A stretch of DNA of 64,000 nucleotides from Candidatus Scatonaster coprocaballi (GTDB taxonomy: Bacteria > Bacillota > Clostridia > Saccharofermentanales > Saccharofermentanaceae), in the NCBI GenBank assembly GCA_018064475.1, contig JAGHVD010000055.1, forward strand, positions 1 through 64,000. Direction: 5' to 3'. Position 1 is the stretch's first letter. Each line of letters begins with the position of its first letter. Below, piece after piece: positions 1 to 64,000 of this stretch. The notes below the pieces were generated by a model. It saw nothing but the letters and a program-made list of their open reading frames with translations, was not told the origin of the DNA and did no database searches. Position numbers and translations under genes: made by a program.

Positions 1-832
1 CTTTAGCGCGATGCAGACCATTGGCATTTACGATACGGTGAAGCTGGAGGTGCTTCCTTCTGCGCCGAACCAGAAACCGAAGATCGATTTCAAGTCCAAT
101 CTTCCCTACCTCACGGCAGATCCGAAGAAGAACACGGCGGTCAAGGCGGCAGTACTCTTCCTCGATGCAATTGAAGAAGCATATGATGTGTCCATCGAGA
201 TTGAGAAGAATATTCCTTCTCAAGCGGGTCTGGGTGGCGGAAGCAGCGATGGTGCTGCGGTGCTGATGGCACTTGATGAGCTTCTTCCTGGACGAGTCTT
301 GCCGGAACAGCTCCTGTCCATGGCTGTGAAGATCGGCGCAGATGTGCCTTTCTTCCTGAAGGGTGGGACGATGCTTTGCGAGGGCGTGGGTGAGGTGATG
401 ACAGACCTTCCTAATCTTGCGAATATTCCGATGCTGATCTTGAAGCCCAGTGCAGGTGTATCTACACCCAAGTGTTATGCAAAGTTCGATGAGATGGGCC
501 TTTCCGGCATCTCAGAAGAAGAGAAGTCCTCGATACTTCGAGAGTTTCGTTTGGATATCAGTATGACTTCACCATGTATGTGTGTGCGCAACAGCGCGAC
601 TCTATGGAAGAATGATCTTCAGATCCCGGCTATGCTCGAAGTGCCTTGCATGCAGGAAGGCCTTGATCTCATGTGGAGAAATGGCGCAGTATTCTCGGCA
701 ATGAGCGGGTCGGGCAGCGCACTATTTGGACTATTTGAGACGGAAGAACAGATCGATGTGCTTCTATCTACGCCTGAGATCCAGAGACTGATCAAGGAAA
801 AATGGTGGGTGTGCAAAACCACGACGATCTGA
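1..832 (+). CDS. ispE: 4-diphosphocytidyl-2-C-methyl-D-erythritol kinase, 5' truncated by window edge
   Basis: GHMP-family kinase that phosphorylates CDP-methylerythritol with ATP in the non-mevalonate (MEP) isoprenoid pathway, in the cytoplasm. The ATP-binding GHMP motif IPSQAGLGGGSSDGAA is at residues 68-83 counted from the first visible ATG (base 11), and the C-terminal GHMP motif AMSGSGSALFG is near the end. The reading frame is open to the left edge (codons from base 2), and the family has about 20 more residues before the MQT segment, so the ATG at 11 is internal and the true start lies outside the window. It ends 9 bases from the convergent regulator gene with no clear terminator between them. 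Confidence 0.9.
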   Translation, partial: FSAMQTIGIYDTVKLEVLPSAPNQKPKIDFKSNLPYLTADPKKNTAVKAAVLFLDAIEEAYDVSIEIEKNIPSQAGLGGGSSDGAAVLMALDELLPGRVLPEQLLSMAVKIGADVPFFLKGGTMLCEGVGEVMTDLPNLANIPMLILKPSAGVSTPKCYAKFDEMGLSGISEEEKSSILREFRLDISMTSPCMCVRNSATLWKNDLQIPAMLEVPCMQEGLDLMWRNGAVFSAMSGSGSALFGLFETEEQIDVLLSTPEIQRLIKEKWWVCKTTTI

Positions 833-841
833 TATATGCAA

Positions 842-1504
842 TTAGAACAGGTAATTCGTCCGAGACTGTACCACGACACCGTGAATCTTCAGATTTCCGT
901 CTGTAAGGTCTGAAACTCTGAAATGTCGGTACTGCACGGGATTGTTATTCGTGATGACTACGATATCAGACTCCCCGTCCACCAGGCGAACGATGGAAGC
1001 ATCTTTGCCGTCCAGGCTAACAAGAAGCATCGCATTGGGATATAAATTGGTCGTAGAGAAGATGACATTCAGGGAATCCTTCATGATATAAGGGAACATA
1101 TCTGATTCGTTGTAGTAGAAACCGAAGAAACGCTCCGGCTCTAAGACCAACTGACGTTCCTTGCCTGACTTGACCAGTTTCTGATCATTTCTTGGAAGAA
1201 GCATCTTCATCTCGCGCTCGGAAAGTTCGAGTAGACTTCCGGCCTTGGAACTACTTCTGGACATTCCATCAGCGGTAATCGAGTCGTAGACGGGAAGCGT
1301 ATGCGATTCGACATGACTCGGCAGGTTGAATATGAGGTCAAAGGGGATACCTAGCAGTTTTGAGATTTTCTTGGCTGTTTCGACTTCTGGATATGCGATG
1401 CCGTGTTCCCATCGAGAAACGCAGGCTTGTGTTACGCAGAGTTTCTCCGCCAATTGCGCCTGATTCATGTTTGCACTCAGTCTGTATTCTTTCAGATAAT
1501 TCAT
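842..1504 (-). CDS. XRE-family transcriptional regulator with degenerate S24/LexA-like domain
   Basis: 220 residues. The N-terminus (about 6-60) is a clear Cro/CI-type helix-turn-helix (NQAQLAEKLCVTQACVSRWE). The C-terminus (about 125-215) follows the S24 fold of CI/LexA repressors: FFGFYYNESDMFP matches the region that usually reads GDSMxP, and IVRL the region that usually reads VKRL. The nucleophilic Ser is replaced by Asp135 and the general-base Lys by Val172, so self-cleavage is not expected; the domain probably serves dimerisation or ligand sensing. No obvious ribosome binding site precedes the ATG. Targets are unknown; it is not clearly part of the arginine cluster beside it. Confidence 0.8.
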   Translation of the reverse strand: MNYLKEYRLSANMNQAQLAEKLCVTQACVSRWEHGIAYPEVETAKKISKLLGIPFDLIFNLPSHVESHTLPVYDSITADGMSRSSSKAGSLLELSEREMKMLLPRNDQKLVKSGKERQLVLEPERFFGFYYNESDMFPYIMKDSLNVIFSTTNLYPNAMLLVSLDGKDASIVRLVDGESDIVVITNNNPVQYRHFRVSDLTDGNLKIHGVVVQSRTNYLF

Positions 1505-1663
1505 GTAAAGTATTTCCCAACACGTTATTCTTTTGTGTTATTTTATGTGATGCCACGATTAGAAGATATTCAGAAAAGCGTTGAAAAATACGACTATAAC
1601 AACTAGGAAAGAATAAGCAAACAAAGCAATCAGAATATAACAACACATTATATTCAGATACAA

Positions 1664-1687
1664 GAAAAAAGAGGCTTAAAGCCTCTT
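1664..1687 (-). terminator. Rho-independent terminator overlapping the GNAT stop codon
   Basis: On the minus strand an 8-bp perfect stem (AAGAGGCT / AGCCTCTT) is followed by a run of T (the A run at 1664-1670 on the plus strand). The 3-base loop lies at 1677-1679, so the TAA stop of the acetyltransferase (1676-1678) falls at the loop. It ends the arginine cluster transcript. Confidence 0.8.
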
Positions 1688-2200
1688 CATAAATAGTCCA
1701 CGATTGTAACCTCGCCCTATATCATGCGATATGATCTCAAATCCGTGGGCCTGATAGTAGTTCACCATTCCTATGTTGCTCAATGCAGTGTGTAGAAACA
1801 TATGTGAACAGCCAGACTGTCGCGCAGTTCCCTCACAGAAGGAGAGAAGAAAGTTGCCGATTCCTTGGCTTCGCCAATTATCCCAGACGGAGAATCTGGC
1901 AAAATAAGCCACACGCGAAGAGAATGCAAGGTCCTGATCCGGAAGTTCGTCTTGAAGCTCTCGCCTTGGACGGATGTAGAGTCGGCACGTGCCGAGGATC
2001 TCGTCGCAATCGGTAACCGCCACGAACACCACACCCGAGGAGATTGCATCCTCTACGACTTCCAATGGTTCGGAAGTCGCCTCGATGTAATCATTCGGGA
2101 TGGCAGAATCGCGGCAATAAGAAGCCATAGATTCTCGAACTAGCTGAAGAATGGTCTCGGCTTCGGCAAGCCGGGCAGTACGAACATGAATATTAGGCAT
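1676..2200 (-). CDS. GNAT-family N-acetyltransferase, possible short N-acetylglutamate synthase
   Basis: 174 residues from the ATG at 2200; an in-frame GTG at 2209 would add three residues. A single GNAT domain is visible, with the acetyl-CoA loop around RSQGIGNFLL and the C-terminal NYYQAHGF segment typical of the fold. The gene overlaps the end of argF by 8 bases and is the last gene of an argB-argD-argF cluster, so translational coupling is likely. Stand-alone GNAT proteins of this size act as N-acetylglutamate synthase in some bacteria, and no argA or argJ is in the window, so that role is plausible but inferred from position only. It could equally be an unrelated amino- or peptide-acetyltransferase. 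Confidence 0.75.
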   Translation of the reverse strand: MPNIHVRTARLAEAETILQLVRESMASYCRDSAIPNDYIEATSEPLEVVEDAISSGVVFVAVTDCDEILGTCRLYIRPRRELQDELPDQDLAFSSRVAYFARFSVWDNWRSQGIGNFLLSFCEGTARQSGCSHMFLHTALSNIGMVNYYQAHGFEIISHDIGRGYNRGLFMKRL

Positions 2201-3125
2201 ACTGTTCACTCATCAGATGTACGAGGATGGCCTTGTGTGCGTGCAGACGATTCTCGGCTTCGTCGAATACAACGGAACGAGGTCCGTCAATGATGTCTTC
2301 GGTCACTTCATAGCCACGGTAAGCCGGGAGACAGTGGAGGAAGATCGCATCCTTGGAAGCAGTTGAGAAGAGGTCGTCATTGACCTGATAATCTTTGAAA
2401 ATCTTCGCGCGCATGGCCTTCTCAGACTCCTGACCCATGCTGGCCCATGTATCTGTGTAGATGACATCTGCGTCCTTGCAAGCCACATAAGGATCCTCAG
2501 TCATGACGATCTGAGAACCAGTGATCTTGGCGTCTTCCTGAGCCTGGAGAACATACTTCTCTGGGCAGGTGTAATCTTTCGGAGAGGCAACGGAGATGTG
2601 CATGCCTGCCTTCGCACAAGCGTGCAGAAGAGAATTCGCCATGTTGTTTCCATCGCCAACATAGGCCATCTTCAGGCCTTTGAGGGAACCCTTGTGTTCC
2701 TTGATGGTGAGAAGATCAGCCAGAACCTGCGTCGGATGCTGATCATCAGAAAGACCATTAATGACTGGGATGGAACCATACTTCGCAAGATCGACGATGT
2801 CCTGATGTGCGAAAGTACGGATCATGATGCCGTCCAGCATGCCGGACAGAACATGAGCTGTATCGTAGATCGTCTCGCCACGACCGATCTGAATATCATT
2901 TCCGCTCAGGAAAAGCGCATGACCGCCCAGTTGATACATACCTACTTCGAAGGAAACACGTGTACGTGTAGAAGACTTTGTGAAAATCATGCCCAAAGTC
3001 TTGCCGGCCAGGATTGGATGGGGGATACCCTGTTTGGTCTTGGCCTTAAGATCAATTGCAGTATCAAGCAAAGCGTCAAGCTCCGCGATGGATACGTCTT
3101 CGTGAAAATCAATGTAGTGCTTCAT
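2193..3125 (-). CDS. argF: ornithine carbamoyltransferase
   Basis: Transfers the carbamoyl group of carbamoyl phosphate to ornithine to make citrulline, in arginine biosynthesis. At 310 residues it has normal length. The carbamoyl-phosphate site SSTRTRVSFEVG is at about residues 53-64, with HPTQ and the ornithine-binding HCLPAYRGYEV motif near the C-terminus, which separates OTC from aspartate carbamoyltransferase. ATG start with AAGGAG upstream. The gap to argD is only 5 bases, so the two are co-transcribed and probably translationally coupled. Confidence 0.95.
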   Translation of the reverse strand: MKHYIDFHEDVSIAELDALLDTAIDLKAKTKQGIPHPILAGKTLGMIFTKSSTRTRVSFEVGMYQLGGHALFLSGNDIQIGRGETIYDTAHVLSGMLDGIMIRTFAHQDIVDLAKYGSIPVINGLSDDQHPTQVLADLLTIKEHKGSLKGLKMAYVGDGNNMANSLLHACAKAGMHISVASPKDYTCPEKYVLQAQEDAKITGSQIVMTEDPYVACKDADVIYTDTWASMGQESEKAMRAKIFKDYQVNDDLFSTASKDAIFLHCLPAYRGYEVTEDIIDGPRSVVFDEAENRLHAHKAILVHLMSEQYA

Positions 3126-3130
3126 AGTGT

Positions 3131-4372
3131 TTACTCCTTTCCTTCGAGAACGTCCTGCAGCGCAGAGACGAATTTCATAGCCTGTAACTTTGTGAGGATC
3201 AGCGGCGGCGCGATACGGATCACGTTCGAGCCGATTGCGCTGACCAGATAACCTTTCTCAAACAGCTTCATCTTCGTTTCAGAAGCAGAACCGCAATCCA
3301 GTTCAATACCAATCAGAAGACCTTTGCCACGAACATCGGCAATCTTCTTTGTTTTCTTCGCGACAGCAGACAGCTTTTTGAAGAGGAATGCGCTGATATT
3401 GGTAGCATTCGTGAGAAGATTCTTCGATTCGATCTCCTCGAGTACGGCAAGTCCGGCTGCGCAAGCGAGGGGATTACCGCCGAATGTAGAACCGTGGTCA
3501 CCAGGGCCAAAGCCGGTTGCGACGATATTAGTTGCCAATACAGCACCGACCGGTACACCGCCGGACAGACCCTTCGCCAGGGTGACGATATCCGGCTGAA
3601 TACCATACTGCTCGTATGCGAAGAAAGTACCTGTACGTCCAACGCCGGTCTGAACTTCGTCGATGATCATCAGGATCTTGTTCTCTGTGCAAAGCTTACG
3701 AACATTCTGGATATATTCGAAGTCGGCCGGGTGTACACCGCTCTCGCCCTGGATCAGCTCCAACATGATTGCACCGGTCTGCGCATCGATGGCATTCTTT
3801 AATGCGTTGATATCGTTATACGGTTCATAGTCGAAACCAGGTGTGACTGGGCCAAACGGCTCACGGAATTTCTCTTGACCTGTAGCTGCAATAGTAGCCA
3901 TTGTACGACCATGGAAAGACATGGTCGCCGTGATGATCTTCGGCTTCGGGGTACCCTTCTTGTACCAGTAGCCACGAGCCAGCTTGATTGCACCTTCGTT
4001 GGCTTCTGCACCGGAATTGGCGAAGAATACCTTATCGGCAAAACTTCTCTCGACCAGTTTCTTGGCGAGCATGGTCTGCGGCTCGTTGTAGTAGTAATTG
4101 CAGCAGTGAATGACTTTCTTCGCCTGGGAAGAGATTGCCTTGCAAAGCTTGCCATTACTATGACCAAGTGTATTGACGGCAATGCCACCGATCATGTCCA
4201 TGTATTTCTTGCCATCTGTGCCGTAGAGATATACGCCTTTGCCGTGATCCACGACGAGCGGGACACGCTTGCCGAAGACCGGCATATATACGTTCTCATC
4301 TAATGCGACAATCTGTTCAAGATTGCCTTTCTTCTTTTCTTCGTTCACAACTACTGAAATATTATTATCCAT
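3131..4372 (-). CDS. argD: acetylornithine aminotransferase
   Basis: PLP-dependent class III aminotransferase that converts N-acetylglutamate semialdehyde to N-acetylornithine with glutamate as amino donor. The PLP lysine lies in TLAKGLSGGVPVGAV, the Asp of IIDEVQTGVGRTG holds the pyridine nitrogen, and FFANSGAEANEGAIK is the phosphate-binding region. I place the start at the ATG at 4372 (MDNNIS, 413 residues) because GAGG lies 8 bases upstream; an alternative ATG at 4396 adds 8 residues. It lies between argB and argF in the same orientation. Confidence 0.93.
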   Translation of the reverse strand: MDNNISVVVNEEKKKGNLEQIVALDENVYMPVFGKRVPLVVDHGKGVYLYGTDGKKYMDMIGGIAVNTLGHSNGKLCKAISSQAKKVIHCCNYYYNEPQTMLAKKLVERSFADKVFFANSGAEANEGAIKLARGYWYKKGTPKPKIITATMSFHGRTMATIAATGQEKFREPFGPVTPGFDYEPYNDINALKNAIDAQTGAIMLELIQGESGVHPADFEYIQNVRKLCTENKILMIIDEVQTGVGRTGTFFAYEQYGIQPDIVTLAKGLSGGVPVGAVLATNIVATGFGPGDHGSTFGGNPLACAAGLAVLEEIESKNLLTNATNISAFLFKKLSAVAKKTKKIADVRGKGLLIGIELDCGSASETKMKLFEKGYLVSAIGSNVIRIAPPLILTKLQAMKFVSALQDVLEGKE

Positions 4373-4435
4373 ATTATTAACCTCGCTATTCATCATGTAT
4401 GAATTGTGGAAGTATGATACAAGAAAAATCTGTAA

Positions 4436-5383
4436 TTAGATTTTCTCTCCTTCGAAATAAGGTTTCTTCTCTCGGACGATCATGGTACCGATACCCTTAC
4501 CGGTGAAGATTTCAAGAAGAATACTGTGCGGAATACGTCCATCGATGATATGTGCACGTCCGACACCTCGTCGAATCGTATCCAGACATCCGGTTACCTT
4601 AGGAATCATACCGCCGGTGATCACACCGGATTCAATCATGTTATGAATATCAGATTCGGTCAGAACAGGGAGAACATAGGAAGAACCGTCCTCACGAAGG
4701 GCCTTGACACCTTCTACGTCGGTCAGTGTCATGAGTTTCTCTGCTTGCAACGCAACGGCTACTTCAGCTGCGACGGTATCCGCATTGATATTGTAGCTTT
4801 CACCATCGGAACCTACACCGATCGGAGCAATGACCGGAATATATTCATCGTTTGCCAGGTTCGAGATGACCTTCGTATCGATATGCTTGATCTTACCAAC
4901 GAAACCAACATCGATCGGATTGCCGTTCGCATCTTCGGTGAGCTTCTCGCACTCGATCAAGTGTCCGTCGATTCCACTGATACCAATTGCCTTGACGCCC
5001 TTCTGACCAAGATAGGAGACGATCTCTTTGTTGGTCTTACCAATGAGCACCATCTGTGCGACACTCATGACGGAAGCGTCTGTCACACGGAGACCATTGA
5101 CGAACTTGGACTCTACGTTCAAGGTCTTCAACATATTGCTGATGTCCGGTCCGCCGCCGTGTACGAGTACAGGATTGATTCCGACAGACTTCAGCAACGC
5201 GATATCATCCATGACGGAAGATTTCAGTTCGTCGTTGACCATAGCGTTGCCACCGTACTTGATGACAATGGTCTTGCCGGCCAGGCTCTGGATATAAGGA
5301 AGCGCCTCGACCAATGTAGCTGCTTTGTTGATGAATGTCTGCATATCGTTCCCGACTGTAGGCAATGTAGTATCTTTTTCCAT
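4436..5383 (-). CDS. argB: acetylglutamate kinase
   Basis: Amino-acid-kinase-family enzyme that phosphorylates N-acetylglutamate, the usual control step of arginine synthesis. 315 residues. KYGGNAM near residue 43 and [10 protein letters not shown] near 73 form the nucleotide and substrate loops. About 20 extra residues precede the kinase core ([16 protein letters not shown]), matching the N-terminal helix that arginine-sensitive hexameric forms use for feedback inhibition; that sensitivity is inferred. It is the first gene of the arginine cluster, with AAGGAG 11 bases before the ATG and a candidate promoter with an ARG-box-like site upstream. Confidence 0.95.
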
Positions 5384-5433
5384 ATTAATATATGCTCCTT
5401 AATATAATGCACCCACGTCATTAATATTTATAC

Positions 5434-5462
5434 AGAATACTGAATAAAATTGCATAAAGCAA
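5434..5462 (-). promoter_or_regulatory. argB promoter with ARG-box-like sequence
   Basis: On the minus strand TTGCTT (5457-5462) and TATTCT (5434-5439) are separated by 17 bases. The spacer contains, read on the plus strand, TGAATAAAATTGCAT (5441-5455), close to the TGAATwwwwATTCA operator bound by ArgR/AhrC. Binding there would block the promoter. This is a single imperfect site and may be coincidental in AT-rich DNA. Confidence 0.4.
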
Positions 5463-5551
5463 GATGGACACTCAAAAATCAGGAAAATTGTACATTATGC
5501 ACAAGCAGGGATAGGATGACATGGGCAAGTTGCAACAATTGAAAGAAACGG

Positions 5552-5568
5552 ATGTCAAAAAAAGACAT
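5552..5568. repeat. short inverted repeat around an A tract
   Basis: ATGTC and GACAT flank seven A residues in the divergent argB/ABC-ATPase intergenic region. Function is unknown. It is a possible operator half-site pair; no factor can be assigned. Confidence 0.3.
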
Positions 5569-5611
5569 AGAATTTTGGGTGTTTTTACGAGTGGTCGCGT
5601 GTCGGCTACCG

Positions 5612-5620
5612 TGATATATT
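5612..5620 (+). promoter_or_regulatory. extended -10 promoter for the orphan ABC ATPase
   Basis: TGATATATT matches an extended -10 element (TGn followed by TATATT). No good -35 hexamer is visible 17 bases upstream. It gives a leader of about 50 bases containing the hairpin at 5637-5657. Confidence 0.45.
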
Positions 5621-5636
5621 TATGTCGTAAGAAAAA

Positions 5637-5657
5637 TTGACTCGATTCTCGGGTCAA
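5637..5657 (+). repeat. hairpin or operator in the 5' leader of the ABC ATPase
   Basis: TTGACTCGA and TCGGGTCAA pair over 9 positions, one of them a T-G wobble, with a TTC loop, and the hairpin ends 5 bases before the GGAGG ribosome binding site (5663-5667). It may be an operator for a regulator or an RNA hairpin that stabilises the mRNA. Confidence 0.45.
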
Positions 5658-5674
5658 TCATTGGAGGTTTAAAA

Positions 5675-6790
5675 ATGGCAAGTTTATCACTTCAGCATGT
5701 TTACAAGAAGTATGAAGGCGGCGTTGTAGCTGTTTCCGACTTCAATCTTGAGATTTCCGATAAGGAATTCATCATTCTGGTAGGACCTTCTGGTTGCGGT
5801 AAGTCCACAACACTTCGTATGATCGCTGGTCTCGAAGATATTTCCGAGGGTGAGATTTACATCGACGATCGTCTGATCAACGACGTACTCCCGAAGGACC
5901 GTGACATCGCAATGGTTTTCCAGAACTACGCTTTGTATCCGCATATGACAGTTTATGACAACATGGCTTTCGGTCTGAAGCTCCGTAAGGTAGCTCGTGA
6001 TGAGATTAAGCAGCGTGTTGCTGAGGCTGCTAAGATCCTTGAGATCGAACACCTGCTCGACAGAAAGCCGAAGGCTCTCTCCGGTGGTCAGCGTCAGCGT
6101 GTTGCTCTCGGTCGTGCTATCGTTCGTGACCCGAAGGTCTTCCTCATGGACGAGCCGTTGTCCAACTTGGATGCTAAGCTCCGTGTTCAGATGCGTGTTG
6201 AGATCACAAAGCTCCACCAGAGACTGCAGACAACAATCATCTACGTTACACATGACCAGACAGAGGCTATGACAATGGGTACTCGTATCGTTGTTATGAA
6301 GGATGGTTTCATCCAGCAGGTAGACTCCCCAACGGAACTCTACGACAACCCGGTCAACACATTCGTTGCAGGATTTATCGGTATGCCTCCGATGAACTTC
6401 ATCAACGCTACCATCCAGGTAGAGGGCGACGATGTTTATGTTGCATTCGAGAACGTTACAATCAAGCTTGCTGAGCGTTACTGCGTACCAGAAGTTATCG
6501 AGCGTGACGGCACAGACGTTATCTTCGGTATTCGTCCTGAGGCTCTCACAGATGACGGTACTTACGTATCCATGCATCCTGAGTGCGCTTTCTCTGCTGA
6601 CGTCGACGTTGTCGAGATGCTCGGTGCTGAGACATATCTCTATGTAACAGTTAATGGTTCTCTCCCGCTGACAGCAAGAGTTGACCCAACCACATCTGAG
6701 TCTCGTGTAGGTGAAGTTGTTGATATCGCAATCGACGCTAACCGTGTACACCTCTTCGATAAGGATACTGAGCAGAGCATCATTTCCTAA
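5675..6790 (+). CDS. MsmK/UgpC-type sugar ABC transporter ATP-binding protein
   Basis: 371-residue ATPase of the MalK/UgpC/MsmX class, energising carbohydrate importers at the membrane. Visible are Walker A GPSGCGKST (about 37-45), the Q-loop FQNYALYPHM, signature LSGGQRQRVALGRA, Walker B VFLMDEPLSNLDA and the H-loop VTHDQ, followed by a TOBE/OB-fold tail of about 130 residues that reads FGIRPEAL. No permease or binding-protein gene is nearby, so it probably serves several sugar importers, as MsmX does in Bacillus subtilis. Codon use (CGT for Arg, frequent GCT, GTT and AAG) resembles the ribosomal genes, suggesting very high expression. GGAGG lies 7 bases before the ATG. Confidence 0.9.
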   Translation: MASLSLQHVYKKYEGGVVAVSDFNLEISDKEFIILVGPSGCGKSTTLRMIAGLEDISEGEIYIDDRLINDVLPKDRDIAMVFQNYALYPHMTVYDNMAFGLKLRKVARDEIKQRVAEAAKILEIEHLLDRKPKALSGGQRQRVALGRAIVRDPKVFLMDEPLSNLDAKLRVQMRVEITKLHQRLQTTIIYVTHDQTEAMTMGTRIVVMKDGFIQQVDSPTELYDNPVNTFVAGFIGMPPMNFINATIQVEGDDVYVAFENVTIKLAERYCVPEVIERDGTDVIFGIRPEALTDDGTYVSMHPECAFSADVDVVEMLGAETYLYVTVNGSLPLTARVDPTTSESRVGEVVDIAIDANRVHLFDKDTEQSIIS

Positions 6791-6817
6791 TCATCGATTA
6801 AGTGAAATTACCAAGAC

Positions 6818-6844
6818 GGGCCGTCCTGTTAGGCAGGACGGCCC
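6818..6844 (+). terminator. terminator after the ABC ATPase
   Basis: An 11-bp perfect stem (GGGCCGTCCTG / CAGGACGGCCC) with a 5-base loop is followed by TTCTTG. The T-run is weak but the stem is very stable. Confidence 0.7.
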
Positions 6845-6997
6845 TTCTTGCATATACGCGTCCGTGTGGAAAGTCGTCGGGTGAAGGTTGCAAGATTTAC
6901 ATGAAAAGTTTAAGATAAATAAGATAGATTATTCTTGCGATTCTTGCAGGGATATTCTGATACGTGGCAATCTTGACGAAAGTGATAGGGTGAGCAT

Positions 6998-8095
6998 ATG
7001 GAAGAACTAAAGAAATGTATGCGAGAAGCGAAGAAGATCCTTGACCTGACCGTTGGTGTAATGGATACATCCGGTATGGTTGTGGCTTGCACAGATCCTG
7101 CCTGGGAAGGCATTGAGGATTCGAGTGCCAGAGCGGTTCTGCTCTCTGACGATGTTTTTTCCAGTACGGCCGGTAAGACCTATATGAAGATCATCATCGG
7201 TGAGGCGACGCAGTATATTGCTTTCATCAGTGGTGTCGACGCGGTGGCGCGCACCTACCTTGAACTGGTTACCCAGTGGATCAAGGCGGCCATGAGAGAA
7301 CGCAACACAGATGTGGAGCGTGAGACATTCATCAAGAATGTATTGCTTGAGAATGAGCTGCCGGGTGATATCCCGTTGAAAGCTCGTGAGTATAAGATTC
7401 CATTTGCAACCAAGCGTATTGTATTCATCGTTCGTGTCAATAAGAACGATGGCGTGGAGTGCCTGGAGATCCTGCAGAATCTTTTTCCGGATGGAAAGAC
7501 GCAGATGGTGGTTGCGATGGATGAGGAGACCATCCTTCTTGTGATGGATCTCAGTGAGAATGTAGATAGTTTCCTTAACGAAACAAGTAAGACGATTCTC
7601 GATAATCTCAATGCGGAGACCATGATCCGTGCACATGTCGGTATCGGTATGCCGGCACCTACGCTCCGCGATATTGCGAAGTCTTATCGTGAAGCTACAC
7701 TGGCACTTCGTGTGGGAAGCATCTTCGAGAGCGAACAGTTCATCATGCGATATGACAAACTCGGTCTCGGCCGTCTGATCTATCAGCTCCCACCGACGCT
7801 CTGCAATATGTTCTTGAGTGAGGTTTTCCCGAAGGGCGCGTATGAATCTTTGGATTCCGATACATTGGTCACCATTCAGAGTTTCTTCGAGAATAACCTG
7901 AACGGAAGTGAGACTTCCAGAAAATTGTTCGTACACCGTAATACCTTGGTTTACCGCTTGGATAAGGTTCAGAAGATCACCGGACTTGATTTGAGAAGCT
8001 TCGATGACGCTGTATTGTTCAAGTTGGCGGCAATGGTACGTACGTATCTGGAGAAACAGGAGAAGAGTAGCCAGGGTGGAAACATCAACTGGTGA
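6998..8095 (+). CDS. PucR/CdaR-family transcriptional regulator
   Basis: 365 residues. The C-terminus (about 305-355) has the PucR-type helix-turn-helix: NLNGSETSRKLFVHRNTLVY followed by RLDKVQKITGLDLR. The N-terminal 110 residues (MREAKKILDLTVGVMDTSG...) look like the sugar-diacid recognition/sensor domain of CdaR-like proteins, with a GGDEF-like middle region (about 130-240) seen in the family. The ligand is unknown. The gene lies 15 bases before ftsE on the same strand, which suggests it shares the transcript with the ftsEX division operon. AGGGTGAG precedes the ATG. Confidence 0.8.
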   Translation: MEELKKCMREAKKILDLTVGVMDTSGMVVACTDPAWEGIEDSSARAVLLSDDVFSSTAGKTYMKIIIGEATQYIAFISGVDAVARTYLELVTQWIKAAMRERNTDVERETFIKNVLLENELPGDIPLKAREYKIPFATKRIVFIVRVNKNDGVECLEILQNLFPDGKTQMVVAMDEETILLVMDLSENVDSFLNETSKTILDNLNAETMIRAHVGIGMPAPTLRDIAKSYREATLALRVGSIFESEQFIMRYDKLGLGRLIYQLPPTLCNMFLSEVFPKGAYESLDSDTLVTIQSFFENNLNGSETSRKLFVHRNTLVYRLDKVQKITGLDLRSFDDAVLFKLAAMVRTYLEKQEKSSQGGNINW

Positions 8096-8110
8096 CCCGA
8101 AGTATAAACT

Positions 8111-9247
8111 TTGATACGTTTTGAGAATGTACATAAGAGATATAAGACCGGAACTGACGCGCTCCGCGGTGTGACTTTCTCCATCGCGGATGGTGAATTC
8201 GTATTCGTCATTGGAAAGAGTGGTTCGGGTAAGTCGACACTGATGAAGTGTATCACCCGAGAAGAACGCCCGACAGAAGGGTATGTCATTATTGACAAGT
8301 TCTGTATTTCCAAGATGCCACGTGCGCTGATTCCGGTCCTTCGTCGTCAGATAGGAATTATCTATCAGGACTTCCGATTAATTGAGACGAAAACTGTCGA
8401 AGAGAACGTTGCTTTTGCCGGCGAGATCATCGGCGTGCCTCGTAAACAATTGAAGCAGATGGTCGATATTGTGCTGGGTGCGGTCGGACTTCGCGACAAG
8501 GCGAATGCGATGCCTCTTGAATTGTCCGGTGGTGAGCAGCAGCGTATTGCAATCGCGCGTGCGATGTTGAATCATCCGAAGTTGATCGTAGCGGATGAGC
8601 CGACGGGAAATCTGGACCCGGAAACTTCCGAGTCAATCATGGCACTCCTTCAGGAGATCAATCGTCAGGGCACGACGGTCATCGTATGCACACACGATAG
8701 CAACATGGTAGACCGTATGAAGAAGCGTGTCATCGAAGTGGATGATGGATTGATCGTCCGCGATGAGAAGGGTTCCGGCTACACGGCTGTCGTGGAGCAT
8801 TGGCCACCGGCGTTACCGAAGTCGATGCAGGATGAATTCGTGCCGGAAGTGGTTGACTACAAGGAACTGCATGAGGCAGACGTTGAGCCTGAAGATAGAC
8901 CGTTACCGGAATTTCCGAATATGCAGGGTGAGCAAAAGAAAGAAGCAGTTGTTGAACAGGTGCCGGAAATCATTGTGATGGACACGGAAGAACCTGTTAC
9001 AGAACCCGTGGCCGAGCCTGTGGAAGAGACAGTAACCGAAGAAAATGAGGAGACAACAGAAACTCCTGCTTCCGAGGAAACCGTTGAACCTGTGAGCGAG
9101 CCGGTATGTGAACCGCTTGCCGAGGAAAAGGTTGAGCCGATGGTCGACGAGAAGGTGGAGACGCCAAGTGAGCCTGTGGTGGAAGAGAAGACACGTTCTG
9201 AATATCTGGATGATCCGGATATTCTAGAAGAGGAGGATGATGAATGA
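8111..9247 (+). CDS. ftsE: cell division ATP-binding protein FtsE with long acidic C-terminal extension
   Basis: ATPase of the FtsEX complex, which drives septal murein hydrolases from the cytoplasmic face. The ATPase core (1 to about 228) has Walker A GKSGSGKST, Q-loop IYQDFRLI, signature LSGGEQQRIAIARA, Walker B LIVADEPTGNLDPE and H-loop CTHD. The protein is 378 residues while FtsE is usually about 230: the extra 150 residues are Glu/Pro/Val-rich with repeated EPV/EEK units and are probably disordered. The start is a TTG at 8111; no ATG or GTG lies before the conserved FENVHKRY and the RBS is poor. Its stop overlaps the ftsX ATG (ATGA). Confidence 0.92.
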   Translation: MIRFENVHKRYKTGTDALRGVTFSIADGEFVFVIGKSGSGKSTLMKCITREERPTEGYVIIDKFCISKMPRALIPVLRRQIGIIYQDFRLIETKTVEENVAFAGEIIGVPRKQLKQMVDIVLGAVGLRDKANAMPLELSGGEQQRIAIARAMLNHPKLIVADEPTGNLDPETSESIMALLQEINRQGTTVIVCTHDSNMVDRMKKRVIEVDDGLIVRDEKGSGYTAVVEHWPPALPKSMQDEFVPEVVDYKELHEADVEPEDRPLPEFPNMQGEQKKEAVVEQVPEIIVMDTEEPVTEPVAEPVEETVTEENEETTETPASEETVEPVSEPVCEPLAEEKVEPMVDEKVETPSEPVVEEKTRSEYLDDPDILEEEDDE

Positions 9248-10143
9248 GCTTACGCGCATTAAAAAATTCCCTCAAAGAAGGTGTTCAGGGTATCGTACGT
9301 CATCCGCTGGTTACAGTGGCTTCTGTGACGACAATCCTATTGATGTTACTACTGATGTCTATCTTCTTTATCTTCTCAGCCAATGCGAGATATATCATGA
9401 AGAAAGTTGGACAACAGCCACCAATTGAAGTATATATGAAGCTTCAGTGCACACAGGAAGAGATGAATATGGTCGTTTCCTATTTGGAGAGTGTGCCCAA
9501 TGAAGTGAAGGAATTCCATGCACTGTCTCCAGAACAGAACTACGAGCGTTTCCGTGAAGAATTGGGCGACAGCGCTTCAATCCTGGATGAATTCGACTAT
9601 AATACATATCTTCCCTATACCATGACCGTACAACTGACGGATCCGGGTTATGCAGACGAGGTCGTTATGCGACTGCAGGCGATTCCGGGGGTGAAGAAGG
9701 TGAGACAGGAGAGCCGCGTCATGCAGTTCCTCTCCAAGACGACGAAGATGGTGAATATCACGACAGTCGTTGCTTTTACCGTATTATTCTTGATTTCTTT
9801 GTTTATCATTTCCAACATGGTTCGTATCTCTGTCTACTCACGTTCGACGGAGATCGCCATCATGAAGTTCGTCGGGGCCACCAATGGATACATCCGACTT
9901 CCGTATATCGTTGAGGGTGCACTTGTTGGTCTAGTCAGTGCATGCTTTGCGTGGGGAATTACGTATCTTGCATACAGCAAGCTTTTCAAAGTAGCGATGA
10001 AAAATGTATTGGAAAACAGTCTCTATGCGTTGATTCCCATGCGTACGTTATCTGTATCTGTCTTGATCCTCTGCCTAACTTGCGGCGTGATTATCGGATC
10101 GATCGGAAGTGGCGTTGCAGTACGAAAGTACGTCAAAGTATAA
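9244..10143 (+). CDS. ftsX: cell division permease-like protein FtsX
   Basis: 299-residue membrane partner of FtsE. Layout: a first transmembrane helix at about 21-47, an extracellular loop of about 120 residues containing the FtsX ECD segment (VYMKLQCTQEE...), then three more helices ending in VLILCLTCGVIIGSIGSG. The MKFVGATNGYIRLPYIVEG motif is characteristic of FtsX/MacB permeases. It transmits ATP-driven movement to a hydrolase outside the cell, here probably the LytM protein encoded next. GAGGAGG precedes the ATG, which overlaps the ftsE stop codon. Confidence 0.93.
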   Translation: MSLRALKNSLKEGVQGIVRHPLVTVASVTTILLMLLLMSIFFIFSANARYIMKKVGQQPPIEVYMKLQCTQEEMNMVVSYLESVPNEVKEFHALSPEQNYERFREELGDSASILDEFDYNTYLPYTMTVQLTDPGYADEVVMRLQAIPGVKKVRQESRVMQFLSKTTKMVNITTVVAFTVLFLISLFIISNMVRISVYSRSTEIAIMKFVGATNGYIRLPYIVEGALVGLVSACFAWGITYLAYSKLFKVAMKNVLENSLYALIPMRTLSVSVLILCLTCGVIIGSIGSGVAVRKYVKV

Positions 10144-10155
10144 GAGGTGAGAAGG

Positions 10156-11502
10156 ATGTTTCGTAGCAAAAACAGATGGATACGACTTCTTGCGGCGACA
10201 CTGAGTATAGCTGTCGTATTGAGTGGTACATGGTTCATGAGCCGAAAGCCGGTGAAGGCGGTCGGTAGAGATTTCTTGAGTTATTCGCCCGCGCCGGGTG
10301 ATATTGAAGATGCCAAGCGTGAGCGAGATGAGGCGCGCCAGAAGGCAGAGGAAGCGGCTTCACAGGTTGAGCAGCTGAAGGGGGAGAAGGCGGATCTTTC
10401 CGGTGAATTGGAAGAACTTCAGGGCTTAAGTGATGAGCAGATGGCGCAGTACGAAGAGATTTCTGAGGACCTTGCGGCTGCATTGATTGCGAAACAGGAT
10501 GCGCTGGATGAATATGTGCAATCCCAAGAGAACTTGATTGCGAAACGCAAGCAGTATGCGGAACGAATTAGTGTCATGTTCGAGTATGAGAACAAGTCTA
10601 CACTCGAGATCCTACTGGAATCGGATAGCATTGCAGGTTTTTTTACCAACTTAGAACTGATTTCCATGATTGGTGAAGCGGATCTGCAGATGGTCGATGA
10701 ACTGACCATTGCTATGGACGATGCGGAATTGAAGAACGAGCGCTGCCTCAAGGAAGCGGAAGACATGCAGGCGATTGCGGATCAGAAGGAAGCGGAACTG
10801 AAGGAGCTGCGAGATCGAATCGGCGTGACGGAAGAAGCGTTGGAAGAGACTTCGAGTAAGCTGTCCCGCTGGGAACAAGAAGAACGCGAATTTCAGGAGG
10901 AGGCAGATCGTCTGGACGAAGAGATCCGCCGACTTCAGCAGGAAGAAGAAGAGCGTCAGCGTAAAGCGGCGGCGCTGACCCAGGCGGCGCAGCAGACACA
11001 GGCAGCGAAAGAAGAGAATTCGAGCAGTACTGCAACCAAAGCGCCGACGAAGGCACCAAGTAAGCCGTCCCAACCTGCGCCGAAGGGGAAGATGACCTGG
11101 CCATATCCTGGAGACTATACAGTATACTCACCATATGGTATGCGTTATCACCCAATCTATCACTACGATAAGATGCACTGGGGCGTCGACCTTGGCGGTG
11201 ACTACGGAAATCCTATCGTTGCGGCGGCATCCGGAACAGTCATCAAGGTAGATGAACCGGTTGAAGGTCAGAACACGGGTGGATCCAACTATGGTAACCA
11301 TTGCGTAATCGATCACGGAAATGGAATTACGACTTGCTATGCGCACTGCCGTGATGTGTATGTCTCGGTCGGTGATCATGTAGAGGCAGGTCAGGTGATC
11401 GCAGAATGCGGAAGTACCGGTGCATCGACCGGACCGCACTTGCACTTTGAAGTAAGAGAGAATGGAACGAAGGTTGACCCTGTTCCTTATATAAAAGGAT
11501 AA
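10156..11502 (+). CDS. FtsEX-linked murein hydrolase, coiled coil plus LytM/M23 peptidase
   Basis: 448 residues from the ATG at 10156, chosen because GAGGTG lies 5 bases upstream; a GTG at 10147 is the alternative. An N-terminal signal/anchor (about 8-28) is followed by a long coiled coil (about 50-270, Glu/Lys/Gln-rich), a Thr/Lys/Pro linker and a C-terminal M23 domain (about 313-448). The zinc and catalytic residues are all present: His341 and Asp345 in HWGVDLG, His397 in YAHC, and HLH at 428-430. So, unlike the EnvC activator of E. coli, it should cut peptidoglycan itself. It starts 12 bases after ftsX and is the predicted extracellular effector of FtsEX. Confidence 0.9.
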   Translation: MFRSKNRWIRLLAATLSIAVVLSGTWFMSRKPVKAVGRDFLSYSPAPGDIEDAKRERDEARQKAEEAASQVEQLKGEKADLSGELEELQGLSDEQMAQYEEISEDLAAALIAKQDALDEYVQSQENLIAKRKQYAERISVMFEYENKSTLEILLESDSIAGFFTNLELISMIGEADLQMVDELTIAMDDAELKNERCLKEAEDMQAIADQKEAELKELRDRIGVTEEALEETSSKLSRWEQEEREFQEEADRLDEEIRRLQQEEEERQRKAAALTQAAQQTQAAKEENSSSTATKAPTKAPSKPSQPAPKGKMTWPYPGDYTVYSPYGMRYHPIYHYDKMHWGVDLGGDYGNPIVAAASGTVIKVDEPVEGQNTGGSNYGNHCVIDHGNGITTCYAHCRDVYVSVGDHVEAGQVIAECGSTGASTGPHLHFEVRENGTKVDPVPYIKG

Positions 11503-11508
11503 TATATC

Positions 11509-12291
11509 ATGTCAGCATACGATTTTCTCGCGGATTACTACGATGATTTCCAGAAGGACATCGATCCCTGTGAGTGGGCACAGTTTATAGACGGCATTGT
11601 CAAGAAGTATGGCCGAACAAGCGGAGATGGTGAAGCCGGTCGACTGCTTCTTTGTGATCTTGGCTGCGGAACCGGTCTTGTGACTTGTGAACTTTCTAAG
11701 ATGGGGTACGATACAGTGGGCGTGGACAATTCCTTGCCTATGCTGGAACGTGCACGGACACGTGCGGAAGAAGAGGGTTGCCCGATTCTGTGGCTTTGCC
11801 AGGATATGACGGCGCTGGATCTATATGGCACCATGGATGTCTTTGTTTCCTTGCTGGATACAATGAACCACATTACGAATAAGAAAGATATCGTAAAATT
11901 ACTGAAGTCTTTCTTCTGTTTTCTCAATCCGGGTGGGCTCTTTATCTTCGACGTCGTGACCAAGAAACATTTCGCAGAGACACTTGGTCAAGGGTTCTTC
12001 TATTCTATTGAGGATGATTCGGCAATCTTCTGGGAGAATGACTACGATGAGAAAGCTAAGATGAACACAGCGTCCTTGACGATGTTTGGCGAACAGGAAG
12101 ATGGCCGCTACGAAAGATGTGATGAGGATATCGTGGAGCGATATTACTCGGATGCCGATATTCGCGAATTAGTTCGATCCTGCGGCCTGGAAGTAGTTGC
12201 GGTATATGGCGACCGAAAGAGAAGAAAACCGAATGAGAAAGATGAGCGGGTATTCTATTGTATCCGCCGTCCGGAAGAAACGGAGAAATAA
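11509..12291 (+). CDS. class I SAM-dependent methyltransferase
   Basis: 260 residues. The SAM-binding motif LLCDLGCGTGLVTCELSKMGYDTVGVDNS is split over motif I (DLGCGTG) and the acidic end of strand 2 (VDNS); CQDMTALDL and NPGGLFIFDV are motifs II and III. Substrate unknown: the family (YrrT/UbiE-like) includes small-molecule and RNA methyltransferases. It follows the LytM gene by 6 bases and precedes hslO by 2, so it is part of the same operon. AAAGGA precedes the ATG. Confidence 0.85.
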   Translation: MSAYDFLADYYDDFQKDIDPCEWAQFIDGIVKKYGRTSGDGEAGRLLLCDLGCGTGLVTCELSKMGYDTVGVDNSLPMLERARTRAEEEGCPILWLCQDMTALDLYGTMDVFVSLLDTMNHITNKKDIVKLLKSFFCFLNPGGLFIFDVVTKKHFAETLGQGFFYSIEDDSAIFWENDYDEKAKMNTASLTMFGEQEDGRYERCDEDIVERYYSDADIRELVRSCGLEVVAVYGDRKRRKPNEKDERVFYCIRRPEETEK

Positions 12292-12293
12292 AT

Positions 12294-13202
12294 ATGGATG
12301 ATTTCTATCAGGCACCGGGATCTCCGGTGGATGGCTCAGATTATATGGTCACTGCAACAGCCTTGGGCGGCAAAGTACGCGCTTTGGCTGTGCGGTCTAC
12401 GAATTTGGTGAAAGAAGCGCTTCGCATTCATGGAACGTCTCCTGTTGCGACTGCAGCGCTAGGACGTTTACTGACCGGTGCACTGTTTATCGCAGATACA
12501 CTGAAGGGCGATGGGGATTCCATGACGCTCAACATTCGCTCGGATGGACCGATCCAGGGCATGACAGTCGTCGCAGATTCGCATGGCCATGTTCGCGGAT
12601 ACTGTCTGGAGCCGGTGGTGGAGACTACTTATCACCGTCCCGGCAAATTGAATGTCGGCGCAGCAGTAGGAAAAGGAAAACTAACTGTGGTCAAAGACTT
12701 CGGACTGAAAGAGCCATATGTCGGACAGGTCGAGTTGGTCTCTGGAGAAATTGCGGAGGATCTGACATATTATCTGGCTTCTTCTGAACAGACACCTTCC
12801 ATCGTTTCGTTAGGAGTGGGCCTAGATGAGAACGGCGTCACCTGTGCCGGAGGATTCATGGTACAGCTTCTGCCGGGTGCAGACGAAGAGACGATCTCCT
12901 ATCTTGAACAACGCGTTGGCGGTGGTTTTCCCGACGTGACATTCCTGCTTCAGGAAGGCATGAATCCGGAACAGATCCTCGATATGTTCTTGGGTGATGA
13001 GAAGATATGCTTCCTTCAGGGCGCGCCGGTCTCCTACAAGTGTAACTGTTCCAGAGATCGCATGGAGCGAAATCTCTTGGCCATCGGCAAAGAAGATCTG
13101 ACTTCTTTGGCAGAAGATCCGAATGGAATTGACCTTGAGTGCCACTTCTGTGATCAGAAATATCACTTCACACAAGAAGATGTGAAGAATTTATTAAAAT
13201 AA
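12294..13202 (+). CDS. hslO: 33 kDa redox-regulated chaperone Hsp33
   Basis: Holdase chaperone activated when oxidants release its zinc. 302 residues from the ATG at 12294, which has GGAG upstream and gives the usual family N-terminus (DYMVTATALGGKVRALAVRST). The C-terminal redox switch is intact: CxC in YKCNCSRDRMER and CxxC in ECHFCDQKYHF, the four zinc ligands. RSDGPIQGMTVVADSHGHVRG is the conserved core. It follows the methyltransferase directly. In an anaerobe it would protect proteins during oxygen exposure. Confidence 0.93.
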   Translation: MDDFYQAPGSPVDGSDYMVTATALGGKVRALAVRSTNLVKEALRIHGTSPVATAALGRLLTGALFIADTLKGDGDSMTLNIRSDGPIQGMTVVADSHGHVRGYCLEPVVETTYHRPGKLNVGAAVGKGKLTVVKDFGLKEPYVGQVELVSGEIAEDLTYYLASSEQTPSIVSLGVGLDENGVTCAGGFMVQLLPGADEETISYLEQRVGGGFPDVTFLLQEGMNPEQILDMFLGDEKICFLQGAPVSYKCNCSRDRMERNLLAIGKEDLTSLAEDPNGIDLECHFCDQKYHFTQEDVKNLLK

Positions 13203-13205
13203 TGC

Positions 13206-13234
13206 TTGCAATCGCTTGACTTCTGCTGTATACT
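13206..13234 (+). promoter_or_regulatory. promoter of the S10 ribosomal operon
   Basis: TTGCAA (13206-13211), a 17-base spacer and TATACT (13229-13234): a near-consensus sigma-A promoter. It starts 3 bases after the hslO stop codon. Confidence 0.8.
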
Positions 13235-13240
13235 TTTTCC

Positions 13241-13513
13241 TGCGCGACTTTGTGCGCGTAGCGAAGATGCTTGAGATTGCCGTTCAGTAAGCGGGCTGTG
13301 CTTACGAAAACGGGTAACTTAGGCGGAGCAGCTGGGAACTTGATTCCTGGCGGTAACCTGAAGTCACAGCGTGTGTTTTCTGAAGAACACATGCCCAGGC
13401 CCAAAGTGCCGTATTGTGCGGTAACTGGTCTCCTGGGTTTTATGATGGGCAAAGAAGAAACGCTAGACAGGGTGAAGAAAAGAATAACAGCAAAGAATTT
13501 GGAGGAAAAAGAA
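13241..13513 (+). ncRNA. structured mRNA leader of the rpsJ operon with possible attenuator
   Basis: About 270 bases between the promoter and rpsJ hold no convincing gene but several hairpins: GCGC/GCGC near 13243; GTAAGC/GCTTAC around 13288-13306; TGTGTT/AACACA around 13372-13391; and GCCCAGG (near 13393) with CCTGGGT followed by TTTT (near 13433-13443), which looks like an attenuating terminator. A regulatory leader bound by a ribosomal protein encoded in the operon is the likely role; the ligand is not identifiable here. Confidence 0.5.
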
Positions 13514-13825
13514 ATGGCAACAAACCAGAAGATCAGAATTAAGCTTAAGGCTTTTGATCACGAGCTCCTTGACCAGAGCGCAGCACGTATCGTGGAGACG
13601 GTAACCAGAACAGGCGCAAGCTTCTCCGGCCCAATCCCGCTCCCGACAGAGAAAGAGATCACAACGATCCTGCGTTCTCCTCATAAGTACAAGGATTCCA
13701 GAGAGCAGTTCGAGCTCCGTACGCACAAGCGTCTTATCGACATTTTTGCACCGAGCCAGAAGACTGTAGAATCTTTAACCAAGCTTGACTTGCCGGCTGG
13801 CGTAAGCATTGAAATCAAGGCTTAA
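13514..13825 (+). CDS. rpsJ: 30S ribosomal protein S10
   Basis: 103-residue uS10 of the 30S head, which also acts in transcription antitermination as NusE. Family features: [21 protein letters not shown] at the start, [10 protein letters not shown] in the long loop and [20 protein letters not shown]. The ATG at 13514 has GGAGGAAAAA just upstream; the frame is open further upstream into the leader but that is not S10. First gene of the S10 block, followed by a 112-base gap before rplC. Confidence 0.97.
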
Positions 13826-13848
13826 TGTCAAATGGCAGAATCCGCGTT

Positions 13849-13908
13849 CCGCTGAACGTCAAGCGGCGGGATATGCGGAGGTCATGTTCTCAGGAAAATC
13901 TTGAGAAC
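13849..13908 (+). repeat. two hairpins between rpsJ and rplC
   Basis: CCGCT/AGCGG (13849-13866) and a perfect 7-bp stem GTTCTCA/TGAGAAC (13886-13908) fill the unusually wide rpsJ-rplC gap. No T-run follows, so they are more likely processing or translational control sites than terminators. Confidence 0.5.
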
Positions 13909-13937
13909 CAATAACCTAAATAGGAGGAATAAGAAAA

Positions 13938-14564
13938 ATGACAAAGTTCGTACTTGGCAAAAAAGCCGGCATGACACAGCTCTTTGACGAGAGTGGTTTG
14001 GCAGTACCGGCAACCGTTATTGAATGCAATCCTATGTTTGTTATTCAGAACAAGACGGTAGAGAAGGACGGCTACAAGGCAGTGAAAGTTGCTACAGGCG
14101 ACATTCGCGAGAAGCTTGTAAACAAGCCGGACAAGGGACAGTTCGCTAAGGCTGAGGTCAGCGTGAAGCGTACAATTCGTGAGTTCCAGACAGAGGATGA
14201 TTACACACTCGGTCAGGAAATCAAAGTTTCCGACATGCTCAGCGTGGGTGATCACGTTGATGTAAGCGGTGTATCCAAGGGTAAAGGCTACCAGGGTAAC
14301 ATCAAGCGTCACGGTCAGAAGGGTGGTCCGGATGGACACGGTTCTATGTACCACAGACGTGTTGGTTCTATGGGCGCTAACTCTACACCTGCTCGTGTTC
14401 TCCCTGGCAAGAAGATGCCTGGTCACATGGGCGCTGTAAACTGCACAGTACAGAATCTGACGGTCGTCAGTGTTGACGGCGAGAGAGGGATCCTCGTTCT
14501 TCGTGGCGCGATCCCGGGTCCTAAGGGCGGCATCGTAACGATTACGTCGTCCGTTAAGGCATAA
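13938..14564 (+). CDS. rplC: 50S ribosomal protein L3
   Basis: 208-residue uL3, an early 23S rRNA assembly protein reaching to the peptidyl-transferase centre. GKKAGMTQLFDESG marks the N-terminus and KGYQGNIKRHGQKGGPDGHG with HRRVGSMGANSTPARV the central extension that contacts rRNA. AGGAGG precedes the ATG. The codon bias is strong, as in the other ribosomal genes here. Confidence 0.97.
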   Translation: MTKFVLGKKAGMTQLFDESGLAVPATVIECNPMFVIQNKTVEKDGYKAVKVATGDIREKLVNKPDKGQFAKAEVSVKRTIREFQTEDDYTLGQEIKVSDMLSVGDHVDVSGVSKGKGYQGNIKRHGQKGGPDGHGSMYHRRVGSMGANSTPARVLPGKKMPGHMGAVNCTVQNLTVVSVDGERGILVLRGAIPGPKGGIVTITSSVKA

Positions 14565-14589
14565 TCATTCGACAAGGAGGAACTAAGAA

Positions 14590-15213
14590 ATGGCTAAAAT
14601 TGATATTTTGAATCTTAGTGGAGCCGTTGTCGGATCAATGGATCTTTCTGACGCAATCTTCGGTATTGAGCCGAACACAGCAGCAATGCGTACAGTAGTA
14701 CTCAACATTCTGGCTAATCGTCGTCAGGGCACACATTCCACAAAAACAAGAAGCGAAGTTCGTGGCGGCGGTAAGCGTCCGTATCGTCAGAAGGGTACAG
14801 GTCGTGCTCGTCACGGTTCTACTCGTTCTGCACAGTATGTTGGCGGCGGCGTCATCTTTGGGCCTAAGCCGAGATCTTACAGCTACACTGTACCGAAGAA
14901 GATTAGACGTCTCGCAATGAAGTCTGCTTTCTCCAGCAAGATGGCTGATACAAAGATCGTTGTTGTTGATGAGTTGAACTTCGACACAATGAAGACAAAG
15001 AACATGGTTGATTTCATGAAGGCAATCAACGTAAACGCTTCTGCACTCGTAGTACTGGGTGGTAAGAACGAGAACGCTGAGTTGGCTGCAAGAAACCTTC
15101 CTACAGTCAAGACAGCTTTCGTCAATACAATCAATGTATTCGACATCCTCAAGTATGATTCTTTCATCATGACGAAGGAAGCTGCTGAGAAGATTATGGA
15201 GGTGTATGTATGA
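14590..15213 (+). CDS. rplD: 50S ribosomal protein L4
   Basis: 207-residue uL4. The internal loop that lines the peptide exit tunnel is visible (TRSEVRGGGKRPYRQKGTGR followed by ARHGS). In some bacteria L4 also represses its own S10 operon; here that is only a possibility, to be considered with the structured leader before rpsJ. AAGGAGG precedes the ATG; the stop codon overlaps the rplW ATG by 4 bases. Confidence 0.97.
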   Translation: MAKIDILNLSGAVVGSMDLSDAIFGIEPNTAAMRTVVLNILANRRQGTHSTKTRSEVRGGGKRPYRQKGTGRARHGSTRSAQYVGGGVIFGPKPRSYSYTVPKKIRRLAMKSAFSSKMADTKIVVVDELNFDTMKTKNMVDFMKAINVNASALVVLGGKNENAELAARNLPTVKTAFVNTINVFDILKYDSFIMTKEAAEKIMEVYV

Positions 15214-15566
15214 ACAAGGCACCGCAGGACATCATCATCAAGCCGGTAATCACAGAGAAGAGCTCTACAGATGCTGCGTTTGGTAAGTACACATTCAAGG
15301 TAGCAAAGTCTGCTACAAAGACAGACGTTAGAAAGGCTGTTGAGCAGCTCTTCGGCGTAAAGGTAGTTTCTGTTAACACAGTAAACTACGATGGTAAGAA
15401 GAAGAGACAGCGCTACATCGAGGGCGTAACCGCTTCCTTCAAGAAGGCAGTTGTTACAATCGATATGGAAGCTAAGTCCGAGTCTTATCTTGGCAAGGGT
15501 GGCAAGGCTACCAAGTCCGACAAGAAGTATAAGACATCTATTGAAGAATTTGGAATCGGCCAGTAA
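15210..15566 (+). CDS. rplW: 50S ribosomal protein L23
   Basis: 118-residue uL23 at the tunnel exit, docking site for trigger factor and signal recognition particle. IIIKPVITEKS opens the protein and KVVSVNTVNYDGKKKRQRY is the rRNA-binding hairpin. It is about 20 residues longer than typical, with a C-terminal Gly/Lys/Ser-rich tail (SYLGKGGKATKSDKKYK...). The start is the ATG overlapping the rplD stop. Confidence 0.96.
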   Translation: MNKAPQDIIIKPVITEKSSTDAAFGKYTFKVAKSATKTDVRKAVEQLFGVKVVSVNTVNYDGKKKRQRYIEGVTASFKKAVVTIDMEAKSESYLGKGGKATKSDKKYKTSIEEFGIGQ

Positions 15567-15596
15567 TGGGCCTGATGGTAAAGGAGTGAAGAAGTA

Positions 15597-16424
15597 ATGG
15601 CAGTAAAGACTTTTAATCCAACTTCTCCTGCAAGACGCAACATGACAATTGCGGACTATTCTTCTCTGACGAAGAAGGCTCCGGAAAAGAGTCTGTTGGT
15701 TTCTGGCAGCAAGTCAGGCGGACGCAACTCTTATGGTCGTATCACTGTTCGCCACATCGGCGGCGGTAATCGTCGTAAGATCCGTGTCATTGACTGGAAG
15801 AGAAACAAAGATGGTATCCCGGCAACAGTAGTTGCACTTGAGTACGATCCGAACCGTACAGCATTCATTGCTCTTCTGCAGTATGCAGATGGTGCAAAGA
15901 CATACATCCTGGCTCCTCAGGGTCTCGAGGTAGGTGCTAAGGTTGTTTCCGGCGCTGATGCTGATATCGTAGCTGGTAACGCACTTCCGATCGCAAGCAT
16001 TCCGGTTGGTACCATGATCCACAGCATCGAGCTGAAGCCGGGCAAGGGCGCACAGATGGTTCGTACCGCTGGTGCTGGTGCTCAGTTGATGGCTAAGGAA
16101 GGTGACTTCGCTCAGATCCGTCTTCCTTCCGGTGAAGTTCGTATGGTATCTATCAAGTGCCGCGCAACGGTCGGTGTTGTAGGTAACGGCGAACACGAGA
16201 ACGTGTCCATCGGTAAAGCTGGTCGTCATCGTCACATGGGCGTAAGACCTGCAGTCCGTGGTGTTGTTATGAACCCGAACGATCACCCGCACGGTGGTGG
16301 TGAAGGTAAGTCCCCGATCGGTCTGCCGGGTCCTGTTACACCTTGGGGTGTTCCAACTCTTGGTAAGAAGACCAGAAACAAGAAGAAGCAGTCTAACAAG
16401 TATATTGTTAAGGGTAGAAAGTAA
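15597..16424 (+). CDS. rplB: 50S ribosomal protein L2
   Basis: 275-residue uL2, required for subunit joining and peptidyl transfer. [20 protein letters not shown] at the N-terminus and the C-terminal [15 protein letters not shown] loop with the conserved His are both present. AAGGAG lies upstream of the ATG. Normal family length. Confidence 0.97.
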
Positions 16425-16442
16425 GCGAAGGGAGGAACCATA

Positions 16443-16721
16443 ATGAGTAGATCAACCAAAAAGGGTTATTTCGTACAGGATGCCCTGATGAAGAAAATCA
16501 ATGCGATGAACGCTGCGAATGAGAAGAAGGTTGTCCAGACTTGGTCTCGCGCTTCGACTATCTATCCTGAGATGGTCGGCCACACAATCGCTGTGTACGA
16601 CGGTAGAAGACACGTTCCGGTTTATGTCGTAGAAGAGATGATCGGACACAAGCTGGGTGAGTTCGCACCGACAAGAACTTTCCGTGGCCATGCCGGTGAG
16701 AAGACTTCCGGTGGTAAATAA
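16443..16721 (+). CDS. rpsS: 30S ribosomal protein S19
   Basis: 92-residue uS19 of the 30S head. [38 protein letters not shown] and [15 protein letters not shown] are family signatures. GGGAGGAACC precedes the ATG. Confidence 0.97.
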
Positions 16722-16749
16722 TCGTAAGCTTTGAAGGGAGGAAATAATA

Positions 16750-17226
16750 GTGGAAAAAGTTAAAATGACCAAAGACTATATTGAAGCGAATCGCGATTCG
16801 ATCCTCGAAGCTTACGGTAAGGCTGAGAAGAAGAACGCGAAGCGTCCGGTCCTTACAAAGAAGCAGAAGAAGCTGCTCGGTATCGGTAAGGATCAGGGTA
16901 AGGCAATCGCTAAGTATGTCCGTATCACACCCCGTAAGGTGAAGATCGTAGCTGATCAGATCAAGGGTAAGGATATTGATGAGGCTTATGCAATCCTTGA
17001 CTACACACCAAAGGCAGCATCTCCGATTCTGAAGAAGGCGCTGAAGTCTGCTGAGGCAAACGCTGTAAACAACAACGGTCTGAACAGAGGAAGCCTGTAT
17101 GTTGCAGATGCTTTCGCAGGTGCAGGCCCGATCCTGAAGCGTTTCATTCCGAGAGCAAGAGGATCCGCATCAAGAATCAACAAGAGAACAAGTCACGTTA
17201 CTGTAGTTCTCAAGGAAAGAGTATAA
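16750..17226 (+). CDS. rplV: 50S ribosomal protein L22 with N-terminal extension
   Basis: uL22, whose hairpin lines the exit tunnel. The family core begins around residue 50 ([20 protein letters not shown]) and ends with [15 protein letters not shown]. The predicted protein has 158 residues instead of about 110: some 45 Lys/Glu-rich residues precede the core. The start is a GTG at 16750 with GGAGGAAA upstream; the in-frame ATG at 16765 (MTKDY) lacks its own RBS at good spacing, so the extension is probably translated. Such extended L22 proteins occur in other Clostridia and Mollicutes. Confidence 0.93.
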
Positions 17227-17239
17227 GGAGGAATAAAGA

Positions 17240-17911
17240 ATGGGCCAGAAGGTTAATCCACATGGATTGCGCGTCGGTGTCATCAAAGAGTGGGACACAC
17301 GTTGGTATGCCGACAAGAAGACATTCAGCGATTTCCTCGTTGAGGACAAGCAAATCCGTGATTTTGTAAAGAAAGAATGTTTTGCAGCCGGCGTTTCGAA
17401 GATTGAGATCGAGCGTAAGGGCACAGACAAGACTTCCATCATCATCAATGCTGCAAAGCCTGGTATCATCATTGGTCGTCAGGGTGCAGGTATTGAAGAT
17501 TTCAAGAAGAAGCTGCAGAAGAAGTTTAAGAAGAATTTCTTCGTAGACGTTCGTGAAGTAAAGAACGTAGATGCAAACGCTCAGCTCGTTGCTGAGAGCA
17601 TCGCTTCCCAGCTCGAGAGACGTGTTTCTTTCCGTCGTGCGATGAAGATGGCAATGTCCCGTACAATGAAGACTGGCGCTAAGGGTATCAAGACATCCTG
17701 TGCTGGTCGTCTGGGCGGCGCTGAAATCGCTCGTTCTGAGACATATCATGAGGGTACAATTCCGCTGCAGACACTGCGTGCTGACATCGACTATGGTTTT
17801 GCTGAGGCAAACACACAGTATGGTCGTATCGGCGTAAAGGTATGGATCTACTGTGGTGAGATCCTGACAGCGAAGAAGACTGTTAAGACTACGGAAGGAG
17901 GCGAAGCCTAA
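17240..17911 (+). CDS. rpsC: 30S ribosomal protein S3
   Basis: 223-residue uS3 at the mRNA entry channel. The KH domain motif [19 protein letters not shown] is at about residues 73-91 and the C-terminal domain has the arginines of the helicase centre ([13 protein letters not shown]). AAGGAGG upstream. Its TAA shares one base with the rplP ATG (TAATG). Confidence 0.97.
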
Positions 17912-18342
17912 TGTTACTTCCTAAGAGAGTAAAGCACAGAAAGCAGCAGCGCGGCCGCCTAAAGGGTAAGGCTTCCAGAGGTAATTTCGTTTCGAACGGT
18001 GATTACGGTATGTATGCAACAGAGCCTTGCTGGATCTCTTCCAATCAGATTGAGGCAGCCCGTATTGCAATTAACCGTTACGTAAAAAGAGGCGGTAAGG
18101 TTTGGATCAAGATCTTCCCGGATAAGCCGGTAACAAAGAAGCCTGCTGAGACTCGAATGGGTTCTGGTAAGGGTTCTCCGGAGTACTGGGTAGCAGTAGT
18201 TAAGCCGGGTCGTGTTCTTTTCGAAATTTCCGGTGTAACTGAAGAAATCGCACGTGAGGCAATGCGTCTTGCTGGACATAAGCTCCCTTGCAAGACTAAG
18301 TTCATCAAGAAGGAAGAGGAGGTACCTGAAAATGACGGCTAA
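17911..18342 (+). CDS. rplP: 50S ribosomal protein L16
   Basis: 143-residue uL16, which positions tRNA and the GTPase centre. [19 protein letters not shown], the Trp-containing [16 protein letters not shown] and [20 protein letters not shown] are diagnostic. Starts on the overlapping TAATG with rpsC; ends 11 bases inside rpmC. Confidence 0.97.
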
Positions 18343-18529
18343 AGATTTACGTTCGAAGTCCACAGAGGAACTTCAGCAGGAACTGGTTGCATTGAAGGAC
18401 GAACTCTTCAAGCTTCGTTTCCAGCATGCGACTAATCAACTCGAGAATCCGCAGCGTCTGGCTGCTGTGAAGCGTGACATCGCTCGCGTCAACACGATTC
18501 TCCGTGAACAAGCGCTTAAGGCTAACTAA
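18332..18529 (+). CDS. rpmC: 50S ribosomal protein L29
   Basis: 65-residue uL29, a small two-helix protein near the tunnel exit beside L23. [18 protein letters not shown] and the [20 protein letters not shown] segment identify it. The ATG at 18332 is preceded by GAGGAGGTACC and lies within the end of rplP; longer frames upstream overlap rplP further and are not L29. Confidence 0.96.
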
Positions 18530-18546
18530 TGAAGGGAGATAGTGAA

Positions 18547-18804
18547 ATGAGCGATCGTAACCTCAGAAAGACCCGTGTCGGTATCGTTTCCAGTGACAAG
18601 ATGGATAAGACAATCGTTGTATCTGTTGTTGAGCACGTGAAGCACCCGTTGTACGGAAAGATCATGAAGAGAACTTATAAGCTGAAGGCACACGATGAAG
18701 AGAATTCTTGTGGCATCGGCGACAAGGTTAAGGTAATGGAGACCCGCCCGCTGTCTAAGGACAAGCGTTGGAGACTGGTCGAGATTATTGAGAAGGCGAA
18801 GTAA
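18547..18804 (+). CDS. rpsQ: 30S ribosomal protein S17
   Basis: 85-residue uS17, a primary 16S rRNA binder. [19 protein letters not shown] and [20 protein letters not shown] are typical. I use the ATG at 18547, which has GGGAG 9 bases upstream; an ATG at 18529 that overlaps the rpmC stop would add MKGDSE. Confidence 0.96.
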
Positions 18805-18838
18805 TACGTAAGGATTTACGTAAAGGAGGAAAATCAAG

Positions 18839-19207
18839 ATGATTCAAGTAGAATCCAGATTAAGATCTGCGGATAATACTGGCGCAAAAGAACTCGCTTG
18901 CATCAAGGTGCTTGGTGGTTCATGGCGTAAGTATGCGAATATCGGTGATGTCATCGTCTGCTCTGTGAAGACCGCTACTCCTGGTGGTGTGGTGAAGAAG
19001 GGCGATGTAGTTCGCGCAGTTGTTGTTCGCACAAAGAAGGGCGTAAGAAGAGCTGACGGTTCCTACATCAAGTTCGATGAGAACGCTGCTGTTATCATTA
19101 AGGAAGACAAGAACCCGCGTGGAACCCGTATCTTTGGGCCTATCGCGAGAGAGCTTCGTGATAAGGATTACATGAAGATCCTTTCCCTTGCTCCAGAAGT
19201 TCTGTAA
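18839..19207 (+). CDS. rplN: 50S ribosomal protein L14
   Basis: 122-residue uL14 on the 30S-facing side of the large subunit; binding site for the silencing factor RsfS in the family. [39 protein letters not shown] and the C-terminal [18 protein letters not shown] are canonical. AAGGAGG before the ATG. Confidence 0.97.
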
Positions 19208-19219
19208 GGAGGATGACAA

Positions 19220-19567
19220 ATGGCTAGTAAGATTCACGTAAAGAAGGACGACAAAGTCGTTGTTATCTCCGGTAAGGACGCTGGCGCTCAGGGCCAGGTT
19301 CTTAAGACAGAACCGAAGTCCGGAAGAGTTGTTGTTTCCGGTGTTAACATGATCAAGAAGCACCAGAAGATGGTCAGCCAGAACAAGCCATCCGGCATCA
19401 TCGAGAAGGAAGGCACAATCGATGCTTCCAACGTTATGCTGGTTTGCCCGAAGTGCGGCAAGGCTACACGTGTTGGTATGAGAATTGCAGAAGACGGCGC
19501 AAAGTACCGTGTTTGCAAGAAGTGCCAGGCTGATATTGATCTTGTTAAGAAAGCAAAGGAGGAGTAA
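19220..19567 (+). CDS. rplX: 50S ribosomal protein L24 with two CxxC motifs
   Basis: 115-residue uL24, an assembly initiator. The KOW motif DKVVVISGKDAGAQGQVLK is at the N-terminus. The C-terminal half has VCPKCGKATRVG and VCKKCQAD, two CxxC pairs spaced as in a zinc ribbon; many bacterial L24 proteins keep only part of these cysteines, so zinc binding is inferred. AAGGAGG before the ATG. Confidence 0.95.
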   Translation: MASKIHVKKDDKVVVISGKDAGAQGQVLKTEPKSGRVVVSGVNMIKKHQKMVSQNKPSGIIEKEGTIDASNVMLVCPKCGKATRVGMRIAEDGAKYRVCKKCQADIDLVKKAKEE

Positions 19568-19570
19568 TCG

Positions 19571-20110
19571 ATGTCTAGATTAAAAGACAAGTATGTAAAC
19601 GAAGTTGCGCCTGCTTTGCAGGAGCAGTTCAAGTATAAGTCTTGCATGCAGATCCCGAAGCTTGAGAAGATCGTTCTCAACATGGGTGTCGGCGAAGTCA
19701 AGGACAACCCGAAGGCATTGGAGAATGCAATGCGTGATATGGGTATCATCTGCGGACAGAAGCCGGTTGCTACAGTTGCCTCCAAGTCTGTTGCTGCTTT
19801 TAAGCTCAGAGAAGGCATGAAGATCGGTTGTAAGGTAACACTCCGTGGCGAGAATATGTACAACTTCCTCGATAAGTTGATCAGCATCTCCCTGCCACGT
19901 GTACGTGACTTCCGTGGTGTAAACCCGAACTCATTTGATGGTCATGGTAACTATGCTATGGGTATCAAGGAGCAGCTGATGTTCCCTGAAATCGATTTTG
20001 ATAAGATCGACAAAGTTCGTGGTATGGATATCATTGTTGTTACAACGGCGAAGAGCGATGAAGAAGCAAGAGCATTGCTGACACTCATCGGTATGCCGTT
20101 CCGTAAGTAA
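19571..20110 (+). CDS. rplE: 50S ribosomal protein L5
   Basis: 179-residue uL5, 5S rRNA and P-site tRNA contact protein. [37 protein letters not shown] and [21 protein letters not shown] are family motifs. AGGAGTAA lies just before the ATG and the gene follows rplX by 3 bases. Confidence 0.97.
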
Positions 20111-20128
20111 TAGGAGGGTATAAGTAAT

Positions 20129-20314
20129 ATGGCTAAGATGTCAATGAAACTCAAGGCTCAGCGTACACCTAAGTTCAAGGTGCAGCAGCACAACCGTTGC
20201 AAGCTTTGCGGTAGACCTCATTCTTATATCCGCAAGTATGGTATCTGCCGTCTGTGCTTCCGTGACCTGGCTTACAAGGGCCAGATTCCGGGCGTTAAGA
20301 AGGCAAGCTGGTAA
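20129..20314 (+). CDS. rpsN: 30S ribosomal protein S14, zinc-binding type Z
   Basis: 61-residue short form of uS14. The zinc ribbon is complete: [20 protein letters not shown] gives two CxxC pairs. The short zinc form is typical of Gram-positives; a zinc-free long paralogue, if any, is not in the window. GGAGGGTATAA precedes the ATG. Confidence 0.97.
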
Positions 20315-20340
20315 CCGATAGCACACAAGGAGGAAAGATT

Positions 20341-20736
20341 ATGCAGATTACAGATGCAATTGCAGATATGCTGACAAGAATCCGTAATGCAGGTACAGCC
20401 GGTCATCCGACAGTTATGGTTCCTGCTTCCAATTTGAAGAAGGCTATCGCACAGATTTTAGTAGACGAAGGTTATATCGCTTCTTTTGAAACGATTGAAG
20501 ATGATAAGCAGGGAATGATCAAGATTACTCTGAAGTACGCTGCAAGAAAGCACGTTATTTCTGGTATCCAGAGAATTTCTAAGCCGGGTCTGCGTGTATA
20601 CGCTGACAAGGAGAATCTCCCGAAGGTTCTCGGTGGTCTCGGTATCGCCATCATCTCAACTTCTAAGGGCGTTATGACTGATAAGAAGGCTAGAGCTCTC
20701 GGCGTAGGCGGAGAGGTTATGGCTTACGTTTGGTAA
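20341..20736 (+). CDS. rpsH: 30S ribosomal protein S8
   Basis: 131-residue uS8, central-domain 16S rRNA binder. [36 protein letters not shown] and the C-terminal [22 protein letters not shown] are diagnostic. AAGGAGG before the ATG. In E. coli S8 represses the spc operon; nothing here shows that directly. Confidence 0.97.
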
Positions 20737-20762
20737 TCGCCAAACAAGTTAAACTCTGAAAA

Positions 20763-20776
20763 GGGGCGCAAGCCCC
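20763..20776 (+). repeat. GCAA-tetraloop hairpin between rpsH and rplF
   Basis: GGGGC-GCAA-GCCCC: a perfect 5-bp GC stem closed by a GNRA tetraloop, without a following T-run. It is a likely mRNA processing or stability element, or a protein-binding site. Confidence 0.6.
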
Positions 20777-20804
20777 GCAATCTAAAGAGCAGGAGGTAGA
20801 TTGT

Positions 20805-21347
20805 ATGTCTAGAATTGGCAATAAGCCGATCACGATCCCGGCAGGGCTCGAAGTAAAGCAGGATGGTCAGACCATCACTGTAAAAGGCAAGGACGCTACA
20901 CTTACATTGAATGTGCATCCGTCCATCACAGTTGAAGTAAATGACAATGTTATTTCGGTTAAGAGACCGAACGATGAGAAGCAGGTAAAAGCTCTCCATG
21001 GTTTGACACGTTCTCTGATCAACAACATGGTCATCGGTTGTTCCGAAGGTTTTAAGAAGGAACTCGAGATCCAGGGTGTTGGTTACAAGGCCGCTAAGCA
21101 GGGTAACAAGGTTGTCTTCAACCTCGGTTATTCTCACCCAATCGAAATGGAAGAGCCACAGGGTATCACTATTGATGTTCCGGCTCAGAACCAGATCATC
21201 GTAAAGGGTGCAGACAAGCAGATGGTTGGCGAAACCGCTGCAAAGATTCGTTCGTTCAGACTTCCGGATGCATATAAGGGCAAGGGTATCAGATATGTTG
21301 GTGAATTTGTCCGCATCAAGGAAGGTAAGACTGGCGCTAAGAAGTAA
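20805..21347 (+). CDS. rplF: 50S ribosomal protein L6
   Basis: 180-residue uL6 near the factor-binding site. SRIGNKPITIPAGLEV opens it and LPDAYKGKGIRYVGEFVRIKEGK closes it. AGGAGGTAGATT precedes the ATG. Confidence 0.97.
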   Translation: MSRIGNKPITIPAGLEVKQDGQTITVKGKDATLTLNVHPSITVEVNDNVISVKRPNDEKQVKALHGLTRSLINNMVIGCSEGFKKELEIQGVGYKAAKQGNKVVFNLGYSHPIEMEEPQGITIDVPAQNQIIVKGADKQMVGETAAKIRSFRLPDAYKGKGIRYVGEFVRIKEGKTGAKK

Positions 21348-21365
21348 GAGAAGGGGTGAACAAGC

Positions 21366-21734
21366 ATGATTAACAAAATTGACAAGAACGCTATTCGCCG
21401 TAGAAAGCACGTCCGCGTTAGAAATAAGATCAGCGGTACTCCGACTCGTCCGCGTCTTTGCGTTTTCAGAAGTAACAAACACATCAGTGCTCAGATCATC
21501 GACGATGAGGCTGGCAAGACACTGGTAAGTGCATCTACACTGGATAAGGAAGTGAAAGCTTCCATCGCTAATGGTAGCAACAAGGATGCAGCTGCTGCAG
21601 TTGGTAAGAAGATTGCTGAGCGCGCACTTGCTGCAAACATCGAAGAAGTAGTATTCGACAGAGGCGGTTACATCTTCCATGGACGTGTAGCTGCATTGGC
21701 AGAGGCCGCTCGTGAAGCTGGCTTGAAATTCTAA
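21366..21734 (+). CDS. rplR: 50S ribosomal protein L18
   Basis: 122-residue uL18 that carries 5S rRNA into the large subunit. [35 protein letters not shown] and [20 protein letters not shown] are typical. AAGGGGTG precedes the ATG. Confidence 0.97.
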
Positions 21735-21751
21735 TCAGGAGGGATAACAAG

Positions 21752-22246
21752 ATGGGTTTTGATCCTAATTCAACCGAATTAAAAGAAAAAGTCATCCATA
21801 TCGGACGTGTTTCCAAGACGGTTAAGGGTGGTAGAAATTTCCGTTTCGCAGCCCTCGTGATTGTGGGTGACGAGAATGGTCACGTTGGTAAGGGCCTTGG
21901 TAAGGCTGCTGAAATTCCGGACGCGATCAGAAAGGGTATTGAAGATGCGAAGAAGAACATGATTACTGTTCCGCTCGTTGAGAACACAATCCCGCACGAA
22001 GCACTGGGTGTATTCGGTGCAGGTAAGATCGTGATGAAGCCGGCTGCAAGTGGTACCGGTATCATCGCTGGTGGTCCGGTTCGTGCAGTATGTGAGCTCT
22101 GCGGCATCAAGGATATCCGTACAAAGTCTTTGGGTACAAACAACCCGAACAATGTTGTTAACGCTACATTGGAAGGCTTGAAGAGCATGCGTTCTCTCGA
22201 AGAAGTAGCTCGTCTGCGTGGCAAGTCCACAGAAGAAATTTTGTAA
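21752..22246 (+). CDS. rpsE: 30S ribosomal protein S5
   Basis: 164-residue uS5, fidelity protein at the mRNA entry side. [20 protein letters not shown] is the spectinomycin-contact loop region; [17 protein letters not shown]-like [15 protein letters not shown] is in the C-terminal domain. AGGAGGG precedes the ATG. Confidence 0.97.
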
Positions 22247-22261
22247 TGGAGGTGTGCTTCA

Positions 22262-22441
22262 ATGGCTAATTTGAAGATCACATTGGTGAAGAGCACCAAC
22301 AAGTCTAAGAAAAACCAGGCTGCAACAGTTGCTGCACTCGGTCTGAAGAAGATCGGCCAGTCTGTAGAGAAGGCTGATAACGAGGCAATTCGCGGCATGG
22401 TTCGTACTGTAGCACATCTTGTTACATGCGAAGAAGTGTAA
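22262..22441 (+). CDS. rpmD: 50S ribosomal protein L30
   Basis: 59-residue uL30. It reads [20 protein letters not shown], then the family segment [30 protein letters not shown] lies upstream of the ATG; the gene sits in its normal place between rpsE and rplO. It ends TAATGGAGG, so its stop directly precedes the rplO RBS. Confidence 0.95.
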
Positions 22442-22457
22442 TGGAGGTATAGGAAAC

Positions 22458-22901
22458 ATGAAACTTAATGAAATGTCTTCCTGCGGAAACGCGAAAGCAT
22501 ATCGTAAGGGCCGTGGTGCCGGTTCCGGCAACGGCAAGACTGCTGGTCGTGGACACAAGGGCCAGAATGCTCGTTCCGGTGGCGGTGTACGTCCTGGTTT
22601 CGAGGGTGGCCAGATGCCTCTTTACAGACGTCTGCCGAAGCGTGGTTTCAACAACAAGCTCTTTGCTTGTGATTATGTTGAGATCAACGTTTCTGACCTT
22701 GAGAAGTTTGATAACGGTGCTGAGATCGATGCAACAATTCTTGCTGATGCAGGCATCATCACTATCGGCAAGGTTAACGATGGCGTGAAGGTTCTCGGCA
22801 ACGGCGACCTCACAAAGAAGCTGACAGTTAAGGCTGCGAAGTTCTCTGCTTCTGCAAAAGAGAAAATCGAGAAGGCTGGTGGATCGGCACTGGAGGTATG
22901 A
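22458..22901 (+). CDS. rplO: 50S ribosomal protein L15
   Basis: 147-residue uL15, late assembly protein. The glycine/arginine-rich rRNA-threading tail is visible as [20 protein letters not shown], followed by [18 protein letters not shown] use the ATG at 22458 (MKLNEM), with GGAGG upstream; the frame upstream overlaps rpmD and is not L15. Confidence 0.96.
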
Positions 22902-22902
22902 C

Positions 22903-24216
22903 ATGAAAGGCGTATTTGACACCTTAGTTAATGCATTCCGTCTTCCGGAACTACGCAAGAAACTGATGTTCACACTTTTCATTCTTGCGCTGTACATGGT
23001 CGGTGGCCTTGTACCTTGTCCGGGTATTAACCGTACAGAGTTCCGTTCGATCGTTGAGAATTGGGGTCAGATTGGTAGCTTGATGGATATCATCGCAGGT
23101 GGTGGCCTTTATGCTGTTACCATCTTTGCGATGGGTATCACGCCTTATATCAACTCCTCCATCATCATTCAGTTGTTGACAGTTGCGATTCCTGCGCTGG
23201 AGAATCTGGCAAAGGAAGGCGAAGAAGGACAGAAGAAACTTCAGAAGATCACTCGTTATGTAACAGTTGGTCTCGCAGTTTTACAGGCTTCCGTCTTCAC
23301 CTACGCAACACGTAGCGCAATGACATCCTATCTGCCGGGTCCTCTGGCAGCTGCACTGATCATTCTTACATTTACCGCAGGCACTTGCTTCGTTGTATTC
23401 CTCGGTGAACGTATCAATGAGAAGGGTATTGGAAACGGTGTTTCTTTGATCATCTTTGCAGGTATCGTCACAAGAATCCCGGATATGGCTCGTCAACTTT
23501 ACTACGATGCATTGAACATCGCAGGCAAGTTCAAGAATGCTGTTCTGGGTAACACCATCGGTGTTCTTGCTTTCGTACTTGTAACGCTTGTATCTTTGAT
23601 CACAATTATCTTCTGCGTATACGTACAGAATGCTGAGAGAAGAATTCCTGTTCAGTATTCCAAGAAGGTTGTTGGTAGAAAAGTATATGGTGGACAGAAT
23701 ACATACATTCCGTTGAAGGTTAATCAGTCCAGCGTTATGCCTGTTATCTTCACCATGTCTATCTTGTCTCTGCCTTCTACACTCGTGACATTGTTCTGGT
23801 CGAACAGTAATAATGTGATTGTGAAGTGGTTCCGTGATTTCGGTTCCAGCCCATTCTACTATGTAGCATACTTCATTCTCATTTTCGTGTTCGTATTCTT
23901 CTATTCGTTGATCCAGTTCAATCCAATCGAGATCTCGCAGAACCTGCAGAAGAATGGTGGATTTATTCCAGGTGTTCGTCCGGGTCGTCCGACTTCCGAG
24001 TTTATCGCGAAGGTTGCGAACCGACTCAACTGGTGTGACGCATGCTTCCTTTGCATCGTTGTACTTGTTCCGACGCTCCTCGGAAAGCTCTCCGGTATGG
24101 AAGGCGTATGGTTCGCCGGTACATCCGTTCTGATTATGACGGGCGTAGCTAATGACCTGGTTGAGCAGATCGAGTCTCAAATGGTTACCCACAACTACAA
24201 GGGCTTCCTTGATTGA
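22903..24216 (+). CDS. secY: preprotein translocase subunit SecY
   Basis: 437-residue channel subunit of the Sec translocon, with about ten hydrophobic membrane segments. The plug region GGGLYAVTIFAMGITPYIN and SSIIIQLLTVAIPALE are in the first half, and EISQNLQKNGGFIPGVRPG is the conserved cytoplasmic loop. It starts at the ATG (22903) 1 base after the rplO stop; GGAGG is inside the end of rplO. It ends the spc part. Confidence 0.96.
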   Translation: MKGVFDTLVNAFRLPELRKKLMFTLFILALYMVGGLVPCPGINRTEFRSIVENWGQIGSLMDIIAGGGLYAVTIFAMGITPYINSSIIIQLLTVAIPALENLAKEGEEGQKKLQKITRYVTVGLAVLQASVFTYATRSAMTSYLPGPLAAALIILTFTAGTCFVVFLGERINEKGIGNGVSLIIFAGIVTRIPDMARQLYYDALNIAGKFKNAVLGNTIGVLAFVLVTLVSLITIIFCVYVQNAERRIPVQYSKKVVGRKVYGGQNTYIPLKVNQSSVMPVIFTMSILSLPSTLVTLFWSNSNNVIVKWFRDFGSSPFYYVAYFILIFVFVFFYSLIQFNPIEISQNLQKNGGFIPGVRPGRPTSEFIAKVANRLNWCDACFLCIVVLVPTLLGKLSGMEGVWFAGTSVLIMTGVANDLVEQIESQMVTHNYKGFLD

Positions 24217-24281
24217 GACAACAAAGGAAACGTGTTATGCTGGTTAACGGTAATGCACAAACAATTAAGTAACATACAGCG

Positions 24282-24313
24282 ACAGCCTCGTGTGCATTTG
24301 CATGCGAGGCTGT
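24282..24313 (+). repeat. strong hairpin between secY and adk
   Basis: ACAGCCTCG pairs with CGAGGCTGT (9 bp) with inner TGCA pairing. No T-run follows (TGCGTGCG), so it is probably a processing or stability element rather than a full terminator. Confidence 0.55.
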
Positions 24314-24343
24314 GCGTGCGTTAAGCAAGAAGGAGGGTGAATC

Positions 24344-25009
24344 ATGAAGTTGATTCTACTGGGTGCACCGGGTTCTGGTAAAGGAACAATGGCTGCAGTA
24401 TTGAAGAAAGAGTATCAGATTACACACATTTCGACGGGAGACATTTTCCGTGCGAATATTAAGGAACAGACCCCACTGGGCATTGAAGCAAAGAAATACA
24501 TCGACCAGGGTGCTTTGGTCCCAGATGAACTGACGATCTCCATGGTAGAGGATCGTCTGGCTCAGCCTGACTGCGCCAACGGATATCTCCTCGATGGATT
24601 CCCAAGAACCATTGCACAGGCAGAGAAGTTGGATGCCATGCTTGCTTCCAAGAACACCAAGCTTGATGCAGTTATCAATGTGACCGTACCGGCTGAAGTA
24701 ATCATGGAGCGTGTGGTCAATCGTCGTGTATGCACATCTTGTGGTGAGAGCTATAACGTAGTATCCCGTCCGACAAAGGTTGAAGGTGTATGCGATGTTT
24801 GTGGCAAAGAAGTGATCCAGCGTGACGATGATAAGCCGGAAACAGTTAAGCAGAGACTGGTAACTTATGAAGAGAATACAAAGCCGTTGATCGATTTCTA
24901 TATGGCAAAAGGAATCGTGATCACAGCAGACAACTCTTCCAGTCCTGAGGTTGCTTTCCAGCAGGCAAGTGAAGCACTGTCCGAGATGGGCTTCCAGAAA
25001 GTGCAGTAA
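24344..25009 (+). CDS. adk: adenylate kinase, zinc-containing long form
   Basis: Interconverts ATP+AMP and 2 ADP. 221 residues. P-loop GAPGSGKGT at 7-15, AMP site STGDIFRANI, and DGFPRTIAQAE. The lid carries CTSCGESYN and CDVCGKE, the four-cysteine zinc site of Gram-positive enzymes. AAGGAGGG precedes the ATG. It lies in the conserved secY-adk-map-infA order. Confidence 0.97.
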   Translation: MKLILLGAPGSGKGTMAAVLKKEYQITHISTGDIFRANIKEQTPLGIEAKKYIDQGALVPDELTISMVEDRLAQPDCANGYLLDGFPRTIAQAEKLDAMLASKNTKLDAVINVTVPAEVIMERVVNRRVCTSCGESYNVVSRPTKVEGVCDVCGKEVIQRDDDKPETVKQRLVTYEENTKPLIDFYMAKGIVITADNSSSPEVAFQQASEALSEMGFQKVQ

Positions 25010-25011
25010 GC

Positions 25012-25782
25012 ATGATTCAGATTAAGACTCGAGCTGATTTTGATAAGATGAGAGAAGCCGGCAAAGTAGTCGAAGAGGCCCTGCTGACATTAGGTCGTGC
25101 AGTGGAACCTGGAATTACGACGCAGGAACTTGATGAAATTGCGAAACGTGTCTTCGATAAGAACGGCGCAATTTCCTCTTCCTATCATTACGGAGAACCC
25201 CCTTTTCCTGGCTATATCTGCGTTTCTCCGAACGAAGTGATCGTTCATGGTATTCCACGTAGAGATTGGGTACTGAAAGAGGGCGACATTGTAACATGCG
25301 ATGTATGCTGCTCCCTAGAAGGATATCATGCAGATGCTGCAAGAACTTTTGCCGTCGGTCGAATCTCGCCTGAAGCAGAGAAACTGATACGCGTGACAGA
25401 AGAGAGCTTCTGGAAAGGATTTGAGAAGTGTACGATCGATCATCGCATCGGTGACGTATCTGCAGCAGTACAGGCACATGCCGAGAGCTTCGGTTACGGT
25501 GTCATTCGTGAACTGACAGGACACGGTATTGGCCGCCAGCTCCACGAGGATCCCGATGTGCCGAACTATGGTCGTGCCGGTCATGGTCCAAGAATCGTGA
25601 AGGGCATGGCTTTCTGCGTGGAGCCAATGATCTCAAGCGGAAGAAGAGACATTGCTTTGCTTGATGATGATTGGACAGTTGTCACACGAGACGGAAAGTA
25701 CGCGGCACACTATGAGAACACAATCATTATTACAGAGAACGGACCTGAAATCATAACTTTATCGGAGGATAAGAATGTCTAA
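25012..25782 (+). CDS. map: methionine aminopeptidase type I
   Basis: Removes N-terminal Met from nascent proteins. 256 residues. The dinuclear metal ligands of the pita-bread fold are visible: Asp in [19 protein letters not shown] (both Asp), His in [10 protein letters not shown], Glu in CVEPMI and Glu in [13 protein letters not shown] holds the catalytic His. It begins 2 bases after the adk stop, and its end overlaps infA by 8 bases. Confidence 0.96.
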
Positions 25783-25993
25783 AGAAGATGTAATCGAAGT
25801 TGAAGGCATCGTACAGGATGCACTGCCGGATGCAAAGTTCAAAGTAAAACTGGAGAATGGCCATATCGTACTGGCACATATTTCCGGAAAACTTCGTCAG
25901 AACTACATTAAGATTCTGCCTGGAGATCGTGTAACCATGGAGTTGTCTCCATATGATCTTTCCCGCGGACGCATCACATGGCGTGCGAAATAA
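25775..25993 (+). CDS. infA: translation initiation factor IF-1
   Basis: 72-residue S1/OB-fold factor that blocks the A site during initiation. [40 protein letters not shown] and the C-terminal [13 protein letters not shown] are diagnostic. Its ATG lies inside the end of map with GGAGG upstream, so the two are translationally coupled. Confidence 0.96.
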
Positions 25994-26056
25994 GAAGCGA
26001 TATTACTTGCTTCTGAACCGCAATCGAAAAAACTTTAAAAAAGCCAAAAAAACTAC

Positions 26057-26084
26057 TTGCATCGCCAAGAGATTTTGGTATAAT
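26057..26084 (+). promoter_or_regulatory. strong promoter before rpmJ-rpsM (alpha operon)
   Basis: TTGCAT (26057-26062), 16-base spacer, TGG then TATAAT (26079-26084): consensus -10 with extended TGn. A short hairpin (GCGC/GCGC) follows near the expected transcript start. It gives the alpha block its own promoter inside the superoperon. Confidence 0.8.
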
Positions 26085-26154
26085 ATTTTAGCGTGCGCGT
26101 ATAGCGCAAGCTTTGTATTGTTTGAATAACAGTAATAGCAGGGAGGTTTGACAC

Positions 26155-26268
26155 ATGAAAGTAAGACCATCGGTAAAACCCATATGCGAGAAGTGTAAGG
26201 TTATCCGTCGTAATGGACGCGTTATGATCATCTGCTCTGACCCTAAGCATAAGCAGAAGCAGGGTTAA
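26155..26268 (+). CDS. rpmJ: 50S ribosomal protein L36, zinc type
   Basis: 37-residue bL36. [20 protein letters not shown] with a later [11 protein letters not shown] gives the complete C-C-C-H zinc ribbon (Cys11, Cys14, Cys27, His32). GGGAGG lies upstream of the ATG. Too short for routine ORF listing but unmistakable and in its usual place between infA and rpsM. Confidence 0.96.
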
Positions 26269-26275
26269 TCCTTGT

Positions 26276-26386
26276 CTGCCGGACGATTCCGTCCGAGGCA
26301 GGCGAAGGAATTAGTAGGATATTACATGCACCATATGCCAAGGCGGCTGCCTCTCCTAACACGAGAGGATCTTAGCATCAGCATGT
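26276..26386 (+). ncRNA. structured leader before rpsM
   Basis: The 167 bases between rpmJ and rpsM hold a 10-bp hairpin (CTGCCGGACG, bases 26276-26301, with a 2-base bulge) and a second domain closed by ACATGC (26324-26329) and GCATGT (26381-26386) that encloses CCTCTC/GAGAGG (26350-26368). A ribosomal-protein binding leader (S4 controls this operon in other bacteria) is plausible but not shown. Confidence 0.45.
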
Positions 26387-26435
26387 CATATATATACGAA
26401 ACAACATTTTAGATTCATTCATGGAGGTACACAGA

Positions 26436-26804
26436 ATGGCTCGTATTGCCGGTGTAGATCTGCCAAATGACAAGAGAGTAGAAATTGCTCTGACGTACAT
26501 TTATGGCATTGGTAAGACAAGTTCTGATCGTATTCTTGCAGACACCCAGATTGATCCGAACACACGTGTCAAGGATCTCTCTGAGGACGATATCGCTAAG
26601 ATTCGTGATCAGATTGAGAACAATTACAACGTAGAGGGTGATCTTCGTCGTGAAGTTTCCCTGAACATTAAGAGACTGACAGAAATCGGTTGCTATCGTG
26701 GCCGTCGTCACAGAATGGGACTTCCTGTTCGTGGTCAGCGCACAAAGACGAATGCTCGTACTCGTAAGGGTCCGAAGCGTACGATCGCTGGCAAGAAGAA
26801 GTAA
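26436..26804 (+). CDS. rpsM: 30S ribosomal protein S13
   Basis: 122-residue uS13 bridging head to 50[32 protein letters not shown] and the basic tail [19 protein letters not shown]-type segment are present ([19 protein letters not shown]). I use the ATG at 26436 with GGAGG 9 bases upstream rather than an in-frame ATG at 26421 that lies on top of that RBS. Confidence 0.96.
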
Positions 26805-26816
26805 GGAGGCGAACCC

Positions 26817-27218
26817 ATGGCAAAAGCAGTTAAGAAAGCGGCCGTTAGACCGAAGAAGAGAGAGCGTAAGAATATTGACCGTGGACAGGCTCATATTCAC
26901 GCAACATTTAACAACACAATCGTTACAATCACTGATATGCAGGGTAGTGCAGTCTCTTGGGCATCCGCTGGAGAGATGGGCATGAAGGGTTCCCGTAAGG
27001 GTACACCGTTCGCAGCTCAGATGGCATCTGAGGATGCTGGTAAGAAGGCTGCTGATCACGGTATGCGTACAGTAGAAGTTTATGTAAAGGGTCCGGGTCC
27101 GGGTCGTGAATCCGCAATCCGTGCTTTACAGACAGCTGGATTGGAAGTAACAATGATTAAAGATGTTACACCGGTTCCGCACAATGGTTGCAGACCGCCT
27201 AAGAGAAGAAGAGTCTGA
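26817..27218 (+). CDS. rpsK: 30S ribosomal protein S11
   Basis: 133-residue uS11 of the platform. [33 protein letters not shown] and [18 protein letters not shown] are signatures. AAGGAGGCG precedes the ATG. Confidence 0.97.
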
Positions 27219-27235
27219 GTTCGGAGGTATAGAGA

Positions 27236-27853
27236 ATGGCTAGATATACAGAAGGAACCTGCCGACTCTGCCGCAGAGAAGGAGACAAGCTTTTCCTCAA
27301 GGGTGAGAGATGCTACTCTGCGAAGTGCGCACTTGCTAAGAAGAGCGCAGCTCCGGGTCAGCATGGTCAGGGCAGAAAGAAAGTTTCAGAATATGGTTTA
27401 CAGCTTCGTGAGAAGCAGAAGACAAAGCGTTTCTACGGCGTTTTGGAGAAGCAGTTCAGACTTACTTATGCACGCGCTGAGCGTAAGCAGGGTAAGACCG
27501 GTGAGAACCTCCTTGAGCTTCTCGAACTTCGTTTCGACAACATCGTTTATCGTCTTGGTCTCGCTTCCTCTCGTGCAGAAGCTCGTCAGTTAGTTTCTCA
27601 TGAGCACTTCCTCGTAAATGGCAAGAAGGCCAATATCCCTTCCATGACATTGAAGGTTGGCGACACAATCGCTGTGAAGGAAACATCCAGAAAGTCCTCT
27701 AAGTTCGAAACATTGACGAACAACCGTCCGGTACCGGCATGGCTGTCCTTCAATGAAGAGACACTGACAGGCTCGATCGTTAGAGAGCCGGCTCGTGAGG
27801 ATGTTGATCTTGAGGTCAAGGAGACACTGATCGTCGAGTTGTACTCGAAATAA
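27236..27853 (+). CDS. rpsD: 30S ribosomal protein S4, zinc-binding form
   Basis: 205-residue uS4, first protein of 30S body assembly. The N-terminus carries the zinc site [18 protein letters not shown] plus a fourth Cys five residues later, which marks the C+ form. The S4 RNA-binding domain has RLDN-like [25 protein letters not shown] upstream. S4 represses its own operon in several bacteria, so the leader before rpsM is of interest. Confidence 0.96.
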
Positions 27854-27896
27854 TTAGTGCACCGTGTTGCTTGCATAAAGCGCTAGGAGGATTTAT

Positions 27897-28850
27897 ATGA
27901 TTGAAATTATGAAGCCGACAATTGAATGTGTTGAACTGAGCGAAGATGGCTCCTACGGTAAATACGTAGTAGCTCCTCTTGAGCGTGGCTACGGTACGAC
28001 TTTGGGTAACTCCCTCCGTCGCGTGCTTCTGTCTTCCTTGTCGGGTGCAGCGGTCACATCTATCCGTGTAGAAGGTGTTTACCATGAGTTTTCCACAATT
28101 CCGGGCGTTATCGAGGACATGACTGAGATCATCCTCAACGTGAAGGGCATTCGTGCAAAGCTCCACGTCGATACACCAAAGACTGTCTACATCAGCATGG
28201 ATGAGGGCAAGACCGGTGTAGTAACTGCCGGTGACATCGTTCATGACGAAGAAGTCGAGATCATGAATCCGGATCATGTAATTGCTACCATGAACGGAGC
28301 AGGTCGTCTCTTCATCGAACTGACGATCGGCAAGGGCCGTGGTTATGCGACAGCTGACATGAACAAGCCGGCTACACAGACAATCGGCGTGATCGCAATC
28401 GACTCCATCTTTACTCCGGTAAAGAAGGCTAACTACAGAATCGAGAATACTCGTGTTGGTGAGCGCACAGACTTCGATAGTCTGACATTGGAAGTATGGA
28501 CCGACGCTACGGTTAAAGTAGATGAGGCACTTTCTTCCTCTGCAGCAATCCTTCGTGAGCACCTGGGTCTGTTCACAGCATTGACTGATGTTGCGAATGG
28601 TCCGAGTTTCCGTGATTCCGACGACAGCGCAAGCAAGAACTCCACTCACGATATCGTGATTGAGGATCTGGATTTCTCCGTTCGTACATACAACTGCCTC
28701 AAGCGTGCAGGTATCAATACGATCGGTGATCTGGTTGCGAAGTCTGAGGAAGAAATGATGAAGGTTCGTAATCTCGGCAAGAAATCTCTGGAAGAAGTTA
28801 TCCAGAAACTTGACGATATGGAACTGTCTCTCGCAGATGTCGAGGACTAA
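27897..28850 (+). CDS. rpoA: DNA-directed RNA polymerase subunit alpha
   Basis: 317 residues. The N-terminal domain (about 1-230) nucleates polymerase assembly (APLERGYGTTLGNSLRRVLL); the C-terminal domain (about 250-315) has the DNA/activator-contact helix-hairpin-helix TYNCLKRAGINTIGDL and VRNLGKKSLEEV. AGGAGG precedes the ATG. Normal length and place. Confidence 0.97.
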   Translation: MIEIMKPTIECVELSEDGSYGKYVVAPLERGYGTTLGNSLRRVLLSSLSGAAVTSIRVEGVYHEFSTIPGVIEDMTEIILNVKGIRAKLHVDTPKTVYISMDEGKTGVVTAGDIVHDEEVEIMNPDHVIATMNGAGRLFIELTIGKGRGYATADMNKPATQTIGVIAIDSIFTPVKKANYRIENTRVGERTDFDSLTLEVWTDATVKVDEALSSSAAILREHLGLFTALTDVANGPSFRDSDDSASKNSTHDIVIEDLDFSVRTYNCLKRAGINTIGDLVAKSEEEMMKVRNLGKKSLEEVIQKLDDMELSLADVED

Positions 28851-28906
28851 ATAGCGAGCTTGCGGGCACGCTAGGATAATTTTTAAATTTATAGGAGGTA
28901 TAACCC

Positions 28907-29473
28907 ATGGCAGGTTACAGAAAATTAGGAAGAGCGAGCGATCAGCGTAACGCTATTTTAAGAAATCTGGCAACATCTCTTGTTGTTTGCCCGGTAAAAG
29001 AAGACGGAAAGGCACTCGCTGAGAATAGAAAGCATGTTGTGACTACTCTTGCTCGTGCAAAGGAAGTATCTAAGATCATGGATTCACTCGTTGCTGATGC
29101 AATCCGTGAGATGAACAACTACACAGAGAAGGAAGTAACAGTTTCTGCTGCAAAGCTCGACGATAAGGGCAAGAAGGTTCTTGTTTCGAAGACTTCTAAG
29201 AATGGTAAGAAGTACGATGTAGTAGATCGTGCAGTAACCAAGAAGACCATCAAGGTTGATGCTCCTTCTCGTTTGAACGCTCGTAAGCGTGCAGCTTACT
29301 GGCTGAGAAAGTCCCATGATGCTGAGGGCAACACAGTGAACCCGGTTAACATCCTCTTCGATGAGATTGCACCGGCACTGGCTAACCACAAGGGTGGTTA
29401 CACCAAGATCGTGAAGCTCGGCGCTCGTCGTGGTGACGCATCCGAGATGGCTCTCCTCACATTTGCTGAGTAA
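28907..29473 (+). CDS. rplQ: 50S ribosomal protein L17 with internal insertion
   Basis: bL17. N-terminal YRKLGRASDQRNAILRNLAT and C-terminal YTKIVKLGARRGDASEMALL match the family. At 188 residues it is longer than the usual 115-130; the extra residues lie in the middle (about 65-110: YTEKEVTVSAAKLDDKGKKV and following), between the RAKEV helix and the RKRAAYWL helix. GGAGG upstream of the ATG. Last gene of the superoperon, followed by a terminator hairpin. Confidence 0.95.
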   Translation: MAGYRKLGRASDQRNAILRNLATSLVVCPVKEDGKALAENRKHVVTTLARAKEVSKIMDSLVADAIREMNNYTEKEVTVSAAKLDDKGKKVLVSKTSKNGKKYDVVDRAVTKKTIKVDAPSRLNARKRAAYWLRKSHDAEGNTVNPVNILFDEIAPALANHKGGYTKIVKLGARRGDASEMALLTFAE

Positions 29474-29506
29474 GAAGCTGTCCGGGACAAACTTGGAACA
29501 AGTAGC

Positions 29507-29539
29507 AAGTGACGGATCGGCAAACGCCATCCGTCACTT
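29507..29539 (+). terminator. terminator at the end of the ribosomal superoperon
   Basis: A perfect 11-bp stem AAGTGACGGAT / ATCCGTCACTT with an 11-base loop, followed by TTGTCTATTATC. The T-run is imperfect, so some readthrough into the ECF transporter genes is likely. Confidence 0.7.
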
Positions 29540-29577
29540 TGTCTATTATCCTCAATTTCTCGCAAGGGAGACGTTAG

Positions 29578-31380
29578 ATGGAAATCAAAGATCTCACCAA
29601 TTCATCTTACGAACAGACAGTTTCCGCCAAGGAACTGGTCTTCTCGTATACGACGAATGACGGCACAGATGTGACGGCGGTAGATCACGTGTCTTTCTCT
29701 GTGAAGAAGGGTGAATATGTCGCCATTCTGGGACGGAATGGATCTGGTAAATCAACGCTTGCGAAGATGATTGATCTGCTTGAGTTCCCAGATGAAGGCG
29801 AATTGAACATCTTCGAGCTGAACGCAGATGAAGATGAACATTTCTGGACCATTCGTAGCCATTGCGGTATGGTTTTCCAGAATCCAGATAATCAGATCGT
29901 TGGAACCACTGTTGAAGAAGACGTTGCATTTGGACCGGAGAATTTGTCCGTTCCACTTCCTGAGCTTGCCCGCCGTGTGGAAAAAGCACTCGGCTATGTG
30001 GGTCTTCTTGAGCAGGCGGATAAGCAACCATCGGCCATGTCCGGCGGACAGAAACAGCGTCTGGCGATTGCAGGCGTTCTGGCGATGGAACCGCATCTTC
30101 TGATCCTGGATGAGAGTACCTCCATGTTGGATCCGAAGGCGCGTGATGAGTTCCTGCATCTGGTCAGCCGCATGCGCGAGGATAAGGGCATTACGGTCCT
30201 TCACATTACCCATGATATGCATGAAGCCTATCGCGCAGATCGAGTGATCGTCCTGGAACATGGACGTATTCGTGTGTCGGGTACCCCGTCTGAAGTATTC
30301 TCACAAGTCGAACTGATTCGTGAACTGGGTCTGGAACTTCCCAAGTGGGCGGAGCTTCTCTGGGAACTTGCGAACCGTACGAATACACCCATCGAGCAAA
30401 GCGATTTCGAGTCCGAAGAGAAGGCCCTGGAAGCGATGCGCCGAATTGTTCGTGAGAAGAAGAGTCTTGCCACGAAGACATCGAAGCAAGAGAATGCGAA
30501 ACCATCTGAACAGGTCGTTCTGCGCGTCAATGATTTGGCGTACCGATACGATAAGAAAGCACCGGATGCGATCAGCGGCATCTCCTTCGACTTGAGAAAA
30601 GGCGAGATCGTTGCGGTCATCGGTCATAGCGGATGTGGTAAAACGACCCTCATCTCGCATCTGAACGGCATTTTGCGTCCTTCTGAAGGAACGGTTGAGA
30701 TCTGGGATCAAGAGGCGCAAGCGTTCATCACGACCAATAGAAATACGGATATCAAGAAGATCCGCAAACATGTGGGGTTGCTCTTCCAGTATCCAGAATA
30801 TCAATTATTTGAGGAAACTGTAGAGAAAGATATCCTGTTCGGGCCGAAGAAACTGGGCTACGACGAGGAGAAATGCAAACGTCTGATGATGGAATCGTTG
30901 CCGCTTGTCGGACTGGACGAGAGCGTCTTGAAGCGTTCACCATTTGAACTTTCAGGTGGTCAGAAGCGTCGAGTGGCCTTCGCAGGAATCCTTGCCATGG
31001 CGCCGGATATCCTGATCCTCGATGAACCGGCAGCAGGACTGGATCCTGTTGGACAGCAGGAGATCTTCGGGTATATTGAGACCCTCCGCAAACAAGGCAA
31101 ATCCATCGTACTGGTATCCCATGACATGGATAAGGCCGCGCAGATCGCGGATCGTGTCCTGGTCCTGAAGCAAGGAAAGCAGACTTTCTTCGGAACCCCA
31201 AGGAAACTGTTCTCTTCCCAGTCTGATTACTTAAGCATGCGACTGGATGCACCGGTATTGATGCACACGATGTTGGCGCTCAAGAAAGATTTCCCGTATG
31301 CAGACGCGCTGGCCTTCGACGTGAAGGACGCAGCCGACTCACTCCTATTCGGGAAAGAGGGGGAGGTGACTCCCTCATGA
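29578..31380 (+). CDS. ECF transporter ATPases EcfA1 and EcfA2 fused in one chain
   Basis: 600 residues with two complete ABC ATPase domains, the energising module shared by vitamin and metal importers. Domain 1 (about 16-260): Walker A GRNGSGKST at 52-60, signature MSGGQKQRLAIAG, Walker B LILDESTSMLDP, the form typical of EcfA1. Domain 2 (about 315-565): Walker A GHSGCGKTT from 349, LSGGQKRRVAFAG, LILDEPAAGLDP, the EcfA2 form. A charged linker (about 275-310) joins them. Both catalytic Glu and H-loop His (ITHD, VSHD) are present. In most Bacillota these are two genes, ecfA1 and ecfA2, in this same place after rplQ. It overlaps ecfT (ATGA). Confidence 0.92.
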   Translation: MEIKDLTNSSYEQTVSAKELVFSYTTNDGTDVTAVDHVSFSVKKGEYVAILGRNGSGKSTLAKMIDLLEFPDEGELNIFELNADEDEHFWTIRSHCGMVFQNPDNQIVGTTVEEDVAFGPENLSVPLPELARRVEKALGYVGLLEQADKQPSAMSGGQKQRLAIAGVLAMEPHLLILDESTSMLDPKARDEFLHLVSRMREDKGITVLHITHDMHEAYRADRVIVLEHGRIRVSGTPSEVFSQVELIRELGLELPKWAELLWELANRTNTPIEQSDFESEEKALEAMRRIVREKKSLATKTSKQENAKPSEQVVLRVNDLAYRYDKKAPDAISGISFDLRKGEIVAVIGHSGCGKTTLISHLNGILRPSEGTVEIWDQEAQAFITTNRNTDIKKIRKHVGLLFQYPEYQLFEETVEKDILFGPKKLGYDEEKCKRLMMESLPLVGLDESVLKRSPFELSGGQKRRVAFAGILAMAPDILILDEPAAGLDPVGQQEIFGYIETLRKQGKSIVLVSHDMDKAAQIADRVLVLKQGKQTFFGTPRKLFSSQSDYLSMRLDAPVLMHTMLALKKDFPYADALAFDVKDAADSLLFGKEGEVTPS

Positions 31381-32192
31381 TGAAGGATATCAGTATCGGA
31401 AGATATGTGAACGGGAACTCGGTCCTGCACAAACTCGATCCGCGAGTGAAAGTTCTGCTGTTCATCCTCTATATGGTCACGATCTTCCTGGCGAACCGAC
31501 CGGTTGCGATGCTGGCGACGTTTGCCGTGGTGCTCTTTCTGGCGCTACTCTCACGGATCTCGTTCATCGAGATCCTGAAGTCGATCCGACCGATCATATT
31601 CATCATGGCCTTCATATTCGTGATCAATGTATTCACGATCCGCTCCGGCGAAGAACTCTGGAGCTGGGGCTTTCTGAAGATCACGACCGGCGGTCTGGAA
31701 CAGGCTGTCATGCTGGCCTGTAGGCTCCTACTGCTCATCATGGCGACCAGTATATTGCTGTCGTTGACGACGACACCACTCAAGTTCGCCGATGCACTGG
31801 AATCGTTGGGAAAACCACTCAAACTCATCAAGGTGCCGGTCAATGAGATGGCGATGACGATCTCAATTGCACTTCGCTTCATCCCGACACTGGTAGAAGA
31901 GACGGACAAAATCATGAAAGCCCAGTCCTCACGAGGCGCCGAGTATGACACGGGCAACCTCTTCCAACGTGTCAAAGGATACGTAACCGTACTGGTACCA
32001 CTGTTTGTAAGTGCTTTTAAAAGAGCGGAAGAACTCGCGACCGCGATGGAAGCAAGATGCTATCGTGGCGGAGTCGGGAAGACGAAACTGCATCCACTGA
32101 AGATGAAGGGGAGCGACTACCTATGGGGATCGATCCTGACCGTGACGGCAATCCTACCATTGGTGGTAGATTTCTTCTGGAAACTAAAGTAA
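31377..32192 (+). CDS. ecfT: ECF transporter transmembrane protein EcfT
   Basis: 271-residue membrane scaffold that couples the EcfA ATPases to substrate-specific S components encoded elsewhere. Several hydrophobic helices (VLLFILYMVTIFLANRPVAM and following), then the two coupling motifs: SSRGAEYDTG and MEARCYRGG. The second is usually EARGY, so a Gly-to-Cys change is present at a normally conserved place. Its ATG overlaps the ecfA stop; the second codon is also ATG. Confidence 0.9.
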   Translation: MMKDISIGRYVNGNSVLHKLDPRVKVLLFILYMVTIFLANRPVAMLATFAVVLFLALLSRISFIEILKSIRPIIFIMAFIFVINVFTIRSGEELWSWGFLKITTGGLEQAVMLACRLLLLIMATSILLSLTTTPLKFADALESLGKPLKLIKVPVNEMAMTISIALRFIPTLVEETDKIMKAQSSRGAEYDTGNLFQRVKGYVTVLVPLFVSAFKRAEELATAMEARCYRGGVGKTKLHPLKMKGSDYLWGSILTVTAILPLVVDFFWKLK

Positions 32193-32239
32193 AATGAATC
32201 TCGAACGCATGATTTTCAAAACAAGAGGAGAATTTTGGA

Positions 32240-33217
32240 ATGACATATTTTGTTGGAATTGATCTTGGGGGAACCAATATTAAGGCTGGTGTGGTCTCGG
32301 AAAATGGTGAGCTTCTCAACAAGCTCAGCATCAAGACGAACGCAGACCGCTCAATGGAAGAAATCATCAAGGATATGGGCTTGCTTGCGAAGCAGGCCAT
32401 CGAGGATGCAGGTATTGCGCAGACAGATGTTTCTGCGATCGGTATCGGCTCTCCAGGAACACCGGATAATGCGGCAGGTACGCTTGTATATGCAACCAAT
32501 CTTCCTTTCAGAAATGCACCGATGAGAAGAATCATCCGTGAAGTGATCGATCTTCCTGTCTATATCGATAACGATGCGAACTGCGCAGCTATGGCGGAGA
32601 GTGTATCCGGTGCGGCGGCGGATGTTGCGGATTCAGTAACGATCACCATCGGCACAGGAATCGGATGCGGTGTCATTATCGGCAACCGTATTTTCTCGGG
32701 ATTTAATCAGGCCGGCTCTGAATTCGGTCATACCGTCATGGTTGCCGGTGGTCGTCAGTGCTCCTGTGGCCGTAAGGGCTGCTTCGAAGCATATGCTTCC
32801 GCTTCTGCACTGGCGAGCATGACTCGTGATGCAGCCAATGAACACGCGGATTCTTCCATGGGCGCCATGATCGAAGCCAATGACGGTGTATCCAATGCAA
32901 GAATTGCTTTCGACGCCATGAAGAATGGTGATGAAGTGGCAGCCCAAGTGGTCGATTCCTATATCGAGTATCTGTCGGAAGGTCTGGCAAATGTAATCAA
33001 TACCTTTATGCCGGAGGTCCTGCTGATCGGCGGCGGCGTCTGCAACGAAGGTGATTCACTGATGGTTCCGCTTCGCGAGAAGACAATGAGTAAGCCGTTC
33101 TTCGGACCGGGTGTCAGAAAGACGGAGATCCGCGTAGCCAAGATGGGCAACGATGCAGGTATCGTCGGCGCGGCCATGATGGGTAAGGCTTGCTTCGATG
33201 ACAAACTTCAGGGCTGA
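32240..33217 (+). CDS. ROK-family sugar kinase, probable glucokinase
   Basis: 325 residues. N-terminal phosphate-binding loop GIDLGGTNIKAGVV, the catalytic Asp in YIDNDANCAAM, and the ROK zinc motif CSCGRKGCFE with its upstream His in EFGHTVMV. Phosphorylates glucose or a related sugar with ATP. The highly similar GlcK proteins make glucokinase the best guess, but N-acetylmannosamine or fructose cannot be excluded. It lies between ecfT and truA, genes that are usually neighbours. Ribosome binding site AGAGGAG. Confidence 0.87.
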   Translation: MTYFVGIDLGGTNIKAGVVSENGELLNKLSIKTNADRSMEEIIKDMGLLAKQAIEDAGIAQTDVSAIGIGSPGTPDNAAGTLVYATNLPFRNAPMRRIIREVIDLPVYIDNDANCAAMAESVSGAAADVADSVTITIGTGIGCGVIIGNRIFSGFNQAGSEFGHTVMVAGGRQCSCGRKGCFEAYASASALASMTRDAANEHADSSMGAMIEANDGVSNARIAFDAMKNGDEVAAQVVDSYIEYLSEGLANVINTFMPEVLLIGGGVCNEGDSLMVPLREKTMSKPFFGPGVRKTEIRVAKMGNDAGIVGAAMMGKACFDDKLQG

Positions 33218-33222
33218 GAAAC

Positions 33223-34017
33223 ATGAGTGAGGAAGTTGGAAATTCTGCGGAGAACAGTATCCGCATCGCTTTGCTCACTGAATATGACGGGACTGACTTT
33301 GTTGGTTTCCAAAGACAAGATAACGGGCGCTCCGTACAGCAGACACTGGAAGAGGCAGTGGAGAAGGTGTACGGGCGCTTCTGTCGTATATATGGCTGTA
33401 GCCGGACGGATTCCGGTGTGCATGCCCGAGGACACGTGTCTCATGTAGATGTTCCATTTCGGATCCCGCAGGAGAAGATTCCGCTTGCGCTCAATGCAGT
33501 ATTGGAGGAGGATCTCGTGGTCCTTGCGGCGCAGGAGGTGCCGGAGACATTCCATGCAAGATTCAACAGCCGTGGCAAACATTACTGTTACCGAGTCAGA
33601 AATGCCAGAGTTCCCTCTGCAATCGGACGAAGAAATGAGGCTTTCGTTCCAGGAATGTTGGATGTAAATGCCATGAACGACGCAGCACAGGCGTTCGTCG
33701 GAACACATGATTTCACTGCTTTCCGGTCGCAGGGCGGGCCGGATATCACACCGATCCGCACCATGAAGGAAGTCTATGTCCAGCGTAGGGAAGATGATCC
33801 TGATCTGGTGGAGATCCATGTAATTGGGGAATCCTTCCTCTATAACATGGTGCGCATTATGGCAGGATCCTTGGTGTATGTGGGGCAGGGAAGGATGAAC
33901 CGCAAGGAGATCGAGACTTTGCTTACGGGGGAAGGGGCTCGTAAAGAAGCGGGAAAAACCATGCCGGCGAAGGGCTTGACGCTGGAGAAGGTGTTCTACG
34001 ACGATCTTTCCTGGTAG
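33223..34017 (+). CDS. truA: tRNA pseudouridine synthase A
   Basis: Makes pseudouridine at positions 38-40 of the tRNA anticodon stem. 264 residues. The catalytic Asp lies in GCSRTDSGVHARGHVSHVD; DGTDFVGFQRQ and LYNMVRIMAGSLVYVG are family motifs. truA commonly follows ecfT at the end of this ribosomal region. It starts 5 bases after the ROK gene. Confidence 0.95.
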   Translation: MSEEVGNSAENSIRIALLTEYDGTDFVGFQRQDNGRSVQQTLEEAVEKVYGRFCRIYGCSRTDSGVHARGHVSHVDVPFRIPQEKIPLALNAVLEEDLVVLAAQEVPETFHARFNSRGKHYCYRVRNARVPSAIGRRNEAFVPGMLDVNAMNDAAQAFVGTHDFTAFRSQGGPDITPIRTMKEVYVQRREDDPDLVEIHVIGESFLYNMVRIMAGSLVYVGQGRMNRKEIETLLTGEGARKEAGKTMPAKGLTLEKVFYDDLSW

Positions 34018-34020
34018 AAC

Positions 34021-34049
34021 TTGCAAAACAAGTGCTTTTCCCGTACTAT
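34021..34049 (+). promoter_or_regulatory. promoter of the cyclophilin gene
   Basis: TTGCAA (34021-34026), 17-base spacer, TACTAT (34044-34049). It begins 3 bases after the truA stop codon. Confidence 0.7.
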
Positions 34050-34086
34050 CAAATAAGTGATTCTAAAACAAGGAGAGTAAACACAT

Positions 34087-34572
34087 ATGGCAAATCCTAT
34101 TGTTACGATTGAAATGGAAAACGGCGGCATCATGAAGCTGAAACTCTATCCGGACGTTGCGCCGATCAGTGTACAGAATTTTATCGATCTCGCTGAGAAA
34201 GGCTTCTACGATGAACTGATCTTCCACCGTGTTATTTCTGGATTCATGATTCAGGGCGGTGACCCGACAGGTACAGGCATGGGTGGCCCAGGTCATCACA
34301 TCAAGGGCGAATTCCGTGCAAACGGTGTACCGAATGATCTGTCTCACGAGCGTGGCGTGCTTTCTATGGCTCGTGCCGGAGACCCGAACTCTGCTGGATC
34401 CCAGTTCTTCATCATGCACGAAGATGGACCGTTCCTCGATGGTAACTATGCCGCTTTCGGCCGTGTGATCGAAGGAATCGAGGTTGTAGATGAGATCGCA
34501 GCTACACCGACAGACCGTGGAGATCGTCCGTTGAAAGAACAGAAGATGAAGAAGGTCACGGTCGTTAAATAA
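34087..34572 (+). CDS. cyclophilin-type peptidyl-prolyl cis-trans isomerase
   Basis: 161 residues, one cyclophilin domain and no signal peptide, so cytoplasmic. Active-site residues are visible: the Arg and Phe in FHRVISGFMIQGGDPTGTG, the Gln and Phe in SAGSQFFI, and the later FLDGNYAAFGRVIEG. It speeds proline isomerisation during folding. Monocistronic: own promoter and terminator. AAGGAGAG upstream of the ATG. Confidence 0.93.
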   Translation: MANPIVTIEMENGGIMKLKLYPDVAPISVQNFIDLAEKGFYDELIFHRVISGFMIQGGDPTGTGMGGPGHHIKGEFRANGVPNDLSHERGVLSMARAGDPNSAGSQFFIMHEDGPFLDGNYAAFGRVIEGIEVVDEIAATPTDRGDRPLKEQKMKKVTVVK

Positions 34573-34598
34573 CTTCTCAGCCCAATACACGTAAAACA

Positions 34599-34651
34599 AA
34601 GCCTTGTCGCAAACCACCAACGAAAACGTTGGCATGGCCGCGACAAGGCTT
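34599..34651. terminator. bidirectional terminator between cyclophilin and GT2
   Basis: A perfect 12-bp stem AAGCCTTGTCGC / GCGACAAGGCTT encloses an inner CCAACG-AAAA-CGTTGG hairpin and is followed by TCTCTTATT on the plus strand. It lies between convergent genes and can serve both. Confidence 0.8.
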
Positions 34652-34674
34652 CTCTTATTCTACGAAGGAAAGGA

Positions 34675-35616
34675 TCAATCGTCTTTCTTATTCTCTTCTG
34701 CAATGATGTAAAGAGGTCTGCTCTTGACTTCAAGGTAGGTCTTGGCGAGATATTCACCGATGATGCCCAGCGCCATAAGGATCATGCCACCTAGGAAGAG
34801 CATGAAGGAGAGGAGGGACGGATAACCCGCGACCTTATCCCAAATACGGTTGATAATGGCGTGAATGAAATAATAGAGCAAGTAGACAAAAGCACCAAAT
34901 GAGGTGAGAAGTCCGACGTATGTGGCAATTTTGAGTGGCGCAGTGGTGAACGAAACGATTCCTTCAATGGCATAGAGGAAAAGCTTCCAGAAGGACCACT
35001 TTGTCTCACCTGCGATGCGCTCGATATTCTCATATTCCAGCCATTTAGTACGGAATCCGACCCATGCAAAAATACCCTTGCTGAAGCGCTGACATTCAGG
35101 CATCTTGAGAATGGCATCGACGACAGGACGGGTCATGACACGGAAGTCTCTTGCGCCATCGACGATCTCCACATCGGTATGACGATTGATCAGATGGTAG
35201 AAACGGCGCGCGAAGAAACTACGAATGGGAGGTTCGCCTTTTCTAGAGACACGTCTGGTGGCGACAATATCAGCCTCCCCACTTTCAAGCGTCTGAAACA
35301 TCTCAGGAAGAAGAGACGGTGGGTCTTGCATATCCGCATCCAGGAGACCGACCCAATCGCCCTTGGCGGCTGCCAGTCCTGCGTACATTGCTGCTTCCTT
35401 ACCGAAATTGCGTGAGAAAGAAATATAGTGTATCCGGTCATCTTTGGCGGCCATATCCTTCATGACAGAGAGTGTCTTGTCAGTACTTCCATCATTGACG
35501 AGTATCAGTTCGTAGTCATATTGAGGGCAATCCCCCATGACCTTGCAGAGCGCTTCATATAGGAAAGGAAGCGCTTCTTCTTCGTTATAGCAGGGTACGG
35601 TCAAACTGATCAACAT
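34675..35616 (-). CDS. GT2 glycosyltransferase, polyprenyl-phosphate sugar synthase type
   Basis: 313 residues of the DPM1/GtrB/CsbB class. GT-A catalytic region: SLTVPCYNEEEALPFLYEAL, VNDGSTDKT, LLDADMQDPP (DxD) and the later SKGIFAWVGFR. Two C-terminal membrane helices (about 228-255 and 265-292) anchor it. Such enzymes move a sugar from UDP- or GDP-sugar to undecaprenyl phosphate at the inner face. It is divergent from the YfhO gene; in Bacillus subtilis the homologous csbB and yfhO are linked and act together. Sugar unknown. Stop codon lies just beyond the bidirectional terminator. Confidence 0.9.
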   Translation of the reverse strand: MLISLTVPCYNEEEALPFLYEALCKVMGDCPQYDYELILVNDGSTDKTLSVMKDMAAKDDRIHYISFSRNFGKEAAMYAGLAAAKGDWVGLLDADMQDPPSLLPEMFQTLESGEADIVATRRVSRKGEPPIRSFFARRFYHLINRHTDVEIVDGARDFRVMTRPVVDAILKMPECQRFSKGIFAWVGFRTKWLEYENIERIAGETKWSFWKLFLYAIEGIVSFTTAPLKIATYVGLLTSFGAFVYLLYYFIHAIINRIWDKVAGYPSLLSFMLFLGGMILMALGIIGEYLAKTYLEVKSRPLYIIAEENKKDD

Positions 35617-35639
35617 ATAATAACCTCACCAATTACGTT

Positions 35640-35670
35640 CTTATAGTGGTTTCAGTATACTACATGTCAA
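35640..35670 (-). promoter_or_regulatory. candidate GT2 promoter
   Basis: On the minus strand a perfect TTGACA (35665-35670) is followed after 19 bases by TATAAG (35640-35645). The spacing is long; a shifted hexamer ACTATA gives 17. Confidence 0.45.
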
Positions 35671-35701
35671 GGAAAAGTCGCTATATGCTTGTGTAAACCT
35701 T

Positions 35702-35729
35702 TTGGAAACAGGTACAGATGTGATATGAT
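35702..35729 (+). promoter_or_regulatory. yfhO promoter
   Basis: TTGGAA (35702-35707), 16-base spacer ending in TGA, TATGAT (35724-35729), so an extended -10. Back-to-back with the GT2 promoter, allowing joint control. Confidence 0.6.
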
Positions 35730-35772
35730 ACTACTGATATTTTGTATTCAAAATGTGTTTCCGGAGGTTCAC

Positions 35773-38574
35773 ATGATTGAGAAGACATCACTTGAGAAGA
35801 ATTCGAGACATCTCGACTTCAGACCACTAATTGCGTTCTTTGTTACGTTGTTTGCTTCGTTCTTGATGTTCGCAAATGTTGGTATTACGCCATTCGGAAC
35901 GAGAAATATCATGACTTCTGACTTGGCCGCACAGTATGGCCCGTATCTAGTCGGACTTCGAAATGCGCTAAAGAGAGGGGAATCCCTTCTTTATTCTCAG
36001 GCACAAGGCATGGGACAGAACACGATGGGTCTTTTTGCCTACTACCTGTCAAGTCCACTGAACCTAATCGTCCTGCTTTTCCCCAAGAATTATCTTCAGG
36101 AAGCGATTTCCATTATGATCTGTGTGAAACTGGCTTTTGCCGGTTCTTTCATGACATGGCTACTCGGAAGAAAGTTCAACACCAAGTCCAAACTGACGAT
36201 CATCTTTGGTCTGATGTATCCGATGTGCTCATTTGTACTGACTTTTATCTTCAACATTATGTGGCTCGACGGTATTGTGATTCTTCCGTTGCTGATCCTG
36301 GCCGTAGATGAGTTTATTGAGAATCGTAGAAAATGGCCGATTTTGACACTGGTACTTTTCCTCCTGTTCGTATCCGGCTACTACATGGCCTATATGGTCG
36401 GAATCTTCTCTTTCCTCTATCTGATCTGCGTGATGGGTTATCAAGGAAGATTCAGTGGCAAAGATTCGAGAGAGAACGGGAAAACGGTGGGCTGGTTTAT
36501 CCTTTCCGCTGTGGTGGCAGCAATGATGAGCGCAGCAATCCTTCTGCCGGCCGGACTTGATACGATTCGAAATGGAGATTATACGAAGAAGACGGCGCTG
36601 ACACTCGATCCGGAGTTTAGTCTGAAGAATCTGGTTGATCAATTTATGGCAAATGGTGTGCCGGATCTGTCGAGTAACTTACCGTATTTCTTCTGTGGAT
36701 TGTCCGCACTATTCCTGTTTCTGCTCTTCTTCTTTAATCCGACGATCACGAAGAAATTGAAGAAAGCGATTGCGGCAGTCTCACTAGCTTTCCTGCTTTC
36801 TTTCCAGATCCCGATTCTAAATCGTGCATGGCATCTTTTCGACGAGCCAAACTGGTTTAATTTCAGATATTCGTACCTGTTCTCCTTTGTGATGATTCTT
36901 GTTGCATTCTATTCATTCCTGAATCTAAAAGGAGCCGGAAAGAAGGATTTCTTACGTGCTTACGGCGTAATCGTTGCGCTATGTGTGATTTCGCAGAGTT
37001 TCGGCGAGATGGCAAAGAAAGGGAATATCTTCTTCGCAACATTACTGTTCCTCACTTTGGAAACTGTCATCCTTTATGGCTTGACGTTGGATCGTTGGCC
37101 AGAACAGATCTCCAACCTTCGGAAATACGGCGCAGGATTCTTGGTGGCGGTTATCTTGGTTGAAGTTGCAATCTTCAATACCCAGCGGTATCTTCCGAAT
37201 GTGATCGGCAAATCGAATGATGCGAATGAGTTCCCGACTATGTTGGATCATATCGATGCACTGGCAGAGAATATCGATCGTTCGACTTGGTCAAGAACCG
37301 AAATCGAGAATTCATGGCATGGATTTATCACGGCCAATACACTTCCGGATTATATTGATACTCGAAGCATCAGTTCCTTTGCTTCCATGGCCAACAAGAA
37401 AACCAATCATTTCATGAAACAGTTCGGATATGAAACGAATTACAATTACTTCTTTGTAAACCACGTCAACACCATTGATCCAGTGGATTCCATGCTGGGA
37501 ATACGCTATATCTTAACCAGTAAAGATACACTACGTGAGTTGAAGTTCGTGGCGAAAGAAGACGATCAATACTATCTCTATGAGAATCCGTATGCATTAC
37601 CTATCGCATATCTGGTAGAATCTGATGCGGGGGCTTTTGACGCATATGCGCTGGAGAAAGACTTGAAGGTCAAGGATTACTTTGCTTTCCAGGAGAACTG
37701 GATCCAGTCGCTTTCTGGACTAAATGCTACGAACATTTACGATACATTCTATGCCGAGTGGACGGTAATCAACGGTGAACGTACAGATCTTCCGCCTATG
37801 GAAGATGCAACCGTAGTCTTTGAGATGGAGAATTCTTTGAATCAGGAACCGTATCCGTATAAGTCTGATGATCTTATCTACTATTACAAGAATAACGACA
37901 AGACTACATTGACGTTGCGGACGGAAATTACCATCACAGATAGTGCGCCACTATATTTCTTGGTGCCATATGCAGCACTTCAGTGTGATGCAGAGATCTA
38001 TGTGGATAATAAGTTGATAGCTGAGCAGGGAAGTTCAGATTATAGTCAGATTCTTGCCCTTGGTTCCTATGATATCGGACAGACGATAACAGTCGATGTA
38101 CGTGTGTCGAATAAGGCCATGGCTTGTTACGAGCCGATCTTCGCATATTGTCACATCGAAGAGATGACGCCTCACTATGAGAAACTCGCATCAACCGTGC
38201 AGGATTTTGTGGTAGAAGATGGTCATGTTACTTTCACCACATCGTCGGATACAGATAAGTTGTTGCTTACGACGATACCGTTCGAAGATGGCTGGGAAGC
38301 ATGGGTGGATGGACAGAAAGTGGAACATATTGCTTATCAGGACGCATTTATCAGTATCCCGCTTTCTTCCGGTACCCATAACATTGAACTTCGTTTCACC
38401 CCACCAGGATTTAAAGTGGGTGTTGTAGCAACTGCAGTTGGTGTCGTACTCTTTGTCGCACTATCAGTCATCGTGACACGTAAGAAAAAGAATTCTATTG
38501 AGACAATTTCAGATGAAGCGGAGACAGCCGCTGAACATACTACGATTACTACATGTAAGGAGGAGAAGTCATGA
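35773..38574 (+). CDS. YfhO-family membrane glycosyltransferase (GT-C fold)
   Basis: 933 residues from the ATG at 35773 (CCGGAGG 6 bases upstream); an upstream in-frame ATG at 35689 precedes the promoter. About a dozen membrane segments fill the first 450 residues, with the extracellular loop SDLAAQYGPYLVGLRNAL that carries the acidic residues typical of GT-C enzymes. A large extracellular part follows, then one last helix (VGVVATAVGVVLFVALSVIV). YfhO proteins transfer sugar from a polyprenyl carrier to lipoteichoic or wall teichoic acid. The acceptor here is not known. The stop overlaps the phosphomutase ATG. Confidence 0.87.
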   Translation: MIEKTSLEKNSRHLDFRPLIAFFVTLFASFLMFANVGITPFGTRNIMTSDLAAQYGPYLVGLRNALKRGESLLYSQAQGMGQNTMGLFAYYLSSPLNLIVLLFPKNYLQEAISIMICVKLAFAGSFMTWLLGRKFNTKSKLTIIFGLMYPMCSFVLTFIFNIMWLDGIVILPLLILAVDEFIENRRKWPILTLVLFLLFVSGYYMAYMVGIFSFLYLICVMGYQGRFSGKDSRENGKTVGWFILSAVVAAMMSAAILLPAGLDTIRNGDYTKKTALTLDPEFSLKNLVDQFMANGVPDLSSNLPYFFCGLSALFLFLLFFFNPTITKKLKKAIAAVSLAFLLSFQIPILNRAWHLFDEPNWFNFRYSYLFSFVMILVAFYSFLNLKGAGKKDFLRAYGVIVALCVISQSFGEMAKKGNIFFATLLFLTLETVILYGLTLDRWPEQISNLRKYGAGFLVAVILVEVAIFNTQRYLPNVIGKSNDANEFPTMLDHIDALAENIDRSTWSRTEIENSWHGFITANTLPDYIDTRSISSFASMANKKTNHFMKQFGYETNYNYFFVNHVNTIDPVDSMLGIRYILTSKDTLRELKFVAKEDDQYYLYENPYALPIAYLVESDAGAFDAYALEKDLKVKDYFAFQENWIQSLSGLNATNIYDTFYAEWTVINGERTDLPPMEDATVVFEMENSLNQEPYPYKSDDLIYYYKNNDKTTLTLRTEITITDSAPLYFLVPYAALQCDAEIYVDNKLIAEQGSSDYSQILALGSYDIGQTITVDVRVSNKAMACYEPIFAYCHIEEMTPHYEKLASTVQDFVVEDGHVTFTTSSDTDKLLLTTIPFEDGWEAWVDGQKVEHIAYQDAFISIPLSSGTHNIELRFTPPGFKVGVVATAVGVVLFVALSVIVTRKKKNSIETISDEAETAAEHTTITTCKEEKS

Positions 38575-40358
38575 ACGTAGCAGAATTGTACAAATTATGG
38601 AGCGAGGATCCTTATTTCGACGAGAAGACCCGTGAGGAGCTTCTTGCAATCAAGGATGATCAGAAGGAAATCGAGGAACGCTTCTTCCGCGATCTTGAGT
38701 TCGGAACGGCAGGGCTTCGTGGAGTGTTAGGTGCTGGAATCAACCGCATGAATATGTATGTGGTGGCACGTGCTTCCACAGGACTAGGTCAATTCATCGT
38801 AAGCGAAGGAGAAGAAGCGATGAAGCGTGGCGTAGTGATCTCATATGACTCCCGCCATTTCTCTCCAGAATTCGCAGAGATTACAGCACGTACACTAACT
38901 TATATGGGTATTCGTGTTTATCTTTCCGACGAACTTCGTCCGGTACCTATGCTGTCATATGCTGTGCGCTGGCACAAAGCTTTTGCCGGTGTCATGATCA
39001 CAGCGAGCCATAACCCATCCAAGTATAACGGATACAAGGTTTATGGCGAGGATGGTGGACAGGTTCCACCGGAGGCTGCTTCCAAGATCCTGAGTTTTAT
39101 CGAGGGCATCGAAGATATCCGTACAGTCAAGTCCGATTCACTGGAAGAGGCGAAACAGAAGGGACTTCTGACTTACTGGGGTGAAGAGGTGGATGAAGCA
39201 TACACGGACATGCTGGAGAAACTCGTGATCGACCGAGAGGCCATCGAGGCTCAGAAAGATATGTCGATCGTCTATACACCACTTCATGGTTCCGGTAACA
39301 AACCGGTGCGCCGTATTCTGGCACGTCTGGGCTTGAAGAATGTACATGTTGTACCGGAACAGGAACTGCCTGACGGTTCTTTTCCAACGGTAGAAGTTCC
39401 GAACCCGGAGAATCCGGCGGCGCTGTCTATGGCCATCGAACTTGCGAAGAAGGAAGACGCCGATCTGGTCATTGGAACAGATCCGGACAGCGATCGTATC
39501 GGTATTGCGGTTCGTACCCTCGTAGACGGCAAAGAATCTTATGTGCCTTTCACAGGCAATCAGGTCGGCTTGATGCTCCTGGATTATATTCTGGATTCGA
39601 AGAAAACAGCCGGTACACTGCAGGATGGTTCTTTCGCCGTGACGACGATTGTATCCAGCAAGTTAGCTGGCGCAATCTGTAAGTACTATGGTGTGGAACT
39701 TCAGGAAGTTCTGACCGGTTTCAAGTTTATCGGTGAACGCATCAAGTTGGATGACGAATTTGGTAACAAGCATTTCCAATTCGGCTTTGAAGAGAGTTAT
39801 GGTTATCTTTCCGGTGTAGATGTTCGTGATAAGGATGCAGTCGTTGCGGCGATGCTGATTGCCGGTATGTTGGCGCAGTCCCGACAGCGCGGCCAGTCTT
39901 TGGTTGACCGTCTCAACAACATTTACGCGCGCTTCGGATATGGATTCGAAGAAGCAGTCGCGGTAACATTGGAAGGCAAAGAAGGAATCGAGAAGATCGC
40001 AGGTTCCATGAAGTCTTTGCGTGCAGATCTCGAGGCATGTCAGAATCTTGAACAGGCACAGAAATTACTTAACGGTGCACCGGTGAAAGCAGTTCGTGAC
40101 TATCAGACATCGAAGCGTTATGTCTTTACAGAGCAGGGCATCGAAGTGGAAACCATTAATCTTCCGGTTTCTAATGTGCTGCTTTACGAACTCGGCGGCG
40201 ATAAGGACTTAGACTGGGCATGCGCAAGACCTTCCGGTACAGAACCGAAGCTGAAGATCTACTTTGGCATCTATGCCAATACGGAAGCGGCTTCTCGTGA
40301 GAGACTTGCCAAGACCAAGGAGATTGTCTCTTCGGCGGTCAAAGCAAAACTGAACTGA
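38571..40358 (+). CDS. alpha-D-phosphohexomutase (phosphoglucomutase/phosphomannomutase)
   Basis: 595 residues of the PgcA/PGM2 subgroup. FGTAGLRGVLGAGINRMN, the phosphoserine loop ITASHNPSKYNGYK (Ser146), the metal loop GTDPDSDRIG, the sugar-specificity loop GFEESYGYLSG and the phosphate site RPSGTEPKLKIY are all present. It interconverts sugar 1- and 6-phosphates and so supplies nucleotide-sugar precursors. It overlaps the yfhO stop (ATGA) and so is coupled to surface glycosylation. Glucose is the likeliest substrate. Confidence 0.93.
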   Translation: MNVAELYKLWSEDPYFDEKTREELLAIKDDQKEIEERFFRDLEFGTAGLRGVLGAGINRMNMYVVARASTGLGQFIVSEGEEAMKRGVVISYDSRHFSPEFAEITARTLTYMGIRVYLSDELRPVPMLSYAVRWHKAFAGVMITASHNPSKYNGYKVYGEDGGQVPPEAASKILSFIEGIEDIRTVKSDSLEEAKQKGLLTYWGEEVDEAYTDMLEKLVIDREAIEAQKDMSIVYTPLHGSGNKPVRRILARLGLKNVHVVPEQELPDGSFPTVEVPNPENPAALSMAIELAKKEDADLVIGTDPDSDRIGIAVRTLVDGKESYVPFTGNQVGLMLLDYILDSKKTAGTLQDGSFAVTTIVSSKLAGAICKYYGVELQEVLTGFKFIGERIKLDDEFGNKHFQFGFEESYGYLSGVDVRDKDAVVAAMLIAGMLAQSRQRGQSLVDRLNNIYARFGYGFEEAVAVTLEGKEGIEKIAGSMKSLRADLEACQNLEQAQKLLNGAPVKAVRDYQTSKRYVFTEQGIEVETINLPVSNVLLYELGGDKDLDWACARPSGTEPKLKIYFGIYANTEAASRERLAKTKEIVSSAVKAKLN

Positions 40359-40415
40359 GAACGAAAACAGCGATACGCGTAGACGATGAGTCGACGTGTG
40401 AATCGAATAGAAAGA

Positions 40416-41210
40416 TTACAACAGATGACGGATCGCCCAAGCGACTCCGTCATCTTTGCATGTACGGGTAATGAGTTGGGCGTGAGATTTGACGGTTTCC
40501 GATGCATTCCCCATAGCGATACCGACCGCGCCACAGGAAAACATGCTGATATCATTCTCACTGTCACCGAAACAATAGACTTGATCGATGGGCACCTGAA
40601 GATGATGGGCGAGGGCAATTACTGCATTGCCCTTTGTCGAGCCGCTGGCCATGATGTCGATGACATGGGGCATAGAAGAGGTGATCTCCAGTTCAGGAAC
40701 TTGACGAAGCTTGAAGGTCAGCTCCGCTGTTGGCTCATAGACCAGAAGTTTAGTTATGCGTGTGGAAAGCGAGCCGAGATCTTCTTCCAGAAGCGGTAAC
40801 ATCGGTGCACGTAGAGCCGGACGCACGGAATCATTGTAGTTTCGAAAAAATGCGAGGTGGGAGCTTGACGGCTGGAAGTAGATACCGATATCCGAGTACG
40901 CAACGAAGTCAAACCCTTCTTGCAGGAGAAGAGCAATCAGATTGTGACTCAGATTCGGCTCCAAGCAACATTCGTAGACGGACCGCTCGTGCTGATAGTC
41001 ATAGACCTGTGCACCATTACTGGTAATAATTGGAAGACAAAGGCCCAGTTCCTCGACAAATTTCCGAACTACGTGGAAAGATCGGCCGGTCGCAATGGAG
41101 AAACCGGTTTCGTTTCCGAGTTCTCTCAACGCTTTCGAAGTCTCAAATGAGATGCATCCGCCGGCTGGAAGCAGTGTATTGTCGATATCACAGACGATTA
41201 GACGTTCCAA
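40416..41210 (-). CDS. HAD-superfamily Cof-type phosphatase
   Basis: 264 residues. Motif I VCDIDNTLLP (nucleophile Asp8 and acid/base Asp10), motif II IATGRS, motif III Lys in GSTKGNAVIAL, motif IV FGDSENDISMF with the C2b cap between. Cof enzymes hydrolyse sugar phosphates, pyridoxal phosphate or nucleotides; substrate unknown. The start is a TTG at 41210 with GGGAG 7 bases upstream; the conserved DIDNT follows within 8 residues, so no later start is possible. Its last codons overlap the terminator of the opposite phosphomutase gene. Confidence 0.88.
   Translation of the reverse strand: MERLIVCDIDNTLLPAGGCISFETSKALRELGNETGFSIATGRSFHVVRKFVEELGLCLPIITSNGAQVYDYQHERSVYECCLEPNLSHNLIALLLQEGFDFVAYSDIGIYFQPSSSHLAFFRNYNDSVRPALRAPMLPLLEEDLGSLSTRITKLLVYEPTAELTFKLRQVPELEITSSMPHVIDIMASGSTKGNAVIALAHHLQVPIDQVYCFGDSENDISMFSCGAVGIAMGNASETVKSHAQLITRTCKDDGVAWAIRHLL
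40424..40457 (+). terminator. phosphomutase terminator inside the 3' end of the HAD gene
   Basis: GATGACGGA-TCGC-CCAA-GCGA-(C)-TCCGTCATC, a 13-bp stem with a single-base bulge, followed by TTT. These bases also encode the last residues of the HAD protein on the minus strand. Confidence 0.7.
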
Positions 41211-41296
41211 GGTTTCTCTCCCGAATCTCTCTAGAAGTGCGCAAACGAACAGCCTTTCGGAACAAAGAAGAGCAATTTGTATGCGTGTGTACGCTC

Positions 41297-41326
41297 ATAG
41301 TACCATGATTTTAAACTTTCTCACAA
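41297..41326 (-). promoter_or_regulatory. candidate HAD gene promoter
   Basis: Minus strand TTGTGA (41321-41326), 18 bases, TACTAT (41297-41302), about 80 bases before the TTG start. The rest of the 274-base gap to the vanW gene holds the vanW promoter and no other recognisable element. Confidence 0.45.
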
Positions 41327-41415
41327 CTGGGAAATCCAGAAGTCAAATCTGATACTCAACAAAAAAAGGAGCAAAACGGGATGGATTTTGTACGGAAAAA
41401 TGAACGCATTTTATC

Positions 41416-41444
41416 TTGAAAGCGTAGACGTCATATAGTAATCT
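41416..41444 (+). promoter_or_regulatory. promoter of the VanW-domain gene
   Basis: TTGAAA (41416-41421), 17-base spacer, TAATCT (41439-41444); the start codon is about 40 bases downstream. Confidence 0.6.
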
Positions 41445-41484
41445 TTATTAGGTATAAGAATAAATAGGTCGAGGTGTCCTTGGT

Positions 41485-43248
41485 ATGAAGAAAAACGCAG
41501 CAAAGAGGAAGCAGCTACAGGTCAGAAAACGTGTCATCATTGGAATTTCTAGCGCACTTGCTGTATGTCTGGTTGGTGGTGTACTGTACGCAACAGTCAT
41601 CCGTAAATGGCTCGATGCCAGAAACGATATTGTCGTAATCGATGCAAACGGTAGCGAGATATCTTTCGAACCCGAAGAACTTCAGGCACAACTCGATGTC
41701 AATACATTCTATCAAGGTATCACCATTGATGGTCAGGATGTATCCGGCAAGACGCTGGAAGAAGTCAAGGCAATGTTCCAGGAGAAGGCCAATGTTCAGA
41801 TCAGTGATGTCTTGGATGTGAAATTCCAAGTTGAGAATGAACTGGTTCCGCTCAATGCAACAGGCATGACGGTGTCTTGTGATATCAACGAAGTCATTGA
41901 CAAGGCTTATGCATATGGCCGTTCTAGCACACTCGAGGGAGATGACGCCCTGAAGGATCGTTATAACACGATCACTGCACTTCAGACTCAACCAATCAAT
42001 TTCGCATCCACTTATACTTTCGGTACAGAGGGTTGTGATGCTGTAATTCACAATTTGTTGGATCCATATCAGAAAGAAGTCATAGAAGCGAAGGCTACCG
42101 GATTCGATACGGAGAAACTGGAATTCATCATTTCTGAATCTCAGCCGGGCCGTACAGTGGATGTTCAGAAAGCCATTGCTGACTTCAAGGCAGCTGTAGA
42201 TCGTGCAGAGTATCAGGTTGTTATCCCGGTTGATTGCACAACGGTTGAACCAACTACTTCTGCAGAATATTTGAAGAATTACCTCGGACTTGTTTCTTCT
42301 ACAGCTTCTGATACGAACAGTAACTCTAATCGAAATACAAACATTCGACTGATCTGTGAAGCCATTGATGGTCTTGTTTTGCAGCCTGGTGAAGTATTCA
42401 ACTTCAATGATTTTATCGGTGAACGTACACCAGAGAAGGGATATATGGAAGCAAACGGTATCGTTGGCGGGGTCTATGTTCCAGAGTACGGCGGAGGTAT
42501 CTGCCAGGCCAATACCATGCTCTACCACAGTGTAACAAAGGCTGATCTCCAGGTAGATGAACGTCATCCGCACACATACGCAAGTTCCTATGTTGACAGA
42601 GGAACTGATGCAACCGTTACTTGGACCAGCCCGAACTTCCAGTTCACCAATAGTTCTGAATACCCAATCGCTATACATGCAACATATGCTGATCAAGTGG
42701 TTATGGTAGCGATCTACGGTCGCCCGATTGAGAACAATCTTCACATCAAGCTGATCGGTGAGACAGTGAAGACTACACCTACAACGGGCACAGTTTATGT
42801 TGCAGATTCGTCTTTGCCGATCGGCACTAGAAAGGGTACCAAAGAAGCACATAACGGCTACGAGTGTGTGTCCTATAAGGTCTGGTACGACGAGGATGGC
42901 AATGAGGTAAAGCGTGAAGAGTATTTCTCAAGCTCTTACCCGATGACCAATGAGGAGATTCATGTGGGCACGATGGGCCCAGATGGAAAGACATATCCGA
43001 TGGATCCTGCAACGGGTGCGGTCGCAGGACCGACGCCGGTACCAACACCGACACCGGAACCTGGAGAGCCAACAGATAACCCGCCGGAGAATCAAGGGGA
43101 TCCGACGCCGACACCAACACCTGAAGATCCTACGAATAATCCACCTGAGAATCCACCTGAGAATCCACCTGAGAATCCACCGGATCCAACACCGACACCA
43201 GTACCTGAAGATCCAAACGGTGGCGAAGGTGGCGGCGAACCAGCCTAA
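41485..43248 (+). CDS. VanW-domain cell-surface protein with Pro-rich tail
   Basis: 587 residues. An N-terminal signal anchor (about 17-36, VIIGISSALAVCLVGGVLYA) precedes an extracytoplasmic region; the VanW domain spans about 285-420 (NIRLICEAIDGLVLQPGEVF, GGGICQANTMLYHSV, HPHTYASSYVDRGTDATV). A Pro/Thr/Glu/Asn-rich tail follows. VanW occurs in vancomycin-resistance clusters and in many Gram-positive surface proteins; its biochemical role is unknown, and nothing here points to resistance. GAGGTG precedes the ATG; a strong terminator follows. Confidence 0.85.
   Translation: MKKNAAKRKQLQVRKRVIIGISSALAVCLVGGVLYATVIRKWLDARNDIVVIDANGSEISFEPEELQAQLDVNTFYQGITIDGQDVSGKTLEEVKAMFQEKANVQISDVLDVKFQVENELVPLNATGMTVSCDINEVIDKAYAYGRSSTLEGDDALKDRYNTITALQTQPINFASTYTFGTEGCDAVIHNLLDPYQKEVIEAKATGFDTEKLEFIISESQPGRTVDVQKAIADFKAAVDRAEYQVVIPVDCTTVEPTTSAEYLKNYLGLVSSTASDTNSNSNRNTNIRLICEAIDGLVLQPGEVFNFNDFIGERTPEKGYMEANGIVGGVYVPEYGGGICQANTMLYHSVTKADLQVDERHPHTYASSYVDRGTDATVTWTSPNFQFTNSSEYPIAIHATYADQVVMVAIYGRPIENNLHIKLIGETVKTTPTTGTVYVADSSLPIGTRKGTKEAHNGYECVSYKVWYDEDGNEVKREEYFSSSYPMTNEEIHVGTMGPDGKTYPMDPATGAVAGPTPVPTPTPEPGEPTDNPPENQGDPTPTPTPEDPTNNPPENPPENPPENPPDPTPTPVPEDPNGGEGGGEPA
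43141..43181 (+). repeat. 12-bp tandem repeat in the VanW tail
   Basis: CCACCTGAGAAT occurs three times in tandem with a partial fourth copy and encodes PPEN units. Slippage could change the tail length between strains. Confidence 0.85.
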
Positions 43249-43304
43249 TGCCGTTGCACGTTGGCAACATCAAGGCGCCTCGCAAACCGAATAACGTTAA
43301 TCAG

Positions 43305-43341
43305 GGGCACAAGTCTTAACAATCGGAGTTGTGCCCTTTTT
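43305..43341 (+). terminator. strong terminator directly upstream of gpmI
   Basis: GGGCACAA / TTGTGCCC (8-bp perfect stem) followed by TTTTT. The T-run ends only about 19 bases before the gpmI ATG, next to its ribosome binding site, leaving no room for a promoter after it. Confidence 0.85.
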
Positions 43342-43359
43342 ATAGAAGGAGAGAACACT

Positions 43360-44988
43360 ATGAGCACATCTTACAAAGGCCCAGTCGTCCTGATCATCAT
43401 GGATGGCGTAGGTATCAAGGAAATCGAGACCGGTAATGCGGTTACCAATGCAAAGAAGCCAATCTTGGACAACTGCATGAAGAAGTATCCGATGCAGAAG
43501 TTGAAGGCACACGGTACAGCTGTAGGTCTTCCGTCTGACGGCGATATGGGTAACTCTGAGGTAGGACACAATGCAATTGGTGCAGGACAGGTTTATAGCC
43601 AAGGTGCAAAACTCGTTTCTGAATCTCTGGCAAGCAAGTCTATGTATCAGAGCGAAGTATGGCAGTCTCTTGTAGCAGATGCAAAGAAGGGTGGAACACT
43701 TCACTTTGTTGGACTTCTGTCTGATGGTAATGTTCACTCTCACATTGATCATCTCTTGGCTATGCTGGATGAGGCGAAAGAAGAGGGCGTTGCAAAGGCT
43801 CGCATCCACATCCTGTTGGATGGCCGTGATGTAGGTGAGACTTCTGCACTGCAGTATGTTGATCAGTTGGAAGCCAAGCTTGCTGAACTTTCCGATGATG
43901 CACATGACTATCGTATTGCTTCCGGTGGTGGACGTATGAACATCACAATGGACCGTTACGGTGCAAACTGGGGCATGGTTGAAGCTGGCTGGAAGACTCA
44001 CGTTCTGGGTGAGGGTAGACAGTTCGCAACAGCTACTGAAGCAATTGAGACATTTAGAAAAGAAATCCCGAATGTAATTGACCAGGATCTCCCGGCATTC
44101 GTTATTGCTGAGAATGGCGCACCGGTTGGAACGATCGAAGATGGTGACAGCGTTATCCTCTTTAACTTCCGTGGTGACCGTGCACAGGAACTGACCATTG
44201 CATTTGAGAGCGGCGCAGAGTTCGACAAGTTCGATCGTGTTCGCGTACCACAGGTCAATTACGCAGGTATGCTCGAGTATGATGGCGACCTTCATATCCC
44301 GAAGAAGTTCCTTGTTTCTCCGCCGGTAATCCGTAACACACTGGGTGAGCTTCTGGCGAATAAGGGTATTGCACAGCTTGCAATCTCTGAGACACAGAAA
44401 TACGGTCACGTGACATACTTCTTCAATGGTAACCGTTCCAGCAAGTTCAACGACGAACTCGAAGAGTATATCGAGATCCCGTCCGATATCGTTCCTTTCG
44501 AACAGCGTCCATGGATGAAGTCCGCTGAGATCACAGACAAGATGATCGAACTCATCAACGAGAACAAGTATCCATTCATGCGTGTGAACTTCCCGAATGG
44601 TGACATGGTTGGTCACACAGGTGTATTTGAGTCCGCAGTGATTGGCGTAGAGTCTGTCGACATCGCGCTCAAGAGAATTCTTCCGGCAATCGATGCAGTA
44701 GGTGGTATGGCCATCATCACCGCTGACCATGGTAATGCTGAAGAGATGTTCGAACTGGCTAAGGACGGCACACCGAAGGCAGACAAAGACGGTCGTATCA
44801 AGGCAAAGACCAGTCATACACTTAACAAGGTTCCTTGCATCTTCTACGATAACACCGAGAACAAGGACAAGTACGAAGTGGTTGATTCTGACAACTACGG
44901 TCTGGCAAATATCGCAGCAACCATCGCAGATCTCCTTGGTGTAGAGAAGCCGGATTGCTGGGAGTCTTCCATGATCAAGATGAAGTAA
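43360..44988 (+). CDS. gpmI: 2,3-bisphosphoglycerate-independent phosphoglycerate mutase
   Basis: Manganese-dependent iPGM of the alkaline phosphatase superfamily, interconverting 3- and 2-phosphoglycerate in glycolysis. 542 residues from the ATG at 43360 (GAAGGAG upstream), about 30 more than usual. Catalytic Ser66 lies in GDMGNSEVGHNAIGAG; metal residues in LIIMDGVG near the start and ITADHGNAEEM with SHTLNKVPC near the end; DGRDVGETS is the substrate lid. Codon bias like the ribosomal genes. The frame upstream of the ATG crosses the terminator and is not coding. Confidence 0.95.
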   Translation: MSTSYKGPVVLIIMDGVGIKEIETGNAVTNAKKPILDNCMKKYPMQKLKAHGTAVGLPSDGDMGNSEVGHNAIGAGQVYSQGAKLVSESLASKSMYQSEVWQSLVADAKKGGTLHFVGLLSDGNVHSHIDHLLAMLDEAKEEGVAKARIHILLDGRDVGETSALQYVDQLEAKLAELSDDAHDYRIASGGGRMNITMDRYGANWGMVEAGWKTHVLGEGRQFATATEAIETFRKEIPNVIDQDLPAFVIAENGAPVGTIEDGDSVILFNFRGDRAQELTIAFESGAEFDKFDRVRVPQVNYAGMLEYDGDLHIPKKFLVSPPVIRNTLGELLANKGIAQLAISETQKYGHVTYFFNGNRSSKFNDELEEYIEIPSDIVPFEQRPWMKSAEITDKMIELINENKYPFMRVNFPNGDMVGHTGVFESAVIGVESVDIALKRILPAIDAVGGMAIITADHGNAEEMFELAKDGTPKADKDGRIKAKTSHTLNKVPCIFYDNTENKDKYEVVDSDNYGLANIAATIADLLGVEKPDCWESSMIKMK

Positions 44989-45020
44989 TTCTTCCAATCC
45001 TTATATTGCGAAATCAATGG

Positions 45021-45060
45021 AACGGCCGCTGCTCACGATTATTCACGAGCGGTGGCTGTT
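45021..45060 (+). terminator. gpmI terminator
   Basis: A 14-bp stem with three G-U pairs (AACGGCCGCTGCTC / GAGCGGTGGCTGTT), followed by TCTGATTATTG. Stable stem, weak T-run. Confidence 0.6.
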
Positions 45061-45158
45061 TCTGATTATTGTAAATTACTTGTGATTTTGAACAACAAAA
45101 CAAATCGATATGCATTGTACTTTTATGTTTTGCAGAGAGCACAATGTATGCCGAACTG

Positions 45159-45167
45159 TGGTATAAT
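45159..45167 (+). promoter_or_regulatory. extended -10 promoter of the lipoprotein gene
   Basis: TGGTATAAT, consensus -10 with TGn; no good -35. The start codon lies about 75 bases downstream. Confidence 0.6.
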
Positions 45168-45243
45168 CTCTTCGGTTAAGCAGAACGAAACGTTTTGTAT
45201 GACACGAATTTAGATAAGTAAGAAGATTAAAAGGAGAATGATT

Positions 45244-45690
45244 ATGAACATGGTAAAAAGAGCTGCTGCAGTTGTAGTTGCAGGTATTATGGTTTTCTCT
45301 CTTGCTGGTTGTAAGAAGAGCAAGAAGATTACTTCTGACGATTTCGTAAAGGCTGCTGAGAAGATCGGTCTGACATGTGAAGAGCAAGATGATAGTGTTA
45401 GCGCTACAAATGACGATGCATCCATTGAGGCATCTTTTGCTGAAGCAAAGGATACAGATGAGGCAAAAGAGGCTTTTGATCTTATTAAGTCTATGTCTGG
45501 TGCTTCTGATGAAGACAAGCTCAAGGATCAGGGTATCGAAGTTAAATCTTCTAGCAATAAGTTTGAGGCTTTTGATGATACACACTACATGATCATCGCT
45601 CGTAACGATAAGGCTATCATCACTGTTATGGCTGAGGGTGAAGATCAGGTAAGCAAGGCGAAGGATTTTGTTAAGGATCTTGGTCTTTAA
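45244..45690 (+). CDS. small secreted lipoprotein of unknown function
   Basis: 148 residues. The signal peptide ends in the lipobox SLAGC, so Cys22 should be lipidated and the protein held on the outer face of the membrane. The mature part is acidic and Lys/Asp/Ser-rich with no motif I recognise (KKITSDDFVKAAEKIGLTCE...). I use the ATG at 45244, 7 bases after AAGGAG; the ATG at 45238 is too close. Free-standing with its own promoter and terminator. Codons are T-ending more often than in neighbours but still resemble well-expressed genes. Confidence 0.8.
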   Translation: MNMVKRAAAVVVAGIMVFSLAGCKKSKKITSDDFVKAAEKIGLTCEEQDDSVSATNDDASIEASFAEAKDTDEAKEAFDLIKSMSGASDEDKLKDQGIEVKSSSNKFEAFDDTHYMIIARNDKAIITVMAEGEDQVSKAKDFVKDLGL

Positions 45691-45729
45691 TAGTCGTCAC
45701 TTCGTTTAGGTGATTTGTTTTCACCAAGA

Positions 45730-45785
45730 CTTGAGTACTCAAGACCACCGCTGTGAGGAAGTAAATCCCGCAGGGTGGTCTTTTC
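45730..45785 (+). terminator. lipoprotein gene terminator with adjoining palindrome
   Basis: A 9-bp stem AAGACCACC / GGTGGTCTT (45741-45782) ends in TTTTC. The perfect 14-base palindrome CTTGAGTACTCAAG (45730-45743) overlaps its left arm, so the two structures exclude each other. Confidence 0.75.
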
Positions 45786-45873
45786 TTACCTAAATGAGTC
45801 TTGAATCTGAATACCATAATCGCAAAAAAACGCTAGGATATTTCAAGGAATGGGCGCCATTCTCTTTATAGTA

Positions 45874-45882
45874 TGTTATAAT
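45874..45882 (+). promoter_or_regulatory. nifJ extended -10 promoter
   Basis: TGTTATAAT with TGn before a consensus TATAAT (45877-45882). The 78-base leader forms a hairpin at 45891-45917 (TCGGC..ATGC/GCAT..GCCGA). Confidence 0.65.
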
Positions 45883-45960
45883 ATATGCGCTCGGCGTATG
45901 CCCATTTGCATCTGCCGAACCACAAACTATAGTTAAATCTTTATATAAAGGAGAAAGTGT

Positions 45961-48900
45961 ATGGCACGAGAACTTACAAAAATGACCATGGACGGTAATA
46001 CCGCTGCGGCTTATTCCTCGTATGCATTTACGGAAGTTGCTGGTATTTTCCCAATCACACCGTCCTCGCCTATGGCTGACTACACAGATCAGTGGGCACA
46101 ACAGGGAAAGAAGAACATCTTCGGACAGACAGTTAATGTCGTCGAGATGCAATCTGAAGGAGGTGCCGCTGGTGCAGTTCACGGTTCTCTGGCAACAGGT
46201 GCTCTGACAACTACTTATACAGCATCCCAGGGTTTGCTTCTCATGATCCCGAACATGTACAAGATCTCCGGTGAACTTCTGCCGTGCGTATTCCACGTAT
46301 CCGCAAGAGCACTGGCTGCTCACGCTCTGAACATCTTCGGTGACCACTCCGACGTTATGTCTTGCCGTCAGACAGGTTTTGCAATGCTCTGCTCCAACAG
46401 TGTTCAGGAAGTTGCTGACTTGGCTGCAGTTGCTCATCTTTCCACAATCAAGGGTCGTGTACCGTTTATCCATTTCTTCGATGGTTTCCGTACATCCCAT
46501 GAAATCCAGAAGATCGAGCTCATCGACTACGCTGATTTCGCAGACCTCGTAGATTATGAGGCTTTGGCTCAGTTCAGAAAGAACGCACTTTCTCCGAACC
46601 ACCCGACACTGCGTGGTACAGCTCAGAACCCGGATATCTACTTCCAGGCTCGTGAGGCTGCTAACCCGTTCTATCTGGCACTGCCTGAGATCGTTGAGTA
46701 CTACATGGATAAGATCAATGAGATCCGTGGCACCAACTACAAGCTCTTCAACTACTACGGTGCTGAGGATGCAGATCGCATCATCATCGCAATGGGTTCT
46801 GTTGACGAGACAATCGAAGAGACAGTTGACTACCTGACCGCTAAGGGTGAGAAGGTTGGTCTTCTGAAGGTTCACCTCTATCGTCCGTTCGCAGTTGAGA
46901 AGTTCCTCGCTGCTATCCCGGCTTCTGTTAAGAAGATCGCTGTTCTGGATCGTACCAAGGAGCCTGGTTCCTTCGGTGAGCCGTTGTTCCTCGATGTATG
47001 CGCTGCATACGCTGGCAAGGCAGACGCTCCTCAGATCATCGCTGGTCGTTTCGGTCTTGGTTCTAAGGACACAACACCGAGCCACATCCTTGCAATCTAT
47101 AAGGAACTGGCTAAGGATGAGCCGAAGAAGCAGTTCACACTGGCAATCAACGATGACGTAACGAACCTGTCTCTGACAGTTGACGAGTCCATCGACGTTG
47201 CTTCTGCAGATACAATTTCTGCTCGTTTCTGGGGTCTTGGTTCTGATGGTACAGTTGGTGCAAACAAGAACTCCATCAAGATCATCGGTGACCACACAGA
47301 CATGTATGCTCAGGCTTACTTCTCTTACGACTCTAAGAAGTCCGGTGGTATCACAATTTCTGACCTCCGTTTCGGTAAGACTCCGATCCGTTCAACTTAT
47401 CTCATCGATAAGGCTGACTTCGTAGCTTGCCACAACCAGTCTTATGTTTATAAGTATGACATGCTCTCTGCTTTGAAGCCGAATGGTACATTCCTTCTGA
47501 ACACAGAGTGGACCAAGGAAGAAGTTGATGCAAATCTCCCTGGCGAGATGAAGCGTTACATGGCGAAGAACAACATTAAGTTCTACATCCTCGACGCTGT
47601 TGCAAAGGCTAAGGAAATCGGTATGAAGCCGATCAACACGATCTGCCAGTCCGCATTCTTCAAGCTTTCCGGTATTCTCCCTGTTGATCAGGCTGTTGAG
47701 TACATGAAGAAGGCTGCTTACAAGTCCTACAGCAAGAAGGGCGACGATATCGTTAACATGAACTACGCTGCAATCGAAGCTGGTGTAGACGCTGTTGTTG
47801 AGTATCCGATCCCGGCTTCTTGGGCAGATGCTCCGGATACAGAAGTTGCAAAGAAGGATGTTCCTGCTTTCATTTCTGAGATCGTTGAGCCGATGAACGC
47901 ACAGAAGGGTGACGCTCTCCCTGTTTCTGCTTTCAAGGGTCGTGAAGATGGTACATTCCCGCAGGGTACAGCTGCTTACGAGAAGCGTGGTACTGCTACA
48001 GATATTCCGGTTTGGGATGCTACAAAGTGTATCCAGTGTAACCAGTGCTCTCTCGTATGTCCTCATGCTGCAATCCGTCCGTTCCTTCTGAACGAGGAAG
48101 AAGCTGCAAAGGCTAGCTTCGAAACAGCTGATACGAAGCCGAAGGCAAGTGAGTACAAGTTCCGTATGCAGGTTTCCGCTCTCGACTGCTTGAGCTGCGG
48201 CGTCTGCGTAACAGTATGCCCTGAGAAGGTTCAGGCAATCAAGATGGTTCCGCTTAAGGACAACATGGTTGAGGCTGATAACTGGGAGTACTGCGTATCT
48301 CTCTCTCACAAGGAGAATACACTTGCTAAGACAACTGTTAAGGGTAGCCAGATGGAGCAGCCGCTCCTCGAGTTCTCCGGCGCATGCGCAGGCTGTGGTG
48401 AGACTCCTTATGCTAAACTCCTGACACAGCTCTTCGGTGATCGTATGCAGATCTCCAACGCAACAGGATGCTCCTCTATCTGGGGTGGTTCTGCTCCGTC
48501 TATGCCTTACACAACCAACTACAAGGGTCAGGGTCCTGCTTGGGCAAACTCTCTCTTCGAGGATAACGCTGAGCATGGTCTTGGTATGTATCTTGGTGTG
48601 AAGCAGCTCCGCAACCGCGTGAAGTCCATCGTTACTGAGCTCTCTGAGAAGACAGCTGATGAGGCACTCAAGGCTTCTATCGCTGCTTGGATCGAGAACT
48701 TCGAGAACGGCGAGAAGACACGTGAAGTTTCTGACAACATGGCTGCTGCACTGAAGGCTGCAAATGCTTCCGGTGAAGAGAAGGCACTCATTGGTAACGC
48801 GCTGAGCTACGAAGATTACTTCGCTAAGCGTTCTCAGTGGATCATCGGTGGTGACGGTTGGTCTTACGATATTGGTTACGGCGGACTTGATCACGTTCTC

Positions 48901-49479
48901 GCTTCTGGTGAGGATGTCAACGTTCTCGTACTCGATACAGAGGTTTACTCCAACACAGGTGGACAGGCTTCTAAGTCTACACCACAATCTGCAATTGCTC
49001 AGTTCGCTGCTGGCGGTAAGGCAATCAAGAAGAAGGATCTCGGTATGATGGCTATGAGCTATGGTTATGTATACGTTGCACAGGTTGCAATGGGTGCTAA
49101 CTCCGCTCAGGTTCTCAAGGCTTTCGCTGAGGCTGAAGCTTACCATGGTCCGTCTCTCGTAATCTGCTACGCTCCGTGTATCAACCACGGTATCAAGGGC
49201 GGCCTGAAGGGTGCTCAGATGAGAGAAAAGGCAGCTGTTGAGTGCGGCTACTGGCATCTCTACAGATTCAACCCGACTCTGAAGGACGAGGGCAAGAATC
49301 CGTTCACACTGGATTCCAAGGAGCCAACAGGCGACTTCATCGGCTTCCTGAAGGACGAGGTTCGTTACAACTCTCTCTACAAGAAGTATCCGGCTGACGT
49401 TGTAGACGCAATGTTCGAGAAGACACATCAGGATGCAATCGAGCGTTACGAGTCCTACAAGAACAAGGCAGGACTTTGA
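45961..49479 (+). CDS. nifJ: pyruvate:ferredoxin (flavodoxin) oxidoreductase
   Basis: 1172-residue single-chain PFOR that converts pyruvate and CoA to acetyl-CoA, CO2 and reduced ferredoxin in the cytoplasm. The N-terminal pyrimidine-binding domain begins TMDGNTAAAYSSYAFTEVAG; two [4Fe-4S] ferredoxin sites are CIQCNQCSLVCP (from residue 690) and CLSCGVCVTVCP (from 743); the proximal cluster begins at CAGCGETPY (from 809) with TGCSSIWGGSAPSMPYT; the TPP/Mg site is GDGWSYDIGYGGLDHV (about 964) and YSNTGGQASKSTP. Strong codon bias. AAAGGAG before the ATG. Monocistronic, with promoter and terminator. It feeds electrons to Rnf. Confidence 0.97.
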   Translation: MARELTKMTMDGNTAAAYSSYAFTEVAGIFPITPSSPMADYTDQWAQQGKKNIFGQTVNVVEMQSEGGAAGAVHGSLATGALTTTYTASQGLLLMIPNMYKISGELLPCVFHVSARALAAHALNIFGDHSDVMSCRQTGFAMLCSNSVQEVADLAAVAHLSTIKGRVPFIHFFDGFRTSHEIQKIELIDYADFADLVDYEALAQFRKNALSPNHPTLRGTAQNPDIYFQAREAANPFYLALPEIVEYYMDKINEIRGTNYKLFNYYGAEDADRIIIAMGSVDETIEETVDYLTAKGEKVGLLKVHLYRPFAVEKFLAAIPASVKKIAVLDRTKEPGSFGEPLFLDVCAAYAGKADAPQIIAGRFGLGSKDTTPSHILAIYKELAKDEPKKQFTLAINDDVTNLSLTVDESIDVASADTISARFWGLGSDGTVGANKNSIKIIGDHTDMYAQAYFSYDSKKSGGITISDLRFGKTPIRSTYLIDKADFVACHNQSYVYKYDMLSALKPNGTFLLNTEWTKEEVDANLPGEMKRYMAKNNIKFYILDAVAKAKEIGMKPINTICQSAFFKLSGILPVDQAVEYMKKAAYKSYSKKGDDIVNMNYAAIEAGVDAVVEYPIPASWADAPDTEVAKKDVPAFISEIVEPMNAQKGDALPVSAFKGREDGTFPQGTAAYEKRGTATDIPVWDATKCIQCNQCSLVCPHAAIRPFLLNEEEAAKASFETADTKPKASEYKFRMQVSALDCLSCGVCVTVCPEKVQAIKMVPLKDNMVEADNWEYCVSLSHKENTLAKTTVKGSQMEQPLLEFSGACAGCGETPYAKLLTQLFGDRMQISNATGCSSIWGGSAPSMPYTTNYKGQGPAWANSLFEDNAEHGLGMYLGVKQLRNRVKSIVTELSEKTADEALKASIAAWIENFENGEKTREVSDNMAAALKAANASGEEKALIGNALSYEDYFAKRSQWIIGGDGWSYDIGYGGLDHVLASGEDVNVLVLDTEVYSNTGGQASKSTPQSAIAQFAAGGKAIKKKDLGMMAMSYGYVYVAQVAMGANSAQVLKAFAEAEAYHGPSLVICYAPCINHGIKGGLKGAQMREKAAVECGYWHLYRFNPTLKDEGKNPFTLDSKEPTGDFIGFLKDEVRYNSLYKKYPADVVDAMFEKTHQDAIERYESYKNKAGL

Positions 49480-49515
49480 GATCCGTCTCAAGTCTACTTT
49501 GAATAAGTAGTTCCG

Positions 49516-49559
49516 GAAGGACTGGTTCCCGAGCAATCGGGAGGCAGTCCTTCTTTTTT
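49516..49559 (+). terminator. nifJ terminator
   Basis: GAAGGACTG / CAGTCCTTC with an inner TCCCGA-GCAA-TCGGGA hairpin and six T residues after it: a textbook intrinsic terminator. Confidence 0.9.
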
Positions 49560-49617
49560 ATGCGTAGAAACACTTGTAATGCGTGCCCAAGAGGTTCTGT
49601 AGATGGGGAAAAGGTGC

Positions 49618-49623
49618 TATAAT
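49618..49623 (+). promoter_or_regulatory. -10 element of the dnaD operon
   Basis: Consensus TATAAT about 28 bases before the start codon; the -35 region is poor. Confidence 0.5.
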
Positions 49624-49651
49624 ATACACACTATTTTTTTGGAGGATGCCC

Positions 49652-50941
49652 ATGACGACAGATGAGAAGAACAAACTTCTACTTTCCGATACTTTGGTGC
49701 CGGATTTGTTTATTACGCAGTATATGTCGTCATTAAGTGGAGCGGCGATTCAACTCTACCTGCTTCTTCTGCTGGATCAGAATACTTCCCAGTCGAAGTT
49801 AAATGTAGAGAAACTGGCTGCGAAGATTGGTTGGGCACAGTCAGAAACAGAAGAGCAGGTCTTTGTACTGACTGCGGCAGGTCTTCTGGAACGCGCAGAA
49901 GACGGTACGCTCTCACTTTCCGATATCAAGGCCAAGGAAGTAGACCGATATATTGAATCGAAGTCGAACGAAGGACTCCTTACTCCGCCACAACATATTG
50001 AGCCGTCACTCCAACGCTTAACGCGTAGCATTGACGATACTTTCTTCATGGGCAAGATGAACTATTCATGGCATCGTTTCATCGATGAGTGCGCCAGCGT
50101 ATATAAACTGGCGCCTGACGTTATCTATGCGTTGTTCGATGCTTTGCACGAACGGAAGAAACTTCTGGTTCGGAGTACGAAGCCTGCGGAGGAACTACGC
50201 GCGGATTGGTGCAGCCGAGGTGTCCACACGGAGAAAGATCTGGAGAAGATCGTAGAAGAAGATCGACGGATCAAGGAGTGTGTGGCATCGTTAGGCAAGA
50301 AGACGAGAAAATCCTTCGATCAGATCGATTATGACTATGTAAACAAATGGATGAAAGTATATCTGATGAATCCAGATGTGCCGGCTTATCTCTATACATT
50401 TCTTCGCAAAGAGAAGGAGAAAGTGACCTTTGCACAGATGGATATTGTCCTGCAGGAGTGGTTCGCACATAACATTCATTCGGTGGATGAAGCATCGGCC
50501 TATGAGCTTGTTAAGCAGGCATCTGACCGCACATCTGCTATGACTAACTTCTGTGGAGAGCTTTTCAGAAAGAAATTAGACGGCATGGATCTCGCGCTGA
50601 TCGAGAAGTGGGCGAATGAAGATTGCTGGGAGGAACCAATCGTACGTTATGCGTACGAAGTGCTCCATACCTATATGAATACCATCACACTTTCAAATGT
50701 GGATGAGAGACTGAATCTGTGGAAGACCAATGGCATTGCCTCGGTTACGAAAGCGAAGCAGTATGAGGCGGAACAGAAACGCAAGAACAAGGAAGTCTAT
50801 CAGATGCGCAAGGATACTCGTCATGGAAGTGGCGTGGAAGATATTCCGTACATGGAGAATGAGTATTCGAAAGAACATCTGGCGCAGAAGGAACAAGAGT
50901 CAGACGACTACTTGGATCAACTGCTGAACGAGGAACTGTAA
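49652..50941 (+). CDS. DnaD/DnaB-type primosomal protein
   Basis: 429 residues. The N-terminal half has winged-helix character (SGAAIQLYLLLLLDQNTSQS). Two helical DnaD/DD2-like modules follow; the second ends with WEEPIVRYAYEVLHTYMN and the motif ERLNLWKTNGIASVTKA, matching the YxxxILxxWxxxGI pattern of DnaD domains. Such proteins remodel DNA and help load the DnaB-type replicative helicase. The start is the ATG at 49652, 6 bases after GGAGG. It is followed 10 bases later by a DnaI-like loader, the usual pairing in Clostridia. Confidence 0.85.
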   Translation: MTTDEKNKLLLSDTLVPDLFITQYMSSLSGAAIQLYLLLLLDQNTSQSKLNVEKLAAKIGWAQSETEEQVFVLTAAGLLERAEDGTLSLSDIKAKEVDRYIESKSNEGLLTPPQHIEPSLQRLTRSIDDTFFMGKMNYSWHRFIDECASVYKLAPDVIYALFDALHERKKLLVRSTKPAEELRADWCSRGVHTEKDLEKIVEEDRRIKECVASLGKKTRKSFDQIDYDYVNKWMKVYLMNPDVPAYLYTFLRKEKEKVTFAQMDIVLQEWFAHNIHSVDEASAYELVKQASDRTSAMTNFCGELFRKKLDGMDLALIEKWANEDCWEEPIVRYAYEVLHTYMNTITLSNVDERLNLWKTNGIASVTKAKQYEAEQKRKNKEVYQMRKDTRHGSGVEDIPYMENEYSKEHLAQKEQESDDYLDQLLNEEL

Positions 50942-50951
50942 GGAGATACGG

Positions 50952-51920
50952 ATGGACAGAGTATACGAGGATCTTGAACGAATTCTGGAGAATCGACGCA
51001 TTCGTAGTGAGGTCATCCAGAAAGAGAAGGTTCAATATCTGATGAAGCGCTTCCCACAGCTTCAGGAAATTGAGAATGAGATTTCGAAGATGACCACGCA
51101 ATCGCTGCTACAGTCACTGGAAGGAGAGACGGACAACGATCTCCTGCCCAAGTTAGAGCGATTGGAACTGCAGCGTCAGGAGGTACTGAAGGAATGTGGA
51201 CTTACGGAAGCAGATCTTCAGCGTACCCCAACCTGTTCGATCTGTAATGATACAGGATATGTCAATAAGAAGGGACGCGACGGAAAGACGCAGTATACCT
51301 TCTGCGATTGTACTCGAACACTTCTGGCTCCGGTGATGCTTGCCCGCTCCGGCGTCGAGAAGTACATGGATTTCTCCTTCGAGAAAGGGGATGCTGCGTT
51401 CTTCACAGAGAATCCGTCTTTGAAAAATAAGTATGAGAAACTTCAGATCCTAGCGAAGCAGTGCCGAGTGCCGAATATGGTATTTTACGGCGCATCAGGA
51501 AGAGGTAAAACGTTCCTGGCCGTGGCGATTGCGCGTGAATATGCGATGCAGGGGCATGCGTCCCTTGTGATCCGACAGGCAGACTTTGCAGAATTGATGC
51601 AGGAACACCGAAAGGTCATCGGATCGTACTTCACACCATCTCAGAAAGAGCAAGATATTGAGGCGAGAAAGAACTATCTGATCGAGGCAGATCTGTTGGT
51701 GCTGGATGATCTTGGCGTGGAAGCCAAGACACCGAATACTCAGGCCGATCTTCTATACATCTTAGATGAACGATCGCTGGCCGGAAAGACTACGATCATT
51801 ACGACCAATTACGATATGGATGCATTGAGAGAGCGCTATGGCGGCAGAGTTTTCGAGAGAATTGACCACGATTACCGTCGGTTCTGTTTCTCTTCTTCCA
51901 GCAAGAAGGAGAATGTATGA
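50952..51920 (+). CDS. DnaC/DnaI-like helicase loader ATPase
   Basis: 322 residues. The N-terminal part is helical with a zinc site (CSICNDTGYVNKKGRDG followed by CDC), as in DnaI. The AAA+ core has Walker A YGASGRGKTFLA (about 180), Walker B LLVLDDLGVEA, sensor I TTIITTNYD and the arginine finger region GRVFERIDH. It loads the replicative helicase at origins and restart sites, with the DnaD-like protein upstream. AAGGAG upstream of the ATG; its end overlaps the next gene by 4 bases. Confidence 0.9.
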   Translation: MDRVYEDLERILENRRIRSEVIQKEKVQYLMKRFPQLQEIENEISKMTTQSLLQSLEGETDNDLLPKLERLELQRQEVLKECGLTEADLQRTPTCSICNDTGYVNKKGRDGKTQYTFCDCTRTLLAPVMLARSGVEKYMDFSFEKGDAAFFTENPSLKNKYEKLQILAKQCRVPNMVFYGASGRGKTFLAVAIAREYAMQGHASLVIRQADFAELMQEHRKVIGSYFTPSQKEQDIEARKNYLIEADLLVLDDLGVEAKTPNTQADLLYILDERSLAGKTTIITTNYDMDALRERYGGRVFERIDHDYRRFCFSSSSKKENV

Positions 51921-53110
51921 AGCAGGAATCACGCTGGTGGCGACAAGTCAAGATCAAACTGACGAAGACATTCCGCAGTAAGTCGAAAGAAGAGAAGATC
52001 GACGGTGGCCGATTCATCGAGCCTTCCGGAGACTACGGCAAGGCGGAAGATCTGATTGACGTATGGTCGTTGAATAAGTCGGATTCCTCGGTGGGAGAAG
52101 TGCAATCGAAACGCTGGCCACGTATGGTAATCGCGGGTAGTGTATTTGTCGTCATCTTGCTGGTTATTTTCCTTGTGTTGCCACGTGTACTGCCGACTTT
52201 CTTTAAGAATACGGATATTGCTTTGTTTGTGGAGAAAGAACCTGAACTGATCTATGACGATACTTATCGTGTCGTGAAGGTAAGTGCCGCAAGCGTCATG
52301 GCAAAAGATGAGATCACCAGTCAGCGAATTACCCAGGTCCTCATGAATGAGCCGGTACTGCTGCTTGAAGAGAATTGCCAGAATGGATATGTTCGGGTTC
52401 GCACGATGGATGAGATCGAGGGATATGTGAAGGCAGAAGAACTGAACACAGACATGTCTTCTTGTGAACCCGATCTTCACCTTTACAAAGTTGTGGTCGC
52501 GGATATTTCGAAACGTGCGATGTCTCACGCCAGTAACGGTACACTGGTCTGTGAGGTGCCGATGAATACGGTACTGTATGCAGATGTAAAGCGTGACGGC
52601 GTATATCAGGTTCAGTTACCCAATGGAGAGGTCGGCTGGATCAGCAGTAGTGGTCTGATTGAACTGGATGTGAACGAACATGCCGAAGAAGTCGGTGTGC
52701 GTTACTTTGTCAGCTCGGCCAGAACGATGGTGCGAGTGACCTATCTGGAAGGCGGCCTGACCAAGAGAGGAATCTCAATAGAGGGGGTTGCTTATGTTGC
52801 TGCAGCCGTGAATGGTATTGATATTCCAAGAGAGATAGAGGGGCAGATCCAGTGTGGAACAGAGGTTGAACTGAAGTACGATGCAGTCACCTCGGAACTT
52901 CTAGTAGAGAGCATCCAGCCGGGTGATCTGGTGTTCCTGTCTGACCCATACCATCCGGAAAGTAAAGAACCATATGAGATGGCAATCTGTACCGATACAG
53001 GGGTCCTGCTTATGCGCTCTCCGACCGGTACATTCATTAATCTTCAGAATTTTGATGCAAGTTCAGCACTCGTCAGCCGCATTGTCGCAGTAAGAAGAAT
53101 CTTCTCGTAA
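51917..53110 (+). CDS. membrane-anchored SH3-like protein with catalytically dead NlpC/P60 domain
   Basis: 397 residues. One membrane helix at about 70-95, so the C-terminus faces outside. Two SH3-like units (about 120-175 and 190-250) resemble those of YkfC-type endopeptidases (SQRITQVLMNEPVLLLEE, VRTMDEIEGYVKAEEL; NGEVGWISSSGLIEL). The rest follows the NlpC/P60 fold: YLEGGLTKRGISIEGVAYV at 276-294, IDIPREIEGQIQCG, PGDLVF at 335-340. But the usual DCSG with the catalytic Cys reads SIEG here (287-290), and the His of HVGIY is Glu354. It is therefore a pseudo-enzyme, perhaps a peptidoglycan sensor or scaffold. ATGA overlap with the DnaI-like gene. Confidence 0.75.
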   Translation: MKQESRWWRQVKIKLTKTFRSKSKEEKIDGGRFIEPSGDYGKAEDLIDVWSLNKSDSSVGEVQSKRWPRMVIAGSVFVVILLVIFLVLPRVLPTFFKNTDIALFVEKEPELIYDDTYRVVKVSAASVMAKDEITSQRITQVLMNEPVLLLEENCQNGYVRVRTMDEIEGYVKAEELNTDMSSCEPDLHLYKVVVADISKRAMSHASNGTLVCEVPMNTVLYADVKRDGVYQVQLPNGEVGWISSSGLIELDVNEHAEEVGVRYFVSSARTMVRVTYLEGGLTKRGISIEGVAYVAAAVNGIDIPREIEGQIQCGTEVELKYDAVTSELLVESIQPGDLVFLSDPYHPESKEPYEMAICTDTGVLLMRSPTGTFINLQNFDASSALVSRIVAVRRIFS

Positions 53111-54340
53111 ACGCTCGATCAGGCTTGCATCCTCTTGGACTCTGGAAAGATAGTATTCATGACGAAGACTCCGAAAGCCGAGTGATTTTACCTGAGCATA
53201 AGTTATCTTATAATTCCCTTTGTAGTGACGTCCGGAGGACAGGTAGCGCACATATTGAAGGAGATATAGGTCCAGTTCCTGTAGACTTTGATCCGTCGTA
53301 ATGACGGGGAAGAACCACCTGCTCCATGTGAATAGATCCTCATTTTGCTCATTGTAGAATTTCTTGTTAAAAGTACGAATCAGGGCTTTGGCCGCACGTT
53401 CAAAATCGGCATCTTTGCGCGTCTTCCAACGGTAGAGGGCATGCGCCTTGCGGCGAATCTTGCCCTTCAGCTTATCCTTCGTGACGGAAGAGATATCGAC
53501 TTCGCCTTGGAAGTAACGAAAACCGAGAAACTCCCAGGCTTCACCGGGCGTGGAGATGGAGACTTTCTTGGGATTGATGTTAAGTCCGGCTTCGGCAATA
53601 TACGCATAGAAAGAATGGATATGCGATTCGAGGTCTTCCTGCGTTCGACTGAAGATGAGGATATCATCTGAATAGCGGAAGTAAGCGACGCCCTGTTCTT
53701 CGAAGAAACGATCCATATTCAGAAGATATACGTTGGCGAAGAACGGGGAGACTGGCGTTCCAGCCATAGCGCCACGATTTTCTTCTATGGACGTGCCATC
53801 CGATAACTGGGCCTCGTTGACCAGAAGCAGTTCCCGAAGGAACCAAAGAAGATTCGAGTCATCCGTGATCACGCGCTCCAAGACTTCTACCAGACGCTCT
53901 GCCGGAATGGAATTGAAATAGTTGGAAATATCCGCTTTGAAGCAATAAAGACGATCACGGTCCGGCTGCGCAAGGATGTCGAAGATCGCATTTCTTGCAG
54001 AACGAGACTTCCGGAAAGAGTAACAACGAGAAGAGAGTTTCTCGTCGTAGCGATAAAGTAGATGCGCGAGTCCCTTGAGAAAGAGATTCTCGTCGTCTGG
54101 AAAGGTATAGACGACACGCTTCTTGGCCGTGCCACTCTTATTAATGATTCGGCGCGAAGGCGCGGGAAAACAGTATTCGCCTTGTGCCAGCTTCTCGGCA
54201 ATCGGCAGATAACGTTGTTGCGCGACATACTCGGACAGCAGTTCACGTTCCTTCTTGCCGAGGTAATGGTTGGAAATCTTATATTCGAGAAATCCCTGCC
54301 AAGTTTCCGGTTGGCACAGAAGCTCCAATATGCCGGTCAT
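53063..54340 (-). CDS. reverse transcriptase (RNA-directed DNA polymerase) of uncertain class
   Basis: 425 residues. Polymerase motifs: A FKADISNYFNSIP (Asp137), B GAMAGTPVSPFFANVYL, C FRYSDDILIF (Asp225-226), D region AGLNINPKKV, E-like EFLGFRYFQG. The active site reads YSDD rather than YADD. No maturase X, endonuclease or integrase domain follows, so it is not a full group II intron protein. The conserved VTG of retron RTs is absent (VTK at that region). The C-terminal 70 residues carry evenly spaced RYLSSGRHYKGNY and LGFRSLRHEYY motifs outside the core. AAGGAGG lies 9 bases before the ATG. A structured segment lies just upstream; the 3' end overlaps the convergent gene by 48 bases. Confidence 0.9.
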   Translation of the reverse strand: MTGILELLCQPETWQGFLEYKISNHYLGKKERELLSEYVAQQRYLPIAEKLAQGEYCFPAPSRRIINKSGTAKKRVVYTFPDDENLFLKGLAHLLYRYDEKLSSRCYSFRKSRSARNAIFDILAQPDRDRLYCFKADISNYFNSIPAERLVEVLERVITDDSNLLWFLRELLLVNEAQLSDGTSIEENRGAMAGTPVSPFFANVYLLNMDRFFEEQGVAYFRYSDDILIFSRTQEDLESHIHSFYAYIAEAGLNINPKKVSISTPGEAWEFLGFRYFQGEVDISSVTKDKLKGKIRRKAHALYRWKTRKDADFERAAKALIRTFNKKFYNEQNEDLFTWSRWFFPVITTDQSLQELDLYLLQYVRYLSSGRHYKGNYKITYAQVKSLGFRSLRHEYYLSRVQEDASLIERLREDSSYCDNAADEC

Positions 54341-54371
54341 CTGACAGGGACCTCCTTCTTATGCAAAATAA

Positions 54372-54518
54372 AAGAAGAGAAACAGCTTTGAAACAAGCAT
54401 TGCTTGTGTTACCAGATCTGTACCCGAGCCGATCACCTGCAAGACCGGAGGTGAAAAATCACGTCCATTCTGGCACGGGCTGGATCCATCGCAGGTGCGT
54501 CCACGCATTTCTCTTCTT
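54372..54518 (-). ncRNA. candidate structured RNA linked to the reverse transcriptase
   Basis: On the minus strand AAGAAGAGAAA (54508-54518) and TTTCTCTTCTT (54372-54382) form a perfect 11-bp outer stem around 125 bases. Inside are a perfect 7-bp stem CACCTGC/GCAGGTG (54434-54440, 54491-54497) enclosing GTGA/TCAC with a 4-base loop (54451-54462), and ACAAGC/GCTTGT with a 3-base loop (54393-54407). No open reading frame of note crosses it. The layout (outer inverted repeat, hairpins, then RT gene about 30 bases on) is that of a retron msr-msd or another RT-templating RNA. Transcription and function are inferred. Confidence 0.5.
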
Positions 54519-54531
54519 CATATATCGTTCA

Positions 54532-54993
54532 TCAGAGATACTGATGGAGACGATCACGAATATAGCCGATCTCGTTCGGACTGTGAAGCAGGAAGTTGAT
54601 CAGTGTGTAGCCACGGGATGCGGCAAACTCCTTGGAGAAGCGGTATCCGCGGGTGGAACATGTATTCTTGTCACAGATCATGATCAGAAGTTTGACCTGA
54701 CCATTGGACGAAATGACGTACGCATATGGCATGGTGTTGGCACCATTATCACCCAGAGCGCGAGGAGATACTGCTTTGGCTACCTGATATCCGGCAAAAT
54801 CACTTGCCAAGACCTGGTCCAGTTTCTGGAATACGTTCAACTCAGGCATCTGCGGTGCCGGCGCAACAGGGATCTGCTGGGGTTGGACCTGCGGCTGTGG
54901 AGCCGAGGGTGCGGGAGTGTTGTATTGCGAATTGAAAGCATCTTTGACTGCATTGGCTGCTGCTTTGCCAACTAATCGTTCGAAAAAACCCAT
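54532..54993 (-). CDS. small protein of unknown function upstream of the reverse transcriptase
   Basis: 153 residues from the ATG at 54993, which has AGGAGG 6 bases upstream; the longer frame to 55059 lacks an RBS. The N-terminus (1-20) is an amphipathic helix MGFFERLVGKAAANAVKDAF, then a Pro/Gln-rich linker (about 26-50), then a compact C-terminal domain (55-153) with VKLLIMICDK and GYTLINFLLHSPNEIGYIRDRL. The strand-helix pattern of that domain faintly resembles small restriction-endonuclease-like folds, but I see no firm catalytic motif and assign no function. It ends 14 bases before the outer repeat of the structured segment. Confidence 0.7.
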   Translation of the reverse strand: MGFFERLVGKAAANAVKDAFNSQYNTPAPSAPQPQVQPQQIPVAPAPQMPELNVFQKLDQVLASDFAGYQVAKAVSPRALGDNGANTMPYAYVISSNGQVKLLIMICDKNTCSTRGYRFSKEFAASRGYTLINFLLHSPNEIGYIRDRLHQYL

Positions 54994-55083
54994 GATTACC
55001 TCCTGTTCACTTCGTCTGAAAGACGCAAAAAGAATGATTCTTCTTTGAGAATACCACAAACAATGTGGAAAAACATCAGGTAA

Positions 55084-56547
55084 TTAATGCGTTTTCTTCA
55101 GGAAAAGCGGCTTCGTCATATAGAGCTTCGGATTAAAGAGCATCAGCATCGGGAAGAGCTCCAGACGTCCGGCCAGCATATCGAAGATCATAACGAGTTT
55201 CGACAAGGAAGAGAAGCTTGCGTAATTCTGAGTCGGGCCGACACACTCAAGGCCCGGTCCGATATTGTTGATGGTAGCGGCGATGGCCGTAAAGGAGGAC
55301 ACCAGACCTTTGTTGTCGAAGGAGACGATGAAGAGAGACGCAGCAAAACAGAGTGTAAACGTGATGAAATACACGTTGACGGAACGTACCACTTCATGCT
55401 CGACCGGACTTCCATCCAGAGAGATCTTCGATACAGACTTCGGATGAACATAGGAACGAAGTTCTTTTCCAATAGACTTAATCAGAATAATGAAACGGGA
55501 AACCTTGATACCGCCGCCTGTACTACCGGCGCAGGCGCCAATGAACATGAGAAGGATCAGGATGACCTTACTGGTTTCCGGCCACAGGTCGAAATCCGTA
55601 GAGGCGAATCCGGTCGTGGTAATAATGGAGCCAACTTGGAATGCCGCGTGACGGATGGCGGTACCGACATTCTCAAACATGTGATACGTGTTCACGACGA
55701 TCAGCGCGATACTTGCGAAGATCACACCGAGGTATGCACGAACTTCACCCATCTTGAATGCCTTCTTGAAGTAGCGGTAGAGAAGGAAGAAGTAGAAGTT
55801 GAAGTTCACACCAAAGAGAATCATGAAGATGGTCACGACCCATTGAATGTATGGCGTCTGACTTCCGAAACTATCCCGATAGATACCGAATCCACCGGTA
55901 CCGGCTGTGCCGAATGCGGTACAGAGACTGTCGAAAATGTTCATGTGACCCACGACCAGGAACAATGTCTCCAGAGCGGTCATGGCAAAATAGATCAGAT
56001 ACAGAAGTGCTGCAGTCTGACGCATCTTTGGAACGAGTTTGCCAACAGAAGGTCCAGGGCTCTCGGCACGCATCAGGTTGATGTTGGAACCACCGCTCAT
56101 AGGGATGATTGCCAGCAGGAATACAAGTACACCCATGCCGCCGATCCAGTGGGTGAAGCAACGCCAGAATTGCGAAGCGTGACAAAGGATCTCCACATCC
56201 GGCATGATACTTGCACCAGTTGTTGTGAAACCGGATACGGTCTCAAAGAATGCATCGACGAGTTTTGGAATCTCACCGGTATAGACGAAGGGGAGACAGC
56301 CGAAGAAACTCATGAGGATCCAGGAAAGCGCGGTGATGACACAACCTTCCTTGAGGTAGATCGTACTGTTCTTCGGTTTCTTGCAGGAAAGGAGAAAACC
56401 AACGGCAAAGAGACACGCGCCCAAGACCAGAAATACCAGTCCATTTTTCTCTTGGTAGATCAGACCGACCAACGCAGGAAGGAGCATCAGCGCACCTTCA
56501 ATGCGGAACACTTGACCGAGGATGTAGAAGATCATGGGGTAATTCAT
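55084..56547 (-). CDS. trkH: TrkH-family potassium uptake protein
   Basis: 487-residue potassium channel-like translocator with eight or more membrane helices in four repeated M1-P-M2 units. Visible filter regions include SGFTTTGASIMPD, FGTAGTGGFGIY and ITTTGFASTDFDLWPE. The first residues MIFYILGQVFRIEGALML are typical of the clostridial subgroup. It lies 15 bases after trkA in the same operon and needs TrkA for gating. Confidence 0.93.
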   Translation of the reverse strand: MNYPMIFYILGQVFRIEGALMLLPALVGLIYQEKNGLVFLVLGACLFAVGFLLSCKKPKNSTIYLKEGCVITALSWILMSFFGCLPFVYTGEIPKLVDAFFETVSGFTTTGASIMPDVEILCHASQFWRCFTHWIGGMGVLVFLLAIIPMSGGSNINLMRAESPGPSVGKLVPKMRQTAALLYLIYFAMTALETLFLVVGHMNIFDSLCTAFGTAGTGGFGIYRDSFGSQTPYIQWVVTIFMILFGVNFNFYFFLLYRYFKKAFKMGEVRAYLGVIFASIALIVVNTYHMFENVGTAIRHAAFQVGSIITTTGFASTDFDLWPETSKVILILLMFIGACAGSTGGGIKVSRFIILIKSIGKELRSYVHPKSVSKISLDGSPVEHEVVRSVNVYFITFTLCFAASLFIVSFDNKGLVSSFTAIAATINNIGPGLECVGPTQNYASFSSLSKLVMIFDMLAGRLELFPMLMLFNPKLYMTKPLFLKKTH

Positions 56548-56562
56548 GAGGTAGAAGACTCC

Positions 56563-57951
56563 TTATCTCAGAATATCCCGGATCTCATTTAATCCGGTAT
56601 GCGTGGTAACGATCATGACGGAATCGCCAACCTCAATGGTGTCGGCACCGGTTGGGATAATGATCTTGCCCTTGCGATTAATAAAGGCGATCAGAATATT
56701 GTCCTTGATCTGCAGCTCGCGCAGAGACTTCCCTACTACTGGAGATTTCTCCTTGATGCTGAACTCGATGGCTTCGGCCCGTGCATCGAACAGGTGATAG
56801 AGTGTCTCAATCTCACTGCTTCGAGACGCACGAAGCGCACGCGCATAAGCGATAATGGCTTCGGAAGTGATCATCTTAGGGTAGACGACACTGCCGAGAT
56901 CCAAATCAGCGATGACCTCTGAGAAGTTGATACGGTTCACCTTCGTAACAACTTTGGCCTTCGATTCACGCTTGGCGAACAGTGTCAGCAGAATATTCTC
57001 TTCGTCGATGCCTGTGAGCGGGACGAAAGCTTCCATATCTTTCAGACCGGCGCCCAGGATCTCCTCCTGAGATGAAGCGTCAGAATTGATGACGATGGCA
57101 CCCGGAAGAAGTGTGGACAGTTCATCACAACGTTGCTGCGATGACTCCAGAATATGTACTTCTATGCCGGCATGCATTAATTCATTCGCTAGATAGAATG
57201 ACGACAGACCACCACCGATGATCATGGTGTTACGAACCTGTTTGGTAAAAACACCGATATGCTTCAGGAATTTTCTGGCTTCTTCGCGTGTTGCGGCAAA
57301 GGAGATGGTGTCCTCAGCCTGCAGTTCGAAATTACCAGATGGGATGAAGACTTCACCTTTTCGCTCAACACCACAGATCAGGATATTGTGAGTGACCCGC
57401 TTGCCCAGATTCGCAATGGTCATCTTATCCAGAAGATTGCCTTCCGGAATCTTAAACTTAATCATTTCAGCTTGCCCGTGTGCGAAGGTGTTGACCTGTA
57501 GCACGGTAGGCAGATAGAGGATTCGTGCGATTTCTTTCGCAGATTCCAGTTCCGGGTTAATGATCATGGCCAGACCAAGCTTATCTCGCAGGTAGCCGAC
57601 TTCCTGGCTATAGTCCGGCGTGCGGACGCGAGCAATCGCAGCACACTTGCTAAAATGCTTCGCAATGGTGCAGCAAAGCAGATTCAGTTCGTCAGAACCA
57701 GTCACAGCGATGACCAGATCAGCATCTTCCACACCTGCTTCTTTCAAAGTGTTATAGCTAGCGCCATTGCCCTTCACGCAGATCACGTCATGGGCATCGA
57801 GGTCGGACACCATCGCAGGGTCATTCTCGATGACCGTAATATTATTCCCTTCGCGGCTTAACTGCTCGATCAGCGTATGACCGACTTTGCCGTTGCCGAC
57901 GATGATGATCTTGAGATTTTTCGTAACTGAGTGCGTAAATGCAGAAAACAT
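56563..57951 (-). CDS. trkA: Trk system potassium uptake protein TrkA
   Basis: Cytoplasmic regulator ring of the Trk/Ktr transporter. 462 residues from the ATG at 57951 (GGGAG 8 bases upstream); a GTG at 57978 is less likely. It has two RCK_N/RCK_C pairs: Rossmann loops KIIIVGNGKVGHTLIEQL near residue 13 and NTMIIGGGLSSFYLANEL near 225, each with a following TrkA_C segment. The second loop GGGLSS deviates from GxGxxG, so NAD(H)/ATP may bind mainly to the first. Confidence 0.93.
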   Translation of the reverse strand: MFSAFTHSVTKNLKIIIVGNGKVGHTLIEQLSREGNNITVIENDPAMVSDLDAHDVICVKGNGASYNTLKEAGVEDADLVIAVTGSDELNLLCCTIAKHFSKCAAIARVRTPDYSQEVGYLRDKLGLAMIINPELESAKEIARILYLPTVLQVNTFAHGQAEMIKFKIPEGNLLDKMTIANLGKRVTHNILICGVERKGEVFIPSGNFELQAEDTISFAATREEARKFLKHIGVFTKQVRNTMIIGGGLSSFYLANELMHAGIEVHILESSQQRCDELSTLLPGAIVINSDASSQEEILGAGLKDMEAFVPLTGIDEENILLTLFAKRESKAKVVTKVNRINFSEVIADLDLGSVVYPKMITSEAIIAYARALRASRSSEIETLYHLFDARAEAIEFSIKEKSPVVGKSLRELQIKDNILIAFINRKGKIIIPTGADTIEVGDSVMIVTTHTGLNEIRDILR

Positions 57952-57979
57952 ATCTCTTCTCCCGAAATTACTACTCACT

Positions 57980-58008
57980 ACTATACTCTATTTCAGACCG
58001 TTTGTGAA
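57980..58008 (-). promoter_or_regulatory. trkA-trkH promoter
   Basis: Minus strand TTCACA (58003-58008), 17 bases, TATAGT (57980-57985), about 28 bases before the trkA ATG. Confidence 0.65.
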
Positions 58009-58032
58009 CCTAATTCGGCTGAAATAAGGGAA

Positions 58033-59406
58033 TCAGCCACGGTCAAGCCAGTCTGGGAATTCCGAAGAGAACCCAGACTGTGGCGCACAGGAAAGCAGGG
58101 ACATGTCTTCGTCACTGATGGTAAATCCGAAGATATCCAGATTTTCCTTCATGCGTTCCTCATGCGTGGTCTTCGGGATGATGGAGATGCCGGACTGATT
58201 AAGGAAACGAAGCATGAGCTGAGGGACAGACACGCCATAATTCTTCGCCATCTTCTGCAAATACAGTTCGTCGGTTGCACGCATACGCCCAAGCGGACTC
58301 CACGCCTGCGGAAGAATGTTGTGCGCACGGCAGAAATCCAGCGTGTACTGCTGCATATAGCCTACATGGAGCTCCAACTGGTTGACCATCGGCGCTACTT
58401 TACAGTTCTCTAAGATGACCTGAAGGTGGTGAGGAAGGAAGTTCGACACACCGATTGCACGTACTTTGCCCTCGTCATAGAGTTCCTCCATCGCGGTCCA
58501 GGTATCAAGAATCTTCTGACGCCAGTTCAGATCTTCCGAGTTGAGCTTCGGCCAGTGGATCAGATATAGGTCGAGGTAATCTGTACGAAGCTTCGTACAG
58601 GAACGCTCGAAGGCTTCCAGTGTCTCCTTATATCCCATCTCGGTCGGCCAGAGCTTGGTTGCAAGGAAGATCTCTTCTCGCGGGAGAACACAGGTGGCCA
58701 GGGCTTCGCCGACTTCTTCTTCATTCTTATAGAACGATGCGGTGTCCAAATAACGATATCCGAGTTCCAGTGCACGACGAACAGGTGCTGCACCGTCAGA
58801 TAATGTGGACTTATAGGTGCCGAAGCCTACCGGAGGAATCTCGACGCCGTTGGAAAGCGTGAAATTCTTTGGTTCCTCGGGGGTACGAAGACGATACATA
58901 CTGACACGACGCGGCGAGTGGTCTTCCATCATATAATCGGTGACTTCTCCCTCGTAGACATAACCCAGCTTCTTCATGACGGCACCGGAAGCATCGTTAC
59001 CGACCATATGACGGCCACGAAGTTGCGTCTGGTGAAGGGTGGTCATGGCGAAGTTCACCATGGCACGGGCCGCCTCGGTTGCCAGTCCCTTGCGCCATTG
59101 CGCTTTGGCAAAATTGTAGCCGATCTCGAACATGCCATCGTCATCGTTATAGTAAAGTCCACCGGAACCAATCAGTTCACCGGTTTCTTTCAAGACAAAT
59201 CCCCAGTCAAAATCAGTGTCACTATCTTCATTAGCCACGACCGAGGAAAGCCATGCTTTCGTCACATCGACATCTTTATGGGCGTAGTAACGCATGTATC
59301 GGGCTACGTCTGGATCGGATGTCCATCTGGTAAAAGCAACCTCAGCATCCTCAAGGGTGAGGGGACGCAGGATCAGTCGTTCAGTCTCAATGATTGGTTT
59401 CTTCAT
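58033..59406 (-). CDS. fused GNAT acetyltransferase and aldo/keto reductase
   Basis: 457 residues from the ATG at 59406 (AGGAGGTG just upstream). Residues 1 to about 175 are a RimJ/RimL-type GNAT domain (ETERLILRPLTLEDAE, EIGYNFAKAQWRKGLATEAA, GNDASGAVMKKLGY). Residues about 180-455 are a complete aldo/keto reductase: Asp and Tyr in YRYLDTASFYKNE, Lys in LATKLWP, His in LIHWP, and the NADPH site near IIPKTTHEERM. Both halves keep their key residues and there is no stop or frameshift between them. Joint function unknown. A short hairpin lies over the stop codon. Confidence 0.88.
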   Translation of the reverse strand: MKKPIIETERLILRPLTLEDAEVAFTRWTSDPDVARYMRYYAHKDVDVTKAWLSSVVANEDSDTDFDWGFVLKETGELIGSGGLYYNDDDGMFEIGYNFAKAQWRKGLATEAARAMVNFAMTTLHQTQLRGRHMVGNDASGAVMKKLGYVYEGEVTDYMMEDHSPRRVSMYRLRTPEEPKNFTLSNGVEIPPVGFGTYKSTLSDGAAPVRRALELGYRYLDTASFYKNEEEVGEALATCVLPREEIFLATKLWPTEMGYKETLEAFERSCTKLRTDYLDLYLIHWPKLNSEDLNWRQKILDTWTAMEELYDEGKVRAIGVSNFLPHHLQVILENCKVAPMVNQLELHVGYMQQYTLDFCRAHNILPQAWSPLGRMRATDELYLQKMAKNYGVSVPQLMLRFLNQSGISIIPKTTHEERMKENLDIFGFTISDEDMSLLSCAPQSGFSSEFPDWLDRG

Positions 59407-59503
59407 GTGGCACCTCCTAGGCATTCATTGTGTTCATTATATACGATTTACAAGCGCGATAAGTGAACTGCTGATATAAACGATATATATAGGTAAGAAA
59501 AAA

Positions 59504-59540
59504 CCCGCTCGATTCAATGAATCAAGCGGGATCACAATCT
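59504..59540 (-). terminator. rpmB terminator
   Basis: Minus strand CCCGCTTGATT / AATCGAGCGGG type stem (plus strand 59514-59540), followed by TTTTTTC (59507-59513). Confidence 0.85.
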
Positions 59541-59566
59541 CATTTGGATTCGACGGGGAGAAGAAC

Positions 59567-59764
59567 TTACGCTCTCTCAACAGCGCCGGAACGCAGACAA
59601 CGCGTACAAACATGCATAGTCTTAGGGGTGCCATCAACAACTACCTTAACGTTACGGACGTTCGGCTGCTGCTGTGTCAACGCACGACGGGAAACCTGTG
59701 AACGCGTGATGCTGATCTTTCTGCCGAAATGAGTATCTTTCTGACAGATCTCACACTTTGCCAT
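59567..59764 (-). CDS. rpmB: 50S ribosomal protein L28, zinc type
   Basis: 65-residue bL28. CEICQKDTHFGRKISITRSQ at the start and CTRCLRSGAV near the end give two CxxC pairs for zinc. RRALTQQQPNVRNVKV is the rRNA-binding part. AGGAGGTG precedes the ATG. Monocistronic with its own promoter and terminator. Confidence 0.95.
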   Translation of the reverse strand: MAKCEICQKDTHFGRKISITRSQVSRRALTQQQPNVRNVKVVVDGTPKTMHVCTRCLRSGAVERA

Positions 59765-59817
59765 GTAAACACCTCCTGTATGCTCTAAATACGCGACCTA
59801 AATAACGCGCAGACAGA

Positions 59818-59846
59818 ATAATAACACATTTATCAATATGGTGCAA
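59818..59846 (-). promoter_or_regulatory. rpmB promoter
   Basis: Minus strand TTGCAC (59841-59846), 17 bases, TATTAT (59818-59823). Confidence 0.7.
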
Positions 59847-59863
59847 GAGTTTTTTGCGCTTGT

Positions 59864-59908
59864 TTTCGCAACTGAAGAAAAAAGTTGCGAAATGCCGAAT
59901 TATTCGGC
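59864..59908 (-). terminator. candidate Rnf operon terminator, stop codon in the loop
   Basis: Minus strand GCCGAA-TAA-TTCGGC (59894-59908) has the rnfB stop codon as its loop. A second perfect 9-bp hairpin TTTCGCAAC/GTTGCGAAA (59864-59892) follows, with six T residues in its loop. Together they probably end the rnf transcript before the rpmB promoter. Confidence 0.55.
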
Positions 59909-60742
59909 TGGTTTGGTTGGATCATTGATGACCACATGACTGTGAAGGAAGGCGATGGCATGGGTAGGACAACCATTTACGCATGCGTCACAGTGGATGC
60001 ACTTGCTCTGGTCAATGACTGCCAGCGATTCGCGCATGGAGATGGCGCCCTGCGGACAGGAACGTACACATTTCTGGCAACCGATACATCCAATCGTACA
60101 GTTCTTACGAGTTCTTGCACCCGGCCACTCATTCTGGCAGCGTACAGCCACTGTAGCAGTGATCGGCATGAGCTCCAGAAGTTTCTTCGGACAGACCTTC
60201 ACGCACTGACCACAACCATGACACTGTGCGCGATCGACCGAGACGATGCCGTCTTTCAGCTTCAAAGCACCGAAAGCACATACCGCGATGCAGTCGCCGA
60301 AACCGAGACAGCCGAAGGTACAGGAATTCGGACCACCGAGGAGACTGCTGGCCGCATGACAACTGCTGGTACCGAGGTAGACGTAGCGCTTACTGGTCTG
60401 TTCACAGGTGCCCTGACAACGAAGCACCGCGACTTTCTTCTCCGGAATGGCGGCTTCGCGACCAAGAATCGATGCAATCTCTCGCGCACAATCCACACCA
60501 CCAACGGCACAGAGTGCAGTGTTGGCACCATTCTTGGAGAGATAATCCGCGTATCCTTCGCATCCGGCAAAACCACAACCACCGCAGTTTGCACCTGGTA
60601 AAGCTTCTAAGATCTTCTCTTTGGTTTCATTCTTCTCCACGGCAAAAACACGCGATACGATCACGATCAGGATGCCGAGAAGCAAGGCAATGCCCAGCAT
60701 GATGCCGGTTGGAATGAGGATGTTCTGAAGTGTAGCAGGCAT
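59900..60742 (-). CDS. rnfB: Rnf complex subunit B, iron-sulfur protein
   Basis: 280 residues from the ATG at 60742, 9 bases after GGAGG; ATG 60748 and TTG 60751 are alternatives. One N-terminal membrane helix, then the NCGGCGFAGCEGY cluster site, then four ferredoxin-type sites: CLGFGDCIAVCAF region, CHGCGQCVKVCP, CIGCQKCVRSCP and CIHCDACVNGCP. It receives electrons from reduced ferredoxin on the cytoplasmic face and passes them into the Rnf complex. Last gene of the operon, overlapping or abutting rnfA. Confidence 0.94.
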   Translation of the reverse strand: MPATLQNILIPTGIMLGIALLLGILIVIVSRVFAVEKNETKEKILEALPGANCGGCGFAGCEGYADYLSKNGANTALCAVGGVDCAREIASILGREAAIPEKKVAVLRCQGTCEQTSKRYVYLGTSSCHAASSLLGGPNSCTFGCLGFGDCIAVCAFGALKLKDGIVSVDRAQCHGCGQCVKVCPKKLLELMPITATVAVRCQNEWPGARTRKNCTIGCIGCQKCVRSCPQGAISMRESLAVIDQSKCIHCDACVNGCPTHAIAFLHSHVVINDPTKPAE

Positions 60743-60747
60743 ACGCA

Positions 60748-61344
60748 TCAACCTCCAAACAGATTCTCAACCAGACCCTTGAAGCCGAGGAAGGAGATGG
60801 CCACCAGTGATGCAGAGATCAAGGTGATCGGCAGACCTTTGAGGGCTTCCGGTACGTCCGCCTTATCGATACGGGAACGTACACCTGAGAAGAGGAAGAG
60901 TGATAATGTAAAGCCGATGCCGGCACCCAGCGCATTGACCATGGATTCGGCAAAGTTATAGTTCGCATTGATGTTGAGGATCGTTACACCCAGCACCGCA
61001 CAGTTGGTGGTGATGAGCGGAAGATAGATGCCCAGTGCCTTGTGAAGCGGTGGCATCGCTTTCTTCATGATCATCTCGATCATCTGAACGAGCGCTGCGA
61101 TGACGAGAATGAATACCAGTGTCTGGAGATATCCGAGATTCAGACGATTCAGAAGAAGATGCTGAATCGGCCACGTAATGGCAGAAGCGACCAGCATGAC
61201 GCAAACTACTGCGCCGGACATACCCATCGCAGTCTTGAGATTCTTGGATACACCCAGGAAAGAGCAGATACCCATGAACTTCGAAAGCACGAAGTTATCT
61301 ACAAGGATCGCAGAGAAGATGATGATGAGAAATTCTTTCGTCAT
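60748..61344 (-). CDS. rnfA: Rnf complex subunit A
   Basis: 198-residue membrane subunit with six helices. FMGICSFLGVSKN and LITTNCAVLGV carry the two cysteines that, with RnfE, hold a [2Fe-2S] cluster within the membrane in studied Rnf/NQR complexes. Forms the ion- and electron-path core with RnfE. Only 3 bases separate it from rnfE. Confidence 0.95.
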   Translation of the reverse strand: MTKEFLIIIFSAILVDNFVLSKFMGICSFLGVSKNLKTAMGMSGAVVCVMLVASAITWPIQHLLLNRLNLGYLQTLVFILVIAALVQMIEMIMKKAMPPLHKALGIYLPLITTNCAVLGVTILNINANYNFAESMVNALGAGIGFTLSLFLFSGVRSRIDKADVPEALKGLPITLISASLVAISFLGFKGLVENLFGG

Positions 61345-61347
61345 AGA

Positions 61348-62121
61348 TCAGTCCTCCTCCTTTCCCTTGCAAAGATTGCAACCGGCACAGGACAGACAGT
61401 CGTTCGGGCTAGAGGAACCGCAAGGTGAAGTTCCCTTACCGGCAGAATGTTTCTCCTGCTTCTTCATGATCAACTGAACCAGACAGATACAGATGCCAAA
61501 TACGAAGAAACCACCCGGCGGCAACATGAAGAACATCATAGGCTCAATGGTGGAACCAAAGAGCGGAAGTTGCATATCGAAGAAAGTACCACAGCCTAAG
61601 ATCTCACGAATGGAACCCATCAGGAGGAGTGCCAAGGTGAAACCGGTACCCATCGAGAAACCATCTAGGATGCTCGGAAGGACCTTCTGCTTGCTGGCGA
61701 AGGTCTCGGCACGGGCAAGTAGGATACAGTTCACAACGATCAACGGGATATAGATACCAAGTGATTCGTTGAGTGCCGGAAAATATGCAGAGATCAGCAT
61801 CTGCACGATGGTTACGAACGTTGCGATGATCGTAATAAATGCCGGAATACGGACTTTGTTCGGAATCACATTTCGCAGAAGTGAAATAATGGCTTCCGAA
61901 GCGGTCAGTACGAAGAGTACCGCCAGTCCCATGAAGAGCGAGGACTTCGCCGAGATGGTCACAGCCAGAAGTGGGCAGGTACCAAGCACCAGTCGAAGTG
62001 CCGGGTTCTCATAGAGCACACCATTCAGGAAGATCGACTTCGGCGCATACTTGCTATTCTTCTCTGCCTGACGTTCATCCGGTGAACGGTAGGTGACATC
62101 TTTCATTTTATTCTCACTCAT
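61348..62121 (-). CDS. rnfE: Rnf complex subunit E with N-terminal and Cys-rich C-terminal extensions
   Basis: 257 residues, six-helix partner of RnfA. The membrane cysteines are in LVLGTCPLLAVT and LIVVNCILLARAE. The family is usually 200-220 residues: here about 28 residues precede the first conserved segment, and a tail of about 35 residues follows the last helix, ending in PNDCLSCAGCNLCKGKEED with five cysteines in all. That tail could bind iron-sulfur or another metal; this is inferred. It overlaps rnfG by 4 bases. Confidence 0.93.
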   Translation of the reverse strand: MSENKMKDVTYRSPDERQAEKNSKYAPKSIFLNGVLYENPALRLVLGTCPLLAVTISAKSSLFMGLAVLFVLTASEAIISLLRNVIPNKVRIPAFITIIATFVTIVQMLISAYFPALNESLGIYIPLIVVNCILLARAETFASKQKVLPSILDGFSMGTGFTLALLLMGSIREILGCGTFFDMQLPLFGSTIEPMMFFMLPPGGFFVFGICICLVQLIMKKQEKHSAGKGTSPCGSSSPNDCLSCAGCNLCKGKEED

Positions 62122-62705
62122 TGAGAAATCACCCCTTTCTCCAGAAAGAGTTGATATGCGGCACGTGCTTGGTTGACACAGCCGGTGGCCGCACGGGAAG
62201 AGATGGTCGCACCGGACACGGCGTTCACATCTTGATTGAGTACAAGTTCTTTGTCGGTAGGTAATCCGGTAAAACCATCCAAGAAAGGTCGACCTTCTAC
62301 TTCTTTACCAAGCTTCGGTGTATCGGACTCTGCCGTAGCTATGACCATGATGATGTTTCCATCTACACCGATACCGGTGGTGGTGTGGATCTCGCCCGCA
62401 TAACCGAAGCCGGTGTTGACCAGAATATATCCCTGGACACTTCCGTCTTCGCCATAAGCGATGAAAGCTTCATCCGGACGAATGCCTGCTGTATCGAGTT
62501 CGGAAGCAATCTCATCCGAGTAGGTGAGATCTTCGAACTTGGCGGCATCCGGAAAGATGGTGAGCTTACGTTCTTGTGCACTTGCTTCTTCTTGCTCTGC
62601 AATGCGGGATTCGGTCAGCGCGTAGGTGCCGGCCAGAAGAAATACGCAGATTCCACAGATCAAGGCGAGGATCAGGGCAGGTCGAAAGTCTTTAAGCTTT
62701 TGCAT
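62118..62705 (-). CDS. rnfG: Rnf complex subunit G, FMN-binding
   Basis: 195 residues. One N-terminal membrane helix (ALILALICGICVFLLAGTYAL) anchors an extracytoplasmic FMN-binding domain. The flavinylation motif SGATISSRA (about residues 168-176) supplies the Thr that carries FMN through a phosphodiester bond. A flavin transferase (ApbE) is required but not in the window. Overlaps rnfD by 14 bases. Confidence 0.94.
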   Translation of the reverse strand: MQKLKDFRPALILALICGICVFLLAGTYALTESRIAEQEEASAQERKLTIFPDAAKFEDLTYSDEIASELDTAGIRPDEAFIAYGEDGSVQGYILVNTGFGYAGEIHTTTGIGVDGNIIMVIATAESDTPKLGKEVEGRPFLDGFTGLPTDKELVLNQDVNAVSGATISSRAATGCVNQARAAYQLFLEKGVISQ

Positions 62706-63702
62706 TTTCTTTCACCTCCCCGAAAGGTTTACCCATGGTCCAGTCGTCGATGTGAGGCGTCAGGATATTCATGAGCAGGATGGAGAAGGAGACACCCTCT
62801 GCCATGTTGCCGTAGTAACGGATCAAGAAGGTCAGCACGCCACAACCGAAACCGAAGACGAGCTTACCTTTGTTGGTCAGCGGCGAAGTAACGTAGTCGG
62901 TGGCCATGAAGAAAGCACCCAGTATGAGACCACCGGAAAGAAGCATATAGCAACACTCGTAGAAGAGGTTCTGCCAGCCTTCGAGGGTAGCCAGATTGCC
63001 ACTGAAATCAAATACATTCTGATGACCGAACAGGAAGACCAGTATTGTAAAAGTACCCAGATAAGCGAGCGGGATCCACGGACGGATCACGTGACGGAAC
63101 AACAGATAGAGTGCACCAATCAGAAGTGCGACGATGCAGACTTCACCGATACATCCGGCTTTATCGCCGATGAAAAGCTTCCACATAGAGGGCGCTTCCG
63201 GGGAGTTGATCGAGGTCAACGGTGTAGCCGAAGAGACAGCATCGACTGATTTGAGACTATACCATGCGCCGGTACGAACAGTCCAAGAAGTCATGGCCTT
63301 TGGAAACGCAATCACGAGGAAGATTCTTGCGGCAATGGCGGGATTGACGAAGTTGTTGCCGATACCGCCGAACATCTGCTTCACGACAACGATGGCGAAG
63401 CAGGCGCCGATAACGACCATATAGAACGGAAGTGAGACCGGCAGATTCATGGCCAGAAGTAAACCGGTGACCACAGCAGACAGATCGTAGAGCGTATTAT
63501 TGCGCTTCATGACTCTGCGCGAGATGTACTCGAACAACAGACAGGAAGCAACAGAAATCAAGGTGATCAGCACCGCACGGATGCCGAAGTAGTACCACCC
63601 GGCAAAAGTAGCCGGAAGCAATGCGATGATGACATCCAGCATCAACGACTGGGTGGTGGCCTTGTCCCGTACATGTGGGGAATTGGAGACTTGCAATTTC
63701 AT
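62692..63702 (-). CDS. rnfD: Rnf complex subunit D, FMN-binding membrane protein
   Basis: 336 residues with about ten membrane helices (NQR2/RnfD family). The covalent FMN site is VSSATPLTSIN, with the Thr after SSA. SNSPHVRDKATTQSLMLDVI is the conserved N-terminus. It probably forms part of the Na+ or H+ path. Its ATG overlaps the rnfC stop (TGATG). Confidence 0.94.
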   Translation of the reverse strand: MKLQVSNSPHVRDKATTQSLMLDVIIALLPATFAGWYYFGIRAVLITLISVASCLLFEYISRRVMKRNNTLYDLSAVVTGLLLAMNLPVSLPFYMVVIGACFAIVVVKQMFGGIGNNFVNPAIAARIFLVIAFPKAMTSWTVRTGAWYSLKSVDAVSSATPLTSINSPEAPSMWKLFIGDKAGCIGEVCIVALLIGALYLLFRHVIRPWIPLAYLGTFTILVFLFGHQNVFDFSGNLATLEGWQNLFYECCYMLLSGGLILGAFFMATDYVTSPLTNKGKLVFGFGCGVLTFLIRYYGNMAEGVSFSILLMNILTPHIDDWTMGKPFGEVKENAKA

Positions 63703-64000
63703 CAGGAAGAAGATCCTCCTTTTTGTTTAGATTCAGCCAGCAATTCCTGTTCCTGCTTCGCGCGGGCGCGCTCGGCACGGACCATGATCTTGCCGTTCTT
63801 TATACTTTGCGTCAGGAATCGCTTGGACGGGCAGGCGTAGGTGCAACAGCCACACTCAATGCAGTCCATGACGTGATATTTCTCCAACATCTGCGGATCA
63901 CGAAGACGAGTCGCCTTATCGATGCCGCAAGGGATCAGATCCATCGGGCAGGAAGCTACACAACGGCTACAACGGATACAAGGTGATTCCGGAGGAAGCG
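63702..64000 (-). CDS. rnfC: Rnf complex subunit C, C-terminal part only
   Basis: The frame is open to the right edge of the window, so the gene is cut at its 5' side; an internal ATG at 63944 is not the start. The visible 98 residues carry both [4Fe-4S] sites: CIRCSRCVASCP and CIECGCCTYACP. A Lys/Glu/Gln-rich tail follows. RnfC holds the FMN and NADH site and exchanges electrons with NAD+. First gene of the C-D-G-E-A-B order. Confidence 0.93.
   Translation of the reverse strand, partial: LPPESPCIRCSRCVASCPMDLIPCGIDKATRLRDPQMLEKYHVMDCIECGCCTYACPSKRFLTQSIKNGKIMVRAERARAKQEQELLAESKQKGGSSS

What the first reader, a model, noticed from the sequence alone, without database searches (positions are those of the whole stretch)
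53063..54518. Reverse transcriptase with an upstream RNA-like element: possible new retron-like or defence RT system
Seen: an RT with YSDD catalytic motif and no maturase, endonuclease or integrase domain. Directly 5' of it a perfect 11-bp inverted repeat (54372-54382, 54508-54518) encloses three further perfect stems, ending about 30 bases before the RT start. A chance 11-bp inverted match in 190 bases is unlikely (roughly 1 in 200 for random sequence, somewhat higher given the purine-rich arms). Known: retrons have an msr-msd RNA bounded by a1/a2 inverted repeats upstream of the RT, and several defence-associated RTs use an upstream structured RNA as template. Inferred: this locus makes cDNA from its own RNA. 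Against a classical retron: the VTG motif is absent.
Basis: partly seen in the sequence, partly recalled or inferred. Interest (0 to 1): 0.88.

Follow-up and report, generated by a model that had tools for sequence, protein, structure and literature searches.

The report
UG26 reverse transcriptase with template-like RNA
This is a bacterial enzyme that copies RNA into DNA, sitting beside its own folded small RNA and a third small protein; both main parts were already catalogued separately with unknown function, and here all 23 sampled species of one gut-bacterial genus keep the enzyme and RNA, at the same chromosomal spot wherever it could be seen, which is unusual for what is normally a patchy anti-virus system.

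Summary
The RT (53063-54340, minus strand) is a clear UG26 reverse transcriptase (PADLOC 519 bits; next family 128). The upstream element is Rfam RT-5 (71.7 bits; cut-off 45.7). It is not a retron and not a group II intron. A pseudoknot that Rfam leaves unpaired forms in 98-100% of cells with many compensatory changes. RT-5-like RNA lies upstream of the RT in 78 of 80 UG26 loci from several phyla. A third gene, with no family-library match and a predicted Vsr-like, acid-poor PD-(D/E)XK fold, precedes the RNA in 56 of 68 loci outside the genus. RT and RNA occur in 23/23 species of the host genus at one site, with RT dN/dS about 0.065; Cas1 is in 5/23. No UG26 was found on plasmids, phages or viral contigs. 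Most likely it works like DRT9/DRT10: an RT-RNA particle copying the 3' loop, primed by a C-terminal tyrosine. Tandem-repeat synthesis is plausible but failed my stricter control. Defence or housekeeping is open. No paper on this pairing was found in the library held.

The parts
53063..54340 (-). UG26 reverse transcriptase, 425 aa, YSDD active site, C-terminal LGFRSLRHEYY motif
   Evidence: PADLOC RT_UG26 519 bits; AlphaFold pLDDT 90.9; catalytic Asp pair kept in 124 of 124 aligned relatives
54372..54518 (-). RT-5 non-coding RNA, extended to its closing helix P1
   Evidence: Rfam RF03026 at 54379-54500; extension and structure
54508..54518 (-).
   Evidence: sequence; invariant in the genus, different but still paired in other lineages
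54372..54382 (-). P1 3' strand (UUUCUCUUCUU)
54497..54506 (-). P2 hairpin GCG-UGGA-CGC (variable length in homologues)
   Evidence: read from the alignments; not scored by the pair counts
54491..54496 (-). pseudoknot 5' strand ACCUGC
   Evidence: 98-100% of cells paired, compensatory changes at four of six pairs
54435..54440 (-). pseudoknot 3' strand GCAGGU in the loop of P5
54414..54487 (-). P3 (GGAUC 54483-54487 with 54414-54418; GCCCG 54476-54480 with 54422-54426; GCC 54472-54474 with 54428-54430), enclosing variable hairpin P4 (54447-54466) and P5 (54443-54446 with 54431-54434)
54393..54407 (-). P6 hairpin ACAAGC-AAU-GCUUGU, possible template boundary
   Evidence: compensatory changes across lineages; GCUUGU strand and all 3' of it identical in 23 of 23 genus members
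54383..54392 (-). predicted template loop UUCAAAGCUG; its UUC (54390-54392) recurs at 54379-54381 inside P1
   Evidence: UCAAA near the loop start in 69 of 90 RNAs; template role inferred by analogy with DRT9/DRT10
54532..54993 (-). partner protein, predicted PD-(D/E)XK (Vsr-like) fold, N-terminal MGFFERL
   Evidence: homologues precede RNA and RT in 56 of 68 loci outside the genus; fold Z 9.8 to I-Bth0305I
54559..54587 (-). promoter-like pair TTCACA-17-TATATT inside the partner gene's 3' end, about 40 nt upstream of the RNA
   Evidence: consensus match only

Best explanation
A three-part UG26 system: partner protein, RT-5 ncRNA, UG26 RT. SHOWN by sequence comparison: RNA and RT are a near-obligate pair; the RNA has closing helix P1, P2, a P5-loop pseudoknot, P3 and P6, with a conserved single-stranded loop (UUCAAA type) between P6 and P1; in this genus RT and RNA are inherited vertically at one chromosomal site under strong purifying selection. 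INFERRED: the RT binds the RNA as a ribonucleoprotein and copies the 3' loop as template, P6 setting the 5' template boundary; synthesis is primed by a C-terminal tyrosine of the RT itself (Y381 or the Y396/Y397 pair); the nascent end (GAA) may slip back to the UUC at the inner edge of P1 and be extended again, giving short-repeat single-stranded DNA, in this genus predicted (ACAGCTTTGAA)n. The partner, a probably inactive nuclease-fold protein, would act as sensor or effector where present. The likeliest role is antiviral, as in DRT2/9/10, here fixed in the core genome.
For: UG26 profile 519 bits, UG27 and Drt9 among the next families. RT-5 match. RNA upstream in 78 of 80 loci from Bacillota, Bacteroidota, Actinomycetota and others (median gap about 35 nt). 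Core helices 94.4% paired, 623 double changes against 174 in shuffles, pseudoknot 98-100% paired. [quoted passage not shown] PMC12483538). Y381 in 124 of 124 RTs and at least one Tyr of the 396/397 pair in 122 of 124; DRT9 is primed by RT tyrosines and DRT10 by a C-terminal serine or tyrosine. Genus: RT and RNA in 23/23, same gene neighbours wherever the contig allows, RT dN/dS median 0.065 beside dnaB-like 0.069, RT distances track dnaB-like and dnaI neighbours (r 0.80 and 0.78, 0 of 500 permutations).
Against: No experiment. The repeat pattern (3 nt or more) is in 85 of 90 RNAs, but cross-locus recombinants give 82 and repeats of 4 nt or more are rarer than in shuffles (13 against 33), so A and A' are not shown to co-vary. 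The RT model is structurally closest to a group II intron RT (Z 29.3) rather than DRT9 (22.8). No SLATT partner as in DRT10. Presence in every species of a genus, and neighbours without PADLOC hits, are atypical of defence systems. The partner is missing in 7 of 23 genus members, so it is not always needed.
Confidence: 0.55

Rival explanations
1. Housekeeping reverse transcriptase: in this genus the UG26 RT and RNA have been domesticated for a cellular task (for example making a fixed short DNA used as decoy, regulator or repair aid) and no longer serve defence.
For: 23/23 species at one site, vertical signal, dN/dS like its neighbours, Cas1 only 5/23, not found on plasmids, phages or viral contigs searched, last 27 nt of the RNA (P6 3' strand, loop, P1 3' strand) identical in 23/23, partner dispensable.
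Against: Elsewhere UG26 is patchy (16 of 391 class genomes) and spread over several phyla, as mobile defence genes are; all characterised relatives known to me are antiviral.
Confidence: 0.25
2. DRT9/DRT2-like templating without short tandem repeats: a single pass or another register of the RNA is copied, and the UUCAAA loop is a protein-binding site.
For: UUCAAA is conserved across phyla while A-A' matching is no better than a cross-locus control.
Against: Loop position and preceding stem-loop match DRT10's template region.
Confidence: 0.3
3. A retron: P1 is a1/a2, the RNA is msr-msd and the RT makes branched msDNA.
For: Inverted repeat flanking an RNA directly upstream of an RT.
Against: Retron models far below cut-off (62 against 235 bits); no retron family hit in Rfam; NAxxH string in only 3 of 126 relatives; internal stems are short and pseudoknotted rather than one long msd hairpin.
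Confidence: 0.04
4. Remnant of a group II intron with its RT.
For: Closest solved fold is a group II RT (Z 29.3); TIGR04416 119 bits.
Against: Below the curated cut-off of 300 bits; no intron RNA in the Rfam scan of the window; UG26 is one clade (SH-aLRT 99) outside group II RTs; RNA covaries and RT is under purifying selection.
Confidence: 0.02

Closest known systems
UG26 group of RTs (PADLOC RT_UG26) and Rfam RT-5 (RF03026)
   Same: The window RT and RNA are members of both by profile score.
   Different: Both are names without a function in the sources I could read; Rfam's model lacks P1 and leaves the pseudoknot strands unpaired; the partner gene and the genus-wide fixation were not found described in the papers held.
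DRT10 (UG17), PMC12632851
   Same: ncRNA before the RT, closing helix, stem-loop followed by a template-like loop, conserved C-terminal hydroxyl residue, small partner protein.
   Different: Partner is SLATT and lies between RNA and RT there; here it is a nuclease-fold protein upstream of the RNA. DRT10's template sequence varies, here it is conserved. A-B-A' is shown there and unproven here.
DRT9 (UG28), PMC12483538 and PMC12489045
   Same: Nearest non-UG26 RT in my small tree (support 91, long branch); conserved template-loop sequence.
   Different: Template is poly-U there; here the loop is mixed, UUCAAA type.
DRT2 (UG2), PMC12039810
   Same: Pseudoknotted ncRNA bound by a neighbouring RT.
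   Different: DRT2 copies a roughly 120-nt template by rolling circle to build a gene; this RNA is only about 147 nt in all.

Membership tests
UG26 RT | profile match of the RT | tested here: met
   519 bits, E 1.4e-156 over residues 4-400
Rfam RT-5 | covariance model score over gathering cut-off | tested here: met
   71.7 against 45.7 bits, full length
DRT (class 2 UG) defence system | upstream ncRNA co-inherited with the RT | tested here: met
   78 of 80 loci
DRT (class 2 UG) defence system | ncRNA is the template for cDNA | not testable with these tools
   only the position and conservation of the loop
DRT (class 2 UG) defence system | protein priming by a conserved Tyr/Ser | tested here: inconclusive
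   candidates Y381 (124/124) and Y396/397 pair (122/124)
DRT (class 2 UG) defence system | protects against phage | not testable with these tools
   needs an experiment
DRT10 | UG17 RT with SLATT partner | tested here: not met
   UG17 only 98 bits; the conserved partner has a different predicted fold
DRT10 | A-B-A' template pattern | tested here: inconclusive
   85 of 90, cross-locus control 82
Retron | retron RT family score | tested here: not met
   St85 62 of 235 bits, Ec67 21 of 450
Retron | inverted repeat (a1/a2) around an upstream RNA | tested here: met
   P1; not specific to retrons
Retron | branched msDNA | not testable with these tools
   needs an experiment
Group II intron | intron RNA flanking the RT | tested here: not met
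   no Rfam intron match in the window
Group II intron | RT inside the group II clade | tested here: not met
   UG26 separate clade, SH-aLRT 99

The most novel reading that the evidence does not exclude
A core-genome, non-defence reverse transcriptase with its own RNA that makes one fixed, conserved short-repeat DNA in all species of a bacterial genus: a telomerase-like activity turned to a cellular job.
Probability: 0.12. Interest if true: 0.93.

Novelty: new variant of a known kind. Interest (0 to 1): 0.6.

Why it matters
It joins two orphan catalogue entries (UG26 and RT-5) into one system with a third, unnamed protein family, gives a tested RNA structure, and points to a specific loop and tyrosines to mutate. 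If the predicted DNA product is real, it adds a case with a conserved template to the telomerase-like RTs. The genus-wide fixation makes it directly testable whether such RTs always serve defence.

Tried and rejected
Retron and group II intron readings (see membership). A-B-A' co-variation test: consistent but not above the cross-locus control. Pfam, NCBIfam, PADLOC and PHROGs for the partner: nothing convincing. Foldseek alone gave no partner match at E 0.001 or better; the Vsr-like reading rests on the second look by VIA-align (best Z 9.8, next 8.9 and 8.4, so modest). P1 could not be aligned column by column across lineages because its length differs, so it was tested by terminal complementarity, not by pair counts. 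The viral-contig scan found no UG26 but used only two short peptide patterns, so absence there is weak. UG17 and Drt9 profile searches mostly hit group II RTs; one true DRT9 (with an in-frame stop) and one true UG17 were found, so the tree has thin outgroups and long branches. The 2022 UG/Abi survey and the 2017 RNA-motif paper were not in the library, so earlier mention of the UG26 and RT-5 pairing, or of a partner, cannot be ruled out.

Full report
What is there. The minus-strand ORF 53063-54340 encodes a 425-aa reverse transcriptase with a YSDD active site and no other Pfam domain. PADLOC names it RT_UG26 at 519 bits; the next families are a general RT model at 128, UG27 at 121, Drt9 at 111, UG4 at 109 and UG17 (DRT10) at 98. 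The RNA inside it is Rfam RT-5, RF03026, 71.7 bits against a cut-off of 45.7, and it is the only Rfam match in 64 kb. The strand folds better than 200 of 200 shuffles, z -3.77.

RNA structure. In 23 species of the host genus, a second genus of the family and 78 of 80 loci fetched from a wider collection, the same RNA recurs. Pair counts on 85 diverse RNAs give 94.4% paired cells, 623 cells changed on both sides against 174 in shuffles, and a covariation score of 0.706 against 0.242; sliding the partner strand by one to three columns drops the score to 0.11 or less. The pseudoknot between ACCUGC (54491-54496) and the P5 loop GCAGGU (54435-54440), left unpaired in Rfam's model, is 98-100% paired with up to 20 compensatory cells per pair. 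That alignment was fitted to a model whose structure held P3, P5 and P6 but not the pseudoknot, so the pseudoknot is the least biased part. Many of the RNA ends are purine- or pyrimidine-rich, which explains the high cross-locus value.

RT and RNA belong together. 78 of 80 UG26 loci (the best 80 of at least 426 found) carry the RNA upstream on the same strand, usually about 35 nt away. In the family's second genus it can be separated from the RT by up to about 7 kb of ordinary genes (recognised by eye: a GH43-like enzyme, regulatory and membrane proteins) and both are still kept, so the RNA must be able to act in trans. UG26 is one clade (SH-aLRT 99) outside 20 group II RTs, with a single DRT9 next to it (91, long branches). 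The predicted structure is closest to group II RTs (Z 29.3), then G2L4, DGR and DRT9 (22.8), so fold does not decide kinship.

Third component. Just upstream of the RNA lies a 153-aa gene (54532-54993). Homologues sit in the same place in 56 of 68 loci outside the genus and in 16 of 23 genus members, with no second copy elsewhere in those genomes. The family has no convincing match in Pfam, NCBIfam, PADLOC or PHROGs. Its C-terminal domain is predicted with confidence (pLDDT mostly 96-98) in the alpha-beta-beta-beta-alpha-beta order of PD-(D/E)XK proteins and aligns best with Vsr-like nucleases, Z 9.8, 8.9 and 8.4. No acidic residue is conserved; the most conserved are N139, F133, Y143 and R147. 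I read it as a probably inactive nucleic-acid-binding or effector protein (inference).

Inheritance. RT and RNA are in all 23 sampled species of the genus. In every assembled locus the order PFOR, dnaB-like, dnaI, SH3 protein, RT, RNA, then trkH/trkA, AKR, L28 and rnf is kept as far as the contig allows, with occasional loss of the partner or of trkH/trkA (one genome, G001, has RT and RNA on two short contigs). Median RT dN/dS is 0.065, within the range of its neighbours, and RT distances track dnaB-like, dnaI and SH3 (r 0.80, 0.78, 0.72; 0 of 500 permutations as high). Cas1 is in 5 of 23. In the class sample 16 of 391 genomes have UG26, seven of them in the window's own family. Among 72,556 plasmids (5000-record limit reached, best hits group II RTs under 30% identity) and 50,697 phages there is no close match, and a pattern scan of viral contigs found none. 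No window neighbour tested has a PADLOC match.

Mechanism. DRT9 copies a U-rich loop, and DRT10 copies a loop after a stable stem, slipping back on a short repeat; both are protein-primed (PMC12483538; PMC12632851). The UG26 RNA has a loop at the equivalent place, UUCAAA type in most and UUUAA type in a minority, directly after hairpin P6. In the genus the last 27 nt, from the P6 3' strand to P1, are identical in 23 of 23 while other stems vary, which suggests selection on sequence. UUC recurs about 6-14 nt later in most RNAs, but the pattern is nearly as common when loop halves are swapped between loci (82 against 85 of 90) and repeats of 4 nt or more are fewer than in shuffles, so tandem-repeat synthesis is a hypothesis. 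Candidate priming tyrosines are Y381 (124 of 124) and the 396/397 pair (122 of 124).

How sure. RT and RNA one unit: 0.95. RNA is a template: 0.7. The 3' loop is the template: 0.55. Tandem repeats: 0.35. Tyrosine priming: 0.5. Defence role: 0.55; housekeeping: 0.25.

Limits. Loop type and partner presence go together (59 of 69 UUCAAA-type with partner, 12 of 14 UUUAA-type without), but the second type is largely one RT clade, so this is not independent evidence.

Noticed in passing
L078 6187-14807, also L079, L083, L089, L090, L091: In the second genus of the family the RT-5 RNA and UG26 RT are about 1 to 7 kb apart, with opposite-strand ordinary genes between them.
   Followed up: partly
L073-L077: Two further genera of the family have a divergent RNA (UUCACA or UUCAUA loop), four of five below Rfam's gathering score, with RTs about 35-37% identical to the window's.
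   Followed up: partly
L126, L128, L132: Bacteroidales loci with about 560-660 nt between RNA and RT, cause unknown.
   Followed up: no
L203 4100-5578: A DRT9 RT gene with one in-frame TAA; the stretch upstream has a U-run before a terminator-like hairpin.
   Followed up: no
window 54559-54587: Promoter-like pair inside the partner gene's 3' end, suggesting the RNA may have its own start.
   Followed up: no
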